Shown here piece after piece: positions 1 through 64,000 of a stretch of 64,000 nt of DNA. Under the pieces are notes generated by a model that worked only from the letters and a program-made list of their open reading frames with translations, had not been told where the DNA came from and did not search any database. The stretch is from contig NZ_LR593887.1 of NCBI RefSeq assembly GCF_901538355.1, positions 4,626,920-4,690,919 of the forward strand, in the 5' to 3' direction. The translations under genes and the position numbers were made by a program. The DNA is from Tuwongella immobilis (GTDB taxonomy: Bacteria > Planctomycetota > Planctomycetia > Gemmatales > Gemmataceae). Position 1 is the first letter of the stretch, and each line of letters starts with the position of its first letter.

Positions 1-191
1 TCGTCGGATACGAATTCGTTTACATTAGCAATGTGCTGCGGCCCGGCGATCAAATCGACCCGACCGTCAGCATCACGCAACTGCAAACTTCGCCGACGTT
101 CAACGGCAACGGCAACCGCCCGGCGACGCAGTTTGTCGAAAGCGATTTCTGGGCCCAAGGCATCACCTTCGGCCTGAGCATCGCCTACTGA
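1..191 (+). CDS. BBP7-type outer-membrane beta-barrel protein, C-terminal fragment
   Basis: The window opens inside a gene; only about the last 62 codons are present, ending in TGA at 189-191. The tail alternates aromatic and polar residues (GYEFVYISNVLRPGDQID, then DFWAQGITFGLSIAY) and ends on an aromatic residue, as the last strands of an outer-membrane barrel do. The 'SNVLRPGDQID' and 'DFWAQGI.FGL' blocks are what I know from the C-terminus of the planctomycete BBP7 (DUF1551) family. The role is presumably an outer-membrane structural or pore protein. The next gene runs convergently towards it. Confidence 0.7.
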   Translation, partial: VGYEFVYISNVLRPGDQIDPTVSITQLQTSPTFNGNGNRPATQFVESDFWAQGITFGLSIAY

Positions 192-224
192 TTGCGAACA
201 CCCAGCCGCGGTTATCTGCGGGGG

Positions 225-1757
225 TTAGCGAATCGCGGCTCCACGTCGCAAGGCCCGCAGCCCCCAGCCGATGCTCGCCAGCAGCATCAACAGCCCAATT
301 GCCATCACCGACATCGGGAGTGGCATTTGGGCGTTCGCCGTTGGCACGGCATCGATGATCCGCTCTTGCACAAGCTGATCCCGTTCCACCAGCGTGTTCA
401 CGCCCTTGTCGTTCTTGCGCAGCTCAAACACATCGAACAATTGCCCCGTGGCGGTTCGTGCATCGTAATGCAGCACATTGTCTTTGATCGAAATCACCTG
501 ATACAGTTGGGTATATTCCGCCGAGGTTTGCATCCACGGCTGTTGATTCAACTTATACATCTTCGGCCCGCTTACCGAGACGACGTACACCGTTCCCGTG
601 GGCTTGTCTTGGGCTCGCGCTCCGGCAGTCTGATTCTTGTCGCCCACCAGCAAGCCACTGCGACCATAGCTGTGATCGTGCCCGGTCAGCACCAGATCGA
701 CGCGATACTTGTCGATAAGCGGCTGCCACAAATCGCGCAGTTTCGGATTGTCGCGTCCCTTGGCGGTGGAATACATCGGATGATGGAACGTCAACACAGT
801 CCAGCGGTTCGGGTTATTCTTCAGCCGTTCTTCCAACCAAGGCACCTGCTCCGCCTGCTTTTGATTCGAATTCAAACTGATGAACCGCACTCCCTGATAA
901 TCGAACGAGTACACCGTCTCTTCGAGTCCTGCCGGACCATCGGTCGGGAAGGCAAATTGCGGTCGCCAATACGGACTCAATCGCGGCTTGGTCAGAAATC
1001 CCGAATACTCGTGATTCCCCGGTGTGGCCACATTCGTCACACTGCCATTGATCCAACCACCGGCATCGAACCACTCGCCCCATTCCGCATCGCGGGTGCC
1101 ATCATTGATGAGATCGCCCGCATGCAGCAGAAACGCGGGCTTCGGTGCATCGCGGAGCGATTCCCGCAGAACCCGCGACCAGAATTCCCGCAGATTATTC
1201 TGAGCGTCTCCGTAATACACGAAAGTAAACGGATCGGGCTTGTCGCTGGCTGTCTCGAAATGGAACCACTCGCTCCAGTTATTGCCATCGCCCACCCGAT
1301 AGGCGTACTTGGTTTTCGGCTTCAGCTTGGTGAATTCCGCGGTGTGTTGATGCACCAGATTCAAATCGGTCTCAAACTTTGTGGTGGTGGCCACCCGAGT
1401 TTCCGCAGTTTTCGCAAAGTCGCGGTTCTTCCCGGCGATCGCCAGTTGCGCTAATGCTGAGCCTTGGCCAACGGTCGAATCGGTTCGCCAGGTCACGGCT
1501 TGCGTCGTGCAGGGGTCGCCGCTCCAGGTCAGAATAATCCGCGATGGAATCGCCGAAGGACGGTACCGCACCTTATCCGGAACGCGGGCGATGGTGACTT
1601 TGCGCTCCGCCACGGGCGGGGGTGTCTCGGCCGGTGGTTCGGTCGGCGGGTTGATCTTCGGCTGAATCAGTACCGCGATCATGACAATTGCCAGACAGAT
1701 GGTTCCCAGCAACCACCGTCCTGCAAGCGAATGTTTCGAAGTTGTGGAGGATGCCAT
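225..1757 (-). CDS. Membrane-anchored purple-acid-phosphatase-like metallophosphoesterase
   Basis: About 510 aa. The N-terminus has a signal anchor (around residues 12-31) followed by a proline-rich linker, then a fibronectin-like purple acid phosphatase N-domain and a calcineurin-like phosphoesterase domain. The metal-binding series is visible in order: GDAQ, HAGDL, GNHEY, the HHP block and GHDHSYGR. The last 35 residues contain a second hydrophobic helix followed by RRG, so the protein is probably held in the membrane at both ends with its catalytic domain outside the cytoplasm. It should hydrolyse phosphate esters; the substrate is unknown. An in-frame ATG 21 codons upstream (1820) is possible but would put a charged extension before the anchor, so I prefer 1757. 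Confidence 0.85.
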   Translation of the reverse strand: MASSTTSKHSLAGRWLLGTICLAIVMIAVLIQPKINPPTEPPAETPPPVAERKVTIARVPDKVRYRPSAIPSRIILTWSGDPCTTQAVTWRTDSTVGQGSALAQLAIAGKNRDFAKTAETRVATTTKFETDLNLVHQHTAEFTKLKPKTKYAYRVGDGNNWSEWFHFETASDKPDPFTFVYYGDAQNNLREFWSRVLRESLRDAPKPAFLLHAGDLINDGTRDAEWGEWFDAGGWINGSVTNVATPGNHEYSGFLTKPRLSPYWRPQFAFPTDGPAGLEETVYSFDYQGVRFISLNSNQKQAEQVPWLEERLKNNPNRWTVLTFHHPMYSTAKGRDNPKLRDLWQPLIDKYRVDLVLTGHDHSYGRSGLLVGDKNQTAGARAQDKPTGTVYVVSVSGPKMYKLNQQPWMQTSAEYTQLYQVISIKDNVLHYDARTATGQLFDVFELRKNDKGVNTLVERDQLVQERIIDAVPTANAQMPLPMSVMAIGLLMLLASIGWGLRALRRGAAIR

Positions 1758-1873
1758 GCGCGACTCTTTCAGCGGGGGGATTTCACGGTCCTGCAGAGGT
1801 CGATGATAGAATGATTCCATGGCGATTTCGATTCATCGTTTGCGAAAAAACGAAGAAGACTTCCGAGATTCGC

Positions 1874-1902
1874 TTGTCGATCGGGAAAAACCGTGGTAGA
1901 AG
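1874..1902 (+). promoter_or_regulatory. Putative sigma-70 promoter of the alanine-rich small gene
   Basis: TTGTCG at 1874-1879 and TAGAAG at 1897-1902 are separated by 17 bp; each matches four of six consensus positions. The predicted start near 1909 lies about 37 bases before the ATG at 1946. Confidence 0.4.
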
Positions 1903-1945
1903 TGAGACTGAAGAACACCCGAAATTGGAGTGAATCTCGGTGATC

Positions 1946-2116
1946 ATGTCCCTGCGAAGCCAGACTGCCCGGAACAATGCGATGATCGCATTGCAGGGGA
2001 TCTGCGCTGCCGCTGGCCGTGCCGCCGCCGAACTCCAAGCCGCCCGCGCTGCGCTGGCCGCCGCTGCTATTTTGGCTGCCGCCGCTCTGCTGGCGGTAGC
2101 CGCCGCCGCTGGATAG
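1946..2116 (+). CDS. Small alanine-rich, probably membrane-inserting protein (56 aa)
   Basis: An ATG at 1946 opens a 56-codon frame ending in TAG at 2114-2116. The first 20 residues are ordinary and slightly basic (MSLRSQTARNNAMIALQGIC). The rest is almost entirely Ala with Leu, Ile and Val, with one polar break (AAELQAAR), ending in a hydrophobic stretch long enough to span a membrane. A promoter-like sequence lies just upstream and a strong intrinsic terminator follows 41 bp after the stop, so the unit looks self-contained. There is no convincing Shine-Dalgarno at ideal spacing; GGAG at 1927-1930 is too far away. I do not recognise a family. It could be a small membrane protein or a chance frame in GCC-rich DNA; the flanking signals favour a real gene. 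Confidence 0.45.
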   Translation: MSLRSQTARNNAMIALQGICAAAGRAAAELQAARAALAAAAILAAAALLAVAAAAG

Positions 2117-2157
2117 GCTCTCGGGATTCGTTCACTCGCTCGAATGCGTGTCAGACG

Positions 2158-2192
2158 GCCCCGGGAGAAAATCCTGGGGCTTTTTGCGTTTT
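2158..2192 (+). terminator. Intrinsic terminator
   Basis: A 9-bp stem (2158-2166 with 2172-2180, one G-T pair) encloses the loop GAAAA and is followed directly by TTTTTGCGTTTT. It lies 41 bp after the small alanine-rich gene and about 40 bp before the aminotransferase start, so it should separate the two units. It is the most canonical rho-independent terminator in the window. Confidence 0.8.
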
Positions 2193-2229
2193 CAGGGGTC
2201 GTGTCGCTGACCCGGATGGGGAAATGTCG

Positions 2230-3552
2230 ATGAACGTGCCGCCGGTCTGCTATTCCCATAAGCGGAATCGGATTACCGATTCGCCGATTAGCTACTTCAT
2301 GAAGATGGCCTTGGAAAATCCACATCTGATCAGCCTGGCAGCCGGGCTGGTGGATGAAGGATCGCTGCCGGCAGCCGCCATCGCCCGCGCCACCGACTCG
2401 ATTCTCGGCAACCCCGCCACCGCCAAAGCCGCCCTGCAATATGGCACCACCCAAGGCAACGCCTCGCTGCGAGATCGCGTTCTGCGACATATCTGCGCCA
2501 TGGACGGTGTCACCCCCGAAGCGATCAATCTCTCTGCCAATGATGTGGTGCTGACAACCGGATCGCAGCAATTGCTGTATCTGGTGGGCGAAATCCTGCT
2601 CGATCCGGGTGACATCGTCATTACCGAAGCACCGAGTTACTTCGTCTATCACTCGCTGCTGCAAACCATGGATGTGCGAGTGCTGACGGTGCCGATGGAC
2701 GGCGAAGGCATGGATTTGCAAGCCCTGGAAGAGCGCTTGCACCACCTGGAAAAGACCGGCCAACTCGATCGCCTCAAACTCATCTACACCGTCGATTATT
2801 TCCAGAATCCCACCGGATTGTCGCTCTCCACGCCGCGCCGCCAAAAATTGGTCGAACTCGCCAAACGCTATTCGACCAAGCACCGCATTCTGATTCTGGA
2901 AGATGCCGCCTATCGGGAATTGCGATTCGAAGGGCCGGATCTGCCGAGTATCAAACGGTACGATGAAACGAACGAATTCGTCATTTCCAGCTACACCTTC
3001 TCCAAACCCTGCGCTCCGGGATTGAAAATTGGCTATGGCCTGATGCCGCAGGAACTCGTCGGACCGATCGTTGATCTGAAAGGCTCACACGATTTCGGCT
3101 CGTCGAATTTCTCGCAGGTCATCATCGAACGGCTGATGCAAACCGGAGAATATCACCAGCATGTCGAAGAATTGGCCAAGACGTATCGCCGCAAGCGCGA
3201 TGCCATGCTGGCCGCGCTGCAAAGTAACTTCAGCGACTGGCCCGAAGTGCGGTGGACCACTCCGGCGGGCGGGTTGTATGTGTGGTTGAGCTTCCCGGAA
3301 TCGATCAACACTGGCCCAGAAGGCACGCTCGTCGGCAAGGGTGTCGAAGAAGGCGTGCTGTATGTGCCCGGCGAATTCGGCCACGTCGCGGTCGAAGGCA
3401 ATGTCCCCACCAACGAAGCGCGATTGAGCTACGGTGTGGTCACTGTCGACCGCATCCCCGAAGCCATTCGGCGGTTACGTCGCGCAGCGGACCAACTCGG
3501 CCTATCGCCGCAACCGCTGGAATCGGCCCATCAACCGGAATTGGTGGGGTAG
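2230..3552 (+). CDS. PLP-dependent aminotransferase (class I/II, 2-aminoadipate/MocR-like)
   Basis: About 440 aa with the fold-type I aminotransferase signature: a glycine/serine-rich cofactor loop (TTGSQQLLYLVGEI), the NPTG block in the substrate region (YFQNPTGLSLS), the cofactor-pairing Asp in LILEDAAYREL, and the Schiff-base lysine in SYTFSKPCAPGLKIGY (Lys 259 by this start). The C-terminal small domain has the family's GGLYVWLSFP block. It resembles the LysN/2-aminoadipate and valine-pyruvate transaminase branch without a GntR domain; the exact substrate cannot be read. GGGGA at 2218-2222 sits seven bases before the ATG at 2230; an in-frame ATG at 2224 is too close to it. It ends against a cruciform shared with convergent aat. 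Confidence 0.85.
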   Translation: MNVPPVCYSHKRNRITDSPISYFMKMALENPHLISLAAGLVDEGSLPAAAIARATDSILGNPATAKAALQYGTTQGNASLRDRVLRHICAMDGVTPEAINLSANDVVLTTGSQQLLYLVGEILLDPGDIVITEAPSYFVYHSLLQTMDVRVLTVPMDGEGMDLQALEERLHHLEKTGQLDRLKLIYTVDYFQNPTGLSLSTPRRQKLVELAKRYSTKHRILILEDAAYRELRFEGPDLPSIKRYDETNEFVISSYTFSKPCAPGLKIGYGLMPQELVGPIVDLKGSHDFGSSNFSQVIIERLMQTGEYHQHVEELAKTYRRKRDAMLAALQSNFSDWPEVRWTTPAGGLYVWLSFPESINTGPEGTLVGKGVEEGVLYVPGEFGHVAVEGNVPTNEARLSYGVVTVDRIPEAIRRLRRAADQLGLSPQPLESAHQPELVG

Positions 3553-3567
3553 GCATCCAAAGGATTG

Positions 3568-3625
3568 GGCCGAATCGTCCTCACCGCTCCCGCCGCAATT
3601 GCCGGAGCGCGAAGACGATTCGGCC
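3568..3625. terminator. Nested inverted repeat between convergent genes
   Basis: A perfect 12-bp outer stem (3568-3579 with 3614-3625) encloses a second perfect 6-bp stem (CGCTCC 3585-3590 with GGAGCG 3604-3609). It lies in the 108-bp gap between the ends of the aminotransferase (+) and aat (-) and has no U-run. It could act as a bidirectional transcript end or mRNA-stabilising structure. Confidence 0.55.
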
Positions 3626-3660
3626 GATCTGCGAAATCCACCGAATTCCGCGACTCGGAA

Positions 3661-4335
3661 TCATTCCGGGGCCGATGGTGGATCGACGAATGTGACCTGT
3701 TTCTGGGTCAACGCGTGGGCCAATCGCTGCAAGTAATCATTGCGGGGGATTTCGATTGCCCCCATGCGTTGCGTGTGATCGGTGAGCATTTGCGTGTCTA
3801 CCAAGGTGTAGCCTCGCATCTGCAAGCGATCGAACAGCGCGACCATGGCGATTTTGGACGCATCGGATTCGTAATGAAACATCGATTCCGCGGCGAAGAA
3901 TCCGCGAATCGCCACGCCGTAAAGTCCGCCCACCAGGGCATCGTCCATCCAGACTTCGACGGAATGCGTAACACCGAGTCGATGCAATTCGGTGTAGGCC
4001 TCTAGCATGCTGGAGGTGATCCACGTCCCCTCGTCGCGATCGGCGCAGCCGAGCATCACATCCGTGAACGCTCGATTGAACGAGATCGAGAATTTGCCCG
4101 ATCGATAGGTGCGCATCAATCGCTTGGAGCGAACCAGTCCATCGACCTCGAAAATGGCACGGGGATCCGGCGACCACCACAAAATGGGGTCGGAATCCTC
4201 AAACCATGGAAAGACGCCATTGGTGTAAGCGGCAATCAGCGTTCGCGGCTGCAAATCACCGCCGACACCAACCAGTCCTTCGCCATCGGGCATAAAGTGA
4301 GGATGAATCCAGGGATACGAATCCGAAGAACTCAC
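3661..4335 (-). CDS. aat: Leucyl/phenylalanyl-tRNA-protein transferase
   Basis: 224 aa, a normal length for the family. It transfers Leu or Phe from aminoacyl-tRNA to the N-terminal Arg or Lys of proteins, marking them for ClpS/ClpAP degradation (bacterial N-degron pathway). Diagnostic blocks are visible: GLVGVGGDLQP near the N-terminus, NGVFPWFE, LWWSPDPRAIF, then SVEVW, LVGGLYGVAIRGFFAAESMF, and DTQMLTDH near the C-terminus. The GTG start overlaps the stop of the upstream gene by four bases (GTGA), so translation is probably coupled to it. Enzyme assignment is firm; the pairing with an exported STN-like protein has no obvious functional reason. Confidence 0.95.
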   Translation of the reverse strand: MSSSDSYPWIHPHFMPDGEGLVGVGGDLQPRTLIAAYTNGVFPWFEDSDPILWWSPDPRAIFEVDGLVRSKRLMRTYRSGKFSISFNRAFTDVMLGCADRDEGTWITSSMLEAYTELHRLGVTHSVEVWMDDALVGGLYGVAIRGFFAAESMFHYESDASKIAMVALFDRLQMRGYTLVDTQMLTDHTQRMGAIEIPRNDYLQRLAHALTQKQVTFVDPPSAPE

Positions 4336-5201
4336 TTCAGTTGGTCCAGTTGTTCCTGGGCGGCCTTGGCAATTTCGGTCATGGGGAACAGTTTGATGAT
4401 TTCTTGAAACTTCGCTTTAGCCCGGTCTCGCTTTCCGGCAGATTGCAAGACCAACGCCACTTCGTACTGCAAGGTTGCGGCCCGTTCCAAAATTTCTTCC
4501 TTCACCAGGGCTGGGGCTTCCGACTTCGGCTCTTCCTTCGGTTCTTCCTTCGGCTCTTCTTTCATCTCTTCTTTGGGTTCGGCCTTCGGCGCCGCTTTCG
4601 GATCGGCCTTCGGATCGGCCTTGGCCAACGCCTTCGGTTCGTCTTTGGTCATGGCCGGATCATCTTCTTTGGCCATTTCTTCCTTGGTCATGTCTTCTTT
4701 GCCAGCCGCTTTGGGATCGGCCTTGGCCAGCGTCTTCGGTTCGACTTTGGTGACTTTGCCTTTGGTTCCCTTGGCGGCGACCGTGGCATCCTCGGCGGGA
4801 TAGCCACGTTCTTTGCCTTGGCGAATTTCGATCCAACCATCGTAGCGAAGTAAGCTTGGCTCTTTGGTGGAAATCACGATGTAGCCGAGATTATTCTTGG
4901 CCAAAAGCCCGTCGAGGAGTTCATCCAACGGAACCTTGTCGGCTTTGAAGGTGACGCGTTGATTCTTGGAAATGCCGTTGGCATATTTCACAGACAACGA
5001 TCCGAGTTTCTGTGCTTCCAATTGCTCGGACAAGTCGGTGAAGATGACGTTGAGCATTTCTTCCTTCACATCGATGGAGACAATGCCCTTGAGCTTTTTC
5101 GTCCGCATGTTGGCGGCCGCCGGCGTATCTTTCTCGGCGGCGGGCAGTTCCATGAGGCCAAACATCGTGAAACAAAGAACCACAACGATCAAGCGACGCA
5201 T
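4332..5201 (-). CDS. Exported STN-like protein with Lys/Glu/Pro-rich repeat region and helical C-terminus
   Basis: 289 aa, starting at the ATG at 5201 with a perfect GGGAGGAG Shine-Dalgarno seven bases upstream; longer upstream frames lack this. A signal peptide (MRRLIVVVLCFTMFGLMEL) is followed by a roughly 100-residue domain with the pattern of short secretin/TonB N-terminal (STN-like) domains: 'VSIDVKEEMLNVIFTDLSEQL', then 'VTFKADKVPLDELLDGLLAKNNLGY'. The middle is low complexity, built from imprecise repeats of KADPKA, KEEPKEE and KEEMAKE type. The last 50 residues form a TPR-like helical pair (AKAKFQEIIKLFPMTEIAKAA). The repeat tract is strongly charged and likely disordered. The likely place of action is the periplasm or envelope. 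It overlaps aat by four bases. Confidence 0.7.
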   Translation of the reverse strand: MRRLIVVVLCFTMFGLMELPAAEKDTPAAANMRTKKLKGIVSIDVKEEMLNVIFTDLSEQLEAQKLGSLSVKYANGISKNQRVTFKADKVPLDELLDGLLAKNNLGYIVISTKEPSLLRYDGWIEIRQGKERGYPAEDATVAAKGTKGKVTKVEPKTLAKADPKAAGKEDMTKEEMAKEDDPAMTKDEPKALAKADPKADPKAAPKAEPKEEMKEEPKEEPKEEPKSEAPALVKEEILERAATLQYEVALVLQSAGKRDRAKAKFQEIIKLFPMTEIAKAAQEQLDQLK

Positions 5202-5295
5202 GGAGTAACTCCTCCCAGCAGACCGGCTGCACCCCAGCGGAGCACGCCCTATCTTCTCAGACATGCTTTGCCCGAGAAGAGTTCCCAGGAAAGTC

Positions 5296-5336
5296 GGGCT
5301 TCGCTGCTGGAGCGAGAAGCCCATTTTTGCTATGAT
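5296..5336 (+). promoter_or_regulatory. Hairpin with T-run and TATGAT box upstream of gyrA
   Basis: In the 179-bp divergent gap between the STN-like gene and gyrA, an imperfect inverted repeat (GGGCTTCGCT with AGCG-AG-AAGCCC, 5296-5322) is followed by ATTTTTG and then TATGAT at 5331-5336. The hairpin plus T-run has terminator form, while TATGAT resembles a -10 box; I see no good -35. It may be an attenuator-like or supercoiling-sensitive control region for gyrA. That is inference. Confidence 0.35.
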
Positions 5337-5380
5337 GATCGAGTTGATTACGCTTTGTCAACTGATGCGGAGAATTCGCC

Positions 5381-8188
5381 GTGCCGGAAGAGCCACCCTC
5401 AAGCAACGGCAACCCACCGCCACCCGAAACGCCGCCGAATCTCGGCGAAGGGTTGTCGCCGTTGCCACAGCTCAATATCGAAGATGAGCTGTCGTCCAGC
5501 TATCTGACCTACGCCATGTCGGTCATTATCAGCCGCGCGTTGCCCGATGTACGCGATGGCCTCAAACCGTCTCAGCGGCGCATTCTCGTCGCCATGAACG
5601 ACCTCGGCTTGGTTCCCGGCGGCAGCACATCCAAATGCTCCGGCATCATCGGCGAAACGATGAAGCGCTATCACCCGCACGGTGATAATTCCATCTATGA
5701 TTCGCTCACCCGCATGGCCCAAGCCTGGGTGTTGCGCTATCCGCTGATTACCGGCCAGGGCAACTTCGGCTCGATCGCCGGTCTCCCGGCCGCCGCCCAC
5801 CGTTACACCGAAGCCAAGCATTCCGCCATCGCCGGGGAAATGCTCCAAGATATTGAATGCGACACGGTTGATTTTCTCGACAATTACGACGGGAAATATC
5901 AAGAACCGCTCGTATTGCCCAGCAAAGTCCCCACCCTGCTCATCAACGGCTCAGACGGCATCGCAGTCGGGATGGCCACCGAAATTCCGCCGCACAACCT
6001 GCGGGAAATCTGCGACGGGTTGATCTACCTGCTGGATCACCCCGAGGCGAGCCTGGGCGAAATTCTGCGAATTATCCCTGGCCCGGATTTTCCAACTGGT
6101 GGAATTATTCGCGGTCGGCAAGGGATTGTCGATGGCTATCGGGAAGGACGCGGGAAAATTACCCTGCGAGCCCGAGCCACCATTGTCACCGAAGGCCGAA
6201 ATTCGCAGATCGTCATCAACGAAGTCCCGTTCCAGCATACCCGCAACCGCCTGGCCGAATCGATTGCCGATCTCGTGAAGAACGAGCGCATCAAGGGCAT
6301 CGCAGCGATGCGGGACGAATCCGCCGCCCGAAACGGCGAGCCGGTCCGACTCGTCATCGACCTCAAACGCGATGCCGACCCGAATCTGGTGCTCAATCAA
6401 TTGTACCAGTATTCGCCGCTGGAAAAGACTGTCTCGATTATTCTGCTGGCGCTGGTGGATGGTCGCCCGCGTGTGCTCAGCATCAAACAAATGATGCAAG
6501 AATTCCTGCGGCACCGCCTCTCGGTGATTCGCCGCCGCACGGAGTTCTTCCTGCGCGAGGCCAAACGACGCGGGCACGTGCTGGAAGGCCAGCTCATCGC
6601 CATTAGCTCGTTGGACGAAGTCATCAACATCTGCCGTCGCTCCCCCAACCGGGCGGAAGCCAAGGTGAAGTTGCAGCAGATGTCGGTGGCGGCATCCGTG
6701 TTGGAACGTGCTTTGGGCGCGGAGCCGTTCGCGGCGTTGCAACGCGAATTGGGCGTATCCAACGAATACTTCATGACCGAACAGCAAGCCGACGCGGTGG
6801 TTCGGTTGCAACTGGGTCAGTTGGCCGCCCTGGAACGCGACGAGATTTTCCGCGAATACTCCCAACTGCGTGAGAACATCATCGGCTGGGAATCGCTGAT
6901 TGCCGATGAATCGAAGATTCGCGATGTCATCAAGGAAGACCTCGCCTATCTGCGGGATAAATACGGCGATAACCGCCGCACGGAAATCTCCGATGAAGGC
7001 GGTCGGATTCGGGATGAAGACCTCATCCCTGAGGAAGAAGTCGTCGTCAGCCTCACCCACAATGGCTACATCAAGCGGGTTGGCATGGACACCTACCGCG
7101 CGCAACATCGTGGTGGGAAAGGGGTTTCCGGCGGGCTGCACGATGATGACTTCGTGGAGCATTTCTTCGTTGCCTCCACGCACGCATTCTTGCTCTGCTT
7201 CACCAATCAGGGGCAAGTCTACTGGCTGAAGGTGTACGATATTCCGCTGGTCGGCCGCACCAGCGCCGGGCGCGCGTTGGCCAACGTGCTATCCCTGAAG
7301 CCCGAAGAGAAGATCAGCAGCATCATCCCCGTTCGACGATTTGAAGAAGGCTACGAACTGCTGATGGCCACCAAGCGGGGCTGGGCGAAAAAGACCAAGC
7401 TGGCTGATTATTCGCGGCCCAAGCAAGGCGGCATCATCGGCATCGCGTTGGATGAAGGCGATACGCTCATCGATGTTGTGCTAGTCAAAGGCAACGACGA
7501 AGTGGTGTTGTCCACCCGCACCGGCATGGCGATTCGCTTCAAGCAAACCGATGTCCGCAGCGTCGGGCGCAACTCGCGTGGCGTGAAGGGGATCGACCTG
7601 AGCGAAGGCGACGAACTCATTGGTATGGTGGTGGCCGATCCCGAAGGCTACCTGCTGACCGTGTGCGAAAACGGCTACGGCAAACGCACCCCGTTTGGCC
7701 CCAATGAATCCGGCGCGGGACTGGCCGAAGGTGGCGACGCACTCGAGGAATCGAGCGAAACCGCGACCGCCGCCCCCGAACCCGCCGAACCGACCGCCGA
7801 TGTCGGCGATGATGCCGACGGTGGTGAATCAGCCGATGGCGGCGAAGGTGGCGAATCCCGGTCGTCGATGCGCTATCGCTTGCAACGGCGTGGCGGCAAA
7901 GGGGTCCGCGACATTCGTACCAGCGAACGAAACGGCATGGTCGTCCGCATCACTGCGGTGCGTGACACCGACGATGTCATGTTGATTACCGCCCAAGGCA
8001 TGGTCAACCGCACGCATGTGGACGAAATCCGCATCGTCGGTCGAAACACGCAGGGCGTGCGCATCATGAATCTCAACAAAGACGATCGCATTGCGTCGTT
8101 GGCGAAGGTGGCCCGCGAGGAAACCGAAGAGGTTCCCGCAACCGCCCTCACCCCCGACCAACCGACGCCGGTCACCCCCGGCGAGTGA
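5381..8188 (+). CDS. gyrA: DNA gyrase subunit A (type IIA topoisomerase)
   Basis: 935 aa from a GTG start with GGAG eight bases upstream. It is the DNA-cleaving subunit that acts with GyrB. The breakage-reunion domain follows a proline-rich N-tail; the catalytic tyrosine is Tyr142 in AAHRYTEAK. The quinolone region reads [10 protein letters not shown], with Asn103 where E. coli has Ser83 and Asp107 where it has Asp87. The [10 protein letters not shown] block is the variant I associate with PVC-group gyrase/topo IV paralogs rather than the GSIDGD form. The C-terminal beta-pinwheel carries a GyrA box (QHRGGKG, about residue 570), supporting gyrase rather than topo IV. A second box-like QRRGGKG near residue 834 follows an acidic Gly/Ala/Glu/Asp-rich insertion (about 775-827). 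A second gyrA/parC elsewhere in the genome is possible. Confidence 0.9.
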
Positions 8189-8209
8189 GTCGATTCCTGC
8201 CCCAATCGC

Positions 8210-8233
8210 GGAACCCGGTCGGTGCCGGGTTCC
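8210..8233 (+). terminator. Perfect 9-bp inverted repeat after gyrA
   Basis: GGAACCCGG (8210-8218) pairs perfectly with CCGGGTTCC (8225-8233) around a six-base loop, 22 bp after the gyrA stop. No U-run follows (CTCTCCTGC), so termination would be weak or the structure protects the transcript end. It lies about 30 bp before the epimerase start. Confidence 0.5.
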
Positions 8234-8263
8234 CTCTCCTGCTTGCCCAGAAAGGGACTCCCC

Positions 8264-9277
8264 GTGCGTGTGTTGCTCACTGGCGGCTACGGCTTCATCG
8301 GAGCCTGGATCATCCGCAAGTTGCTCGCCCAGAATGCCGATGTCTTTGTCTTTGATCTCAAAGAAGATCCGCGCCGCCTGCGACTGATTCTTCCCGAATC
8401 CGAGGTGCAAAAAGTCACTTTCGTGCAAGGGGATGTCACCGATCTGCCCGCCCTGCAACGGGCCATTGCCACCCACCAGATCAGCCACATCATCCACCTG
8501 GCGGGCCTGCAAGTGCCCACCTGCCGCGCCAACCCGATTCTCGGTGCCCAGGTCAACGTCATTGGCACACTCGCCGTCTTCGAAGCTGTCCGCATGGCTG
8601 GCGATCAAGTCAAGCGATTGGTCTATGCCTCCAGCGCGGCCGTCTACGGCGGACCGGAACTCTACCCCAGTGGGCCACTGCCCGACGATATCAAGCTAAC
8701 CCCTAGCACGCATTATGGTTACTTCAAATGCTGCAATGAGGGGAACGCCAAAATTTACTACCAAGATTTCGGCATCTCCAGCATCGGTCTGCGTCCCTGG
8801 ACGGTCTACGGCGTCGGTCGTGACCTGGGGATGACCAGCGAACCGACCAAGGCGATCAAGTCGGTGGTCATCAATCGGCCATACCATATTTCGTATGGTG
8901 GCTGGCAAGATTTGCAGTATGTCGGCGATGTCGCCAACACGTTCGTCCGCTGCTTGGAAGCTCCGTACAGCGGGGCGAAGTCGTACAATTTGCGCGGTGC
9001 GGTGGTCGATCTGCCGACATTCTGGAAAGCGTTTGTCGAAGTCGAACCCGCGGCCGAACAGTTGGTGACGTATGGTGATCGGCAGATTGCGATTGCCTAC
9101 GATTTGGACGATGCCGCCCTGCAACGCGATGTCGGCCCCCTGCCGGTGACACCGCTCACCGATGGCATCCGTGAGACGTTGGCGATCTTCCGACAACTCC
9201 AAGCCGAAGGCCGGTTGGACATTAGCGAATTGGACGCCCCGAAACCGCCGCCAGTGGTCGTCATGGACGAACCGTAA
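8264..9277 (+). CDS. NAD-dependent epimerase/dehydratase (extended SDR)
   Basis: 337 aa starting at a GTG with AAGGGA six bases upstream. The N-terminal Rossmann motif TGGYGFIG is followed by an acidic residue ending strand 2 (VFVFDLKED), as expected for NAD binding. The catalytic set is visible: the Ser of YASSAAVYG and a YxxxK motif (YGYFK). The region LRPWTVYGVGRD is the family's substrate-side motif. This is the extended SDR class that includes nucleotide-sugar 4-epimerases and dehydratases; which sugar or other substrate it handles cannot be told. It is the same strand as gyrA but separated by a hairpin. Confidence 0.85.
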   Translation: MRVLLTGGYGFIGAWIIRKLLAQNADVFVFDLKEDPRRLRLILPESEVQKVTFVQGDVTDLPALQRAIATHQISHIIHLAGLQVPTCRANPILGAQVNVIGTLAVFEAVRMAGDQVKRLVYASSAAVYGGPELYPSGPLPDDIKLTPSTHYGYFKCCNEGNAKIYYQDFGISSIGLRPWTVYGVGRDLGMTSEPTKAIKSVVINRPYHISYGGWQDLQYVGDVANTFVRCLEAPYSGAKSYNLRGAVVDLPTFWKAFVEVEPAAEQLVTYGDRQIAIAYDLDDAALQRDVGPLPVTPLTDGIRETLAIFRQLQAEGRLDISELDAPKPPPVVVMDEP

Positions 9278-9393
9278 TCGCTCGCGGAACGATCCACACC
9301 ATCAACATATTTCGACGCCCACGAATGGTCCGCATCGATCGGACGATTCCTGGGCATCGCGTCATTCCGTGTCACGAAATTTCCGGCAGATGG

Positions 9394-9906
9394 CTATCGA
9401 CGGGAAGGTCGGGAGGGGTCCGCGACCGGCGGCGCTTTTTGCGGCTTCGATTCCGAATAGACATCCGGAAGCGAATTATTTTGAATTAATGGCAGATCCA
9501 ATTCCGGGGCACTGTCGGAATGGATGTCGATTTCCCCATTCTTCGCTTGGGTGAGCAATTTGGCGACTTCGTTGGCGTCCAAACATTGCGTATGCTCATC
9601 CGGTCGCACCCGCACCGGCTTCTTGGCGGTGAACTCCACCCGAAACCGCAGCGAGGCGACTTGCAATTGATCGTTGGGCAGAATCGCCGCTCGTCGGACA
9701 CGTTGGCCGTTGACGCGGGTGCCATTGGTGCTGCCCAGATCCCGCAGCAGCAACAGTCCTTCGGTTTTGACCAGCACACAGTGCATTTTGGAGACGCTTT
9801 TGTGGGTCAGGAAAATATCACAATCTTCCTTGCGGCCCACCAAGACCAGGTCCTTGGTAATTTCGACCGGCTCACCGCCATCGAGAGGAACCAATTGGAC
9901 ACGCAT
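9394..9906 (-). CDS. FHA-domain protein
   Basis: 170 aa. Residues about 18-95 form a forkhead-associated domain with the expected phosphothreonine-binding residues: LVGRKEDCDI, the SVSKMHC block, and LRDLGSTNGTRVNGQRV. The remaining 80 residues are charged and proline-rich with no recognised domain. FHA domains bind phosphothreonine peptides, so this is probably an adaptor for Ser/Thr kinase signalling; a kinase-WD40 gene lies 2.3 kb away. The ATG at 9906 has GGAG 11 bases upstream; an in-frame GTG at 9918 would add four residues. It is transcribed divergently from the RidA-type gene and convergently with the epimerase. Confidence 0.85.
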   Translation of the reverse strand: MRVQLVPLDGGEPVEITKDLVLVGRKEDCDIFLTHKSVSKMHCVLVKTEGLLLLRDLGSTNGTRVNGQRVRRAAILPNDQLQVASLRFRVEFTAKKPVRVRPDEHTQCLDANEVAKLLTQAKNGEIDIHSDSAPELDLPLIQNNSLPDVYSESKPQKAPPVADPSRPSRR

Positions 9907-10136
9907 GATGGGGACCACTCCACGCAGCCATCGGAAGGGCGATTCGTTTTCTTATTGTGGGGGCGATTCCGGCGAATGTCAAATCGGCTCGCCGTCAATT
10001 CTGCCGACAGCAATCGTCGATGTCCATCTGTGCGACACAGGTTTCATCCCGATGCCGCTCCGCACCGCACATTCCAGCGGACGAAATCACTGCGGATCGC
10101 TAGGATAAGCGACGGTATTTCCGCCACGGGAGAGAA

Positions 10137-10586
10137 ATGATGACACCAACCGAAAAAGCGAATCAACTGGGCCTGGAATTCCCGACCAAAGAGCCGGGCT
10201 ATCTGAAATTGTGCGCCCGCGCCGGCAATCTGTATTTCACCAGTGGCCACGTTAGCGACATGAAGGGCAAACTCGGCGCGGGACTGACCACCGAGCAAGG
10301 TTACAAGGCTGCCCGCGAATGCGCTGTCAAGATTCTGCAATCGCTGCATCAAGAGCATGGTTCGCTGGACAACATCCGCGTTGTCAAGCTGCTGGGCATG
10401 GTCAATTCCGCGCAAGACTACATCGAACATCATCTGGTCATCAACGGGGCCAGCGATCTGTTCCATGAAATCTTCGGCAAATCGTGTGATGGCTACCACG
10501 CCCGCAGTGCGGTCGGCTTCGCCAGCCTGCCGACGGGTGTGGCGGTGGAAGTGGAAGCAATCTTCGAGATTCGGAGCAATTCCTAA
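10137..10586 (+). CDS. RidA (YjgF/YER057c/UK114) family protein
   Basis: 149 aa, typical length. Family features are LYFTSGHVSD near the N-terminus, the A..CA...L..L core helix and the ARSAVGFASLPTGVAVEVEAIFEI C-terminal strand. Canonical RidA deaminates reactive enamine/imine intermediates; its catalytic Arg lies in the 'AR(S/T)' block, and an Arg is present here in HARSAVG. This longer variant is the subgroup often annotated as 'RidA family protein', for which enamine deaminase activity is not assured. GGGAGAG immediately precedes two ATGs (10137 and 10140); either could start. The stop TAA shares one base with the ATG of the next gene, so the two are probably co-translated. Confidence 0.88.
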   Translation: MMTPTEKANQLGLEFPTKEPGYLKLCARAGNLYFTSGHVSDMKGKLGAGLTTEQGYKAARECAVKILQSLHQEHGSLDNIRVVKLLGMVNSAQDYIEHHLVINGASDLFHEIFGKSCDGYHARSAVGFASLPTGVAVEVEAIFEIRSNS

Positions 10587-12046
10587 TGCAATGGTCACGC
10601 ACCTGGGGAGTGGGATTGTGGTTGCTCGTTGCCTGCCCCGTGTGGGCGGACTTCCCTGCGCCGTCGAGCCAACAGCGCGAAACCCTCGCTCCTCCGGTGA
10701 CGTTGACGCATTGGACGTTCGCCGCGCCTCGCCCGTTGCGAGTCTGGGCGCTGAGCATCGACCTGCGTTCGCCGGATGTCGTCTTCGAGACAACTCCCGC
10801 GATTCCGCCATCGCCCCAACCCGCTTCCACCCCCGCAGTCCCTGGCACGAAGGCGAGTACGCCCAAACATACCATCGCCGAAACAGCCGTTGATTTCGTG
10901 ACGCGAACGGGCGTCGATTTCGCCATCAATGCCTCGCCGTTTGGGCCGATTCCGCTCAAGGCGGGCGTGCCGGTCAGCATCGTTGGATTGCATCTGGTCG
11001 ATGGCAAACCGATCAGCCTGCCGACGAATTCCACCACCGATGCGCTCGTCATCAACGCCACCAACGTCGCCAAACTGATTCAATCGCCAATTTCGCCGGA
11101 AGCCCTGAAGGATCAACGCATCGGCGTCGGCGGATTCAACATGGTCCTGGTCGATGGGAAATCGGTGATTCCCGCCACGGCCAAACCGGATCTGCACCCG
11201 CGGACCGCTGTCGGACTCTCTGCCGATGGCCAAACCATGACCTGGATTGTCGTCGATGGCCGGCAGAAGGACCGCTCCGAAGGGGTGAGTCTGGCCGAAC
11301 TCGGCGAATTGGGCAAACTGGCAAAGTGCCAGAATCTGCTGAATCTGGACGGCGGCGGCTCGACCACGTTGGTCAAACGCGATGCCAAATCGGATGCGGT
11401 TTCGGTCATCAACACGCCGGTCGGTCGCGGCAAACCGGATTCGCTCCGCTTCAACGGCAATCACCTGGGAATTCGGGTGCTTCGCAGTGGCCGCGATGTG
11501 ACCGCTGCCGAATTGCGGAAAATCATGCCGCGCATGCCCGATGCCCGCATCCGCCGATTCATCGGCCCGCTCAACGCCGCCATGCGCGAAGCCGAAATTA
11601 CCACCCCGGCCCGACGAGCGGCATTTTTGGGGCAACTGGCCCACGAAAGCGGCGAATTCCGCTATATGGAAGAAATTGCCTCGGGCGAAGCGTATGAAAA
11701 TCGCCGCGATTTGGGGAACACGCAGCCCGGCGACGGTGTCCGCTACAAAGGCCGCGGCCCGATTCAAATCACCGGGCGAGCCAACTACCGCGCTGCGGGC
11801 AAAGCCCTGGGAATCGACTTGGAATCGGAACCAACGCTTGCCGCCACTCCCGAGATTGGCTGCCGAGTGGCAACCTGGTTTTGGCGCACGCGCAAGCTGA
11901 ACGCACTGGCGGACATGCACGACGATCGCGCGATCACCCGCCGCATCAACGGCGGCACCAACGGCCTGGAGGCCCGCCTTCGCTACACCGAACGCGCCCG
12001 CGAGGTGCTCAACGCCCCCAAACCGCCGAGCACGCCTCTGCCATGA
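10586..12046 (+). CDS. Exported phosphodiester glycosidase (NAGPA/DUF2233) fused to GH19 chitinase/lysozyme-like domain
   Basis: 486 aa with a signal peptide (to about residue 21). Residues about 45-310 match the NAGPA/DUF2233 phosphodiester glycosidase pattern: 'DFAINASPF', GVGGFNMVLVDG, 'PRTAVGLSADG..MTWIVVDGRQ' and LNLDGGGSTTLV. Residues about 320-475 match GH19-type chitinase/endolysin: LGQLAHESGEFRYMEEIA with candidate acidic catalytic residues, then YKGRGPIQITGRANYRAAGKALG and RRINGGTNGLEARLRYTERA. Both halves act on carbohydrates, so a cell-wall or polysaccharide-degrading exoenzyme is likely. The start codon overlaps the RidA stop by one base. The fusion of these two domains in one chain is uncommon in my experience. 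Confidence 0.8.
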   Translation: MQWSRTWGVGLWLLVACPVWADFPAPSSQQRETLAPPVTLTHWTFAAPRPLRVWALSIDLRSPDVVFETTPAIPPSPQPASTPAVPGTKASTPKHTIAETAVDFVTRTGVDFAINASPFGPIPLKAGVPVSIVGLHLVDGKPISLPTNSTTDALVINATNVAKLIQSPISPEALKDQRIGVGGFNMVLVDGKSVIPATAKPDLHPRTAVGLSADGQTMTWIVVDGRQKDRSEGVSLAELGELGKLAKCQNLLNLDGGGSTTLVKRDAKSDAVSVINTPVGRGKPDSLRFNGNHLGIRVLRSGRDVTAAELRKIMPRMPDARIRRFIGPLNAAMREAEITTPARRAAFLGQLAHESGEFRYMEEIASGEAYENRRDLGNTQPGDGVRYKGRGPIQITGRANYRAAGKALGIDLESEPTLAATPEIGCRVATWFWRTRKLNALADMHDDRAITRRINGGTNGLEARLRYTERAREVLNAPKPPSTPLP

Positions 12047-12264
12047 TCCCAAAACCGAATCATGACCAGCGGATCAATCCAAACCCTGACATACTTTTGA
12101 CACAAGAATCGATGGATTCCGTCTGGCGGGAGTCGGAAATCGTGTGATTTCGGTTGCTTGGATTTCTGCCGATGGTACATTACACCTGCGGATTGCTCAA
12201 GGATCACCAGGCCGATGCTTCGGTTCCGCTCGCGTGGTGACATCCCTTCAATGAGGTTTCCCTC

Positions 12265-14415
12265 ATGTCGAACCCCCAATCTTCACATGAAGATGGCCCG
12301 TTGCCGATGCGTCGGGAAGGGGGCGACGGGGCATCGTCTGATTCTCCGGAACTCACGCCCACCACGCCGATCTCCTCCGGTGCTCAATCGCTGAATGCCC
12401 TCTTTACCCCGGAGCGACCCGTTGTGGAGCTAGATCCGATCGCGTTTCTGCGCTCCCAGGGGTACGAAGTTCTGGACGAAATTGGTCGAGGCGGCATGGG
12501 CTTGGTGCTCAAAGCTCGGCAGACCGGCATGAATCGGCTCTGCGCCCTGAAGGTGATTCGCGGCAACCGGGTGGATAGCCCACGCGTCCACGAACGCTTC
12601 CAACGCGAAGTCAAAGCCGCCGCCAAACTCGCGCACCCCAACCTGGTCACCGCGTTTCACACCAATCTCGATGGACCGATCAAATTCCTTGCCATGGAAT
12701 TTGTCCCCGGAATCACACTCGTCAAATTGGTGCAAACCCAAGGCCCACAACCAGTTCCGCTGATTCTGGATTGGCTGCGTCAAGCGGCCGAAGGACTTCA
12801 GCATTCGCACGAACACCGCATGGTGCATCGGGACATCAAGCCAAGCAACCTGATGGTGACGCCCTGGCCGATTCCGCCAGGCAAAAAATCGACACTCAAG
12901 ATTCTCGACATGGGGCTGGCCCGCGATCTGGATGATGACGATCACGGCTTGACCCAACCGGGCGAATTGCTGGGCACGCCCGATTACATCGCCCCCGAAC
13001 AGGCCGACGATCCGCGAGCGGTCGATATTCGGACCGACCTCTATTCCCTGGGCATTTCGTTTTTCGTCGTCCTGACCGGGCGATTGCCGTTCGAGGGCAC
13101 CTCGCTGGTGCAAAAGATTCGCCAGCACATGATGGAAATTCCGCCGTTGGTGCATACCCTGCGCGCGGATGTCCCTCCGGCGGTTTCATCAATGATCGCC
13201 AAATTGCTGGCGAAGAACCCCAACGATCGATTCCAAACCCCCGCCGAACTCGCGGAAGCCTGTCAGGATCTCATCAAGGGTCGGCCCCCCGCGTATCTGT
13301 CGGCCCCGACTGCGGAAACGATGCCGATTGTGCCTGCAATTCCCGGCGGCACCTCGCCTCACACAACGATTTCCGGCTCGCCGACCAGCCCCGCCGCCAG
13401 CGTGCCGCAACCCGTTGGCCAACCGGGCATGATGCCGATGGGTGGCACAGCGGGCCCATCGCAAATGACCGTGCCCACCCTGGCCAACGGCCCGTCGTCG
13501 GTCGGCTCCGGTCCAGCGGTTCAACGCATGTGGTTGATGACGGGCCATGCCGGACCTGTGCGAGCGTTGGATGTTTCCAGCGATGGCAATTATCTCGTTT
13601 CCGGCGGCGACGATGAGACGCTGCGAATCTGGGATGCCCGCACCCGCCGCCCGATCCGACAATTCGAGGCCAAGGGCGGCAGTGTCTCGCATGTCCAATT
13701 TGCACCCGACTTCAAACTGGCCATGTCAGCATCGCTGCGGATTCTGGAAGAGCCATATCAGATTGATCTGTGGGAAGTCGCCACCGGTCGCCCCAAAGGC
13801 CGACTTCGTGGACTCAAGTCTGCCATTACCAGCGCCTGCTACTCCCGCGATAGCAAACGCATTGTCGCGGGCAGCGAAGATGGCATGCTCATCGATTGGA
13901 CCTTGTCCGGTGCGGTGCCCCCCAAACGGCTACGCGGCGGACATTCCGCCCCCGTCACTGGCGTCGCGTTCCTGGGCGAAGGCGATCGGGTGATGTCCGT
14001 CGATCGACACGGCCGATTGATTATCTGGGATTGCACCACCGCAACGGAAAAAGGCCGACTCGAACTCCCCATCGATTGCCTGGAAACCATCGCCATGGCC
14101 GGGCCACGCCTGGCATTCGCCGGGTCGGAATTGAAACTGCGGCTCCACGATGGCACCATCCGCACCTTTGCCGGGCACACGGGAATCGTTCGCACCGTCG
14201 TCTTTTCATCGAACCGCAAATACCTGCTTTCCGCCGGGGATGATGGCACCATCCGCGTCTGGAATGTCGAATCCGGCAAGACCGTCGAGCAATTTCCCGC
14301 CCAGCATGGCCGAATTCTCACGCTCGCCGTCGCCCCCCATTTGCCCGTACTCTATGCCGCTGGCGACGATGGCGTCATTGTGCAACGGATGCTCAACACC
14401 CCCGATATCGTCTAA
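12265..14415 (+). CDS. Serine/threonine protein kinase with C-terminal WD40 repeats
   Basis: 716 aa; ATG with GAGG nine bases upstream. The Hanks-type kinase domain spans about residues 67-340: the glycine loop IGRGGMG, the ATP lysine in CALKVI (Lys96), HRDIKPSNLMV catalytic loop, DMGLAR in place of DFG, and GTPDYIAPEQ activation segment. The DMG form is common in planctomycete kinases. A proline/glycine-rich linker (about 350-415) leads to WD40 repeats (about 415-716), seen as repeated 'GH...V....S.....L.SGGDD.T.R.WD' units. There is no transmembrane helix in the linker, so the kinase is probably cytosolic with a beta-propeller sensor or scaffold. It lies just upstream of the DUF1549 gene cluster, separated by 93 bp. 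Confidence 0.93.
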   Translation: MSNPQSSHEDGPLPMRREGGDGASSDSPELTPTTPISSGAQSLNALFTPERPVVELDPIAFLRSQGYEVLDEIGRGGMGLVLKARQTGMNRLCALKVIRGNRVDSPRVHERFQREVKAAAKLAHPNLVTAFHTNLDGPIKFLAMEFVPGITLVKLVQTQGPQPVPLILDWLRQAAEGLQHSHEHRMVHRDIKPSNLMVTPWPIPPGKKSTLKILDMGLARDLDDDDHGLTQPGELLGTPDYIAPEQADDPRAVDIRTDLYSLGISFFVVLTGRLPFEGTSLVQKIRQHMMEIPPLVHTLRADVPPAVSSMIAKLLAKNPNDRFQTPAELAEACQDLIKGRPPAYLSAPTAETMPIVPAIPGGTSPHTTISGSPTSPAASVPQPVGQPGMMPMGGTAGPSQMTVPTLANGPSSVGSGPAVQRMWLMTGHAGPVRALDVSSDGNYLVSGGDDETLRIWDARTRRPIRQFEAKGGSVSHVQFAPDFKLAMSASLRILEEPYQIDLWEVATGRPKGRLRGLKSAITSACYSRDSKRIVAGSEDGMLIDWTLSGAVPPKRLRGGHSAPVTGVAFLGEGDRVMSVDRHGRLIIWDCTTATEKGRLELPIDCLETIAMAGPRLAFAGSELKLRLHDGTIRTFAGHTGIVRTVVFSSNRKYLLSAGDDGTIRVWNVESGKTVEQFPAQHGRILTLAVAPHLPVLYAAGDDGVIVQRMLNTPDIV

Positions 14416-14431
14416 TGGAACGAAAACCGAG

Positions 14432-14451
14432 TTGACACTTGTGTCGACACC
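14432..14451. promoter_or_regulatory. Overlapping palindromes before the exported cluster
   Basis: TTGACACTTGTGTCGACACC contains the perfect 10-bp palindrome GTGTCGACAC (14441-14450) and an overlapping near-palindrome TTGACAC-TT-GTGTCGA. It lies between the kinase stop and the first DUF1549 gene. The half-site GACACAAG also occurs upstream of the kinase (TTGACACAAG at 12097-12106). It could be an operator; nothing else supports that. Confidence 0.25.
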
Positions 14452-14508
14452 GACCATCGGGTAAAGTTGAGTCATTGCCTTCCTACCCCGACTCCGCTTT
14501 TGTCGGTG

Positions 14509-16704
14509 ATGCGTATGCGCTGGACCTGCCTTTTTGCCAGCCTTTGTCTGGCCACGACGCTTCATGCCGAGCCGATTCCCGATCGGCCCATCGATTTCGT
14601 CAACGAAATTCAACCGATTTTGACCCGTGGTGGCTGCAACAGCGGCCCCTGTCATGGCAAAGCCCGCGGACAGAACGGATTCCAACTGTCGCTATTGGCC
14701 TTCGATCATGAAGCGGATTACGCCGCTCTCACCGCCGAGGCCCGCGGTCGCCGAATCTTTCCCGCCGCCCCCGAACAATCGCTGCTCATCCGCAAAGCCA
14801 CCGCGGAAATGCCGCACGGTGGCGGTCGCAAGCTGACTCCCGGCGATGGCATGACCGAGACGCTCGTGCAGTGGATTCGCCAGGGGATGCCGAAATCGGC
14901 TCCGAATGCTCCCAAACTCAGCCGAATCCAGGTCGAACCCACCTCCGTCAAACTTGGCTATCGCGGCCAACAATCGCTCAAAGTCACCGCACTGTATTCC
15001 GATGGCAGCACCCGCGATGTCACCAAGTTGGCGAACTTCTCTTCCAATGAAAGTACGATCGCTGCCGTCACCGAACATGGCCAGATCAACGCCGGCCCCC
15101 TGCCCGGCGAAGCCGCGATTATGGCCCGATTCATGGATCAATTCGCACTTTGTCAGGTCGTTATCCCCTACCCTGGCACGGTCGATCCGAAGGTTTACGA
15201 CCAGTGGCCCAAGACGCATTTCATCGACAAACTCGTCGCCGACAAATGGCAGCAACTCAATCTCACGCCGTCGGCGTTGGCCGAAGAACCGATCATTGTT
15301 CAACGGCTGTACCTCGATCTGATTGGCCGACTGCCGACGCCTGATGAAGTGCGGACCTACCTGGCCGATGCCACGCCCAACAAACGCGAACGACTGATTG
15401 ACGATCTGCTGAGTCGGCCCGAATACGCCGATTTCTGGGCGAATAAGTGGGCCGACCTGCTCCGCCCTAATCCCTATCATGTTGGTCTGAAAACTGTCTT
15501 TAATTTCGATGGCTGGATTCGCCAAGCCTTCCGCGAGAATCGCCCGTATGACCAATTCGTGCGGGATCTCGTCGCAAGTACCGGCACCACCTGGAGAAAC
15601 GGCGCAACCGTCATCTACCGCGATCGCCGCGATCCCGCCGAATTAACCACCATCATCAGCCAATTGTTCCTGGGCATCCGACTGGATTGCGCCAAGTGCC
15701 ACCATCACCCGTTTGAGGTGTACGGCCAGGAAGAATTCTATTCGTTCGCCGCCTATTTCGAGCGAATTGGTCGCAAGGGTGTCGGAATCTCGGCCCCGAT
15801 TTCCGGCAGCGAAGAGATGGTGTTCCATTCCTCGCGGCCGATTAATCCGGTCTCGCATCCGCTGACGGGCAAGCGAATGACGGCCAAGCCGCTGTTCGGC
15901 GAAGCGGCACCGGATTCGCCGGATGTCGATCCCCGCCAAACACTTGCGAATTGGATCACCTCGCCGAAGAATCCGTATTTCGCCAAGGTGATGGTCAACC
16001 GCGTCTGGGCCGATCTGATGGGCCGCGGCATTGTCGAACCCGTGGACGACCTCCGAGCGACGAACCCACCCACGAATGGACCGCTGCTCGATGCGCTGGC
16101 CGATGATTTTCGTGCGAATGGCTACGATATCAAGAAACTGCTCAAGACAATCGTGCAATCGCGTGTCTATCAATTATCCACCGCACCGAATGCGGGCAAT
16201 GCGGGCGATCTGCGCAATTATTCCCGCTATTATCGCCAGCGGCTTCGGGCGGAAGTGCTGCTCGACGCCATCTGCGATGTCACCGGGGTGCCAGAATCGT
16301 TTGATGCGATGCCGCCGGGGTCGCGGTCGATGCAATTGTGGACGCACCGCAGTAGCTCGCTGTTCCTGGATAGCTTCGGTCGGCCCGATCCGAATCAGGA
16401 TCCGCCGTGCGAGCGCACCGGGGATACGTCGGTGGTGCAGGCGCTGCACCTGATGAATGCTCCGAATCTGCACGCGAAAGTGACCAGCGAACGAGGCACC
16501 GTGGCCAAGTTGGTCGCGGAGAAGAAATCCGATGCCGACACGCTCCGCGAACTGTTTTTACTGACGTTCAGCCGACTGCCAACCCCTGCCGAAGAATCGG
16601 CCTGCCTGAAGTTGTTTGCCGATCCATCTCGAACCCGCCGTCAGGTGATCGAAGACCTGCTGTGGGCGATGATCAATGCCCCCGAGTTTCAGTTCAAAAA
16701 TTAA
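14509..16704 (+). CDS. Exported DUF1549/DUF1553 protein with cytochrome-like N-terminus and Ig-like domain
   Basis: About 731 aa. A signal peptide (MRMRWTCLFASLCLATTLHA) precedes a cytochrome-like segment with GGCNSGPCHGKA, a spaced CxxxxCH form typical of these planctomycete proteins rather than canonical CxxCH. A BIG2-like bacterial Ig domain follows (IQVEPTSVKLGYRGQQSLKVTA.YSDGSTRDVT). DUF1549 begins near THFIDKLVADKWQ and includes LYLDLIGRLPTPDEV and DCAKCHHHPFE. DUF1553 occupies the C-terminal third (NPYFAKVMVNRVWADLMGRGIVEPVDD and later LMNAPNL). The molecular role of the family is unknown; its partner is almost always a DUF1501 protein, as here. Start chosen at the ATG at 14509 for the signal peptide. 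Confidence 0.88.
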   Translation: MRMRWTCLFASLCLATTLHAEPIPDRPIDFVNEIQPILTRGGCNSGPCHGKARGQNGFQLSLLAFDHEADYAALTAEARGRRIFPAAPEQSLLIRKATAEMPHGGGRKLTPGDGMTETLVQWIRQGMPKSAPNAPKLSRIQVEPTSVKLGYRGQQSLKVTALYSDGSTRDVTKLANFSSNESTIAAVTEHGQINAGPLPGEAAIMARFMDQFALCQVVIPYPGTVDPKVYDQWPKTHFIDKLVADKWQQLNLTPSALAEEPIIVQRLYLDLIGRLPTPDEVRTYLADATPNKRERLIDDLLSRPEYADFWANKWADLLRPNPYHVGLKTVFNFDGWIRQAFRENRPYDQFVRDLVASTGTTWRNGATVIYRDRRDPAELTTIISQLFLGIRLDCAKCHHHPFEVYGQEEFYSFAAYFERIGRKGVGISAPISGSEEMVFHSSRPINPVSHPLTGKRMTAKPLFGEAAPDSPDVDPRQTLANWITSPKNPYFAKVMVNRVWADLMGRGIVEPVDDLRATNPPTNGPLLDALADDFRANGYDIKKLLKTIVQSRVYQLSTAPNAGNAGDLRNYSRYYRQRLRAEVLLDAICDVTGVPESFDAMPPGSRSMQLWTHRSSSLFLDSFGRPDPNQDPPCERTGDTSVVQALHLMNAPNLHAKVTSERGTVAKLVAEKKSDADTLRELFLLTFSRLPTPAEESACLKLFADPSRTRRQVIEDLLWAMINAPEFQFKN

Positions 16705-16728
16705 CCCTCCGACCGGGAGACCAAGGCG

Positions 16729-18063
16729 ATGACACTGCATCGAAATTGTGCTGGGCTGACCCGCCGCGATTGCCTGCAACTCGGGCTGGGGGGACTGCTG
16801 GGCACCGGCTTGACCGATCTGTTGCGATTAAAAGCGACCGCGTCCAGCAGCGACGGCACCGCCCCCAAGCGGCAAGCCAAAGCCTGCATTCTGATCTGGC
16901 TGGACGGCGGCCCATCCCACTACGAAACCTTCGACCCCAAGCCGGAAGCCCCCGCCGAAATTCGCGGCGACTTCAAGCCGATCGCCACGCAAACGCCGGG
17001 CATGTTCTTTAGCGAGCAAATGGTCAAACTCGCATCAATCAGCAATCAACTTGCCATCGTGCGATCGATTCGCCACGATCAAGGCAATCACGGCGCGGGC
17101 AACCATTACATGATGACGGGTGCGCCGCCACGGATTCCGGTCGGCTGCGGTGCCTTCGTCAGCTTCCACCCCAGTCTCGGCTCGGTGACGGCCTCCGAAC
17201 GGGGTGCCCCGGCTGGACTGCCAGCGTATTTTTCGATTCCATCGATGACGCGTTCCGGTGGCCCGAATTTCCTGGGTGCCAAGTACGCGCCGTTTGTGGT
17301 GGACAGCAACCCGAATTCGCCGGGCTTCCGCGTTCGCGATGTCGCGCTGCCCGCTGGACTGAGCGAAGGTCGCTTCACCACGCGAAAAGACGTTCGCAAG
17401 TCTGTCGATTCGATGCTGCGCTTTGAAGATGCGATCGCCGCCGATCCGGTCAAAGCTCAAGACGAACATTATACTCAAAGTTACGAGCTGATTTCCTCCA
17501 CCGCCGCGCAAGCCGCCTTCGACATCGAGCGCGAACCGGAGCGCGTCCGACAAGCCTATGGCCGCGATCCGTTTGGCCAACGGGCACTCCTGGCCCGGCG
17601 ATTGGTCGAAGCGGGTGTGCCGTTCATCACGCTGAACGATGGCGGCTGGGATCACCACACCAAACTGTTCGACGCATTCAAGAATAAGATGCCGCGATTC
17701 GAGGCGAGCATTGCCGCACTCATCGAAGATTTGTCCCAACGGGGGATGCTCGATGAGACGCTCGTGATCGTGTTGGGCGAATTCGGCCGCACCCCGCAAG
17801 TCAACAAAGACGGTGGCCGCGATCACTGGTCGAATGCCATGTCGGTGATGTTCGCCGGGGGTGGTTGTCCTGGTGGTCAGGTGATTGGTGCCACCGACCG
17901 CAAGGGCTTCGCCGCTGTGGAACGCGTGCTGTCGCCTGAAAATTTCGCCTCCACCATCTATTCCAAGCTCGGCATCGACCCCGGCAAAATTCTCTACGCT
18001 CCCAACGGCCGACCGGCCCACTTGGTCAGCGATCCGACTCCGATTCGCGAATTGATGGGGTGA
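16729..18063 (+). CDS. DUF1501 protein, Tat-exported (sulfatase/alkaline phosphatase-like fold)
   Basis: 444 aa, 24 bp after the DUF1549/1553 stop. The N-terminus has a twin-arginine-type signal (TRRDCLQLGLGGLLGTGL). The body carries DUF1501 landmarks: CILIWLDGGPSHYETFDPKP, the conserved RHDQGNHGAGNHYMMTG block, LNDGGWDHHTKLF and LVIVLGEFGRTPQVNKDGGRDHW. These resemble the metal-binding region of alkaline-phosphatase-superfamily hydrolases. It presumably works with the neighbouring DUF1549/1553 protein in the periplasm; the substrate is unknown. Confidence 0.9.
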   Translation: MTLHRNCAGLTRRDCLQLGLGGLLGTGLTDLLRLKATASSSDGTAPKRQAKACILIWLDGGPSHYETFDPKPEAPAEIRGDFKPIATQTPGMFFSEQMVKLASISNQLAIVRSIRHDQGNHGAGNHYMMTGAPPRIPVGCGAFVSFHPSLGSVTASERGAPAGLPAYFSIPSMTRSGGPNFLGAKYAPFVVDSNPNSPGFRVRDVALPAGLSEGRFTTRKDVRKSVDSMLRFEDAIAADPVKAQDEHYTQSYELISSTAAQAAFDIEREPERVRQAYGRDPFGQRALLARRLVEAGVPFITLNDGGWDHHTKLFDAFKNKMPRFEASIAALIEDLSQRGMLDETLVIVLGEFGRTPQVNKDGGRDHWSNAMSVMFAGGGCPGGQVIGATDRKGFAAVERVLSPENFASTIYSKLGIDPGKILYAPNGRPAHLVSDPTPIRELMG

Positions 18064-18066
18064 GTG

Positions 18067-19686
18067 ATGCGACGGAACGCCTTGGTGGGATGTCTGTTCG
18101 GGCTGCTGCTGGTGGGCGATGTTCGCGCGGCGGTCCCTCCCGCCCACACGCTGCTTCCTGCCGGCGGTCAGGTGGGCACCACCGTTTCGGTTGATGTCGT
18201 TGGCATCGTCGATCTCACGGGCATGCAATTCGCGTGCAGTGTCCCGGAGATTCGCGGGGTCATGAGTCCCGACAAGAAACGGCTGCTCGTCACCATCCCC
18301 AAAGACGCTCCACTGGGGCTGGCCTGGATTCGGCTATTCAACGCCGAAGGCAGCAGCCCGCCCTTGGCATTCATCGTCGGACATCTGCCGGAAATTCAAG
18401 AAACGGAACCCAACGATCGGTATTCCAAGCCGCAAGTCGTGACACTGCCAGGAGTTGTGAACGGTCGTCTCGAAAAAGGCGGCGATACCGATCTCTTTCA
18501 AACGACGCTCGAAGCCGGTCAGACGCTGGTGGCCGACCTGGAAGCCCATGAGCAGATCGGCTCGCCGATGGACGGCATGCTGCAAGTCGTGGATGAGCGA
18601 GGGTTTGTGGTCGCGGAGAATGTCGATTTCCGTGGCCTGGATGCGCGGGTGGTCTACACCCCGACTCGTGCCGGGAAATATGCGGTTCGCGTGTCGGCAT
18701 TTCCGTCGCAACCCGATGCCAGCGTTCAACTTGCGGGTGGTTTCAACTATGTCTACCGGCTCACGCTCACGGCTGGGGCGTTTGCCGCTCATGCCTTCCC
18801 GAGTGCGATTGCTCGCCCGAATCCGCCCGCGACGATCGAACTGCGTGGGCATAATCTTCCGCCCGCGCAGGGGGTTGTCCCCGTCCCGAAATCGCTGCCG
18901 ATGAGCGATCATCTGCTGGTGCATGCGCCGCAAGTGGCGAATCCAGTTGCAGTTGCGATCGAACCGCATGCGGTCATCGCGGAGCAAGAACCGAATCCGC
19001 TCGATCGTCCGCAGGCCGTGCCGGTGCCGGTGACCATTTGCGGCGTGATTCAGGAACGCAATGATCGCGATGTCTACACGATTGCGGTCAAAAAAGGACA
19101 ACCGATCCACATTACCTTGGATGCGGTTTCGTTCGGCTCGCCGCTGGATGCGTTGGTGCGGGTGCGGACGAAAGATGGCTCGATTATCACGCAAGTCGAT
19201 GATGTGAAAAAGGATGCAGATCCCACGCTGCGAATCGTGCGCGATGCTGATGAGGAAATTCGCATCGAAGTCACCGATTTGTACAGCCACGGCGGCCCCG
19301 GCTACGCCTATCATCTGCGAATCACTCCCACCCCCGGCCCCGCCAGCGCCACCGTCCCCGCCGAGCAATTCACCTTCCCGGTTGGCCAACCGTTTGAAAT
19401 CAAGCTGACGATCGCCAATCCGAGCGGCAAGCCGCAAAGCATTACTGCAGAAGGACTTCCGGCAGGCATTTCGCTCGTGGAACCGGTGACGATTCCCGAT
19501 TCCAAAGCCAAGGAAGTGACCCTGAAGCTGAAGGCGGACAAGCCGGGAATTTCCGGCGGATTTCGACTGCGAATTGGCGAGAAAAACTTGCCCTCGCGGC
19601 CCGTGCTGGCCAAACTGGGAGACAGCAATCGCACACTCGATTGGCTGTGGCTGACCACCACGGCGGAGAAGCCCAAAGCGAAGTAA
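18067..19686 (+). CDS. Exported protein with two pre-peptidase C-terminal-like (PPC) domains
   Basis: About 539 aa with a signal peptide (MRRNALVGCLFGLLLVGDVRA). An N-terminal Ig/IPT-like domain is followed by two PPC-type beta domains, each opening with the 'E.EPN...' signature: QETEPNDRYSKPQVV with DTDLFQTTLEAGQTLV, and EQEPNPLDRPQAVP with DRDVYTIAVKKGQPI. The C-terminal 120 residues form another beta-sandwich. There is no catalytic domain, so it is likely a binding or scaffolding protein for the DUF1549/DUF1501 pair. It begins four bases after the upstream stop with GGGGTGAG as ribosome-binding sequence. Confidence 0.75.
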   Translation: MRRNALVGCLFGLLLVGDVRAAVPPAHTLLPAGGQVGTTVSVDVVGIVDLTGMQFACSVPEIRGVMSPDKKRLLVTIPKDAPLGLAWIRLFNAEGSSPPLAFIVGHLPEIQETEPNDRYSKPQVVTLPGVVNGRLEKGGDTDLFQTTLEAGQTLVADLEAHEQIGSPMDGMLQVVDERGFVVAENVDFRGLDARVVYTPTRAGKYAVRVSAFPSQPDASVQLAGGFNYVYRLTLTAGAFAAHAFPSAIARPNPPATIELRGHNLPPAQGVVPVPKSLPMSDHLLVHAPQVANPVAVAIEPHAVIAEQEPNPLDRPQAVPVPVTICGVIQERNDRDVYTIAVKKGQPIHITLDAVSFGSPLDALVRVRTKDGSIITQVDDVKKDADPTLRIVRDADEEIRIEVTDLYSHGGPGYAYHLRITPTPGPASATVPAEQFTFPVGQPFEIKLTIANPSGKPQSITAEGLPAGISLVEPVTIPDSKAKEVTLKLKADKPGISGGFRLRIGEKNLPSRPVLAKLGDSNRTLDWLWLTTTAEKPKAK

Positions 19687-19713
19687 ATCCGCATTCCCCT
19701 TGTGAGCCTGCCG

Positions 19714-21240
19714 ATGAACCGTCTCGTGCCACTGCTGCTCCCCCTGCTGTTGCTGACGACGCAAATCACCCCGCTTCGGGCCGACGAATTCAAGCTGCAA
19801 CTTCGCAAACGCGTTGAAGTTGCGGCAAATTCCGGTCGTTATCACAGCATCACCACACCCGCCACCTGGGATGCCTCCAAAACGGCAATTGTCGTCTGCG
19901 ACATGTGGGACAAGCATTGGTGCCCCGATGCAACGGCCCGCGTCGCGGAGATGGCCCCGCGCATGAACGCCGTGCTGACCGCCGCTCGCAAGGCCGGGGC
20001 GCTCATCATCCACTGCCCCAGCGACACGATGGAGTTTTACAAGGACACCCCGCAGCGCAAGCGAGCGCAGATGGCCCCGAAGGCGACGCCCAAGGTGCCG
20101 CTGGAACGCTGGTGCAAACTGGATCCCAAGTCGGAAGCCCCGTTGCCGATTGATGATACGGATGGCGGGTGCGAATCGACCGTGAAGAATTATCGGGCAT
20201 GGTCGCGGCAGATCGCCACACTCGAAATCGCCGAACCCGATGCAATCACAGATAGCGACGAAGCCTATCACCTGATGATGTCACGCGGAATCGATCAAGT
20301 CATTGTCATAGGTGTGCATACCAATATGTGCGTGCTGGGCCGCCCGTTTTCGATTCGGCAGCTCACCCGGCAAGGGCTGAACGTGGTGCTGATGCGCGAC
20401 CTGACCGACACCATGTACAACCCGAAAAAAGCCCCGTTCGTATCGCACTTCACCGGCACCGATCTGGTCGTGGAACACATCGAACAGTTCTGGTGCCCGA
20501 CGATTACCAGCGCCGATCTCCTGGGCGGGAAAGAGTTTCGGTTCCAAGCCGATCGACGGCCGCATCTGGTGATGATCGCCGCCGAGGATGAATATCGCAC
20601 CGAGGTCTCGCTGCCAGCATTCGCTCGAACGGAACTGGGGCACGATTATCGGGTAACGATGGTTTATTCCGATGCCAAAAATCCGCACACGCTCCCCGGT
20701 CTGGATGCGCTCGATCACGCGGATGGTCTGCTGCTGAGCGTGCGTCGTCGGGCGTTTCCCCCCGAGCAACTCGACCGGATTCGCAAATTCATCGCGGCGG
20801 GCAAGCCGGTCATCGGCATCCGCACCAGCAGCCACGCCTTCGCCATCAAGCCCGGCGTGAAGTTCCCCGAAGGCAATGCCCAATGGCCAAAATTTGATCG
20901 TGAAGTGCTGGGCGGCTTCTATCAGGGACATTATCCGGCCAATGCGGGGACAAAAGTCCAATGGGTGGCGACCGATCATCCGATTTTGCAGGGGGTAAAT
21001 CGGGAACAAGTCGCGCTGAAGTCGTGGCTATATCGCTCAAGTCCGCTGGAGTCGGGTGCGACCGTGATTGCGACCGGTACCTACGCGGATAAACCAGCCG
21101 AACCGCTGGCCTGGACGTGGATTCGCCCCGATGGTGGCCGCACGTTCTACTGCTCTGCCGGTCACACGGATGATTTTCAAATTGCGGCGTTCCGAAAGTT
21201 GCTTCGCAATGGCATCGATTGGGCCGTGGATCGTCGGTAA
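19714..21240 (+). CDS. Exported isochorismatase-like hydrolase fused to ThuA-like domain
   Basis: About 508 aa with a signal peptide (MNRLVPLLLPLLLLTTQI). Residues about 45-265 form an isochorismatase/cysteine-hydrolase domain: the Asp in TAIVVCDMWDKHWC and the nucleophile Cys206 in VIGVHTNMCVLGRP after the usual cis-peptide region. Residues about 290-508 match the ThuA (trehalose-utilisation-like) fold: HLVMIAAEDEYRTE, DGLLLSVRRR, GKPVIGIRTSSHAF and GGRTFYCSAGHTDDF. ThuA domains are common in planctomycete secreted sugar-related proteins. An alternative GTG at 19702 would add four residues. Its place inside the DUF1549/DUF1501 cluster suggests a shared substrate, unknown. Confidence 0.8.
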   Translation: MNRLVPLLLPLLLLTTQITPLRADEFKLQLRKRVEVAANSGRYHSITTPATWDASKTAIVVCDMWDKHWCPDATARVAEMAPRMNAVLTAARKAGALIIHCPSDTMEFYKDTPQRKRAQMAPKATPKVPLERWCKLDPKSEAPLPIDDTDGGCESTVKNYRAWSRQIATLEIAEPDAITDSDEAYHLMMSRGIDQVIVIGVHTNMCVLGRPFSIRQLTRQGLNVVLMRDLTDTMYNPKKAPFVSHFTGTDLVVEHIEQFWCPTITSADLLGGKEFRFQADRRPHLVMIAAEDEYRTEVSLPAFARTELGHDYRVTMVYSDAKNPHTLPGLDALDHADGLLLSVRRRAFPPEQLDRIRKFIAAGKPVIGIRTSSHAFAIKPGVKFPEGNAQWPKFDREVLGGFYQGHYPANAGTKVQWVATDHPILQGVNREQVALKSWLYRSSPLESGATVIATGTYADKPAEPLAWTWIRPDGGRTFYCSAGHTDDFQIAAFRKLLRNGIDWAVDRR

Positions 21241-21337
21241 GCGGTCGATTCCGGAACTTCCCGGAATGCGTCGCTCCCACCCGGGATTTCCCGAACCCCA
21301 TTTGGCATCAGCATTTGCGTTCCTGCGGAGACTCTCC

Positions 21338-24300
21338 ATGCGTTGGCAGTTTTGGACGATGATTGGGACGGTGATGCTGTGCGGGTCGGCCGGCTCCGCG
21401 CGGGGGGCGGATGCGCCGCCGCTCTCGTTCAATCGGGATGTTCGCCCGATTCTGGCGGATCGCTGCTTTGCCTGCCACGGGCCAGACGCGGCCAATCGCA
21501 AAGCCAATCTGCGGTTGGACTTGCGTGAGGACGCGCTGAAGGTGGCCAAGTCCGGCGAGCGTCCGATTGTGCCCGGTAAACCGGAGGCCAGCGAGTTGGT
21601 TGCCCGCCTGCATTCGGATGATGAAACCAGCATCATGCCGCCGCCGGAAACCAATAAGCCGCTGAAGCCTGCCGAGAAGGCGATTCTGGAACGCTGGATT
21701 CGTGAAGGCGCGACCTATGAAGCGCATTGGGCATTTCTTCCACCGAAACGGCCGCCGGTGCCCCGTCCCAAATCGACGCCGGCGATTCACAATCCGATTG
21801 ATGCCTTTGTGCTGCAACGGCTGCAATCCGAAGGGTTTGCGTTCGCCCCACAAGCCGACCGGGAGACGCTGATTCGCCGCGTGACGTTCACGCTGACCGG
21901 ACTTCCGCCGACAGTCGAAGAAATCGACGCCTTTCTGAACGACAAATCGCCGAATGCCTATGAGAAAGTCGTGGATCGACTGTTGGCGTCGCCCCGATAT
22001 GGCGAGCGGATGGCGCTCTTGTGGCTGGATGCGGCGCGCTATGCCGATACGCACGGCTATCAGACCGACCAAGTTCGCCAGATGTGGCCATGGCGGGATT
22101 GGGTGATTCGCTCATTCAATCGCAATCAGCCGTTTGACCAATTCACTGTCGAACAGCTTGCTGGCGATCTCATTCCGAATGCAACATTGGATCAAAAGAT
22201 TGCTACCGGGTTCAATCGCAATCACCGCATCTCCGAAGAAGGCGGGATCATCGACGAAGAACTGCGGACCGAATATGTGATCGATCGCGTCGCAACCACC
22301 TCCACGGTCTGGATGGGGCTGACGGTCGCTTGTGCGCAATGCCACGATCATAAGTACGACCCGATTTCGCAACGCGAGTATTACCAACTGTTTGCGTTCT
22401 TCAACAACGTCAACGAACGTGGGAATGCGGGGGGCACCGGCAACGCCGCACCAGTGATGTCGGTCCTCACTCCCGAGTTGGAACAACAACGGGACCAACT
22501 TCAGAAAGCACTCGCGGATGCTCGCACCGCCATGGAGCAAGCCAAGCCGAAAATTGATGCCGCTTCCGAGGCGTGGGAACAATCGGCGCTCAAGACGCAA
22601 CCCGCTTGGCAGGCATTGGTTCCGACGATTCTGAAGGGTGTCAACGGCACGACGCTGACCAAGCAAACCGATGGCTCGGTGTTGGCGAGCGGCACGGTTC
22701 CCTCGCAGGAAGTGTACGAATTCACGGCGACAACTCCGCTGACGGGTTTGCGCGGCATCAGTCTGGAGACGATCGCCGACCCGAGTTTGCCACTGGGCGG
22801 AGCCGGTCGATTCGCCAACGCCAATTTCGTCCTGGGCGAAATCGAAGTGACCGCAGTGTCGCTGACCGATCCGAAGCAGTCGCAGACGGTGAAATTCAAC
22901 AAAGCGATTGCGACGTATTCCCAAGCAGGATTTGCGGTTGCGACAGCGATTGACGGGAATCCCGACACGGGCTGGGCGGTGGATGGGCCGACGCGGAAAT
23001 CGGGCGATTTGGCGGTGTTTACCACCGAGACGCCGTTCGGATTCGTGGGCGGGAGCGAACTGCGGGTCAAGCTCAAATTCCAATATGATCGCCACTCCAT
23101 TGGCCGATTCCGACTCGCAGTATCGGCAGACGCCAACGTATCGTCGCAACCCATTGAAGCGATGCAACTTCCGATGCTGCTGGCAACTCCCAAGACCAGT
23201 CGCACCGACGCCATCCGCGAGAAGATCCGCACGGCATTTCTAGCATCGCCCGACGGCACACCGTTTCGCAAGGTGATGGACGATCTGACGGCCAAGCAAA
23301 CCGCTGTGACGAATTTCGAGAAGAATCTGCCGACAACGATGGTGATGGCGGACCTGCCCAAGGCCCGTGAGACGCGGATGCTGATGCGCGGGCAGTATGA
23401 CAAGCCCGGCGATCCGGTCGAAGCGGCGATGCCGGCGATTTTCCCAAAGCTCACCGCGGATGCACCGAAGAATCGGCTGGGATTGGCGCAATCGCTGGTG
23501 GGCAAAGACCATCCGTTGACGGCGCGTGTGGCCGTCAATCGCTTTTGGGCACATCATTTCGGCACGGGATTGGTCAAAACGCAGGTCGATTTCGGCGTGC
23601 AAGGCGAATGGCCAAGCCACCCGGAACTGCTCGATTGGCTTGCAGTCGAGTTCATGGAATCGGGCTGGGATGTGAAGAAATTGCATCGGCAAATCGTGAT
23701 GAGTTCCACATTCCAACAATCGTCCCGTGTCACCCCGGCGATGATGGAGCGCGACCCGGAAAATCGGCTACTTGCACGCGGCCCCCGCTTCCGATTGCTG
23801 GGCGAAGAAATCCGGGATACCGCACTGTCGGTCAGCGGGTTGCTGGTCGAGAAAATCGGTGGCCCACCCGTGAAACCGTATCAACCGGCGGGATTGTGGG
23901 AAGAACTGACGTTCCTGTCAACATCTGCCGGTCGCTATACGCCGGACACCGGCGAGGGGCTGTATCGCCGTAGTCTGTACACCTTCTGGAAGCGGACGAT
24001 TCCACCGCCGACGTTGGCGACGTTCGATGCCCCGACTCGGGAGTTCTGCACCGTGGCCCGCAGCCGTACCAACACGCCGCTGCAAGCCCTGGCACTTTTG
24101 AATGATCCGACATTTGTGGAGGCGGCTCGGGTGACGGCCCAAAAGCTGCTGGCCGATGGGACGCAAACGCCTGCCCAACGATTGGAACGCATCTTCCGCC
24201 AAGCGACGGGACGCAAGCCGAGTCCGGCAGAGATGCAGGTGCTGCTGGCCGGGCTGGAGCGTCGCAAGCAAGCGTTTGCCCGCGATCCGAAGGCGATTGA

Positions 24301-24421
24301 ACCGTGGTTGCAAGTCGGTTCCACGCCACGAGATGCGAAACTCGACCCGGCGGAACTGGCCGCGTATACCTCGGTGGTGAGTGTGATTTTCAACCTTGAT
24401 GAAACCGTGACTCGGGAGTAA
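21338..24421 (+). CDS. PSCyt1-DUF1549-DUF1553 protein with inserted discoidin-like domain
   Basis: About 1027 aa; ATG with GGAG seven bases upstream and a signal peptide (to about residue 25). Planctomycete cytochrome C domain PSCyt1 lies at the N-terminus: [30 protein letters not shown], with a CxxCH haem motif. DUF1549 (PSCyt2) follows ([40 protein letters not shown]). A coiled segment and a beta-rich insertion at about 500-680 ([22 protein letters not shown]) look like an F5/8-type or LamG-like carbohydrate-binding module. DUF1553 (PSD1) forms the C-terminal 400 residues ([21 protein letters not shown], '[21 protein letters not shown]'). It probably carries haem and acts in the periplasm on bound glycans; function is not established. 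Confidence 0.92.
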
Positions 24422-24424
24422 CCC

Positions 24425-25885
24425 ATGCATCCGCTCCTTTCGATGCGTCAAGCACTGACCCGGCGGCAACTGCTGGGGCGATCCGCGTCTGGTCTGGGGA
24501 CGATGGCGTTGGCATCGCTGCTGAATCCATCGTTATTTGCGAATCCGTCTCAATCCAAACCATCGCCGGCTTTGCCCGGGATTCCGCACTTCGCACCGAA
24601 GGCGAAGCGGGTGATTTATCTGGTGCAGGCGGGTGCCCCGTCGCAAATCGAAACCTTCGATTACAAGCCGGAATTGGACAAACTCCACGGCAGCGAGTTG
24701 CCCGAATCGATCCGCAAGGGCCAACGGCTGACCACCATGACCGCCGGTCAGGGGAAGTTTCCCGTCGCGCGGTCGGTGCTGAAATTCGCGCGACAAGGCA
24801 AAGCCGGCACCTGGATGAGCGAGATTTTGCCGTTCCATGGCAAAATTGCGGACGACATTTGCGTCATTCGCTCCGTCCACACCGAGGCCATCAATCACGA
24901 TCAGGCCATCACCTTCTTTCAGACCGGCGCTCAGCAACCCGGGCGACCGAGTTTCGGTTCCTGGCTGAGTTACGGCCTGGGCAGTGAGAACGCGGACCTG
25001 CCCAGCTTTGTGGTGATGACCTCGATTGGCACTGGTCGGCCCGACGATCAGCCGCTGTACGATCGACTCTGGGGAAGCGGATTTCTGCCCACGAATTTGC
25101 AGGGCGTGCGGCTGCGTTCCGGCAAAGATCCCGTGTTGTATCTGAGCGATCCGCAGGGGTTGGCTCGGGAGACGCGGCGGGACATGCTGGACGATCTGGC
25201 ATCGCTGAATCGGCTGAAGCACGAGGCAATTGGCGATCCGGAAATCACCACGCGAATTGCCCAATATGAAATGGCCTTTCGCATGCAGATGAGCGTGCCC
25301 GAGGTGATGGATTTATCGAAGGAGCCGGAATCGGTCAAAAAATTGTACGGTCCCGATGTCGAGAAGCCGGGCACCTTCGCGGCGAACTGTCTGCGAGCGC
25401 GGCGGCTCAGCGAACGGGGCGTGCGATTTGTGCAACTTTACCATCGCGGGTGGGACCATCACGGGGGGCTGCCGAACGCGATTCGGCTGCAGGCACGCGA
25501 TACCGACCAAGCGAGCGCGGCCCTGATTCTCGACCTGAAAGCACGCGGATTACTGGATGAGACGTTGGTCATCTGGGGCGGCGAATTCGGTCGCACTGTC
25601 TACAGTCAAGGGGCATTATCGCCCGATGGTTACGGTCGGGACCACCACCCGCGATGCTTCAGCCTGTGGATGGCCGGCGGCGGCATCAAGCCGGGAGTGA
25701 CCTGGGGCGAAACCGACGAATTTAGCTACAACATCGTCCGCGATCCGGTCCATGTTCACGACCTGAACGCCACGATTTTGCACTGTCTGGGCATCGACCA
25801 CACGCGGCTGACTTACAAATTCCAAGGCCGCGACTTCCGCCTCACCGATGTCCACGGCGAAATCATCCGCGGCATCTTGGCGTGA
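24425..25885 (+). CDS. DUF1501 protein, Tat-exported
   Basis: 486 aa, starting three bases after the PSCyt1 gene stop with GGGAG upstream, so co-translation is likely. A twin-arginine signal ([23 protein letters not shown]) is followed by DUF1501 blocks: [78 protein letters not shown] and [17 protein letters not shown]. It ends [16 protein letters not shown], the typical C-terminus. It is a paralog of the DUF1501 protein at 16.7 kb but of the longer 'LVQAGAPSQ' branch that pairs with PSCyt1 proteins. Last gene of the cluster. Confidence 0.92.
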
Positions 25886-25903
25886 GTTCTACCTGTCGAA
25901 ATG

Positions 25904-25941
25904 CCCCTTCGAGTCGGGCCCAATCCTCCCGCTCGAAGGGG
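25904..25941. terminator. Inverted repeat closing the DUF1501 cluster
   Basis: CCCCTTCGAG-T-CGGG (25904-25918) pairs with CCCG-CTCGAAGGGG (25928-25941), a 14-bp stem with one bulged base and a nine-base loop. It lies in the 67-bp gap between the convergent DUF1501 and small lipoprotein genes, so it could end both transcripts. No U-run. Confidence 0.6.
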
Positions 25942-25952
25942 TTCGCCGTGCA

Positions 25953-26183
25953 TCACCGATTTCGGTCATTCCGCGAAGAGCCGCCAGGCATGCCGTATTC
26001 GACTCCGATTTGGGCCGCTTCGGAGACTCCGGGGGGCGGTCGACGTGTGACCGTTTTGCCCGCACCGTTGATGGTATCATCCACATACGGAATCGCCTTC
26101 GCCAATGGAGCGACGCGATTGCAGCCCATCCCCGCCAGCATCGCCACCGCCAGCACCACCAGACAAATGAATCGTGCCATCAT
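25953..26183 (-). CDS. Small lipoprotein, 76 aa
   Basis: ATG at 26183 (or the adjacent ATG at 26180). A lipoprotein signal with a clear lipobox (LAGMGC) gives a mature protein of about 55 residues, rich in Gly, Pro and Arg (TVTRRPPPGVSEAAQIGVEYGMPGG). I do not recognise the family; small lipoproteins of this type are frequent next to exported planctomycete clusters. A longer reading frame starting at 26291 has no signal peptide at its N-terminus and is unlikely. Cell location would be the outer or inner membrane, lipid-anchored. Confidence 0.6.
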   Translation of the reverse strand: MMARFICLVVLAVAMLAGMGCNRVAPLAKAIPYVDDTINGAGKTVTRRPPPGVSEAAQIGVEYGMPGGSSRNDRNR

Positions 26184-26367
26184 TTCTCGTTTCGTTTGAG
26201 TGAATATCGTCGTGTAGTTCTCTCCGCATCGAAATACGCAGGTGGAATCGGGGTTGTGACAGCGGGATGCGGAAAATTCTCTCGTTCGCAATCGGGGTTG
26301 TCAGGTGGGGGGAAATTTGCGTCAATCGGTGGCGGTCGAATGGGTGGGCCAGCATGGAGGGGCGGCG

Positions 26368-27270
26368 ATGCGTTGGTTGCTGATTCTCAGCGGGTTGATT
26401 GCGATCTTGCTCTATTCCGGGGCACCGGGGCGGACACCGGCGGCGAAGCTGCCGACGCGGGAACCGGTCGAGCCGATTCCGCATCTGGGACGGGATTTTG
26501 ATGCGAGTCGCACCGGGAAACTGGTCGGTCACATTCGTTGGGAAGGGCCGCGTCCGACGGTACCGGGCTTCCGCACGCCGCGCATTTTGCTGGGCCAGGC
26601 GACATGGCTGTCTGCCGAGAATCCGCTTGCGCCGCAGATTCAAACCGCGATGCCGGGAATGCCCGCAGGCGTGGCCGGGGTGTTGATCGAGCTGCGCGGC
26701 GTCCGATTGGCCCGTTCCAAAGAGTGGAATCTCGGCCCGGTCACGGTGCATACCCGCAACACGCAAATTGGCATCGAACAGGATGGCCGACCGTTTGCCA
26801 GTGTGGGTGTGGTGCGTCGCGGCGAATCGGTGCGACTCGCATCCGAAGCACCGGGCGTGGAATCCCTTCGGGCACGCGGCGCGGCATTTTTCACGCTGGC
26901 GATGCCATCAGCGGGCAGTGTCGCCGAACGAAAATTGGATCATGCCGGCCTGGTGGAATGGAGCAGCGCGGTCGGCAACTTCTGGGCACGGGCATACGTC
27001 GCGGTGAGCGATCATCCATATTGGGCGGTGACGGATGCCGAGGGGAAATTTGAATTATCGGAAATTCCCGAGGGGGAATACGAATGGGTCGCTACCCTGC
27101 CCAGTTGGCGCGTCGTGAGCGAAGAGCGCGACCCGGAATTGATGTGGACGATGCGGCAAACCTACGCTGCCCCGGTGAGTCATACCGAACGGGTGCGGAT
27201 TGCCGCGGGCGAACGGCAAACCGTGCGTGCGGCATTCCGCGAATCGGATTTCCCGGTCACGGGCCGATGA
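26368..27270 (+). CDS. Exported protein with carboxypeptidase-regulatory-like domain
   Basis: 300 aa. The ATG at 26368 has GGAGGGG seven bases upstream and begins a signal anchor (MRWLLILSGLIAILLYSGA). After a proline-rich linker, the sequence 'LVGHIRWEGPRPTVP' and the C-terminal block 'YWAVTDAEGKFELSEIPEGEYEW' are characteristic of a carboxypeptidase-regulatory/transthyretin-like beta-sandwich. The middle portion resembles cupredoxin-associated planctomycete proteins (FASVGVVRRGESVRLASEAPG), but no copper ligand set is evident. Exact function is unknown. It is divergent from the small lipoprotein and convergent with purC. Confidence 0.65.
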   Translation: MRWLLILSGLIAILLYSGAPGRTPAAKLPTREPVEPIPHLGRDFDASRTGKLVGHIRWEGPRPTVPGFRTPRILLGQATWLSAENPLAPQIQTAMPGMPAGVAGVLIELRGVRLARSKEWNLGPVTVHTRNTQIGIEQDGRPFASVGVVRRGESVRLASEAPGVESLRARGAAFFTLAMPSAGSVAERKLDHAGLVEWSSAVGNFWARAYVAVSDHPYWAVTDAEGKFELSEIPEGEYEWVATLPSWRVVSEERDPELMWTMRQTYAAPVSHTERVRIAAGERQTVRAAFRESDFPVTGR

Positions 27271-27323
27271 TGTCTCGGTCGGTGAGCCGGTGAATCCGCG
27301 TGGCTCGTCGGCCTCGTCGTCGA

Positions 27324-28205
27324 TCAGCCGCGGGTGAGCCGTTCGAGCGCTTCCTGATATTTGGCCGCCGACTTTTGCACGATTTCATCGGGTAACGGCG
27401 GCGGCGGACTGTTTTTGTCCCACCCGGAATTGGCCAGCCAATCGCGGACAAACTGCTTGTCAAACGATGGCGGAGACATGCCGACTTGGTAGGCATCGGC
27501 GGGCCAGAATCGCGAGCTATCCGGCGTCAGCACTTCGTCAATTAGCACCAATTCACCATCGTCCGACAATCCCCATTCCAACTTGGTATCGGCGATGATG
27601 ATTCCCCGTTCTCGGGCGTACTCCGCGCAGTCATCGTAAATGCTGAGGCTGACTGCTTGCAGCACTTCGACGAGTTCCGGGTCGATCGTCTCGGCCATTT
27701 GTTCCAGCGAGACGTTGATGTCGTGCCCCGATTCGGGCTTGGTGGCGGGGGTGAACAGTGGCTCGGGGAGTTGTTCGCTTTCTTGCATGCGTTCGGGGAG
27801 TTCGTGCCCGCAGACGGCTCCGGTGGCGAGGTAATCTTTCCATCCAGAACCGGCGAGATACCCACGCACCACACACTCAAAGGGAATCACCTTCGTCTTG
27901 CGGACGAGCATGGTTCGGCCTTCGAGAATGTCGGCCCGCTCGCGGAACGCCGGGGGCATATCCGCGAGATTGCAACTGATGCGATGGTGGGTGTAGTCTT
28001 CCTCCAGGCGATCCAACCAGAAGTTGGTCATCGCGGTCAGGATCTTCCCTTTGCCGGGAATCGGCGTGGGGAGGATGTAATCAAATGCACTGATGCGATC
28101 GGTGGCGACGATAATCAGCGCCTCACCCAAATCGTAGACATCGCGGACTTTGCCCCGTTTGAGGGGGAAGCCAGGAATATTCGTCTCAACGACCGCATTC
28201 GACAT
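27324..28205 (-). CDS. purC: Phosphoribosylaminoimidazole-succinocarboxamide (SAICAR) synthase
   Basis: 293 aa. This is the purine-biosynthesis enzyme that joins CAIR with aspartate using ATP. Recognisable motifs are KRGKVRDVYDLG at the nucleotide site, DRISAFDYILPTPIPGKG, ECVVRGYLAGSGWKDY, DTKLEWGL and LIDEVLTPDSSRFWPAD. The length matches the long (yeast/plant-like) form rather than the 240-residue E. coli form. GAGGG lies seven bases before the ATG. It begins 16 bp after the phosphohexomutase gene on the same strand, so they are probably co-transcribed. Confidence 0.97.
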   Translation of the reverse strand: MSNAVVETNIPGFPLKRGKVRDVYDLGEALIIVATDRISAFDYILPTPIPGKGKILTAMTNFWLDRLEEDYTHHRISCNLADMPPAFRERADILEGRTMLVRKTKVIPFECVVRGYLAGSGWKDYLATGAVCGHELPERMQESEQLPEPLFTPATKPESGHDINVSLEQMAETIDPELVEVLQAVSLSIYDDCAEYARERGIIIADTKLEWGLSDDGELVLIDEVLTPDSSRFWPADAYQVGMSPPSFDKQFVRDWLANSGWDKNSPPPPLPDEIVQKSAAKYQEALERLTRG

Positions 28206-28221
28206 TGGGAACCCTCGGAAT

Positions 28222-30186
28222 TTAAGCCGGCGGCGTCAGTCCCACGGTCCCCATGGCCATGGCGACAAATGCCTTGCCGATCGCTTTCACATGCGCATCA
28301 ACATCCGCACGAATGGCATTCCATTCCGCATCGGAGAGATGATTGGTATATGGATCGCAACCGACTTCGACATAGGCTTTGGCTTTCGGCTCGGTGCCGG
28401 AGGGCCGCAGCACCACGCGGGCGGAGAGGGGCAACTTGCCGCTGGTGTTGGCTGCAAGTCGGAAAATCAGGAAGTTGCGGCTGGCCGCGTCGGTGGCCCC
28501 CTTCAGCGGCCCCATTCGGCCGTCTTCGTTGCGCAGGTCTTCAAAGCTCTCGACCTTCCACGCGCCGATTTGCGCGGGCGGATTATTTCGCAGCGTATCG
28601 AGCATCTTAATCATGTTCGATTTGCCTTCGATGCCGGTCATGACAATGTTGATGCCGTCATTGCGGAAGTAGCCAAACTGCTTGGCTAATCGATCCAGCA
28701 ATTGCACCACCGTCTGTCCTTGCCGCTTCAGATCGAGCGCCAGCTCGGCGAGCAGGAGCGCGGCCGCCGATGCGTCCTTATCCCGCACCGTGGCCATCAG
28801 CATTGCCCCGTGACTTTCTTCCACGCCAATCACGTAGTCGTCCAGGGTCGCTTTCACTTCTTCGTAGGTGCCCGTGCTTTCCAATTGCCACAGCACTTCG
28901 GCGATGTATTTGAAGCCGACGAGCAGATTATCAATCACCTGCGAGCCAAAGTGCCGGGCGACTCGGGTGACGATGTTGCTGGTGACTTCGGTCTTGACGA
29001 CCACCGGCGATTTGGGCAGCCGATTTTGCTCGGTCAGCTTGGCCAGCTTGAAGTAGGTCAGCAACATGGCGATTTCGTTGCCGTTGATGTAGCGAAATTC
29101 GCTGGGTCCATCGAGCGTTTCGCAGGCCATGCAGCCAATGCGGTCGGCATCGGGATCGGTGGAGAGAATCAGGTGCGCTTGCTGCTCTTTGGCGACGACT
29201 ACCGCGCGATCGAACGAGACGGGGAGTTCCGGATTCGGGGTGCCGGTGACATTGGGGAACTGCCCATCGGCGGCCATTTGTTCCGGCACGGGAATTGGCC
29301 GAAAGCCTTGCGCAATCAGCGTTTCCATCGCGGTCATGCTGCCGACGCCATGCAGCGGGGTGAACACCACTTTGATTTCGTCGAATCGCGGCGGCGGCAC
29401 CAGCGTCTGCTTGCGGCAGATTTCGATGTACGCATCATGCACGCTCGATTCCAGCCAGTGGATTTTGCCACTGCGCACCGCATCGGCCCAGGGGATGATG
29501 CGTACCGAAGTCACCTGATCGACCATATCCGACATGATTTGATCGTCGGGCGGGACCGGCTGACCGCCGCGCTCATCGTAGAATTTCCCGCCGTTGTCAT
29601 CGGGCGGATTATGCGATGCGGAGATATTCAGACCGCCGTGCGCTTTCAGATGGCGAATCGAGTAGGACAATTCCGGCGTGGCCAAATAGCGCTGACTATC
29701 CGCAGGCAGCACATGCACATGCACGCCATTGGCGACATACACACACGCGGCCGAATGCACGAATTCTTTGCTCGACAGATGCAGCACCGGATTGGGCAGC
29801 GCCGGATTGTAGACTTTTCGCTGATCTTCAAACTGGCGAACATCATACGCCAGCACCACATGCAGTTCCGAGACGTTGGGGAACTTCTGCTTGAGATAAT
29901 CGACGTGCCCTTGCACGCTGGCATTGAGCGTCCACAGATTCATCCGATTCGGGCCAATGCCCACGGCCCCGCGTCGGCCGCCGGTTCCGAAGGGGAGCAC
30001 CTGATAGAAGGCGTCCAACAGATCGGAGTATCGCCCCTGCTCGATCAACCAATCGATTTGCGGGCGATAGGCGGCGGTGTCGGGATCGGTCAGCCATTGC
30101 TCCAGATTCTGGATGGCCCGCTGCTTGAATGCGGGATCCGCATCGACCGTTTCAAAACCCGCCTGAACTTTTGACTTCCAATCCAT
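28222..30186 (-). CDS. Phosphoglucomutase/phosphomannomutase family protein
   Basis: 654 aa; longer than bacterial ManB/Pgm and closer to the PGM2-like branch. The phosphoserine loop is NISASHNPPDDNGGKFY; the metal loop is STDPDADRIGC; the sugar-binding region includes GVEESHGAM, and the C-terminal phosphate-binding loop is VLRPSGTEPKAKAYVEVG. It interconverts hexose 1- and 6-phosphates (glucose, mannose or a pentose phosphate). It shares a promoter region with divergent mnmG and is followed after 16 bp by purC. GAGG lies six bases before the ATG. Assignment to the superfamily is firm; the substrate is not. Confidence 0.92.
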   Translation of the reverse strand: MDWKSKVQAGFETVDADPAFKQRAIQNLEQWLTDPDTAAYRPQIDWLIEQGRYSDLLDAFYQVLPFGTGGRRGAVGIGPNRMNLWTLNASVQGHVDYLKQKFPNVSELHVVLAYDVRQFEDQRKVYNPALPNPVLHLSSKEFVHSAACVYVANGVHVHVLPADSQRYLATPELSYSIRHLKAHGGLNISASHNPPDDNGGKFYDERGGQPVPPDDQIMSDMVDQVTSVRIIPWADAVRSGKIHWLESSVHDAYIEICRKQTLVPPPRFDEIKVVFTPLHGVGSMTAMETLIAQGFRPIPVPEQMAADGQFPNVTGTPNPELPVSFDRAVVVAKEQQAHLILSTDPDADRIGCMACETLDGPSEFRYINGNEIAMLLTYFKLAKLTEQNRLPKSPVVVKTEVTSNIVTRVARHFGSQVIDNLLVGFKYIAEVLWQLESTGTYEEVKATLDDYVIGVEESHGAMLMATVRDKDASAAALLLAELALDLKRQGQTVVQLLDRLAKQFGYFRNDGINIVMTGIEGKSNMIKMLDTLRNNPPAQIGAWKVESFEDLRNEDGRMGPLKGATDAASRNFLIFRLAANTSGKLPLSARVVLRPSGTEPKAKAYVEVGCDPYTNHLSDAEWNAIRADVDAHVKAIGKAFVAMAMGTVGLTPPA

Positions 30187-30374
30187 GGCATCCTCACTGG
30201 GACCGCGGAAGAGTGCGTTATCTGCTACCGCCTTGCGGGGTTAGTGTAATCTGCGCAACGGTCGCAGACAATCCACTCTGTGACGCTTGTGAAAGTTCCG
30301 TGCATCCGTCAAAATGAAGGACGAGGTTCGGGCGTTCGCAACGAGCGGTTTTTTGTCGCAATGGGTCTACGCAT

Positions 30375-32210
30375 ATGCCTTCGCTGAGTTATCAGTACGA
30401 TGTCGCCGTGGTGGGTGCCGGGCATGCCGGGGTGGAGGCTGCACTGGCGGCGGCTCGCATGGGGCTGAAGACCATTCTGCTCACCCTCAATGCCGACACG
30501 GTCGCTCAAATGAGCTGCAATCCCGCCATTGGGGGGACCGCCAAGGGGCAAATCGTCCGCGAAATCGATGCCCTCGGCGGCGCGATGGGCCAAGTGATTG
30601 ATGCATCCGGCATTCACTTCCGCATGCTCAACCAGTCCAAAGGGCCAGCGATGCACTCGCCCCGCGCCCAGGCCGACAAGAAACTGTACCAGTTCACTAT
30701 GAAGCATCGGGTCGAGCAGACCGAGCATCTCACACTGCGCCAAGAATTGATCGAAGGGCTGCTCATCGAGCCATTCGCGGATTCCGGCAGCCCGGCGACG
30801 CATCGCATTGTCGGCGTGCTGGCCAATGGCGGCACCATCTACCACGCGCACGCCGTTGTGCTGACCACCGGCACCTTCCTCAAGGCGCTCATGCACATGG
30901 GCGAAGCCAAGACATCCGGCGGACGGGCTGGGGATGTCTCCGCGGAGAAACTCAGCGATTCGCTCACCGCCTGCGGCTTCGAGTTGGCCCGATTCAAGAC
31001 CGGCACCCCCTGCCGATTGAACGGACGCACGATTGATTTTTCCAAATGCGAAGTGCAACCCGGCGATGCGAACCCCCGCCCGTTCTCCTTCGCCACCGAA
31101 CAGGTCACGGTCAAGCAGTTGCACTGCCATCTGACCTATACGAATGATCGGGTTCACGACATCATCCGAGCGAATCTGGATCGTGCGCCGATGTATTCGG
31201 GGCAAATCTCGTCGAGCGGGCCGCGGTACTGTCCTTCGATCGAAGATAAGGTTGTTCGATTTGCGGATAAAACCTCGCACCAGATTTTCCTGGAGCCCGA
31301 GGGATTGAACACCTTGGAATACTACTGCAACGGCATCAGCACCTCGCTGCCCAAAGATGTGCAGGCGGCGATGCTGCGGGAAATTCCCGGGCTGGAAAAC
31401 GCGGAGGTGATGCGCTGGGGCTACGCGGTGGAATACGACTACGCCCCGCCGACGCAGTTGCACCCCACGCTGGAGACGAAACCCGTTTCCGGGCTGTACT
31501 TTGCGGGGCAGATCAACGGCACCACCGGCTACGAAGAAGCCGCCGCTCAGGGGCTGATGGCCGGGCTGAACGCCGCGTGCAAACTGCAAGGCAAGCAGCC
31601 ATTCATTCTCGATCGCGCTCAAGCGTATATTGGTGTGCTCATTGATGACCTCGTCACGCGCGGGGTGGATGAGCCGTATCGCATGTTCACATCGCGGGCC
31701 GAATATCGGCTGCTGCTGCGGCACGACAACGCCGATCGCCGCCTCACCCCGTTGGCCCATCGCATTGGCGCGATTGCCAGCGACGACTGGCAGCGATTGG
31801 AACGCAAGGAAGCCGCGATTCAGGAATTGAGCACGCTGATCAAAACGCTCAAGCATTCGGGCGAAACCTTGGAACGGTGGTTACGCCGCCCCGAAATCGA
31901 ATGGCCGGATCTGGTCGCCATGAAGCCCGAACTCGCCGAGTGGTCCCCCCGCACGGATGTGATCGAACAAGTGATGTTGGAGGGCAAATACAGCGGGTAC
32001 ATCGAACGGCAGAGTGCCCAGGTGGAGCGGTTCCAGAAATTGGAACACCGGAAAATTCCCGCGACATTCGACTACGCTGCCGCCACGCAATTGCGGATCG
32101 AAGCGCGGGAGAAGCTGGGTCGGATTCGGCCCACGAATATCGGCCAGGCCAGCCGGGTGAGTGGCATCACCCCGGCAGATTTGGCAGTGCTGTTGTTTTA
32201 TCTGGATTGA
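30375..32210 (+). CDS. mnmG: tRNA uridine-5-carboxymethylaminomethyl modification enzyme
   Basis: 611 aa. With MnmE, this flavoprotein installs the cmnm5 group at the wobble uridine of certain tRNAs. The N-terminal FAD motif is [19 protein letters not shown], followed by [33 protein letters not shown] and [12 protein letters not shown]. The C-terminal helical domain includes [23 protein letters not shown] and [21 protein letters not shown]. Length and order are those of the family. The Shine-Dalgarno is poor. A short hairpin (CGGGTA 32212-32217 with TACCCG 32227-32232) follows the stop. Confidence 0.97.
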
Positions 32211-32766
32211 TCGGGTATGGGCGGTTTACCCGTGCGGATGGGTCTTCGCGGTTTGGGGTACCCCGGCAACTTGGTCGGCGGGGTAAAATAGGAAAACGGA
32301 CGCAACTTGCGAAGCAGGGCGATCCGATGAATCCAGGGAACTTCGAGAATTCAGCCGCACGATGGAGTCCCAGATCGGGATTGCAGCAATCCGCAAGTTC
32401 GGTTAATCCAGCGACACTGGATAACGCGAAGCCCCTCGGCGAGGTTGCCAGGGGGCTCGAAATCGGAAGGGGTAGTCAACGTGGGAGTTCCGCGTTGACA
32501 GGGAAAAGCGGAATCTTATAATCGGGCAAGGTGGAACGATTGATGATCCTCTCCAGCTTGCATCGCATCCGACGATTCCGCTCGACCGAAACCCGCTCCC
32601 CCTTTGGGTGGATTCGATCGATACGACTTTCGTATGGTTCGACCGTCTAAGAATTCGATTTCGGCTTTAATCATGGATGATTCCCGGTCCCGGTGAGGCT
32701 TTGCGAAGCACCCGGAGACCTCTCTCGTGCGAGCTGGCAGAAGGCCAGTCAAGGGTAGGCTGACGC
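32211..32766 (+). other. 556-bp gene-free region with leader of the HTH-receiver gene
   Basis: No convincing gene. It holds a small hairpin after mnmG (32212-32232), the 10-bp palindrome GGGGTACCCC near 32255, a weak 64-codon frame (32328-32521) without a good ribosome-binding site, a consensus promoter (32495-32522) and about 240 bases of presumed leader. In the leader, GCTT-TGCG-AAGC within 32695-32715 and CTGGC-AGAAG-GCCAG (about 32733-32747) can form hairpins, the second just ahead of the AGGGTAGG ribosome-binding sequence. I do not recognise a known riboswitch. Confidence 0.5.
32495..32522 (+). promoter_or_regulatory. Perfect consensus sigma-70 promoter
   Basis: TTGACA (32495-32500) and TATAAT (32517-32522) are separated by 16 bp, matching consensus at all twelve positions. 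The predicted transcription start is near 32529, which gives a leader of roughly 240 bases before the response-regulator ATG at 32767, unusually long for this window. Confidence 0.75.
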
Positions 32767-33348
32767 ATGAAGACGGTATTTACGACCGGCGAAGCGGCCA
32801 AAATTTGTAAGGTCTCTCAACAGACCATTATTCGTTGTTTCGATAACGGCCAACTCAAAGGCTTTCGCGTTCCCGGATCTCGGTTTCGCCGAATCCCCCG
32901 CGAAGCATTGTATAAATTCATGAAGGACAACGGCATCCCCACGGATGCCCTGGAAAGCGGCAAGCGCAAGGTGCTGCTGGTGGATGACGACGCCGAACTG
33001 GTCGAAGTCATCCTGGCCGTCCTGAATGAAGATGGCCGATTCGAAGTGCGGGTCGCCGCCAATGGCTTTGACGCGGGCATGATGGTCAAGGAATATCGCC
33101 CGGACCTGATTGTCCTGGATGTCATGCTCCCGGATATTAACGGCCGCGAAGTCTGCCATCGCGTCCGAGCCGATAACACCCTCGAAGATGTCCGCATTAT
33201 CTGCATGTCGGGCATGGTCGAAGAAGACAAGATTCAAGAGTTGAAGCTCTCGGGTGCCGATGACTTCATCCGCAAGCCGTTCGATATCGACGAGTTGATC
33301 GAACGCATGTGCGTTCAACTCGAAATTGAACCCTCGACGGCCGCCTGA
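32767..33348 (+). CDS. Response regulator with N-terminal excisionase/MerR-type HTH and C-terminal receiver
   Basis: 193 aa. Residues 1-55 form a helix-turn-helix of the excisionase/BldC type (FTTGEAAKICKVSQQTIIRCFDNGQLKGFRVPGSRFRRIPREAL). Residues about 66-185 form a CheY-like receiver: acidic pocket VDDDAE, phosphoacceptor Asp118 in LIVLDVMLPD, the switch Ser in CMSGM and the Lys in FIRKPFD. The order, DNA-binding domain first, is reversed from most response regulators but known in planctomycetes. The nearby histidine kinase is the likely partner. AGGGTAGG precedes the ATG by eight bases. Confidence 0.92.
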   Translation: MKTVFTTGEAAKICKVSQQTIIRCFDNGQLKGFRVPGSRFRRIPREALYKFMKDNGIPTDALESGKRKVLLVDDDAELVEVILAVLNEDGRFEVRVAANGFDAGMMVKEYRPDLIVLDVMLPDINGREVCHRVRADNTLEDVRIICMSGMVEEDKIQELKLSGADDFIRKPFDIDELIERMCVQLEIEPSTAA

Positions 33349-33388
33349 GGCGTTACTTCCCCAGCTCTCTGCCGGCGAAGCGAGCAAC

Positions 33389-33421
33389 GCACGTCCCGAG
33401 TCACGCGGATTCGGGACGTGC
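33389..33421 (+). terminator. Perfect 11-bp inverted repeat between regulator and kinase
   Basis: GCACGTCCCGA (33389-33399) pairs perfectly with TCGGGACGTGC (33411-33421) around an 11-base loop, 40 bp after the regulator stop and 33 bp before the kinase GTG. Without a U-run it may be a partial terminator or processing signal that sets regulator above kinase levels. Confidence 0.5.
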
Positions 33422-33454
33422 TCCGATCATCCGCCGATCGAAGGAGCGATCGAG

Positions 33455-35056
33455 GTGCCAGTCTCCCACCCCATGGATGTTGCGGTTCGAGTCCGCCCAC
33501 TTGTGCCGACGCTTGCCAGCATCGTCACTCTGACTCAACCCATCACCGAAACCACGTGGTCCCGACTTCGCCACGATCCGGCACTCGGCCTCCTCTTGGC
33601 CGAGTTCGCCCCATCGTCGCCTCGATTCGACGCGGCAACTCTCCGCCGCCCGGAACTCATCGACCGAATCTCCGCCACACTCGCCGCCCCAGACGCCGGT
33701 TGGATCGATTGGTCTGCCCCGCTCTGGGAACGCAAGTTGTTGGCATTATGGCACTTCGCCACGCAAGCCGATGCCATTGCCGCCCGCTGTGCCGTCGCCA
33801 TCGATCGGGATGCACTCTGGCTCGCCGCCATGGTCGCCCCCGTGGGTTGGCTTTTGAACGCGGCGGATCATCCGTCCCCGACAGCGAATTGGACCGATGA
33901 CGCCAGCGATTCCGCCCGGCGATACGCTCACATGCATCATTGGCCGGATTGGTTGCTGGCCGCCGCCACGCACCTGGCGCTCCCCTGGGCAGTGGCCGTC
34001 GATTTGGGGGCTGATCCGCACATTCATGCGATTTTACAACTGGCTTCGGTCGATCCCGAGATTCACGCCCATTGGCCGCTGGTGCCGATGGATAGCGACC
34101 TCGCGGAAGCACGGAATTCGCTCGGTTTGACGCCGGACGATTTGCGGCATCTCCCCGCCGCAACGCCTGCTGCGAATTGGAGTTGCGACGATCCACGCCG
34201 GGCATCGCTCATTCAGCCGCTGTTGGATGTCTGCCTGCGGGAACGCCGCGCGGCCATTGAGCCGAAACTGGCCCAACTGGAAAGCGAACTCGATCGGCTG
34301 CGGGCGAGTTTTCGTCGGCAGATCAGCAGCGAGCAATCGCGACTGCGGGATGCCAAAATTGCCGCCATGGCCGAATTCTCCGCCGGGGCCAGTCACGAAA
34401 TCAACAATCCGCTCGCGGTGATCAGCGGGCAAGCGCAGTTGATGCTGTCGCTGGAAGAAGAACCCAGCGTCATCAAAGGCTTGGAATGTATTCTCCGACA
34501 GACGCACCGAATTCATAGCATTCTCTCGGAGTTGATGCAGTTCGCCCGCCCGCCTCAGCCCAAGCGCATTCGTCTGGACATTCGGGCGATTCTGCGGGAA
34601 GCCATCTATCAACTGCAAGACCTGCAAGAAAAGAAGCAGCTCACCATCGAACTCGATGAGCCAGATGAACCGATCCCGCTGATCGGGGATGCTCGACAAA
34701 TGATGACCATGTTGACCGGATTACTCCGCAATGCCGAGCAGGCCGCCCCCGTCAAGGGGTGGGTGCGCATTCGCCTGGAGATTCCGACCGGCAATCAACT
34801 GGCCATCCATATTGAAGACAACGGCCCGGGAGTGCCCGCCGACATTCGCGATCACTTATTCGATCCATTTTTCTCGGGTCGTAACGCCGGACGGGGTCGA
34901 GGGTTGGGATTACCCACGGCATGGCGATTGGCTCGGCAGCACGGCGGAAGCGTCGAGCATGCCCCCGCCACAACCGGCCCCACGCGATTCACACTCCGAT
35001 TGCCGTTGAACGAACCGGAAGCCGATGCCGAATCTCGGGAACGACGAAGCGCATAA
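33455..35056 (+). CDS. Soluble histidine kinase with HDOD-like N-terminal region
   Basis: 533 aa from a GTG with AAGGAG eight bases upstream. Residues 1-260 are helical with Trp/Ala-rich segments and resemble a degenerate HDOD-like domain; no transmembrane helix is present, so it is cytosolic. A coiled coil (LAQLESELDRLRASFRRQ) leads to HisKA with phosphoacceptor His314 in GASHEINNPLAVISGQAQLML. The ATPase domain shows the N box (LLRNAEQA), the G1 box (IEDNGPGVP), the F box (FDPFFSGR) and the G2 box (GRGLGLP). It probably phosphorylates the HTH-receiver protein encoded just upstream. Confidence 0.9.
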   Translation: MPVSHPMDVAVRVRPLVPTLASIVTLTQPITETTWSRLRHDPALGLLLAEFAPSSPRFDAATLRRPELIDRISATLAAPDAGWIDWSAPLWERKLLALWHFATQADAIAARCAVAIDRDALWLAAMVAPVGWLLNAADHPSPTANWTDDASDSARRYAHMHHWPDWLLAAATHLALPWAVAVDLGADPHIHAILQLASVDPEIHAHWPLVPMDSDLAEARNSLGLTPDDLRHLPAATPAANWSCDDPRRASLIQPLLDVCLRERRAAIEPKLAQLESELDRLRASFRRQISSEQSRLRDAKIAAMAEFSAGASHEINNPLAVISGQAQLMLSLEEEPSVIKGLECILRQTHRIHSILSELMQFARPPQPKRIRLDIRAILREAIYQLQDLQEKKQLTIELDEPDEPIPLIGDARQMMTMLTGLLRNAEQAAPVKGWVRIRLEIPTGNQLAIHIEDNGPGVPADIRDHLFDPFFSGRNAGRGRGLGLPTAWRLARQHGGSVEHAPATTGPTRFTLRLPLNEPEADAESRERRSA

Positions 35057-35093
35057 ACGCGTGTCCCTGCGGTGACATGGAAGGAACCTCAGC

Positions 35094-35948
35094 ATGCACG
35101 GCGACAAGATGCTATCGGAACGCTTGGAATCCGCAGAATTGGTCCATTGGCCAGACTGCCCATTTCCACTTCCATCGGAATCCGAACAATCGTTGTTGCG
35201 TCAACAAGCCTTGGCGCATCGCACGACGGCAGCCGTGGAATACCACCCCGCCAGCGATCGAATCACCGGCCTGCGTTCGCGGCAAGACGCCGACGCCGTC
35301 GCTGGGATTCTCCGACGCTTCCAGAATGGGATTCTGCAATGCCTCTCAGCAATGCTGCCCGAATATGCGGCAGGCTGGGAAGTTGGGCCAACCTGCCTGC
35401 ACCCGGAAGAAGAAGCGATTCGGTCGCTGGGGTTCCAGCATCGCAAGGATCTGCTGCATTTCGAGCAAGCGCAGCACGAATTCTCGCAGGGTCGGCGACT
35501 GCTGCGGGTGTTGGTGAATCTTCACCCCACGGAATCGCGCGTTTGGGCGACCTCGGAACCGTTCGCCGAATTACTTGCCCGATATCAGCGTGAGAATCGC
35601 CTGAGCGATCGCTCGATCGAGCAATGGTGTCAATCGGCGGGCTGGCCACGCTTGTGGGGAGCGGCCCAACGCGGCGAATCTGCGTATGATCGCTTCACCA
35701 AAAAGCTGGATCACTTTCTGAAGACAGACGATGCCTTTCAGGATCGCGCCCGACGCCGCTACTGGCATTTCGAGCCGCGATCGGCGTGGATGGTGTTTGC
35801 GGATGCCCTGGCGACGGCCGAATTGCGGGGGCAATACGCTCTTGAACAAACGCTATTCATTCCGTTGGAATCGCTTCGCTGCCCGGAATTGGCTCCCGTC
35901 TCGATGCTCGCGCGCGAGTCGGCACCGGCCCGACGACTCGCGGGGTAA
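35094..35948 (+). CDS. Kdo-hydroxylase-like protein
   Basis: 284 aa. The pattern over the central and C-terminal parts (RKDLLHFEQAQ, GRRLLRVLVNLHPTESRVWATSEPF, YDRFTKKLDHFLKTDD, FEPRSAWMVFAD, GQYALEQTLFIPLESL) matches what I remember of the Fe(II)/2-oxoglutarate Kdo hydroxylase family, which modifies the Kdo sugar of LPS. In that family the iron site is HxD plus a distal His in a 'DQVxHA' block; here I read HFE and 'DALATA', so the Asp is replaced by Glu and the distal His is absent. It may be inactive or differently liganded. It lies 37 bp after the kinase and one base before the ComF start. Confidence 0.6.
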   Translation: MHGDKMLSERLESAELVHWPDCPFPLPSESEQSLLRQQALAHRTTAAVEYHPASDRITGLRSRQDADAVAGILRRFQNGILQCLSAMLPEYAAGWEVGPTCLHPEEEAIRSLGFQHRKDLLHFEQAQHEFSQGRRLLRVLVNLHPTESRVWATSEPFAELLARYQRENRLSDRSIEQWCQSAGWPRLWGAAQRGESAYDRFTKKLDHFLKTDDAFQDRARRRYWHFEPRSAWMVFADALATAELRGQYALEQTLFIPLESLRCPELAPVSMLARESAPARRLAG

Positions 35949-35949
35949 T

Positions 35950-36738
35950 ATGGCGCAACCCCATTGGCAATCGTGGGTTCGGGAGTGGGTGGATCTGGTG
36001 TATCCCTCACTTTGCGCGGCCTGCGATACCCGATTGTTGCCGACGCAATCGGATTTCTGCCCGTCTTGCTTGGCGCAACTCATCGACGATCCCAGTGAAA
36101 CCTGCCCGAAGTGTGCCGCCAGTATTGGTGCGTTCACCGATACGCGTGATGGCTGTCCGTATTGTCGGGGGGAGAAATTCCCCTTTCGTTCGACCGTGCG
36201 AATGAACACCTACGAGCCGCCGCTGCAACCGCTGATATTGGCGATGAAGCAGCCGGGTGGCTATCGTCTGGTGGAATCGCTGGCCCGACTCTGGGTCGAA
36301 CAGGTGGCCCCCAAACTGTCTCATCAGCAGATTGATGGGATTATTCCACTTCCGATCCATTTTTGGCGTCGGATGATGCGCGGGTTCAACACGACGGATC
36401 GGTTGGCCGCTCGGCTGGGGGAACGGCTTGAGCGTCCCGTCTGGCGGAACGTGCTGCGTCGCAGTCGCTGGACACCTCGGCAAGCCGGACTGGAGCCAAG
36501 CCAGCGGCGGAGCAATGTGCAAAATTCCTTTCAAATTGCCCAATCGACGCCGATTCGCGGCAAACGCATTCTGCTGGTGGATGATGTGCTGACCACCGGA
36601 AGCACGCTGGCGGAAGCCGCGCGGGTGCTGCTTGCCGGCGGGGCAGCCGAGGTGCATTTGGCCGTTGTGGCGCGCGGTGGGATGAAGCCGCGAGCCCGAT
36701 TGCGACCTTCCGCCGATTCTGCGGATTCTTCCAGTTGA
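35950..36738 (+). CDS. ComF-family phosphoribosyltransferase
   Basis: 262 aa. The N-terminal double zinc ribbon has four CxxC pairs (CAAC, CPSC, CPKC, CPYC), followed by YEPPLQPLILAMKQPGGY, the region IIPLPIHFWRRMMRGFNTTDRLA, and the PRPP-binding loop RILLVDDVLTTGSTLAEAARVL. ComF proteins are linked to DNA uptake and natural transformation; the enzymatic substrate is not established. The ATG lies one base after the upstream stop (TAATATG), so translation is probably coupled. Adjacent genes give no competence context. Confidence 0.9.
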   Translation: MAQPHWQSWVREWVDLVYPSLCAACDTRLLPTQSDFCPSCLAQLIDDPSETCPKCAASIGAFTDTRDGCPYCRGEKFPFRSTVRMNTYEPPLQPLILAMKQPGGYRLVESLARLWVEQVAPKLSHQQIDGIIPLPIHFWRRMMRGFNTTDRLAARLGERLERPVWRNVLRRSRWTPRQAGLEPSQRRSNVQNSFQIAQSTPIRGKRILLVDDVLTTGSTLAEAARVLLAGGAAEVHLAVVARGGMKPRARLRPSADSADSSS

Positions 36739-37117
36739 CTGAATTGCTCGGGTGAATCGGTGTAAGATAGCAATGGCTGGCGCGCATCCGAAAAAAACCG
36801 ATCCCTGAATTTGGCGAATGAACCGATAGATGGCAGAGTTGATTTTGATATCGTCTGCAATTGTTCAATTGGGTTTCTTCGTGAATGAATCGCGATGCCC
36901 CAAGATTAAGCCGATTCGAGCCGCCCGCAGATGGTGTCAGAAGTCCCTGCGGCTCGGATCCAGACGATCCCAAAAGGGTTCTGGATGACCCCCGTTACCG
37001 TTTGATGATGGAGCGTGTGACAGCCAGAGTCGATTGCCTGGAACTGGGCCATGGAGATGATCGTTGTGCGATCGTCGGCTCCGGGACCGGCTTGGATCGT
37101 AGGGGGAATGAGGGATT
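36739..37117 (+). other. 379-bp gene-poor region upstream of the DUF1573 gene
   Basis: Composition is more AT-rich here, with TTGATTTTGATATCG and CAATTGTTCAATTGGG, the latter a small CAATTG repeat. A 78-codon frame (36885-37121) ends in an ATGA overlap with the next gene, but its protein is Asp/Arg/Pro-rich, looks like unselected sequence and has no ribosome-binding site. I see no convincing promoter. Confidence 0.4.
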
Positions 37118-38089
37118 ATGATACGGCAGATGATGGCGGCTTGCCTGGTTCTGGCTAGCACCGGAATGTTGTCGGCAAGCGAGATGGAAACTTGGTTTTC
37201 GGAACGGGTCAAGGATTTTGGCACGGTTCCCAAGGGACCGGTGCTCACTCATTATTTCCGAATTACCAACCCCACCAACCAACCCATTCAGATCGGCGGC
37301 GTGCGTGTCTCGTGCGGATGCGTTTCGGCTTCCGCGACGCAGAACACCATTCCTCCTGGGCAATCGGCTGCGATCCTCGCCCAGATGGACACGCGTCGCT
37401 ACTCGCGTCCTGTCACGATCTTCGTGACCTTCCTGGCACCGCGCATGGAAGAAGTGACGCTGCAAGTGATGGCCAACACGCGTCTGGACTTGGTGATGAA
37501 CCCAGAAGTGTTGACGTTCTCTCAGATGACGCATGGCCGAGAAGCGCAAGCCCGCGTTCGCGTGTCGGTCTATGGCGATCCTGCGTTCCGCATCCTGAAA
37601 GCCACCAGCGAAAGCACGCTGTTGTCGGTGGAAGCCAAGGCTGCTGCGGGTCAATCGTCGGAAACCGCGTTCGATGTCGTGGCGACTGCGAGCGCCCAAG
37701 TGCCGGTGGGACGATGGTTTGCGGATGTGAATCTGGAAACCACCACAATGGGCAAGATTCGCGTTCCGGTGTCGATCGAAGTGCTCCCCTCGCTGTCTGC
37801 TGCCCCCAGCAATCTGACGCTCGGCAGCATGAGCATGGGACAATCGACCGAACAGCGTGTCATCCTGAAAGGCCCCGAGCCGTTCAAGGTGCTGCAAATC
37901 ACGGGCGTTGACGATCAAGTGAAGGTCACCAAGTCCGGAGATGAAGCCCGCCCCGTGCAGGTGCTGACCATCTCGGTGACTCCCAAGAAGTCCGGTCTGA
38001 TTGATCGCACGATCCGAATCGAAACCGACCTGAAGGGCGACAAAGTGGTGGAAATTCCCGTTCGTGCGGAAGTTTCTCCCAATCCGTAA
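37118..38089 (+). CDS. Exported DUF1573 protein
   Basis: 323 aa with a signal peptide (MIRQMMAACLVLASTGMLSA). The first domain is DUF1573: RVKDFGTVPKGPVLTHYFRITNPTNQPIQIGGVRVSCGCVSAS, with the characteristic CGC, then further Ig/ASH-like beta domains. DUF1573 proteins are exported and common in planctomycetes and Bacteroidetes, with unknown function. GAGGGA lies just before the ATG. A classic hairpin with T-rich tail follows, so the gene is probably monocistronic. Confidence 0.88.
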   Translation: MIRQMMAACLVLASTGMLSASEMETWFSERVKDFGTVPKGPVLTHYFRITNPTNQPIQIGGVRVSCGCVSASATQNTIPPGQSAAILAQMDTRRYSRPVTIFVTFLAPRMEEVTLQVMANTRLDLVMNPEVLTFSQMTHGREAQARVRVSVYGDPAFRILKATSESTLLSVEAKAAAGQSSETAFDVVATASAQVPVGRWFADVNLETTTMGKIRVPVSIEVLPSLSAAPSNLTLGSMSMGQSTEQRVILKGPEPFKVLQITGVDDQVKVTKSGDEARPVQVLTISVTPKKSGLIDRTIRIETDLKGDKVVEIPVRAEVSPNP

Positions 38090-38129
38090 TCTGACAAGGT
38101 CCGAACCCGTCGCCACACCTTGATCCCGT

Positions 38130-38173
38130 ACCCCGGAATGATCGCAATCGATCGCTCCGGGGTTTCGCGTTTT
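38130..38173 (+). terminator. Intrinsic terminator after the DUF1573 gene
   Basis: ACCCCGGA (38130-38137) pairs with TCCGGGGT (38156-38163), and GATCG (38140-38144) pairs with CGATC (38149-38153) around the loop CAAT, separated by 2x2 internal loops. It is followed by TTCGCGTTTT. It isolates the DUF1573 gene from the cluster beginning at 38257. Confidence 0.7.
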
Positions 38174-38256
38174 CCGGCTGCGTTGCTTGTTCCGTCGCGG
38201 CGGCTCGTGGTACCATCACTGGGGTGATTGGTCCCGATTTGGCTGAGTGGTCTGGC

Positions 38257-39081
38257 ATGGATGGCACCCCGTTTACCCGCGAACAGTTGCGCTCGCATGA
38301 TCTGATTTGGATCACGCTGGATACGCTGCGTTACGATGTGGCACAATCCGAATGGCAAGCCGGTCGCACGCCATTTCTGCAATCGAAACTCCCATCCACG
38401 GGATGGGAAGCGCGACACTCGCCGGGCAGCTTCACCTACGCCGCGCATCAGGCATTCTTTGCCGGATTTCTGCCGACGCCGATTCCGCCAGGCCGACACC
38501 CGCGACGATTCGCACTCGCATTTGCCGGCAGCGAAACCACCGGCCCCGATACGTTGGTGTTCGAGACCGAATCGCTCATCGCCGGATTCCGCCAGGCGGG
38601 ATACACCAGCATCTGCATCGGCGGCGTCGGATTTTTCAACCAGCAGACACCCCTTGGCCGCATTCTCCCCAACTATTTCGATGAAGCGCATTGGTCCCCG
38701 AATCTGGGGGTGACCGATCCGGAATCGACGCGGAACCAGGTCGATCTCGCGTTGGAGCGAGCGTCGGCACTCCCCCGCGATCAGCGAATGCTGTTGTTTC
38801 TGAATTGCTCCGCGATTCATCAGCCAAATCGGTTCTATCTGCCGAATGCCACAGATGATACGCTCGAATCGCACGCGGCGGCATTGCGCTATGTCGATGG
38901 TCAACTGCAACGATTATTCGCAGGATTGGCCGAGCGTGCCCCGTTGTTCGCACTCGTGCATTCCGATCACGGCACCGCCTATGGCGAGGACGGCTACACC
39001 GGGCACCGATTGGCCCATCCGGTGGTATGGACGGTTCCGTATGCCGAATTCTGGCAACCGCAGCGGAAGGAGGCCGCATGA
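38257..39081 (+). CDS. STM4013/SEN3800-like hydrolase (alkaline phosphatase superfamily)
   Basis: 274 aa from the ATG at 38257; an in-frame GTG at 38224 would add 11 residues. The start of the fold is visible in HDLIWITLDTLRYDVA, where the Asp and Thr lie where sulfatases place metal and nucleophile residues, and the C-terminal metal site in ALVHSDHGTAYGEDGYTGHRLAHPV. The middle has GSFTYAAHQAFFAGFLPTP. The whole pattern matches the STM4013 family known from Salmonella and scattered bacteria, always next to two radical SAM genes. No signal peptide is seen, so it is cytosolic. Its stop overlaps the next start (ATGA). Confidence 0.8.
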   Translation: MDGTPFTREQLRSHDLIWITLDTLRYDVAQSEWQAGRTPFLQSKLPSTGWEARHSPGSFTYAAHQAFFAGFLPTPIPPGRHPRRFALAFAGSETTGPDTLVFETESLIAGFRQAGYTSICIGGVGFFNQQTPLGRILPNYFDEAHWSPNLGVTDPESTRNQVDLALERASALPRDQRMLLFLNCSAIHQPNRFYLPNATDDTLESHAAALRYVDGQLQRLFAGLAERAPLFALVHSDHGTAYGEDGYTGHRLAHPVVWTVPYAEFWQPQRKEAA

Positions 39082-40415
39082 ATCCGATCCCCACGCTCAG
39101 CGATTTAACCGCGCGATTGAGCCGAACTCCCTATCAGGGCTACGTTTACGCCTATCCGCACAAGACTGCGTACCGCCCGCTCACCCCGCCACGATCGCTG
39201 GCATCGGTCTGGAGCGAGCAACCGCAAGATTCGCTGTTTCTATACGTCCACATTCCGTTTTGCGGAATGCGCTGTGGATTCTGCAACCTGTTCACGCAGG
39301 CCAATCCGGTCGATTCGCTGGTGACGCTCTATCGGGATGCGCTCGATCGGCAGATGCTCCGCACCCGAGCCGCCCTGCCCGATGCCCGCTTCGCGCGGCT
39401 GGCCATCGGCGGCGGCACCCCGACCTACCTCGACTTGCCGGACCTGATCGGCCTGTTCGAGCGAATGCGGACGATTTTCGGCGTCGATCCGCGGCAGATT
39501 CCAACGGGGATCGAAGTTTCCCCGGAGACGGTGACACCCGAGAAACTCGCGTTCCTGCGGGAAATCGGCGTGCAGCGCATTAGCATGGGCGTGCAATCAT
39601 TCCGGGAGAATGAGACAAAGCACGCCGGGCGACCGCAGAAGTTGGCCACCGTGCATACCGCGATCGAAGCCATTACCGCACAACGCTTTCCGATTCGCAA
39701 TCTCGATCTGATTTACGGCATGCCCGAACAGACGCTTGATACGTGGGATGATTCGCTGCGGCAAACCCTGGCGATTCGCCCCGAGGAGATTTATCTCTAT
39801 CCGTTGTATGTTCGTCCGCTCACCGGATTGGGCAAATCCGATCGCGAATGGGACGATATTCGCATCGCCTGCTATCGGCACGCGGTCGGGGTGTTGACCA
39901 ATGCGGGCTATCGGCAAGTGTCGATGCGAATGTTCCGACTGGCGGAATTACCGCACGATTCCGGGCCAGATTACTGCTGCCAGCGCGATGGCATGCTGGG
40001 ATTGGGCTGCGGCGCGCGTTCCTACACGGCTGGCTTGCACTATTCCGGCGAATATGCGGTCGGGTCGCAATCGGTGCGGTCGATTCTCCGCGATTATGTC
40101 GCCCGCAGCGATGCCGACTTCGACCGCGTCGATTTTGGCGTGGAGTTGGATGCCGTCGAACAGCGGCGACGCTGGCTGCTGCAATCGCTGCTCGTCGCCG
40201 AGGGGATGTCTCGGGAATTCTATCGGCAGCGATTCAGCAGCGACGCCCTGGACGATTTCCCCGAATTGTGGGAACTCCCCGAATCGGGATTGGCGAGCAT
40301 CACCGATTTGCACATCACGTTGACAGCATTGGGGTTAGAACGATCGGATACGATTGGGCCGTGGCTGTTTTCCCCGGCGATGCGGCAGCGCATGGAGGCG
40401 TATCAATGGCGTTGA
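39078..40415 (+). CDS. STM4012-like radical SAM protein (HemN-like)
   Basis: 445 aa with AGGAGG five bases before the ATG. The radical SAM 4Fe-4S motif is C62xxxC66xxC69 in LYVHIPFCGMRCGFCNLF, a CGMRCGFCN variant of the HemN-type CxxxCxxC. Further blocks match the HemN/oxygen-independent coproporphyrinogen oxidase branch: LAIGGGTPTYLD, TGIEVSPETV, RISMGVQSF, LDLIYGMPEQ and DGMLGLGCGARSY. It is the STM4012-type family, not HemN itself, because of the N-terminal YQGYVYAYPHKTAYRPL segment and the neighbours. It overlaps both flanking genes and probably uses SAM to generate a radical on an unknown substrate. Confidence 0.88.
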   Translation: MNPIPTLSDLTARLSRTPYQGYVYAYPHKTAYRPLTPPRSLASVWSEQPQDSLFLYVHIPFCGMRCGFCNLFTQANPVDSLVTLYRDALDRQMLRTRAALPDARFARLAIGGGTPTYLDLPDLIGLFERMRTIFGVDPRQIPTGIEVSPETVTPEKLAFLREIGVQRISMGVQSFRENETKHAGRPQKLATVHTAIEAITAQRFPIRNLDLIYGMPEQTLDTWDDSLRQTLAIRPEEIYLYPLYVRPLTGLGKSDREWDDIRIACYRHAVGVLTNAGYRQVSMRMFRLAELPHDSGPDYCCQRDGMLGLGCGARSYTAGLHYSGEYAVGSQSVRSILRDYVARSDADFDRVDFGVELDAVEQRRRWLLQSLLVAEGMSREFYRQRFSSDALDDFPELWELPESGLASITDLHITLTALGLERSDTIGPWLFSPAMRQRMEAYQWR

Positions 40416-41353
40416 ATCTGGCGATGCTCTATCGTGGCTCGCTGGCCAGTTGCAACTACGCCTGCGACTATTGCCCGTTTGCCAAGCGCGTCGATCCGCC
40501 CGAGGCGTTGCGACAAGATCGACAACAGTTGGAGCGTTTCGTCGATTGGATTGCCCATCGTGCAACGATTGCGCCAGAGGATCGCTATTCCGTCTTGGTG
40601 ACGCCGTGGGGCGAGGCGCTGGTGCGGTGGTGGTATGCCGATGCACTGGCCCGGCTGAGTCATCTGCCGAATGTCACCAAATCGGCCATTCAAACGAATC
40701 TTTCCGGCAAACTGGATTGGCTTCCGAGCGCGAATGTCGCCAAGTTGGGGCTGTGGTGCACCTATCACCCCAACGAAGTCACCCGCGAGCGATTCTTGCA
40801 GCAATGTCAACGGCTGCTGGATGCCGGAGTTCCGTTCTCCGTGGGCGTGGTCGGTCTGAAGGAGCATGCCGACGAGATTGCCGCGCTGCGGGCCGCACTG
40901 CCGAAATCGGTGTATTTGTGGATCAATGCCTACAAACGGACGCCCGATTATACTGATTCCGAATTGCTCGAACGATTCACGGCGATTGATCCGCTGTTTC
41001 CCATCAATACGGTTCGGCATCGATCGCAGGGGCATGCGTGTCGCACGGGGGACTCGGTGATCAGTGTCGATGGGGATGGCACGATGCGCCGCTGCCATTT
41101 TGTTCGGGAGCCGATTGGGAATTTGTACGATGCCGATTTTGCCGATGCGCTGCGTCCGCGTCTCTGCGAGAACGCAACCTGTGGTTGTCACATTGGTTAT
41201 GTGCATTTGGAGCGGCTCGGATTGAATCGGGTATTCGGATCAGGCGTATTGGAACGCATCCCGCGCGGAAATGTGGACGGTTCTGAACAATTCCCAGGCG
41301 GACATTTTGACGCAAATCTCTTATCTTGTCCTGAACTCTCCAGAAACGGGTAA
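40406..41353 (+). CDS. STM4011-like radical SAM protein with C-terminal cysteine cluster
   Basis: 315 aa, overlapping the previous gene by ten bases, with GGAGG seven bases before the ATG. The N-terminal motif is C16xxxC20xxC23 (SLASCNYACDYCPFAKR). The C-terminal 80 residues carry more cysteines (GHACRTGD, MRRCHFVREPIGNLY and CENATCGCHIGY) arranged like an auxiliary iron-sulfur (SPASM-type) site. This organisation suggests modification of a peptide or small molecule, but no precursor peptide is visible nearby. It is the third member of the STM4011-4013 set; a STM4014-type gene is absent. Confidence 0.85.
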   Translation: MALNLAMLYRGSLASCNYACDYCPFAKRVDPPEALRQDRQQLERFVDWIAHRATIAPEDRYSVLVTPWGEALVRWWYADALARLSHLPNVTKSAIQTNLSGKLDWLPSANVAKLGLWCTYHPNEVTRERFLQQCQRLLDAGVPFSVGVVGLKEHADEIAALRAALPKSVYLWINAYKRTPDYTDSELLERFTAIDPLFPINTVRHRSQGHACRTGDSVISVDGDGTMRRCHFVREPIGNLYDADFADALRPRLCENATCGCHIGYVHLERLGLNRVFGSGVLERIPRGNVDGSEQFPGGHFDANLLSCPELSRNG

Positions 41354-41386
41354 TCACACGGGAACGAGCCGCGGGGAACCTCAGTC

Positions 41387-44300
41387 ATGGCCGATGTGCC
41401 CATTCGACCGATTCGCAAATTGTTGGTCGCAAACCGCTCGGAAATCGCGATTCGCGTGTTCCGTTCTGCTCACGAGTTGGGCATTCGCACCGTGGCGATT
41501 TACTCGCACGAGGATCGCTTTGCCCTGCACCGCTTCAAGGCAGATGAAGCCTACAAAGTGGGCAAAACCGGCGAGCCGATTCGCGCGTATTTGGACATTC
41601 CCGGCATTGTCGCATTGGCCAAAGAAATCGGTGTGGATGCGATCCACCCTGGCTACGGATTTCTCTCCGAGAATGCCCATTTTGCGCGCGCTTGCCGCGA
41701 AGCCGGCATCATCTTCGTCGGGCCGCAGCCGGAAATTCTTGATGCGCTCGGCGACAAGGTGACCGCCCGACAGATCGCCCAAAAAGCGCAAGTGCCGGTG
41801 CTGTCCGGCTCCAGCGAGCCGCTCGCCGACAATGCTGCGGGCCACGAATTGGCCAACAAGCTCGGCTATCCGGTGATCGTCAAAGCGTCGATGGGTGGTG
41901 GCGGTCGCGGGATGCGGGTCGTGCGATCGGCCGACCAACTCGATAACGCCCTCGATTCCGCCCGACGTGAAGCCGGGGCTGCATTCGGTGTCCCCGATGT
42001 GTTCCTGGAAAAATTCGTCGAACGCGCTCGACATATCGAAGTGCAGATCATCGGCGATAATCACGGCAACCTCGTCCACTTGTTTGAACGCGATTGCTCG
42101 CTGCAACGGCGGCACCAAAAGATTGTCGAGTTGGCCCCCGCCCCGAATCTCGATCCGACCATCCGCGATCAGATTTTGGAATCGGCGCTGAAGATCGGCA
42201 ATGCGGTCTCCGTCAACAACGCCAGCACGGTCGAATTCCTGTACGATGTCGATAGCGGCAAATACTACTTCATCGAAGTCAACCCGCGAATTCAGGTCGA
42301 ACATACGGTCACCGAGCAGGTCACCGGGTACGACATTGTCCGCACGCAAATCCTAGTGGCGCAAGGACATTCGCTCAGCGATCCCGAAGTCGGCCTGGGC
42401 GATCAATCGGCGATCAAGACGCACGGCTGGGCGATTCAATGCCGAATCACCACCGAAGACCCGGCCAACGGATTCCGCCCGGATTACGGCCGACTCACCG
42501 CCTATCGTTCTGGCGCGGGTGCGGGCATTCGGCTGGATGCTGGCAGCGCATTTGGCGGCGCGGTGATTACCCCGTTTTACGATTCGCTGCTGGTGAAATT
42601 GACCGCGCACGGCCTGCGCTTCCATGATGCGGCTCGGCGGGTCGAACGCTGCTTGCAGGAATTCCGCGTGCGCGGCGTGAAGACGAACATTCCGTTCCTC
42701 ATCAACGTCGTCACCCATCCGGAATTTCTCGACTATTCCGTCACCACGCGATTCATCGACGAAACTCCGGCCTTGTTCCAATTCGCCGCTCGTCGGGATC
42801 GTGCTTCGAAGATTCTGTCGTACATTGCCGACATTGTGGTCAACGGCCACCCCGAAGTGGTGAAGAAGAATCCCGCGCGGCCGGTGGCGCAACCGCGTGT
42901 GCCCAGCCGCACGCTCAGCAAGCCCGCCACCCTGCCCAAGGGGACCAAAGACCGCCTGACGGAATTGGGTGCGGAAGGCTTCGCCAAGTGGGTGCGTGAG
43001 CAAAAGCGGCTGATGGTCACCGACACCACCTTCCGCGACGCCCATCAATCGCTGTTTGCGACGCGCATGCGAACGTATGATATGCTGCCGATTGCGCCGT
43101 TCTACGCGCAGCATCTGGCCGATCTGTTCTCGCTGGAATGCTGGGGCGGTGCCACTTTCGATACCTCGATGCGCTTCCTGAAGGAATCGCCGTGGGATCG
43201 TCTGGCGGCAATGCGGGAACGGGTGCCGAATATCCTGTTCCAAATGCTGCTTCGCGCGGCCAATGCGGTCGGCTACACCAACTACCCAGACAACGTCGTT
43301 CAGGCGTTCGTGAAAGAATCGTCGAAGGCGGGTGTCGATGTCTTCCGGATTTTCGATTCGCTCAACTGGGTGCCCAACCTGAAATTGGCGATTGATGCCG
43401 TGCGCGAGACACCGAGTCTGGCCGAAGCGGCGATCTGCTATACCGGCGACATTCTCGACGACAAGCGAGACAAATACACGCTGAAGTATTACGTCGATCT
43501 CGCCAAGCAGCTTGAGAAGTTGGGCACGCACATTCTCGGCATCAAGGACATGGCCGGGTTGCTGAAGCCATATGCGGCGAAGAAGCTGGTGCGAGCGTTG
43601 CGGCAAGAAATCGGGATTCCAATCCACTTCCACACGCACGATTGTGCGGGCGGACAATTGGCATCGTACCTACTCGCCGCCGAAGAGGGAGTCGATATCG
43701 TCGATTGCGCCTCGGCCCCGATGTCCGGGTTGACCTCGCAGCCGAGTTTGAACGCCTTGGCCGAAGCGATGCGCTTCACCGAACGCGATACCGGCTTGTC
43801 GTTTGAATCGCTGCAAGAATCGGCCAACTATTGGGAAGAAGTGCGGAAACTGTACACCGCCTTCGAATCGGGCCAAGGCGCGAGTTCCGCCGAAGTGTAT
43901 CAGCACGAAATGCCCGGTGGCCAATACACCAACTTGCAGCAACAAGCGCAATCGCTGGGGTTGGGCGAACGCTGGCACGAAGTCGGCCGCATGTACGCCC
44001 AAGTCAACCAGATGTTCGGCGACATTGTCAAGGTGACGCCCAGCTCCAAAGTGGTGGGCGATATGACGCTGTTCATGCTCGCCAACAATCTCACCCCCGC
44101 CGAAGTGTTGGATCCGAATAAGGAAATCGCCTTCCCGGATTCGGTGATCGAATTCTTCGAGGGGCGATTGGGTCAGCCAGTGGGCGGTTTCCCCAAAGAC
44201 TTGCAGGCCAAGATTTTGCGTGGCAAGCCGCCGTTGACCGAACGCGCGGGTGCCTCGCTGCCCCCGGCGGATTTCGATGCCGTGCGTCAACAGCTCGAAT

Positions 44301-44863
44301 CGAAGTTGGGTCGATCGCCGGAAGATCAAGAAGTGCTGGACCACCTGCTGTATCCGCGGGTGTTCGCCGACTTTGTCGATCACGTCAGTAAGTATTCCGA
44401 TACATCGGGGCTGCCGACGACGGTCTTCTTCTACGGCATGGAAACATCCGACGAAGTGCAAGTCGAGATTGAGCCAGGCAAAACGCTGGTGATCAAGTTC
44501 CTGACCGTGGGCGAGCCGACGCCGGATGGCTATCGACCGGTTTACTTTGAACTCAACGGCCAGCCGCGCGATGTGCTGGTGGTGGATAAGAAACTGGCGG
44601 CGGTCAGTTCGGCCAAGTCGCGACCCAAGGCGGAATCGGGCAATCCGCTGCATGTGGGTGCCCCGATGCCGGGTGCGCTCGTGAATGTGGCCGTGTCGGT
44701 GGGCGATTCCGTGGTGGCGGGCCAGAAGCTGCTCACGCTGGAAGCGATGAAGATGGAAACCACGCTCGTGGCCGAACGGGCCGCGAAAGTGGCCGAGATT
44801 CTGATTCGCGCTGGCACGCAAGTCAACGCCGGCGATCTGCTGATCCGTCTAGAAAACAGCTAA
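41387..44863 (+). CDS. pyc: Pyruvate carboxylase
   Basis: 1158 aa, a full-length single-chain enzyme. Residues about 8-460 form the biotin carboxylase domain (LLVANRSEIAIRVFRSAHELGI, the ATP loop GGGGRGMRVV, and VEFLYDVDSGKYYFIEVNPRIQVEHTVTEQ). Residues about 540-830 form the carboxyltransferase TIM barrel (DTTFRDAHQSLFATRMRTYD, FHTHDCAGGQLASYLLAAEEGVD). The C-terminal biotinyl domain carries Lys1122 in EAMKMETT. It makes oxaloacetate from pyruvate and bicarbonate using ATP. The gene stands alone, followed by a large inverted repeat. Confidence 0.97.
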   Translation: MADVPIRPIRKLLVANRSEIAIRVFRSAHELGIRTVAIYSHEDRFALHRFKADEAYKVGKTGEPIRAYLDIPGIVALAKEIGVDAIHPGYGFLSENAHFARACREAGIIFVGPQPEILDALGDKVTARQIAQKAQVPVLSGSSEPLADNAAGHELANKLGYPVIVKASMGGGGRGMRVVRSADQLDNALDSARREAGAAFGVPDVFLEKFVERARHIEVQIIGDNHGNLVHLFERDCSLQRRHQKIVELAPAPNLDPTIRDQILESALKIGNAVSVNNASTVEFLYDVDSGKYYFIEVNPRIQVEHTVTEQVTGYDIVRTQILVAQGHSLSDPEVGLGDQSAIKTHGWAIQCRITTEDPANGFRPDYGRLTAYRSGAGAGIRLDAGSAFGGAVITPFYDSLLVKLTAHGLRFHDAARRVERCLQEFRVRGVKTNIPFLINVVTHPEFLDYSVTTRFIDETPALFQFAARRDRASKILSYIADIVVNGHPEVVKKNPARPVAQPRVPSRTLSKPATLPKGTKDRLTELGAEGFAKWVREQKRLMVTDTTFRDAHQSLFATRMRTYDMLPIAPFYAQHLADLFSLECWGGATFDTSMRFLKESPWDRLAAMRERVPNILFQMLLRAANAVGYTNYPDNVVQAFVKESSKAGVDVFRIFDSLNWVPNLKLAIDAVRETPSLAEAAICYTGDILDDKRDKYTLKYYVDLAKQLEKLGTHILGIKDMAGLLKPYAAKKLVRALRQEIGIPIHFHTHDCAGGQLASYLLAAEEGVDIVDCASAPMSGLTSQPSLNALAEAMRFTERDTGLSFESLQESANYWEEVRKLYTAFESGQGASSAEVYQHEMPGGQYTNLQQQAQSLGLGERWHEVGRMYAQVNQMFGDIVKVTPSSKVVGDMTLFMLANNLTPAEVLDPNKEIAFPDSVIEFFEGRLGQPVGGFPKDLQAKILRGKPPLTERAGASLPPADFDAVRQQLESKLGRSPEDQEVLDHLLYPRVFADFVDHVSKYSDTSGLPTTVFFYGMETSDEVQVEIEPGKTLVIKFLTVGEPTPDGYRPVYFELNGQPRDVLVVDKKLAAVSSAKSRPKAESGNPLHVGAPMPGALVNVAVSVGDSVVAGQKLLTLEAMKMETTLVAERAAKVAEILIRAGTQVNAGDLLIRLENS

Positions 44864-44873
44864 GTTCGTCACT

Positions 44874-44909
44874 CCCCTCGTCCTGGCGACTCCCTGCCAA
44901 GACGAGGGG
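44874..44909. terminator. 14-bp inverted repeat after pyruvate carboxylase
   Basis: CCCCTCGTCCTGGC (44874-44887) pairs with GCCAAGACGAGGGG (44896-44909) with one C-A mismatch and an eight-base loop. It lies 11 bp after the pyruvate carboxylase stop and upstream of the convergent zinc-ribbon gene's end. No U-run. Confidence 0.6.
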
Positions 44910-44972
44910 CAATTCGGATGATTCGCTCGTGCATTCCACCCGCAGTTCTCGGGAATCACGAGCGGGGCATCG

Positions 44973-45545
44973 TCATTCCGCCTGGGTTGCAGCCGGTGGA
45001 TCATTCAGCGATTTGCCGAAATACACGCCGCCGACAAAACTCAAAAACATCAAAAACAGCGCAATCAGCACAAACACAACGACCCGACCGCGCGTTAGGA
45101 TAATCAAACCATTGCGGACCGTGGGCATGGGCTGTGGCGCAGCCGGCGGCATGGGAACCGGATTGGGCCGCGGCATCGGCATCGGCACCGGCTTGGGATC
45201 ATCGCCCATCGTTTCGGTACGCGGAATCGCCGAGAGCGGCGGTTGATGCCGCACCGGTTCGGGCGCGTTGAGAATCTTCGATATGTCCCCTTCGAACAAT
45301 TTTGCCGCAGGTGGTGCCGCCGCCGGTTGCCCCGAGGCGAGCGGATTCATGGGCGCGGGTTTCGGGACACTTGGGATCGGTTGGGGCGGCGGGGTGATCG
45401 GCCCATCCACCGATTCGGGATCTTCTTCTGGAGTGGGCACACGGAGTTGCTTTTTGCAACTCGGGCATGCGACAATCGAACCCGCTTTGCGAGTCGCAAT
45501 GCCCAACTGCGTGTTACAATAGACGCAGAAAAAACGAATCGGCAT
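44973..45545 (-). CDS. Zinc-ribbon, proline-rich single-pass membrane protein
   Basis: 190 aa, ATG at 45545 with AGGAAG eight bases upstream. The N-terminus is a zinc ribbon (FFCVYCNTQLGIATRKAGSIVACPSCKKQLRVP, two CxxC pairs). A proline-rich, probably disordered stretch of about 100 residues follows. Near the C-terminus a hydrophobic helix (VVVFVLIALFLMFLSFVGGVYFG) anchors it in the membrane with a short tail. The zinc ribbon would be cytosolic. The arrangement is common among planctomycete proteins of unknown role. It is divergent from the large exported protein, with 190 bp between starts. Confidence 0.75.
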   Translation of the reverse strand: MPIRFFCVYCNTQLGIATRKAGSIVACPSCKKQLRVPTPEEDPESVDGPITPPPQPIPSVPKPAPMNPLASGQPAAAPPAAKLFEGDISKILNAPEPVRHQPPLSAIPRTETMGDDPKPVPMPMPRPNPVPMPPAAPQPMPTVRNGLIILTRGRVVVFVLIALFLMFLSFVGGVYFGKSLNDPPAATQAE

Positions 45546-45735
45546 GTCACGGTCTTCCTGGCTGACACAATCAGAGTGGGAGTCGGCATCTATTTTGCCC
45601 CAACGCCATTCCGAGTGCAACGGCTTGCTTGACCTGTCGATTCGGAATGAAACAATGATTGCGTGGAATATCCGGTCTGCACGGAGAATCCCCCGAACTG
45701 GCCATCCCTTTGCACCCCTCACGAGGCAACCGGGT

Positions 45736-48150
45736 ATGATCCGATCTTCTCGCCATCTGGGCATTCGCACCGCGTTCTGGGGATTGATGCTCGTGGGCAT
45801 GGTGCTGCTGGCCCTGCCCGATTCCGGTCGCGCCGATGTCGTGATTCTCAAAGACGGATTCACGCTGTACGGCAAAGTCGGCAAAGAGCAAACCAGCTAT
45901 GTCGATCCCGTTACCGGCGAATCGATTCTGATGGCCAAAGCCGGCGGGGTGAATTCGATCGACGATGGCTGCCGCGTGACCATTTTCTCGGTGCATACCA
46001 AGCAGATTGGCGAAGTGGATAACCCCGATTTGCGGGCGAATCTGGTGCAGTTCCGCACGGCGTTCAATCGGCGCTTGCGGCGGCTCTCCATGCCGCCCGA
46101 TGCCACCTTCAGCGACATTACCCCGTTCACCAAAGATTGGCGGCGCACGGTGAAGGCCCGGTTCAGCCGCGGGCATACCACCATCGACCAGCAAATCACC
46201 ATCATGACGCCGTATTCGGTGCGGATCGACTCGGCCTCGCATGAATGGGCCGCGAATTATCTCACGCAGGAACTCGGGCCGGAATTCATTCTGCCGCTCT
46301 TGAAGACGCACCCGGACTTGGCCGAACCGGATGGCAAAGCCAATCCCGAGAAGCGGATCAAGCTGTTTCGCTTCTTCTTGCAAGCAACTTGGTACGATTT
46401 GGCCCAAAAAGAGCTGGAACGCCTCGCCAAAGATGCCCCGGATGCCAAAGACCGCGTGGAAGAAGGCCAAAAGTTGCTCGCACAAGCAATCGCCGAACGC
46501 TACGTCGAGGAAATCGAAGCCGCGAAACTCGGCGGCCGGCACCGCGTGGCACAACAGCTCATCAACCAGCTTCCCGCCGAAAATGTCGAAAACAAGCTCC
46601 TGGTGCGCATCGCCAATCTGAAAGGCACCTACGAAACGAGCAAATCGCAACTCGAACAGTGCCAACGTCATCTGAGCGAACTCCCGCTCGCGGTCTCGGA
46701 ACCCAACGAACAATTTCTGGTGGGCGCGGCCAAGTCGATCCTGATGGAATTGCATCTCGACACGCTGGATCGGCTCGATTTGTTCCTCGCGTTGGCCGAT
46801 CAAGCGGAACGCGATCGCAAAGCGGGCAAATCGGTGATCCACCTGCCCGGCGAACTGCTGGCCGCCGCCGTGACTGGCTGGCTGCAAGGCAAGAACTCCA
46901 CCGAAACCAAGATTCCCGCCGCTCGCCGATTATGGCGTGGCCGCGATTTTCTGCTGGAATATCTGCGCACCGGCGACCGCCGATCCCGCGATCAATTATT
47001 GACCAGTTATCGTTCCCGAATGGATGCGCTGGCGTTCGATGAATTGGCTACGATGGTGCCGCTGCTGCCGCCGATTGATGCCGAACCACTCGCCGCCGAT
47101 GCCGTCCACACCCGCAAAACCGGCTCGCTTCCCGGTTGGAGCGAAGGGATCGAATATGCGTTGTACCTGCCCCCGGAATACTCCCCCGGTCGGGCCTACC
47201 CGCTGTTGATTGCCATGGCCCACGGGAGCGAACAACCCGATGCCATGATTACCCGATTCCGGTATCACGCCTCGAAATACGGCTACATTCTCGTGGCCCC
47301 GAAATGGACTCCCGGCTTGGGCGGCGGCTACGGATTCTCCGACGAAGAACAGCAATCCGTTCTCGGCGTGTTGCAGCATGTTCGCCGAATTGCCCAGGTC
47401 GATAGCGACCGCGTGTTCCTCACTGGTGTCGGGGAAGGTGGCACGCTCGCGCTCGATGTCGCCGCGTCGCACCCCGACCTGTTCGCCGGTGTCGCCCCGA
47501 TGCATCCTTCCATCGAATGGAATCGCATCATGGTCGAATACTGGCGCAACCTGCAATTGGTGCCGACCTATCTGGTGACGGGCAATTTCGGCAGCGATTC
47601 CGCCAAAGCCTTGCGTCGCATGATCGAAGAATGGATGCCTCGCGGCTACCCCGGCATGCACGTCATTTACAAAGGCCGCGCCGCGGAGTGGTTCCCCGCC
47701 GAGGTGCCGATTCTCTTCGATTGGATGAATCGCAAGAAGCGCGCCACGGCATTCCCCGAATGCGGCAAACCCGGCGAGGAATTTCGCGCGTTACGAACCG
47801 GAGATTCGCGGTTCTACTGGATTAGCAGCGACGAAATCAACGAGAAGCACACGCTGGACAATCTCCGCCCCAACGGCATTCCCAACCCGGCTCGCTTCTC
47901 CGGCAAGGCGGTGCTGGGTGCCAATCAAATCAACGTCACCGCGTTCGGCGTCAAGCAAGTCACCGTTTGGCTCAGCCGCGAAATGATCGACCTGACCAAG
48001 CCAATCACCATTCGCGTCAATGGCCGACTCACCTGGAACAACGGCAACAAACCGGTGCAGCCCGATTTGCAGGTCATGCTCGAAGATTTGTACAAACGCG
48101 GTGATCGCCAGCGGACCTACATCGCACGGGTGGATTTCGATAAACCGTGA
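45736..48150 (+). CDS. Large exported protein with degenerate alpha/beta-hydrolase domain
   Basis: About 804 aa; signal peptide after MIRSSRHLGIRTAFWGLMLVG; GAGG about nine bases upstream of the ATG. The N-terminal half is helical and charged (SHEWAANYLTQELGPEFILPLLKTH, EKRIKLFRFFLQATWYDLAQKELERLAKDA). The C-terminal half resembles a PHB-depolymerase/esterase-like hydrolase (YPLLIAMAHGSEQPDAM, YILVAPKW, VDSDRVFLTGVGEGGTLALDVAASHPDLFAGVAPMHP). The nucleophile-elbow Ser of GxSxG is replaced by Gly566 (GVGEG), and the usual catalytic-His region reads YKGRAAEWFPAE with no His. It is likely a non-catalytic hydrolase-fold protein. A hairpin follows its stop. Confidence 0.8.
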   Translation: MIRSSRHLGIRTAFWGLMLVGMVLLALPDSGRADVVILKDGFTLYGKVGKEQTSYVDPVTGESILMAKAGGVNSIDDGCRVTIFSVHTKQIGEVDNPDLRANLVQFRTAFNRRLRRLSMPPDATFSDITPFTKDWRRTVKARFSRGHTTIDQQITIMTPYSVRIDSASHEWAANYLTQELGPEFILPLLKTHPDLAEPDGKANPEKRIKLFRFFLQATWYDLAQKELERLAKDAPDAKDRVEEGQKLLAQAIAERYVEEIEAAKLGGRHRVAQQLINQLPAENVENKLLVRIANLKGTYETSKSQLEQCQRHLSELPLAVSEPNEQFLVGAAKSILMELHLDTLDRLDLFLALADQAERDRKAGKSVIHLPGELLAAAVTGWLQGKNSTETKIPAARRLWRGRDFLLEYLRTGDRRSRDQLLTSYRSRMDALAFDELATMVPLLPPIDAEPLAADAVHTRKTGSLPGWSEGIEYALYLPPEYSPGRAYPLLIAMAHGSEQPDAMITRFRYHASKYGYILVAPKWTPGLGGGYGFSDEEQQSVLGVLQHVRRIAQVDSDRVFLTGVGEGGTLALDVAASHPDLFAGVAPMHPSIEWNRIMVEYWRNLQLVPTYLVTGNFGSDSAKALRRMIEEWMPRGYPGMHVIYKGRAAEWFPAEVPILFDWMNRKKRATAFPECGKPGEEFRALRTGDSRFYWISSDEINEKHTLDNLRPNGIPNPARFSGKAVLGANQINVTAFGVKQVTVWLSREMIDLTKPITIRVNGRLTWNNGNKPVQPDLQVMLEDLYKRGDRQRTYIARVDFDKP

Positions 48151-48196
48151 TTTTTCGGCAATAATTCGCATTTGGAAACGAATCTGCTGCTAGCGA

Positions 48197-48231
48197 CTTG
48201 CATCGTGCGTGAGCATGCGCCACGATGCAAG
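48197..48231 (+). terminator. Perfect 11-bp inverted repeat before the vWA operon
   Basis: CTTGCATCGTG (48197-48207) pairs perfectly with CACGATGCAAG (48221-48231) around a 13-base loop. It sits midway between the stop of the hydrolase-like gene and the first vWA start. It could end the upstream transcript; no U-run is present. Confidence 0.55.
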
Positions 48232-48262
48232 AAGTTCCTTCGAGACGCAGGAGATTCGCACC

Positions 48263-49213
48263 ATGACTCAACTCGCTCGCCCGGTTGAACCATTCGGGGA
48301 AGTCAACGTCTTTCGGGAAACCGATGGACGGCTCCGCGTCGTCGCCACCGTCCTGATGGAACCCGACATCGAAGGCGCAAAAGCCGGACTCGCCCTCGAC
48401 GCATCCGCTTCCATGAAAAAGATTTACGGCGCCAATGCGCCAGTCTCGCCGCTGTTCGCCAAAGCCGCCGGTGTCACCAACATCGTCGAACCCGTCGCCC
48501 GCACCATGGCCAGTTATCTGGCCCGATTCGCCTCCAGCGGCCGCGTCACACTCGCCTACTGGGCGTGCGATTCGGATGGAAGCAAGGTCGAACCGATCGG
48601 CGAATTCAATGACGATCAAACTCAAACGATCGACATTCGCGGCCCGCGCAAATTCCCCTGGGGCCGCAATACCCGACTCTTGCCGCCGGTCAAATACTTC
48701 ATCGAACAGGTGTTCGTCAATTGTCCCTGGGCGATTGGTGTCTTCGTGACCGATGGCGAAATTGCAGACTTGGCCGAGGTCAAAGCCTACTCGCTCGATT
48801 TCGCCAAAGCGATTGCCAAAGGCGACCGCTCATTCGTGAAGTTGGTGCTGCTAGGGGTGGGCGAAGAAGTCCGCCAGTCCCAATTGGCGGAACTCGACGA
48901 CATGTTCGATGGCAGCGATTTACGCGATCCCAAAGGCGAACCGATCGACCTGTGGGATCATAAACTGGTCAGCGAAATGAAATCGCTCACCGAAATTTTC
49001 GCCGAGGTCATCAGCGAGCATGTCATTCTCGCCGAATCGGGACAGGTGTTGGATCATCGGCATCAGGTGGTCCACCACTACACCGACGGCGTGCCCGGGC
49101 GATTGGAATTTTTCCTGCCCGGCGATGCCACCGAATTCACGCTGAAATTACCGCATCTGGCGATTGTGCAAGACCTTACCGAAGGGCTGTCCCAAATCGG
49201 AACCGGAGACTAA
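48263..49213 (+). CDS. von Willebrand factor A domain protein (first of tandem pair)
   Basis: 316 aa; AGGAG about nine bases before the ATG. A single vWA domain fills most of the protein: the MIDAS motif D46-A-S48-A-S50 in GLALDASASMKK, a middle threonine region (SGRVTLAYWACD) and the MIDAS Asp in GVFVTDGEI. After the domain come WDHKLVSEMKSLTEIFAEVISEHVI and a C-terminal segment. No signal peptide or membrane helix. It is clearly related to the next gene (shared GEVN near the start, YWAC, TDG and the WDHK...SL.EIFAEV block), so the two arose by duplication. The metal-dependent ligand is unknown. Confidence 0.85.
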   Translation: MTQLARPVEPFGEVNVFRETDGRLRVVATVLMEPDIEGAKAGLALDASASMKKIYGANAPVSPLFAKAAGVTNIVEPVARTMASYLARFASSGRVTLAYWACDSDGSKVEPIGEFNDDQTQTIDIRGPRKFPWGRNTRLLPPVKYFIEQVFVNCPWAIGVFVTDGEIADLAEVKAYSLDFAKAIAKGDRSFVKLVLLGVGEEVRQSQLAELDDMFDGSDLRDPKGEPIDLWDHKLVSEMKSLTEIFAEVISEHVILAESGQVLDHRHQVVHHYTDGVPGRLEFFLPGDATEFTLKLPHLAIVQDLTEGLSQIGTGD

Positions 49214-49216
49214 CCC

Positions 49217-50248
49217 ATGGCCGAGAGCAGCCGACAACTTCCCAGCAATATGGTGGCCCGCGAGTTTGGCGAAGTCAACATTCGCCCCGTGGGCACCCAG
49301 TTGGAAGTGACCTTCACCATTGCCATGGAACCGCAAGGGGTCGATGCCGAAGGGTGGCAAACCGGCGTTGCATTGGATGCCAGCGGCTCCATGCGCGAAT
49401 GGTTCGGGCAATCGCTGAAGGGGAGTTTCCCCCCTGAGGCGCTGGCGGAATACCGTCAAAAAGGCTGGGTCTACACCAAAAACGACGATGGTCGATCGAT
49501 CACCATGGCCCGCCCCGAAGCCTACGAAGATGGCTTGCGACGTGGCTATCTGAAGAACAGCGAAAACATCATTCAACCGTTAGCCCGTGAATTCATCGGC
49601 TACCTCGCCGAGAATCTCGATGCCGACGGCGGAACCACGGTCATCTACTGGGCCTGTGGCAACGGCGGAGCCACCGAAGTTTTGGGCGATTTCACCGCAC
49701 AACAATGCCGCGAATTAGTCTTGGAAGGCCCAAAATCGGTGAAATTCGGAGATGGCACACAGCTATTACCCGCGTTAAAATACTTCGTCGAGCGATTCAG
49801 CGACGCCGCCCGTGGCATGTATCTGTTCCTGACCGATGGCCGACTCGATGACCTCGACGCCATCAAACGCTACACTCGCGAGTTGGCCCAAGCCATTGCC
49901 AACGGGAACCGAAACCCGGTGAAGTGTGTCCTGGTTGGTGTCGGCAGCGAAATCGACGCCAGCCAAATGGAACAACTCGACGATCTGGACACCGGAACGG
50001 ATGTCGATATTTGGGACCACAAAATCGCTCAGGAAATGCGCTCGCTGGTCGAGATTTTTGCCGAAGTCGTCGATGAAAATCAACTGGTCGCACCCATGGG
50101 CCGAATCTTCGATTCCATGGGCAAACAGGTGAAGAATTTCCCCGACGGCCTGCCCGCGAAAGTGACCTTCACCATGCCGCGAGGCTCGCAATTCTTTGAA
50201 TTGGAAGTCGGCGGCGAACGGATTCGGCAATCGGTCGTGATGCTTTAA
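49217..50248 (+). CDS. von Willebrand factor A domain protein (second of tandem pair)
   Basis: 343 aa, starting four bases after the first vWA gene. The MIDAS motif is D54-A-S56-G-S58 in GVALDASGSMRE; the second and third MIDAS positions lie near GGTTVIYWACGNG and YLFLTDGRL. Compared with its neighbour it has an extra loop of about 35 residues (PEALAEYRQKGWVYTKNDDG) and a beta-rich C-terminal extension (LPAKVTFTMPRGSQFFELEVGG). It is cytosolic by sequence. It resembles vWA proteins found in stress or chaperone-like modules, but I cannot name a specific family. Confidence 0.85.
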   Translation: MAESSRQLPSNMVAREFGEVNIRPVGTQLEVTFTIAMEPQGVDAEGWQTGVALDASGSMREWFGQSLKGSFPPEALAEYRQKGWVYTKNDDGRSITMARPEAYEDGLRRGYLKNSENIIQPLAREFIGYLAENLDADGGTTVIYWACGNGGATEVLGDFTAQQCRELVLEGPKSVKFGDGTQLLPALKYFVERFSDAARGMYLFLTDGRLDDLDAIKRYTRELAQAIANGNRNPVKCVLVGVGSEIDASQMEQLDDLDTGTDVDIWDHKIAQEMRSLVEIFAEVVDENQLVAPMGRIFDSMGKQVKNFPDGLPAKVTFTMPRGSQFFELEVGGERIRQSVVML

Positions 50249-50275
50249 GCGACTCCACCTCCAAGGGGGTTCGGT

Positions 50276-51889
50276 ATGCGCCTGCTCAAACAACTGTCGG
50301 TGCTGGCAATCCACCAAGTGTTGGGGGATCGGGCCGAGTCGTTGATTGATTTTGTGCGGGACCGCACCAACGACCCTTCGCAGCGATTCGTTCGCATCCT
50401 CATCGATGCGAATGATCGCGCCTGGAAAGCGCTGGAAGTCGCCCTGGCCGGCGATTCCTGGTGGACACGCTGCAAAGAACGACTCAGCGGGCCGGAATTG
50501 CTCGAATTTCGCAAGCAAGTCGAGGCATTTCTTGCCGCCGATCTGGTGCCCGATGGCAAAGGCCGCGATCCGCAATTTCGCCAGCGCTGCCTCGTCGAAT
50601 TGCGAGCCGCCCGCAAAGCCAACCACCTACCCGGCGAACTGCCGCTGCACGCCGACGAAGTCGCCCAAGACGCCGGCGCATTCATTCGCTATACCGCCCC
50701 GCAGCGCGTTGTCGAAGCCGAACTCGCACAATTGAGCCAAATCGGTGACGGCCTCCGCGTTCAGGGCTATCCGAATCTCGGCGAGTTCGTCAACTTGCGA
50801 CCGCTGGAAGGCTTGCCGCTGTTGCTGATTGCCGTGCGCTATTTCTTTCGCCGCGAAGTCGAGCGCGACCCGCGATTGAGTCAGCAATTCGTGCTGGATC
50901 GCATCGAAACCATGGCCAGCGAACAGGCACTGGCCTTCGACCGACTCAACACCGCGCTGCGCGAGCATTCCGACAAGTTGGAATCGCTGCTGGATACGCT
51001 GCTGGACAAACTCGATGCAACCGCCGCCGTCGTCGATTCGACACACCGCGAAGTGTTGAATACGCAAACGCAATTGCAATCGATCCACCGCGAATCATCG
51101 GCCCAACACGCGGAAACCGTTCGCCTGCAACACGAATCGTCGGCCCAACTTGCGACGCTACAAGCACAGATTCAGACGCTCACCGCCTGGATCAGCGAAC
51201 ATCTCGCCAGAACCGCCGCCGCTCCCACAATCACACCGGCTGCGCCGACCGCGCCCCAACTGGTGGCCCCGACCATCGTCGCACCAACGCCGATGCCGCA
51301 GCCGACACCGATTTCGGCAATCGGAACGCTTCCCACACCCGTTGCCGCGCCGCGACCCAGTTCACCGGCCCGTTCCAGCGTCGGCCCCGCGTTCGCCAGT
51401 TCCACACCCGCACCCGCTCACACATCGGCTCGGCCCAACGGGTCAACCACGCCCGTGGAATCGACCACGATCGCGCCAGTTGCCGCCGAGTCAACCGCCG
51501 CCGCCGATTTGGAAACGGAGTTGGCTGCCGCTCGGGCCGTGTTGGATCAATGCCTGGCGATTCCCGCCGACCAACGGCACGCCAATCCCGCCTTGGAACA
51601 AGCCGTCGCCCAGCTTCAAGGCAGCATCTCGACCTTCGATCGCAAGACCGGCATGCGACGCAACGTCATGCCCAATCACCTGTTCATGCCGCCGAAATCG
51701 ACTGCGAGTGCGACTCCGCCCGAGTCCGTCTCCCCGTCGCCGACCTCGTCGCCATCGCCCGCCGAATCGCAAGCGATGCCCTCCGCCGCGCCGCAGTCGA
51801 ATGCCGCGCCGGCGAATGCCGATGGTGCCCCCGGCCCGGATATGGTCCGCACGCCATTCGGGTGGATGCCTCGTTCCAAGCGAAAATAA
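50276..51889 (+). CDS. Coiled-coil protein with long Pro/Ala-rich linkers, partner of the vWA pair
   Basis: 537 aa; AAGGGGG seven bases before the ATG, 27 bp after the second vWA gene. Residues 1-205 are an ordered, mostly helical, Arg-rich domain (LGDRAESLIDFVRDRTNDPSQRFVRILIDANDRAWKALEVAL) that I do not recognise. Residues about 205-310 form a coiled coil (LESLLDTLLDKLDATAAVVDSTHREVLNTQTQLQS). The remainder is Pro/Ala/Ser/Thr-rich with one helical segment near 410-450 (AARAVLDQCLAIPADQRHANPAL), and it ends TPFGWMPRSKRK. No signal or membrane helix. It is likely an oligomerising partner or scaffold for the vWA proteins. Confidence 0.7.
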   Translation: MRLLKQLSVLAIHQVLGDRAESLIDFVRDRTNDPSQRFVRILIDANDRAWKALEVALAGDSWWTRCKERLSGPELLEFRKQVEAFLAADLVPDGKGRDPQFRQRCLVELRAARKANHLPGELPLHADEVAQDAGAFIRYTAPQRVVEAELAQLSQIGDGLRVQGYPNLGEFVNLRPLEGLPLLLIAVRYFFRREVERDPRLSQQFVLDRIETMASEQALAFDRLNTALREHSDKLESLLDTLLDKLDATAAVVDSTHREVLNTQTQLQSIHRESSAQHAETVRLQHESSAQLATLQAQIQTLTAWISEHLARTAAAPTITPAAPTAPQLVAPTIVAPTPMPQPTPISAIGTLPTPVAAPRPSSPARSSVGPAFASSTPAPAHTSARPNGSTTPVESTTIAPVAAESTAAADLETELAAARAVLDQCLAIPADQRHANPALEQAVAQLQGSISTFDRKTGMRRNVMPNHLFMPPKSTASATPPESVSPSPTSSPSPAESQAMPSAAPQSNAAPANADGAPGPDMVRTPFGWMPRSKRK

Positions 51890-51994
51890 TCATCAGGCTT
51901 GACGGTCGAATGGTCGATTCGCTGGTGGGATGCCATCTTCGGATGCGTCCCACGGTGGAGATGGCACAGATTTGGCGGTGATGAAATGCAGCAA

Positions 51995-52023
51995 GCCCGA
52001 CATTCCGCATGGGAATATCGGGC
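51995..52023. terminator. Hairpin between the coiled-coil gene and tRNA-His
   Basis: GCCCGA (51995-52000) pairs with TCGGGC (52018-52023) and ATTCC (52002-52006) with GGAAT (52012-52016), separated by one C-A mismatch. It lies 14 bp beyond the 3' end of tRNA-His on the minus strand and is a plausible tRNA terminator despite the absence of a U-run. Confidence 0.5.
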
Positions 52024-52036
52024 ATGTTGATTGATG

Positions 52037-52111
52037 GGTGAATGACGGGATTTGAACCCGCGACCCCCAGAGCCACAATCTGGTGCTCTAACCAGCTGAG
52101 CTACATCCACC
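52037..52111 (-). tRNA. tRNA-His (GTG anticodon)
   Basis: Read on the minus strand, the sequence folds as a complete cloverleaf: acceptor stem GTGGATG with CATTCAC, D arm GCTC...GAGC, anticodon stem CCAGA/TCTGG with loop TTGTGGC (anticodon GTG), and T arm GCGGG-TTCAAAT-CCCGT. The extra G at 52111 is the genome-encoded G(-1) required by HisRS, opposite C73 at 52037. The terminal CCA is not fully encoded. Confidence 0.97.
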
Positions 52112-52121
52112 GTCTGCAATC

Positions 52122-52150
52122 AATATATCGCGTGTTGTCGGGGTTGACAA
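52122..52150 (-). promoter_or_regulatory. Promoter of tRNA-His
   Basis: On the minus strand TTGTCA (52150-52145) and TATATT (52127-52122) are separated by exactly 17 bp, five of six matches each. The predicted start is about four bases before the mature tRNA 5' end at 52111. Confidence 0.7.
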
Positions 52151-52244
52151 GTCCCGGAATCCGACTGGAATCGAAATTCGCGGGCATTCTTGCGCTGGCC
52201 CGCTACACTAGCAGCAAACCACCCGCCTTGCCAGGAGCTGCCGC

Positions 52245-53630
52245 ATGCCCTCGACCGACATCTGCGTCCGCGAAATTCTCACGCAGTTCGAAGACTACCG
52301 CTATCGCACCCCCATCAAGTTCGGCGGCATCGCCATCGACCGCGCGACGATTTTGAATGTCACCGTCACCGTCGAAGATCGCAACGGCAAGCGGGGCTTG
52401 GGCTTCGGCTCGATGCCGCTGGGCAATGTCTGGTCGTTCCCCTCGCGCAAACTCACCTACGATCAAACGCTCGCCGCCATGAAAGCGGTGATCGATCGCA
52501 TCGCGTTCTGCACGCTGGAACCGCACGAATTCGGCCACCCGATCGATCTCAACCACGAACTCGAACCGCGCTATCTGGCGGATGCGGACGCGCTGTCGCA
52601 ATCGCTGGAATTGGCCGATCCGATTCCCAAGCTCTGCACGCTCGTCTGTGCGTCGGCATTTGATGCGGCCATTCACGACGCCTTCGGCAAACTGGTGGGC
52701 AAGAATTGCTATGCGACGCTGACGCCGGAGTTTTTGCCGCACGATGTCGGGCATTATCTCGGCTCGGAATTTGCGGGCGACCGCCTGGAATCGCACATCA
52801 CCACCGACCCCAAGCCGGTCATGCCGCTGTATCACTTGGTCGGTGCGCTCGATCCGCTGACGCCGGGCGAACTCATCTCGCCGATTGGCGATGGGCTGCC
52901 GGAGACGCTCGGCGATTGGATTCGCACCGATGGTCTCACGCACCTCAAAATCAAACTCAATGGCGATGACCTGGCGTGGGATGTCTCGCGGGTGCTGGCC
53001 GTGGACCGTGTCGCGGCGGAAGTGCAAGCCCAGCGAGGAGTTACCGCGTGGGTCTACTCGCTCGATTTCAATGAACGCTGTCAGAATGTCGACTATTTGC
53101 TCGCCTTTTTGCGACAACTGCGCGAGCAATCCCCCGCCGGATTCGATCGCGTGCAGTATGTCGAACAGCCGACCGCACGGGATCTCAAGGCCAATCCCGA
53201 AAATCGCATGCACGAGGCGGCCAAACTCAAGCCGGTGGTCATCGACGAATCATTGAACGATCTGGAGAGTCTACAACTGGCCCGCGAGATGGGCTACACC
53301 GGGGCCGCGTTGAAAGCCTGCAAGGGACAATCGCAATCGCTGCTGATGGCGGCGGCGATTCGCAAATACGGGATGTTTCTTTGCGTGCAGGATCTCACCT
53401 GTCCGGGTGCCTCGCTGATTCACTCGGCGGGTCTGGCAGCGCATGTCAAGGGTGTGGCCGCCATCGAATCGAACGCCCGTCAGTACATGCCCGCCGCAAA
53501 TGAGCCGTGGGCGACCAACTTCCCGGGCATCTTCCGCATTCACGATGGCACCATGGCCACCGCATGCCTGAATGGGCTGGGCCTGGGTGCGGTCGGCGCC
53601 AATGCACAACCGCCCCGACTCGACGGATGA
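52245..53630 (+). CDS. Enolase-superfamily enzyme (mandelate racemase/muconate-lactonising type)
   Basis: 461 aa; AGGAG eight bases before the ATG. The catalytic barrel shows the superfamily ladder in order: the KxK pair in [10 protein letters not shown], metal ligands in [13 protein letters not shown] and VIDESLN, and the final Lys in [11 protein letters not shown]. It starts a proton-abstraction reaction on a carboxylate substrate (lactonisation, racemisation, dehydration or dipeptide epimerisation). The protein is longer than most family members (extended N-terminal capping domain). Substrate unknown. It is convergent with the MFS gene. Confidence 0.85.
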
Positions 53631-53658
53631 CCGATCGACGCCGCGGATTCACGCAATA

Positions 53659-53691
53659 GCCCCAACCGCTTCATCCGAAACGAGTTGGGGC
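53659..53691. terminator. Hairpin between enolase-superfamily and MFS genes
   Basis: GCCCCAAC (53659-53666) pairs perfectly with GTTGGGGC (53684-53691) around a 17-base loop, between two convergent gene ends. It could act for both strands. Confidence 0.5.
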
Positions 53692-53722
53692 CACGCGAGA
53701 TGCAAATGCCAAGGCTGCGAGA

Positions 53723-55009
53723 TTATTCCGGCATCGGTTTGCCGCGAGTCTCGGGGGCGATCCAAATGACGACCAATCCGACGAGATAAATCAGGCTCAT
53801 CGTGGCGCCGGCCATGGCAAAATTCCCGGCAAAGATCCCATCTTTCGACATCAATGCACCGGTGGTTAATGCACCGCCGGCGGCAATCAATCGCCCGCAG
53901 TTGAAGCAGAACCCTTGGCCGGTAGCCCGCAATCGAGTCGGGAACAGTTCCGGCAGATATAACGGCAGCCAACCGTAGAACGACGCCGTCGTCAGCCCGG
54001 CGAGAAACACCATGCCAAAGAACGGCAGACCAACTTCGCTCACGCCGTTGAATCCACGAAATAACGTCTGGCAGACAATCAGCGAGAGAATGCACATCAC
54101 CGCGTAGCCCAATCGACGCGAGCGATCGGCCCCTAAAACGGCCGCACCGATACAGCCGCAGGCCGCACCGATTCCGGAGCAGATCTGCGCGATATAGCCG
54201 TCCATTGGTCGGCCCGAAATCGAATTTGTCCAGGGCACAATCCACTGGATGCTGGCCCAAGTCGCCACCAGAGCGACCGCCCCCAACAGTGCCCCGGGAA
54301 TCGTCCGCTGCCACAATCCGGGGGCAAAAATCGCCACCAGCGACGGCTTCGGCCCGCTGGCCTGGGCATGCTTCCACTGTTCCGATTCCGGCACGAAGAA
54401 TCGAATGATGAACGTCAACAGCGCGGGGAATGCCGAGACGCCGAGAATCCACCGCCAGCCACCTTCACCGATCGGGAAGCCACCGGTTTCGAGCGACATG
54501 GCGACCAATGAGGTCAGCACATAGCCGACATTTCCCGCCGCCCCGATCAATCCCGCGAGCCACGGTCGCGCGTGCGCCGGCCAGGATTCCATGACCAGAG
54601 CGACCCCCAACGCCCACTCGCCGCCCATGCCCAACGCCGAGATGAATCGGAACCCCGCGAGTTGCCACGGTGATTGGGCAAACCCGCACACGCCGGTGAA
54701 AATGGCGTAGGTGAGCACGGCGAACATCATCGCCCGCACCCGACCGACACGATCCCCCAACCAGCCGAATCCCCAGCCGCCAAATGCCGCCCCCACCAGA
54801 AAGGCCGCGGTAATCCAGGCATTCCATGGCCCGACAGCGGCATCGACTTCTGCTTTCGGCGTATCGGGCGAGAATCCGAGTAGATCGACCAACGCCGGTC
54901 GGGCCACCAGTGGGAAAATCCCCATTTCGTAGCCATCGAACATCCAGCCCAGCAATGCGGCGGTTAATGCCATCCATTGGGCGCGGGTTGCACCGTGATA
55001 CCATGCCAT
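53723..55009 (-). CDS. MFS transporter (aromatic acid/sugar H+ symporter-like)
   Basis: 428 aa with about 12 hydrophobic helices. Motif A is seen between helices 2 and 3 (GWGFGWLGDRVGRVRAM), and the region GFRFISALGMGGEWALGVALVMESWPAHAR is typical of the AAHS/sugar-porter branch. The N-terminus WMALTAALLGWMFDGYEMGIFPLVARPAL matches the aromatic-acid symporter start. It should import an organic acid or similar solute. An adjacent convergent enolase-superfamily enzyme acting on carboxylates would fit a shared catabolic substrate, but that link is inference. Confidence 0.9.
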   Translation of the reverse strand: MAWYHGATRAQWMALTAALLGWMFDGYEMGIFPLVARPALVDLLGFSPDTPKAEVDAAVGPWNAWITAAFLVGAAFGGWGFGWLGDRVGRVRAMMFAVLTYAIFTGVCGFAQSPWQLAGFRFISALGMGGEWALGVALVMESWPAHARPWLAGLIGAAGNVGYVLTSLVAMSLETGGFPIGEGGWRWILGVSAFPALLTFIIRFFVPESEQWKHAQASGPKPSLVAIFAPGLWQRTIPGALLGAVALVATWASIQWIVPWTNSISGRPMDGYIAQICSGIGAACGCIGAAVLGADRSRRLGYAVMCILSLIVCQTLFRGFNGVSEVGLPFFGMVFLAGLTTASFYGWLPLYLPELFPTRLRATGQGFCFNCGRLIAAGGALTTGALMSKDGIFAGNFAMAGATMSLIYLVGLVVIWIAPETRGKPMPE

Positions 55010-55145
55010 CTGTGTGATCCCATCTCAGGCGTGCGATAATGCAACGATCCCCGGCAGGCTGCCGAGTATACCCCGCCCAACGCGCGATCCCTAGCATGAT
55101 TTCCCGAACGCCGCGCGGAATGCAATTTCCGGGCCGCACCACGAC

Positions 55146-55814
55146 TCATTCCCAGAACTCTTCCCAGCGATCCGCAAACGCCTGGCGCAACCGGGCTTGG
55201 TACGCATCGGTCTTGATTTTCACCATCCACAGCGATTCCATCACCCGCCCATCCGCCTGCCGCTGCCGATGCACCCCTTTGCAGATCACACCTTCTGCCA
55301 ACGGGAATTTTCCTCGTCGAATCTCATCCGCGAATTGTCCGGTCAATTTTCCGGAAGCGATCACACGAGCAATCGCCAAATGACCAAAATCACGCAGAAA
55401 ATCGTCCGGGAACCACATCCCCGCCGATTCCGATTCGACATCGATCAATCGCAATTCCTTGGGTTCATGACGCAAATGTCGGCCAGCAAAGGAGCTTGGC
55501 CCGAAAAACTCGGTGAAGCAACGAACGCTCGCCCCCAATCGCTCCGCTGGCAATCCGGCCAAGGTCGCCGCCAGCGAATGCGCCCAATTCGCCTCGAAAA
55601 TCCTGGTCGCATCGGCCAAATCGGGGTGAGCCTCGGCAAATGCCGCGATGCCATGATCCGACCAATCGAACGCATCACGCCGGGTGCCAAACGATACCCA
55701 ACCAAAGTCGGCATCCCAATCCCAATGCAGATTGGTGCCATCGTATTTTTCGAAGGCCACGCATCGCCCCGACGGCGCTGCCCGACTGCCTGGAATTTTC
55801 GGATAGTACAGCAT
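55146..55814 (-). CDS. RNA-ligase-like covalent nucleotidyltransferase
   Basis: 222 aa from the ATG at 55814, preceded by AAGGA. Motif I with the nucleotidyl-lysine is EKYDGTN (Lys23); motif IV is AEGVICKG and motif V is MVKIKT, with the conserved spacing expected of the ATP-dependent RNA ligase (Rnl2-like) superfamily. The middle holds VRCFTEFFGPSSFAGRH. A C-terminal domain is small or missing. It probably adenylates RNA 5' phosphates for sealing, perhaps in repair; the natural substrate is unknown. A longer frame starting at 55955 lacks an appropriate ribosome-binding site. Confidence 0.8.
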   Translation of the reverse strand: MLYYPKIPGSRAAPSGRCVAFEKYDGTNLHWDWDADFGWVSFGTRRDAFDWSDHGIAAFAEAHPDLADATRIFEANWAHSLAATLAGLPAERLGASVRCFTEFFGPSSFAGRHLRHEPKELRLIDVESESAGMWFPDDFLRDFGHLAIARVIASGKLTGQFADEIRRGKFPLAEGVICKGVHRQRQADGRVMESLWMVKIKTDAYQARLRQAFADRWEEFWE

Positions 55815-55996
55815 GGTCCTTGCCCGTTCGGAATGGCCAATCGGCCTGAAATCGCGTGAATCCACTGGTGGAAGAGAGCCGCTGGCACGGGCGAACGGTT
55901 CGCTGGAAATGGCCGAACGCCGCTCACCGGGCGGGCAACCGGCGGCGGCGTTCATCGTCGGAACATCGCGTGATCAATTTCTGCGATGCTTGCGGA

Positions 55997-58672
55997 TCAA
56001 TCCCGTGGCCAGGTGACGCGGCCTGGGGTGGTCGTGCGAATCTGGTACAGCACGCCGCCGCCGGTGATGACCAACGTGCGGCGGTCTTTGCCGGTGAAGG
56101 CACAATTCGTCACTTCGTCCGTGGGCACCGGCAGGAATGTCAGCAATTTCCCGTCGGGGCTAAAGACGTAAACCCCGCCCTTGACATCAGTTGCAGGTTC
56201 CGCAGGCGGATTCGGGCGATTCAAGCCACCCGCGACATAGAGCCGACCGTGAATATCCTGTTTCAAGCCGTCCGGCCCCCGCCCTCGGCCCCAATCATAC
56301 AGCAATCGCTGACTGGCGAGGTCCACCGAACCATCCGCGTTGAGATCAAATCGATAGAGCTTTCGCGCTCCGCCGATGGCATCGTTGTTGTTATCCGCCA
56401 CGAACAAATAGCGATCATCCGCAGACACCAGCACCCCGTTGGCCCGTTCCACCTCGCGACCAATGACGCGGGTGACTTTGCCGTCGGGATCGATTCGATA
56501 GACACCCTCGATGATGCGGCCTTGGGCGTCTCGCTGCTGCATATCATCCCGTGTGCCGTACCGCGGATCCGAAAAATAGATTCGCCCCTTGGAATCCAAC
56601 GTCAAATCGTTGGGTTGATTGTATTTTTTGCCATTGTACGCATCGGTCAGCACGGTTACGTTCCCGGCTCGATCGGTTCGGGTCACGCGCCGCTTGACCG
56701 GCTCGCAAGCCAGCAAATTGCCTTGGAAATCGAACAGCAGCCCGTTGGTGCCCGCATCTTTGCGAAAAATCTGCGACTTGCCATCGGGCGTGAGTCGATT
56801 GATGTGGCCGTTTCCGCTCGAAAAAATGCCCATTTCCGGATCATACGCTGGCCCTTCGCCCCCGGCCCCATCCTTGGCCAGCACCTCCAATTTGGCCCCC
56901 GGCTCGAAAATTGGCTGCTCTTGCGACACAAATACCCGTTTGCCTCGCAGAAATGTCTGCAAGCATTGCGCATCGCGAATCGATTCGACCGGGCAGGTCA
57001 GCAAATCGCGGTCGATGACGATCAAATCGGCGAATTTCCCCACTTCCAGCGTGCCGATGGCGGATTCCTGGAACATGAGCACCGAATTATTCGCCGTGTA
57101 AAAGCGAATCACCTGCTCACGGGAAAGTGCCTCTTCGGGGTGCAGCGGATCGTCTCGGAACCGGCCAATTCGGGTGAGCGCCGTTTGCATTCCGAGAAAC
57201 GGATTGTACGGATTCACCGAGCGAAATGAGCCAATTTTCTGCATGTGATCCGACCCGCCGCCCACGGCCACCTTCGCATCAAACAGACTCTTCAGCGGCT
57301 GGAAATAGCGCAGGCGATCATCGCCGAATTGCCGCCGCAACGTGTGCGAATCGAGATACAGCCACACCGGCTGAATATCGACCACCACGCCGAGTTTGGC
57401 GCACTGCCGAATCGCCTTTTCGCTCATGAAATTCGAGTGGGTCAGACATGGCCGCGTCGCCTGCACGGGCATGCTGCGGTTGATCTCCTCGTAGACATTC
57501 AGCAGCGTTTCCACCGCGCCATCGCCCACCGAATGCGCTGTGAATTGCAGCCCGGCCGCGACGGTTGCTTGGACAATCGGCAGCAATCGCTCCTTGGGAA
57601 TGAACAACAAACCGCGATATTCCGGGTCTTTGATGGAATAAATCTCGCTAACGCCCCACGGTTTCTGCATGTATGCGCTGCCCGTGAGCATGCCGCCGTC
57701 CAAAAATGTCTTGATGCCGATAATCCGCAGCATCGGCCCACCTTGCCGCAACGGATGATCCGCGACCGCCTTCACGGCTTTCTGGATCGATTCGATGGTG
57801 CCGCTAGTCCCGACGCCGTGTGACACCGCGACCCGCACCGTGAGCGCATCCTGTTGCAGCAGCGACTGATAGGCTTCAATCGCGGACGCCGATGCGTTCC
57901 GGTCAATCACCCCGGTGATGCCCACGGCGTTGTAATCGGCGAACAGTTGCCGCAGGCGAAACTCCCGATCCAGCCGCTCCGCCTTGCGATTACCCGTCGA
58001 TTGGGTCTTGATATACCGCGTGCAACTGCGAATAATCCCGGTCGGCTCGCCGGTCTGCGGATCTTTTTCGATGTACCCCGGCCCACCGTCCCGCACCTGA
58101 AAATCCTTGTCAATTCCGCTCAACTTGAGGGCCAACGAGTTGACCGAGGCATCGGGCCCGGTGGAAAAAATCACCGGATTGTGGGGCGCGGCCGTATCCA
58201 ATTCCTGGCGCGTGGGATACCGCTGCTCTTTGAGCCGCGTGATAAACACCTGCGACAGCGAAATCCACGCTCCTTCAGGAAGCATTTCCGCCCGCGTGCG
58301 AATATAGGCAAGCACATCCGCAATGGTATCCATCTGAGGAATCGGATGATCGTGCTCGTGCATTGCCGCTTGAAGCGGATGCACATGCGAATCAATCAGC
58401 CCTGGAAGCACCATTTTCCCATGCAAATCAATCACTTGCGTCTTCGGGCCACGCCGGGCCATCACGGCCCCATCGGTGCCAACGGCGACGATTTTCTCAC
58501 CAGCAATGGCGATGGCGGAATGAATCGAAAACGCGGCGTCCACGGTCACAACCTTGCCATTGTGCAAGATCCAATCCGCCGCTGCCGTCGTCGATTCCGC
58601 TCGAATCCCTGTCCCGCTTGCCGGAGCAATCCCCAACAAAACCATCACACATGCCAACCCAATGCATCTCAT
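55997..58672 (-). CDS. Exported amidohydrolase (YtcJ-like) fused to SMP-30/gluconolactonase domain
   Basis: 891 aa with a signal peptide (MRCIGLACVMVLLGIAPASG). Residues about 30-560 form an amidohydrolase-3 (YtcJ-type) domain: ILHNGKVVTVD, the metal motif LPGLIDSHVHPLQ, FLDGGMLTGSAY, FTAHSVGDGAVE and VGGGSDHM. Residues about 575-885 form an SMP-30/gluconolactonase beta-propeller: GEGPAYDPEMGIFSSGNGHINRL, YNQPNDLTLDSKGRIYFSDPRYG, GVYRIDPDGKVTRV and LYVAGGLN. Both act on amide or lactone bonds in free proteins, so a two-step secreted hydrolase is likely. It begins six bases after the stop of the gene at 58679, so they form an operon. Confidence 0.85.
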   Translation of the reverse strand: MRCIGLACVMVLLGIAPASGTGIRAESTTAAADWILHNGKVVTVDAAFSIHSAIAIAGEKIVAVGTDGAVMARRGPKTQVIDLHGKMVLPGLIDSHVHPLQAAMHEHDHPIPQMDTIADVLAYIRTRAEMLPEGAWISLSQVFITRLKEQRYPTRQELDTAAPHNPVIFSTGPDASVNSLALKLSGIDKDFQVRDGGPGYIEKDPQTGEPTGIIRSCTRYIKTQSTGNRKAERLDREFRLRQLFADYNAVGITGVIDRNASASAIEAYQSLLQQDALTVRVAVSHGVGTSGTIESIQKAVKAVADHPLRQGGPMLRIIGIKTFLDGGMLTGSAYMQKPWGVSEIYSIKDPEYRGLLFIPKERLLPIVQATVAAGLQFTAHSVGDGAVETLLNVYEEINRSMPVQATRPCLTHSNFMSEKAIRQCAKLGVVVDIQPVWLYLDSHTLRRQFGDDRLRYFQPLKSLFDAKVAVGGGSDHMQKIGSFRSVNPYNPFLGMQTALTRIGRFRDDPLHPEEALSREQVIRFYTANNSVLMFQESAIGTLEVGKFADLIVIDRDLLTCPVESIRDAQCLQTFLRGKRVFVSQEQPIFEPGAKLEVLAKDGAGGEGPAYDPEMGIFSSGNGHINRLTPDGKSQIFRKDAGTNGLLFDFQGNLLACEPVKRRVTRTDRAGNVTVLTDAYNGKKYNQPNDLTLDSKGRIYFSDPRYGTRDDMQQRDAQGRIIEGVYRIDPDGKVTRVIGREVERANGVLVSADDRYLFVADNNNDAIGGARKLYRFDLNADGSVDLASQRLLYDWGRGRGPDGLKQDIHGRLYVAGGLNRPNPPAEPATDVKGGVYVFSPDGKLLTFLPVPTDEVTNCAFTGKDRRTLVITGGGVLYQIRTTTPGRVTWPRD

Positions 58673-58678
58673 GGGGAA

Positions 58679-59674
58679 TTACTCCGCTTCGAGTCGAAAT
58701 TGTGTGCCATCCAACACAATTTTGGATTTTCCGCGATATTGATCATACACGCGGTGCATTTCATCAACGGAATCGAACCACCCCACGACATACGCGGCCC
58801 CAAAGGATTGGCCCGCTTGCACACGTTTGCCGTGAAGTTCCTGGATGAAACAGACGTAACCCCGTTGATGGCACCAGGCTTCGGAAACATCCCCCGGATT
58901 GAGCGTCATTCCGGCCAACCACGGCCCCGCACCATTGGGACGCTTCACCTGATAGGCACGAATGAACCGCTCGGGAATTTTCGCCGGGTTCCGTTGATAC
59001 AAAAACTTGGCATCCGGGGCGAAATCCGCCTGAAATTCGGAGGCGGGAATCGGTTGATCCCGATAGCTCAAATAAATTTTCTCGAATGAATCACCCTTTT
59101 GATGCTGAATATGTCCCGGCATATCAATGCGATAAAACAGATGATTCACAGAATTCACGGATCGAATCCGTTCCGATGACAGAAAATAACGTTGGCCATT
59201 CTGGAAAATTAACGTCTGTTCCCAAGTCGATCCGGCCTGATAACCGGCGCCGGGCTGATGGAATTGGTAGCGCATCACAATCGCCACAAAATCCTTGCCC
59301 CGAATGATTTGCGGATCGATTGCTTTGGCCTGGGTGCAGATTTGCGGCCCTTCGACATAATGTTTCGGCAGATTCCCATGATATTTTGGCTCACGGCTAT
59401 ATTCATCCTCACGCCACCCCGGAGCCATGAGAAAATCCATGATATGCAGACCAAATCCGAGATCCTTCGCACCAGTTTTTCGGTCGATTAACGAACCCCG
59501 GCCAACACCGCTCACATACCCCCGCTTGATAATGGTGGCCTGGAGTTGATCGGTTTGGATTTCTAACGAATTTTGGGAATCAGTCACCCGAATCGGGGGC
59601 GGCGTCTCGGCAGCACTCCCAGACAGCGGCAAACTCAGAAGAACAGCAATCCCGAGCAATCGGTTCCAACGCAT
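58679..59674 (-). CDS. Exported protein of unknown function, operon partner of the amidohydrolase fusion
   Basis: 331 aa; ATG at 59674 with GGGGAG nine bases upstream. A signal peptide (MRWNRLLGIAVLLSLPLSGSAA) precedes a soluble, probably all-beta protein with many aromatic and charged residues (GWREDEYSREPKYHGNLPKHYVEGPQ, EQTLIFQNGQRYFLSSERI, HLFYRIDMPGHIQHQKGD). The pattern recalls the exported planctomycete 'DUF' proteins associated with carbohydrate metabolism, but I do not recognise a named family. It ends six bases before the amidohydrolase fusion. Confidence 0.7.
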   Translation of the reverse strand: MRWNRLLGIAVLLSLPLSGSAAETPPPIRVTDSQNSLEIQTDQLQATIIKRGYVSGVGRGSLIDRKTGAKDLGFGLHIMDFLMAPGWREDEYSREPKYHGNLPKHYVEGPQICTQAKAIDPQIIRGKDFVAIVMRYQFHQPGAGYQAGSTWEQTLIFQNGQRYFLSSERIRSVNSVNHLFYRIDMPGHIQHQKGDSFEKIYLSYRDQPIPASEFQADFAPDAKFLYQRNPAKIPERFIRAYQVKRPNGAGPWLAGMTLNPGDVSEAWCHQRGYVCFIQELHGKRVQAGQSFGAAYVVGWFDSVDEMHRVYDQYRGKSKIVLDGTQFRLEAE

Positions 59675-59815
59675 TGGCGATTCTCCCCAAATGGCAGCGC
59701 GTCGGTGTAGCGTACCGTTGGCATTCGGGGGACTCCAGCAGAAAGCAAGCGGTTCCCGATTTTGGAACTTTGCCCCTGGCATTGGCGTCTCAGTCTGTAT
59801 CGAACAGATTCAATG

Positions 59816-59849
59816 CCTGGAAGTAGTTTTCATGAAAATGACTTCCAGG
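59816..59849. repeat. 34-bp near-perfect palindrome upstream of the DUF1559 gene
   Basis: CCTGGAAGT at 59816-59824 is mirrored by ACTTCCAGG at 59841-59849, and the core TTTTCATGAAAA (59827-59838) is itself a perfect 12-bp palindrome; only two base pairs on each side of the core fail. It ends five bases before the proposed -35 box. The position and symmetry suggest a dimeric regulator's binding site, although a transcript hairpin is also possible. Confidence 0.6.
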
Positions 59850-59853
59850 GGAA

Positions 59854-59882
59854 TTGACCTGATTCCGAAAACAAGTCATGAT
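59854..59882 (+). promoter_or_regulatory. Putative promoter of the DUF1559 operon
   Basis: TTGACC (59854-59859) and CATGAT (59877-59882) are 17 bp apart, five and four consensus matches. The predicted start near 59889 leaves a leader of about 55 bases before the ATG at 59944. The 34-bp palindrome adjoins it upstream. Confidence 0.45.
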
Positions 59883-59943
59883 CGATGCAGCATTCGGAAA
59901 TTCCAGAATGACCTCATCTCTGCGCCGAAATGAAGGATTAATT

Positions 59944-60888
59944 ATGCAATCGTCTCAGTCCAAGCGAAGCGGATTTACGCTCATTGAGTTACTTGTTGTG
60001 ATTGCAATTATCGCCATTTTGATCGGTCTGCTGCTGCCAGCAGTTCAAAAAGTGCGCGAAGCCGCCGCTCGAATGAAGTGCCAGAACAACCTCAAGCAGC
60101 TGGGGCTGGCTTTCCACAACTACGCTGGGGTCAACAACGATTCGTTCCCGATGGCGTACCAATTTGTGACGACGCCCGCCCCCAACGCTCACGCGTGGGG
60201 TGCCTGGTTGCTGCCGATGATCGAACAAGAAAACCTGTTCCGTCAATATGATTTGCGCCAGCCGTTCTTCATCCCCGCGAATCAGATCGTCGTCCGCACC
60301 CACTTGAAAGCATTCCAATGCCCGTCGGCACCGGAAAATCGCACCTATTCCGGCGATCTGGGCCCGATTATCGGCGGCGGTTCAATTCCATACTCCGCCT
60401 CGGCGAGTGATTATCATGTCGTCACGGGTGTGATGGGATCGCTGTGGACGCTGCTCGCGGCGGCACCCAATAGTGCTCGCGGTGGTGCCTTGTCGGCGAA
60501 TGCCATGACCACGATTTTGGGCGTGACCGATGGCACCTCGTCCACCGTTTTGCTCGCCGAAATTGCCGGCAAAAATGATCGCTATGTTCGTGGGCAAAAG
60601 GTTGGGACTGGTACCGAACAAGGCGGCGGTTGGGGGGATCCGCTCAGCGGCGAAAACTGGCTGATTGGCTCGGACGAAACCGGCGTGGTGGCCCCTGGTT
60701 CCTGCGTCATCGGTTGCACCAACAGCCAGCCGTTCGGCTCCACAGCTCGCGGCATTTACAGCTTCCATACCTCGGGTTCCAACGTGCTGTTCTGCGATGG
60801 CTCGGTGCGATTCCTGGCCTCCAGCACCACCCCGCGGAACTTTGTGTACATGGTCACCAAGTCCAACGGCGACCTGGTGGCTGAATAA
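59944..60888 (+). CDS. DUF1559 pilin-like protein
   Basis: 314 aa; AAGGA seven bases before the ATG. The N-terminus is a type IV prepilin/pseudopilin signal ([53 protein letters not shown]), with the cleavable G^F and Glu at +5. The C-terminal part has the DUF1559 hallmark of H-x-G and aspartate-rich repeats ([39 protein letters not shown]). Planctomycetes carry dozens of these; they are exported via a type II-like machinery and their function is unknown. The small lipoprotein 36 bp downstream is its usual companion. Confidence 0.95.
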
Positions 60889-60924
60889 TTTCCGACGGGT
60901 GTTCGCATGGGATCGAGGTGGAAG

Positions 60925-61359
60925 ATGCATATGGTTCGGTTCATGTTGGGATCGGTCGGTCTGTTCCTGCTTCTCGGTTTGGCCGGCTGCGATTCTGGGC
61001 CGAAACGCCCGGAAGTGAAGCCCGCCGAGGGGAAATTCACCATCAAAGGCAAGCCATATGCCGGGGTGATTCTGGTGTTTCATCCCAGCGACCCGGCAAT
61101 GAAAGATGTGCCCATGCCACGTGCGACCACCGAGGCCGACGGCTCGTACAAACTCACCACATTTGCCGCCTATGACGGCGGGATGCCTGGCGAGTACAAA
61201 GTCGTCGCCATGGTGGAATCGGTCATGAGTCCGTTGATGATGAAGGGCAGTAAACCGCCCGCGATTCCGGCGACTTATCAGAAAGCCGAAACGACCACGC
61301 TGACCGCCACCATCGGCACCGCCGAAAAAAATACGCTCCCGGATCTCAATATCCCGTGA
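60925..61359 (+). CDS. Small lipoprotein with transthyretin-like/carboxypeptidase-regulatory domain
   Basis: About 144 aa. ATGs at 60907, 60925 and 60931 are in frame; GAGG seven bases upstream favours 60925. The lipobox is LLGLAGC, giving a lipid-anchored protein. The mature part reads 'AEGKFTIKGKPYAGVILVFHPSDPAMKDVPMPRATTEADGSYKLTTFAAYDGGMPGEYKVV', the pattern of the transthyretin-like beta-sandwich found with DUF1559 in planctomycetes. A strong hairpin follows the stop. Confidence 0.85.
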   Translation: MHMVRFMLGSVGLFLLLGLAGCDSGPKRPEVKPAEGKFTIKGKPYAGVILVFHPSDPAMKDVPMPRATTEADGSYKLTTFAAYDGGMPGEYKVVAMVESVMSPLMMKGSKPPAIPATYQKAETTTLTATIGTAEKNTLPDLNIP

Positions 61360-61370
61360 GCTCAAATCAC

Positions 61371-61405
61371 ACCGCCGAATGATCGCCCCTGGATCATTCG
61401 GCGGT
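61371..61405. terminator. Perfect 14-bp inverted repeat ending the DUF1559 operon
   Basis: ACCGCCGAATGATC (61371-61384) pairs perfectly with GATCATTCGGCGGT (61392-61405) around a seven-base loop, 12 bp after the lipoprotein stop. It is the longest perfect stem in the window. The sequence after it, CGATTTCTGG, is only weakly T-rich. Confidence 0.7.
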
Positions 61406-61577
61406 CGATTTCTGGCCAATTCCTGCAAGTCCATCGCATTTCCGAATCATCGCCACTTTTTTTCGCGGTTCTTTGTCACCAATCCGTCGTGCGATGCGTA
61501 TGGGGTTGAGTCACCGGAGTTGCTCGCGTGCGAGTCGCTTGCGATGATTGTTCCCCATTTGCCAAGCGAGGATGGCC

Positions 61578-62081
61578 ATGAATCCAGTGGTTTGGGATCT
61601 GCTGAAAACCTTCGTCAGCCCGGTGGTGAGCTTTGGCATTGGGATGTGGCTGTCGTATTGGTGGCAAAAGCGGCGGATGAAAAAGCTGGTCGCCCGCATG
61701 CGGCGGCTGTCGCAATCGCAACAAGCCGAAGTCGCGCTCGCCATTTCCATCGGGAATCAGCCCATCGAATTGAGCGTGCGCAACTACTTGGACACGTGCG
61801 GGATGCAGGCCATCGGCATCGAGGCGTTCCACCACACAGCCGTCTTCACCGACGATCCGCAGACCTGGGAAGACTACCTGCATCAGCTTCGCACGCGGAT
61901 TCGCGATCTCAAGACGGCCGGTGTCACCCGACTGCATCTGTTCATTCTGTCCCCGGTCGCCATCGGAGTTTTTGCCGGTGCCCTGCTCCACAATGGCCCC
62001 GAAATTGTCATCTACCACTACTTCAACGGAGTCTACGCACCCATTGGCACGATCAATTCCATGACCACCAAAGGACCATAA
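61578..62081 (+). CDS. Membrane-anchored SAVED-like protein
   Basis: 167 aa from the ATG at 61578 (GAGG six bases upstream). An N-terminal hydrophobic helix (residues about 8-25, FVSPVVSFGIGMWLSYWW) is followed by a basic stretch QKRRMKK, then a globular domain: AEVALAISIGNQPIELSVRNYL, a central part, and TAGVTRLHLFILSPVAIGVFAGALLHNGPEIVIYHYFNGVYAPI. The 'hLF...P.A...aG.LL......YhY...Y.P' pattern strongly recalls the C-terminal half of SAVED domains, which bind cyclic oligonucleotides in CBASS anti-phage systems. No CD-NTase gene is within the window. It could be a solitary sensor or an unrelated CARF-like fold. Confidence 0.5.
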   Translation: MNPVVWDLLKTFVSPVVSFGIGMWLSYWWQKRRMKKLVARMRRLSQSQQAEVALAISIGNQPIELSVRNYLDTCGMQAIGIEAFHHTAVFTDDPQTWEDYLHQLRTRIRDLKTAGVTRLHLFILSPVAIGVFAGALLHNGPEIVIYHYFNGVYAPIGTINSMTTKGP

Positions 62082-62127
62082 TCCCGCCGATATGCGGAAA
62101 ACGTGCGGAGGATGCGCCATCTGCGAT

Positions 62128-62159
62128 GATTGGAGGCGGGGCGATTCCCGGCCTCAATC
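62128..62159. terminator. Inverted repeat between the SAVED-like and serine-hydrolase genes
   Basis: GATTG-G-AGGC (62128-62137) pairs with GCCTCAATC (62151-62159), nine pairs with one bulged G, and GGG/CCC can pair inside. It overlaps the last codons of the convergent serine hydrolase, so it probably terminates the SAVED-like transcript on the plus strand. Confidence 0.45.
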
Positions 62160-63407
62160 GCGCACAGCCGCCGCCACCTGATTGGAAAGTTGCACCAGCC
62201 GCCACGGTGCCGTCGCTCGCAGATAATTCGACAAAATGATGCAATAAACCTGCGTTTTGGGATCGATCCACAGCACATTTCCGGTCGATCCGGTGTGCCC
62301 GAAGACGTGCCGACCCAGCAGATCGCCCCAACTGTCCGCCCGGCCCAAATGATTCAGCCGCCACCCCAATCCCCAGGGCTGCGTGCGGCGAATTGGCTCC
62401 GGTAATTTCGGCAGATCATCCAGGCGATTCGTCGTCATCATCGCCACGCTTGCTGGCGAGAGGATGCGCTGCTCCCCGAATTGCCCCTGTTGCAGCATCG
62501 TCACGCAAAGAATCGCCAAGTCGTCTGGCGTGCTGAAGATGCCCCCCGTCGGCGAGCCAAATTCCTGCCAATAGCGGCTATTCCAGTCGAAATCGCCCCC
62601 TTTTTGATTCTCCGGCAACACACTCCGCACAATGCGCGAGCGGTCAAGTCCCTGCGAACCAAGTGCGGTATTCCGCATCCCCAGCGGCTCCGTCACCCCG
62701 ATGCGCACCATCTCACGGATCGTTTTCTGACTCAATCGTTGAACCATTTCGGCGGTGAGAATTGTCGCCAAACTGGAATAGGATTGATCGGTCCCAGATG
62801 GGAACAGCAATTTGGAGCGCAATGCTTCCCGAACAAATGTCGATAACGGCTCGTGGGCCTTTCGCAATTCGATGTTATTTGGCAACTCATCGGCCAAACC
62901 GGATGTGTGCGTAAACAGATGCAGCACTTGCGTTTCCGACTTTCCGTCGCCGAGAAACTCCGGCAAATAGCGGGTCACACGATCGCTGAGCACCAGTTCG
63001 CCGCGCTCCACCAGTTGCATCGCAGTCGTGTAGATGATCGGCTTCGTGATCGACGCCAGATAAAACAGGGCATCATCCCGAATCGGCTCGGCATTCGCTT
63101 CCGGCCCCATCCGCCCGAATCGTCGCGTGGGCAAAAACCGATCGCCGCGACCAATCAAAATCGCGGCACTCGGCACCGCCGGATTCGGCCCGCGGGTCCA
63201 CTGATCGAGCCGATCATAGACCCGCTGAATGGCAAGCGGATCGAGCCGCATCGCCGCGGGCGTCGATTCCCGCAGCATGCCCGCCGCGCCGCGTGGCTCC
63301 GCCGCCTGCCCGACTGCCCCCATGCGGGTCATTTCTCGAATGCCCGATGCGGCAAGCAAGCCCGTGCTGGCCAACAACCATTCGCGGCGGTGCGGCGTTG
63401 CGATCAT
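62154..63407 (-). CDS. Exported serine hydrolase (beta-lactamase class C/EstB-like)
   Basis: 417 aa. The N-terminus MIATPHRREWLLASTGLLAASG looks like a twin-arginine signal. The body shows the penicillin-binding-protein-like fold: SxxK in LASITKPIIY, the second motif Tyr in QSYSSLATI, where YxN is replaced by YSS, and the KTG-equivalent HTG in VFGHTGSTG. Other blocks: FTHTSGLADEL and GFSTPDD-like 'GGIFSTPDDLAILC'. It is likely an esterase or D-aminopeptidase rather than a beta-lactamase. Substrate unknown. Confidence 0.88.
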   Translation of the reverse strand: MIATPHRREWLLASTGLLAASGIREMTRMGAVGQAAEPRGAAGMLRESTPAAMRLDPLAIQRVYDRLDQWTRGPNPAVPSAAILIGRGDRFLPTRRFGRMGPEANAEPIRDDALFYLASITKPIIYTTAMQLVERGELVLSDRVTRYLPEFLGDGKSETQVLHLFTHTSGLADELPNNIELRKAHEPLSTFVREALRSKLLFPSGTDQSYSSLATILTAEMVQRLSQKTIREMVRIGVTEPLGMRNTALGSQGLDRSRIVRSVLPENQKGGDFDWNSRYWQEFGSPTGGIFSTPDDLAILCVTMLQQGQFGEQRILSPASVAMMTTNRLDDLPKLPEPIRRTQPWGLGWRLNHLGRADSWGDLLGRHVFGHTGSTGNVLWIDPKTQVYCIILSNYLRATAPWRLVQLSNQVAAAVRD

Positions 63408-63449
63408 GCGGCATCTCTCATTCCAAACGATTCACAGAATCTTTTTCGA

Positions 63450-63887
63450 TCACTTCGTGACAATGAGATTCACATCGAACTTATGCGGATAGCCGAGGAT
63501 TTTCCCCACGAATCGCACGCGAGTCTCGCCCGGCTGCACGGCTTTGAGGGTGATCGCGATTTGCGTTTTGTCGAATTTCCCTTCGGTGGCGTCGATTTCC
63601 AACTTTTCATCGTCGAAAATCCACGTCCCGGCCTCTCCTGCGCTCGGCTGCGGTGCCGCGCCACGGGGGAGAATCTTCCCCTGCGACACCAGCGTAATCA
63701 CTTGCCCCACCTTGACTTGCGCGGTGAAGCGTGGCACATCAAACTCCCCCACCACGGCCCGCAAGTTACTCCCGGGCGCGGTGATTTCAAACGTCGCGCC
63801 GCTTGCCCAACATTCGCCCACGCTCAAGCATGCGCTGACCACCAGCGCCAGCATTCCCAATCGCATCGGCTGTCGTGTTCGGATCAT
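63450..63887 (-). CDS. Small exported protein of unknown function
   Basis: 145 aa; ATG at 63887 with AGGAAG a few bases upstream. A signal peptide (MIRTRQPMRLGMLALVVSACLSVG) leads to a beta-rich domain (GATFEITAPGSNLRAVVGEFDVPRFTAQVKVGQVITLVSQGKILPRG) with several predicted strands ending 'YPHKFDVNLIVTK'. I do not recognise a family; it resembles small Ig-like planctomycete exported proteins. It lies between the DUF1501 gene that enters the window from the right and the serine hydrolase, all on the minus strand. Confidence 0.65.
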   Translation of the reverse strand: MIRTRQPMRLGMLALVVSACLSVGECWASGATFEITAPGSNLRAVVGEFDVPRFTAQVKVGQVITLVSQGKILPRGAAPQPSAGEAGTWIFDDEKLEIDATEGKFDKTQIAITLKAVQPGETRVRFVGKILGYPHKFDVNLIVTK

Positions 63888-63929
63888 TTTTCTTCCTGGT
63901 AGAGAACCAATTCGGATCACCCCGACGCG

Positions 63930-64000
63930 TTACTTGCGAGAAACCGCTTGTTTCAGGCACGGTTCCAGCACATGGCCATGCACATCGGTCAGCCGCCGTT
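63930..64000 (-). CDS. DUF1501 protein, C-terminal fragment
   Basis: Only the last 23 codons are in the window. The minus-strand reading RLTDVHGHVLEPCLKQAVSRK followed by TAA (63932-63930) is the characteristic DUF1501 ending; the gene at 24.4 kb ends with the very similar [15 protein letters not shown]. It indicates that another DUF1501 gene, probably with a PSCyt partner, lies to the right of the window. Confidence 0.8.
   Translation of the reverse strand, partial: RRLTDVHGHVLEPCLKQAVSRK

Follow-up and report, generated by a model that had tools for sequence, protein, structure and literature searches.

A split five-gene set in Tuwongella immobilis links two radical SAM proteins and a hydrolase to an ATP-grasp protein and to LRR proteins that mostly end in glutamate

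Architecture and families of the STM4013-STM4012-STM4011 locus

What do a hydrolase and two radical SAM proteins encoded by three overlapping genes of Tuwongella immobilis act on, and do they act alone? The genes lie in the window, the whole 64,000-nucleotide stretch of DNA that was analysed, at genome position C1:4665176-4668272. All three are on the + strand: STM4013 (38257..39081, 274 aa; NCBIfam NF038075, 390.2 bits against a cut-off of 250), STM4012 (39078..40415, 445 aa; NF006067, 570.9 against 380), and STM4011 (40406..41353, 315 aa; NF038073, 398.2 against 200). The family identities, all far above the cut-offs, and the overlaps of 4 bases (STM4013/STM4012) and 10 bases (STM4012/STM4011) agree with an earlier note on this DNA. 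The strong ribosome-binding site that it assigned to each gene is present for STM4012 (AGGAGG, 39068..39073, +, 4 bases before the ATG) and STM4011 (GGAGG, 40394..40398, +, 7 bases before the start), while none precedes the ATG of STM4013 in the sequence. The terminator proposed to isolate the trio upstream is plausible, with a hairpin of 8 + 6 pairs (38130..38163, +) between the upstream gene and STM4013, followed by an imperfect T-run; the folded stretch has a predicted energy of -27.1 kcal/mol (z -2.5), and 5 of 200 shuffles were as stable. This hairpin is missing from a simple terminator scan, whose loops are limited to 3-8. The STM4011-STM4015 names are placeholders, and neither a function paper for these families nor, as had been supposed, a product or reaction for the trio was found in the literature searched. 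Two papers name members: a list of sigma54 binding sites includes STM4013.S (PMC3844500), and a selection table labels STM4015 a 'hypothetical protein' (PMC2784778).

Profile searches did not place the trio proteins in characterised families, as the earlier note had anticipated. Alignment of 25 STM4013 sequences revealed that D22, T60, H64, H188, D201, D237, H238, and H250 are invariant, and T60 is the probable nucleophile, a role that we take from the NPP/alkaline phosphatase superfamily. STM4013, a hydrolase of the alkaline-phosphatase fold, matches Pfam Sulfatase PF00884 (37.4 bits, cut-off 25). Formylglycine-dependent sulfatases carry a C/S-x-P-x-R motif, which is missing from the window's STM4013 and from 24 of the 25 sequences; the sole match, in locus L011, lies at chain residue 73, past the invariant Thr. 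STM4012 is a HemN-like radical SAM protein, and its C62/C66/C69, recognised previously, are invariant in 22 aligned sequences. Its best profile match is HemN (1olt, 193 bits), with which it aligns over nearly the whole length, and NocN (9p2u) is also matched; however, it falls under the listed cut-offs for coproporphyrinogen oxidase, HemW, and HutW/ChuW (TIGR00538, coproporphyrinogen III dehydrogenase, 119.9 against 324.95; TIGR00539, HemW, 139.3 against 205.4). In STM4011, both the radical SAM cysteines (C16/C20/C23) and the predicted C-terminal cysteine cluster were borne out, with C212, C230, C259, and C261 conserved together with the former in 23/23 sequences and C254 in 22/23. This pattern resembles the twitch/SPASM auxiliary Fe-S site of peptide maturases such as SkfB, MftC, and PapB. 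The STM4011 C-terminus matches SkfB weakly (6efn, E 0.0037), the Bacteroides form matches PapB and mycofactocin maturases at E about 0.03, and the Bacteroides relative scores 18.3 bits on Pfam SPASM (cut-off 21.5).

Five families belong together

A neighbourhood survey confirmed the expected linkage of the trio: all three proteins were matched in 45 of 54 loci, in the same order and on the same strand, and contig ends appear to have truncated six of the nine other loci. The unit, for which the trio alone had been taken, is larger: STM4014 and the LRR protein STM4015, which had been overlooked, belong to it too. Annotated Salmonella, Streptomyces, Deinococcus, Methylobacterium, and Paenibacillus plasmid records show the full order STM4015 (LRR) - STM4014 (ATP-grasp) - STM4013 - STM4012 - STM4011 (NF038076, NF038074, NF038075, NF006067, NF038073). 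In the window genome the five genes are not contiguous but occupy two loci separated by about 0.9 Mb. The earlier note had called STM4014 absent, which holds for the neighbourhood of the trio but not for the genome: STM4014 is at C1:5565626-5566720 (214.9 bits, cut-off 175), within an LRR-LRR-STM4014 locus at about C1:5562938-5566816. The window genome resembles the annotated sets in having the trio and STM4014 over their cut-offs and in keeping the 4013-4012-4011 order, but its LRR partner carries a WGR domain and reaches 47 bits against the STM4015 cut-off of 275, the best match in this genome, and its tail is GDIE rather than AVSE/TITE.

A scan of 392 genomes of the phylum (own included) found 11 with STM4011 over cut-off and 12 with STM4014. 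All 11 STM4011 genomes also have STM4014, and in the twelfth STM4014 genome STM4011 is represented by a piece scoring 173 bits. In a set of 59 nearer genomes (own included), the same 2 have both over cut-off, and a third has pieces below it. Of the 14 loci without STM4014 in the stretch, 10 belong to genomes with STM4014 over cut-off elsewhere; across the 23 loci whose genomes were scanned, these 14 included, the figure is 19/23. No STM4014 over cut-off was found in the genomes of L005, L024, L026, and L038 (a 105-bit piece in L038), and these 4 of 14 weigh against the carrier proposed below. Relatives of STM4011 are found in many bacterial phyla and in one Asgard archaeon MAG. The five families belong together even in genomes that, like the window's, carry them at separate loci. 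In relatives, the STM4015 model matches 45 of 59 genomes with none over cut-off, mostly through general LRR proteins, some of which served as controls for the tail count below; in a sample of 299 genomes of the phylum of a Xanthomonas, that Xanthomonas alone is over cut-off.

Additional genes of the loci were also surveyed. A Bacteroides plasmid encodes STM4015 and STM4014 together with a fusion of STM4011 to a Cof-type HAD phosphatase, and neither STM4012 nor STM4013 is in that stretch. In Salmonella a Cof-type HAD gene stands separately after STM4011, and 12 of the 54 loci contain a HAD-type gene cluster (one member scanned). No peptidase or transporter was recognised in the gene clusters common to at least 5 of the 54 loci, a Xanthomonas-only cluster aside. 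Two further clusters were discarded as shadow frames because they lie antisense to STM4013 (8/8 loci) and to an LRR gene (4/5 loci). A role in anti-phage defence was also set aside: PADLOC returned nothing for STM4013, STM4011, and STM4014, and what it gave for STM4012 (36.7 bits) and for the WGR domain (27.1 bits) was weak and partial.

A glutamate-ending tail beside an ATP-grasp protein

Analysis of the pathway's STM4015-type LRR proteins revealed that most share a conserved tail in which Glu is the last residue. Among 80 distinct LRR proteins, from many phyla, encoded within 6.5 kb of STM4014, 75 end in Glu, compared with 1 of 25 controls, LRR proteins taken from the window genome and its relatives (Fisher p 9e-18). 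An aromatic residue is found at positions -8 to -5 in 72/80, with Tyr or Phe at -6 in 64/80, and position -2 is Ser or Thr in 42 and Gly or Ala in 21. All 10 STM4015 genes annotated by record holders, Salmonella and Bacteroides included, likewise end in Glu. The five non-Glu ends, which count against a carrier, comprise a 28-bit match that is probably spurious, a short frame that ends ahead of the tail, and three genuine LRR proteins, one of them encoded by the own genome's second LRR gene. The own LRR protein encoded two genes before STM4014, which contains the WGR domain and matches TIGR02996 weakly (23.4 bits, cut-off 29.05), ends YLYAGDIE. In a 24-row STM4015 alignment the terminal Glu is invariant, partly by selection, because the rows were hand-picked from the ordinary type and both the GDxE group and the one non-Glu paralogue of L006, a Herpetosiphon aurantiacus locus where the set is contiguous, were left out. 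The AlphaFold2 model of one STM4015 gives residues 321-330 a mean pLDDT of 92 and the last residue 75, which contradicts a disordered tail; such order, unlike a freely swinging arm, speaks against a carrier. The sequence of PDB 2ra8 reaches the LRR tail 8 residues before its own end.

To its sequence and model, STM4014 has the LysX/ArgX/RimK ATP-grasp ligase fold with weak sequence similarity. Its closest PDB profile matches are LysX and RimK, both weak (E 1e-4 to 6e-4), and the own STM4014 falls far below the models of RimK (TIGR00768, 25.8 against 143.4 bits) and LysX (TIGR02144, 17.9 against 275.6). The AlphaFold2 model of the STM4014 of L001, a genome other than the window's, has a pLDDT of 94.8, and its top Foldseek match is ArgX with LysW (3vpb, E 1.5e-12), followed by DdlB and the graspetide ligase PsnB. 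Fold comparison (VIA) gave Z 23.3 for ArgX, 23.2 for RimK, and 23.1 for LysX, and Z 19-21 for D-Ala-D-Ala ligase, glutathione synthetase, and inositol kinases. The distance from the RimK model, and a fold common to ligases and kinases of other substrates, are points against a carrier.

LysX, ArgX, and RimK act on the C-terminal Glu of proteins, and ArgX and LysX couple onto LysW, an amino-group carrier protein. Comparison with the LysX/ArgX-LysW system revealed two likenesses, the predicted ligase fold and a partner with a conserved Glu-ending tail. The systems differ in the partner, which is an LRR protein here, whereas LysW is small and not LRR, a further point against the carrier reading. 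They also differ in the accompanying enzymes: the kinase, reductase, and aminotransferase of the lysine/arginine route are missing among the clustered genes, and their place in the STM4011-STM4015 set is taken by a pair of radical SAM enzymes and a phosphoesterase. RimK, the ribosomal protein S6:glutamate ligase, shares the fold and the C-terminal Glu target, but the STM4014 partner is unrelated to S6.

Comparison of gene trees showed that tail type follows the STM4014 clade, also in one genome (L014) with a trio of other ancestry. The six genomes labelled GDxE form one clade on the STM4014 tree (100/100). L014 was labelled from its STM4014 with no LRR protein yet known, and none lies within about 6 kb of that gene. 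A pattern search of the L014 genome for the GDxE tail returned 4 matches, one of them an LRR protein unlinked to STM4014 (500 residues, 316.5 bits) that ends NEYLYQGDYE. On the trio tree a single clade of all six genomes is rejected (p-AU 0.00045), with the L014 trio outside, and on the joined trio tree (32 rows, picked from long-sequence rows) the other five, window included, form one clade (98/95). This discordance comes from one genome, L014, whose trio row lacks STM4013, another point against the carrier reading. Modular mixing as read from the single-gene STM4011 tree is confined to L014, as without L014 one GDxE clade is not rejected there (p-AU 0.288).

A proposed pathway and its alternatives

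We propose, with about even confidence, that a five-protein pathway operates on an LRR scaffold or carrier and that the trio is its radical-chemistry half: STM4014 would load the C-terminal Glu and the trio would convert the load. The STM4015 LRR protein would be the scaffold or carrier. STM4014 with ATP would activate its C-terminal Glu carboxylate and couple an amine to it (an amino acid, an amine, or a nucleotide-like building block), by analogy with ArgX and LysX acting on LysW. Radical reactions on the protein-bound load or the adjoining tail would fall to the HemN-like STM4012 and the twitch/SPASM-like STM4011. STM4013, as a phosphoesterase with a likely Thr nucleophile, would remove or cleave a phosphate ester, helped or replaced by the HAD phosphatase in some genomes, and the product would be either released or kept on the LRR protein as a cofactor-like mark. 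We infer the loading, the product, and the order of the steps. The earlier suggestion that the set could modify a peptide, cofactor, or sugar phosphate can be made more specific: the C-terminal tail of the LRR protein would either carry a load or itself be changed, and a phosphate-ester step perhaps belongs to this chemistry.

An unlikely alternative is that the tail itself is the substrate, as in RiPPs, so that STM4011 and STM4012 would change its Tyr, Trp, or Arg, and STM4014 would make an internal ester or amide like the graspetide ligases, with nothing external loaded. The presence of PsnB, bound to its precursor, among the top fold matches of STM4014, the weak maturase matches of STM4011, and the aromatic-rich tail are consistent with it. 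However, a conserved ester partner at -2 is lacking because Ser or Thr occurs there in only 42/80, the phosphatase domains have no clear role, and known precursors are small peptides rather than LRR proteins of 280-500 residues; in the trio-locus gene clusters no small precursor peptide was recognised, and the sequence matches to such enzymes are weak.

Slightly less probable again is a docking role, in which the unmodified tail would recruit STM4014 or gather the enzymes while a free small molecule is made. In its favour, binding is the usual function of LRR proteins, the model predicts the tail with high confidence, and several tail-bearing LRR paralogues can share one locus; but a docking motif need not be exactly terminal, and nothing follows the Glu in 75/80, while ligases of the STM4014-like family act on a protein C-terminal Glu. 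That the trio needs no partners and acts on a free metabolite (a tetrapyrrole, for example, because STM4012 is HemN-like), its linkage to STM4014 and STM4015 being incidental, is very improbable: it would suit the HemN match and the separation of trio and duo in the window genome, but STM4011 and STM4014 co-occur in 11/11 genomes of the phylum, even with split loci, and STM4012 is far below the coproporphyrinogen oxidase cut-offs.

The Glu-ending tail on STM4014-near LRR proteins is a new observation, and under the carrier reading it turns an 'unknown product' into one concrete question, whether STM4014 changes the intact mass of STM4015. More tentatively than the pathway itself, we suggest that STM4015-type LRR proteins may be large carriers of a new class, on which an ArgX/RimK-like ligase would attach a small molecule covalently to the C-terminal Glu; the two radical SAM enzymes and the phosphoesterase would remodel it there to a cofactor, a natural product, or a protein mark that extends over some 14 phyla, among them those of Salmonella and an Asgard archaeon MAG. 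If true, the structural-genomics orphan PDB 2ra8 would gain a role, and an LRR protein would join the LysW-like proteins as a covalent biosynthesis carrier, with radical SAM chemistry.

Gene content of the trio and of the five-gene set

The STM4013 (38257-39081, +), STM4012 (39078-40415, +) and STM4011 (40406-41353, +) genes overlap by 4 and 10 bases, and their products score well over the curated NCBIfam thresholds (cut-offs) of the three families, in agreement with the earlier note. The terminator it placed upstream plausibly corresponds to a strong hairpin at 38130-38163, while the strong ribosome-binding sites it saw at all three genes are clear Shine-Dalgarno sequences at STM4012 and STM4011 but lacking at the ATG of STM4013. 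The gene upstream of the hairpin (37118-38089, +), whose product we take to resemble a DUF1573-type secreted protein, shows no sign of membership in the set. Alignment of relatives revealed that the radical SAM cysteines of STM4012 and STM4011 are conserved, as is the C-terminal cysteine set of STM4011. STM4013 scores 37.4 bits against Pfam Sulfatase (cut-off 25). All 25 sequences compared share its Thr60 and a set of Asp/His residues that would suit a pair of metals. The window protein lacks the formylglycine sulfatase motif, so STM4013 is likelier a phosphoesterase with a Thr nucleophile than a sulfatase, as we assume from its superfamily.

A single search for STM4011 relatives across genomes of 84,980 species yielded 54 loci, 45 of which keep all three genes in order and strand, confirming conserved linkage of the trio; six of the other nine are apparently truncated by contig ends. 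The usual neighbours upstream of STM4013 are clusters of the ATP-grasp protein STM4014 (33/54 loci) and the leucine-rich-repeat (LRR) protein STM4015 (32/54), as counted with a simple gene finder that missed some genes. Thirteen plasmid records contain STM4011, and eight were examined: six of the seven annotated ones carry all five genes in one row, the seventh, from Bacteroides, carries STM4015, STM4014 and STM4011, and the eighth, unannotated record has the same five families by our own profiles. The absence of STM4014 asserted in the earlier note holds near the trio, but the gene lies elsewhere on the contig (5565626-5566720), after a WGR-LRR protein and then a second LRR protein. Since these genes are about 0.9 Mb from the trio and all five are contiguous in a relative (G015), the window carries half of a split five-gene set. 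The second LRR-like protein (L069:6440-7615, about 5564439-5565614 of the contig), whose gene separates STM4014 from the tail-bearing LRR gene, is divergent, matches TIGR02996 weakly and has no Glu tail.

C-terminal glutamate and the STM4014 ligase fold

LRR proteins near STM4014 end in tails such as RYVAVSE, WRYPSITE, YYPMITE (Bacteroides) or MNAMYTE (Salmonella), and in the window's group in YLYAGDIE (the GDxE type). Of 80 different LRR proteins encoded no further than 6.5 kb from STM4014, 75 have a C-terminal Glu, versus 1 of 25 control LRR proteins from this genome and its relatives; three of the five exceptions are real LRR neighbours. In 72 of the 80, an aromatic side chain stands between positions -8 and -5. 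The ten STM4015 genes already annotated in database records likewise all carry a terminal Glu codon. Ten loci hold several tail-bearing LRR genes. In AVSE/ALGE-type paralogues, the bodies are 47-73% identical and 5-7 of the last 8 residues are kept, except in the L042 pair (3 of 8); tails of GDxE-group paralogues are more variable (1-5 of 8), with Glu retained. Four consecutive LRR genes with diverged bodies precede STM4014 at L003:10723-16429 (4/4 ending in Glu) and at L006:2799-6707 (three of four). The pattern GGNGAYWWYGARTRR (GD, any residue, E, stop) matches twice in the Tuwongella genome, with a stop codon only at the tail-bearing LRR gene; the other reads TGG. A solved orphan from Bacteroides fragilis, PDB 2ra8, belongs to the STM4015-type proteins (267.9 bits), its match stopping with YPMITE at position 354 of its 362 residues; those that follow are presumably a tag.

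Against solved structures, a profile of 25 STM4014 sequences gave its top, though weak, matches to LysX and RimK (E 1e-4 to 6e-4), with a D-x-R-V ... R-x-S ... TN stretch in common. For the STM4014 of L001, an AlphaFold2 model (pLDDT 94.8) had its best Foldseek match in ArgX complexed with LysW (3vpb, E 1.5e-12); next came DdlB, then PsnB, a graspetide ligase, and then LysX and RimK. VIA Z values were 23.3 for ArgX, 23.2 for RimK and 23.1 for LysX, and 19-21 for D-Ala-D-Ala ligases, glutathione synthetase and inositol kinases. LysX, ArgX and RimK act on a protein's C-terminal Glu; STM4014 is alike in fold, and its partner LRR proteins mostly end in Glu.

Co-occurrence of STM4014, tail and radical SAM enzymes

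Across 392 genomes of Planctomycetota, this one included, 11 have STM4011 and 12 have STM4014 over cut-off; all 11 have both, and the one further STM4014 genome contains an STM4011 fragment (173 bits). In the 59 nearer genomes (this one included), both occur over cut-off in the same two, and a third, G050, retains remnants of both. In its decayed locus (G050:C1:6577000-6588000), fragments of STM4014 share one strand, and what is left of STM4011, its C-terminal third, lies on the opposite strand; four genus mates in the sample have both over cut-off. In 23 genomes chosen for a seemingly partial locus, STM4014 exceeds its cut-off in 19, nine at the same locus and 10 of the 14 others elsewhere; the remaining four, which show none over cut-off, are all MAGs by record titles and may be incomplete.

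Six GDxE-labelled rows form one clade (100/100) among the 46 rows of the STM4014 tree. One of them, the genome of L014, had been given this label ahead of any knowledge of its LRR protein; searching that genome for the GDxE pattern gave four matches, one being a 500-residue LRR protein ending NEYLYQGDYE (316.5 bits on our STM4015-type profile), unlinked to other set genes. The joined trio tree rejected a single clade of all six rows (p-AU 0.00045; L014 row without STM4013), the other five forming one clade (98/95). For this single discordant genome, the tail thus tracked the ligase and not the radical SAM enzymes.

A proposed carrier-type reading of the set

In our preferred reading, the LRR protein would be loaded by STM4014 at its C-terminal Glu, STM4012 and STM4011 would remodel the load, and STM4013 and/or a HAD phosphatase would deal with a phosphate ester; the loading, its chemistry, the step order and the release or retention of the load are all inferred. 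A HAD-type gene cluster (one member scanned) occurs in 12/54 loci; in Salmonella a Cof-type HAD gene overlaps the end of STM4011, and in Bacteroides L101:6965-8530 STM4011 is fused to a Cof-type HAD domain, adjoining STM4015 and STM4014, with no STM4012 or STM4013 within the 14.8-kb stretch examined. These recurring phosphatases suggest that a phosphorylated compound is encountered at the radical SAM step, and that the minimal core consists of a carrier, a ligase, STM4011 and a phosphatase.

A DUF6745 LRR protein (cluster in 12/54 loci, most ending Y.P..ET) and a roughly 100-residue protein (8/54, ending QREY(T/S)P) also accompany the set. They pair at L011:10857-12374 (-), L051:6519-7849 (+), L102:977-2441, L103:7887-9184, L104:1316-2641 and L107:8933-10242, possibly as another tail-bearing substrate. 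A Lokiarchaeota MAG (L042) contains, barring contamination, the five families and this pair.

The carrier-type reading is weakened by the tail being ordered in the predicted LRR structure, by the distance of STM4014 from curated ligase families, by the three LRR neighbours lacking Glu and by the four STM4011 genomes without STM4014 over cut-off. STM4011-STM4015 are catalogued under placeholder names; our full-text search, with subscription journals largely outside it, found no paper on function and met individual members only as entries in published lists, so the reading is new as far as this literature goes. The window trio itself is typical of this named but uncharacterised set, of which the split layout and GDxE tail type are a variant.
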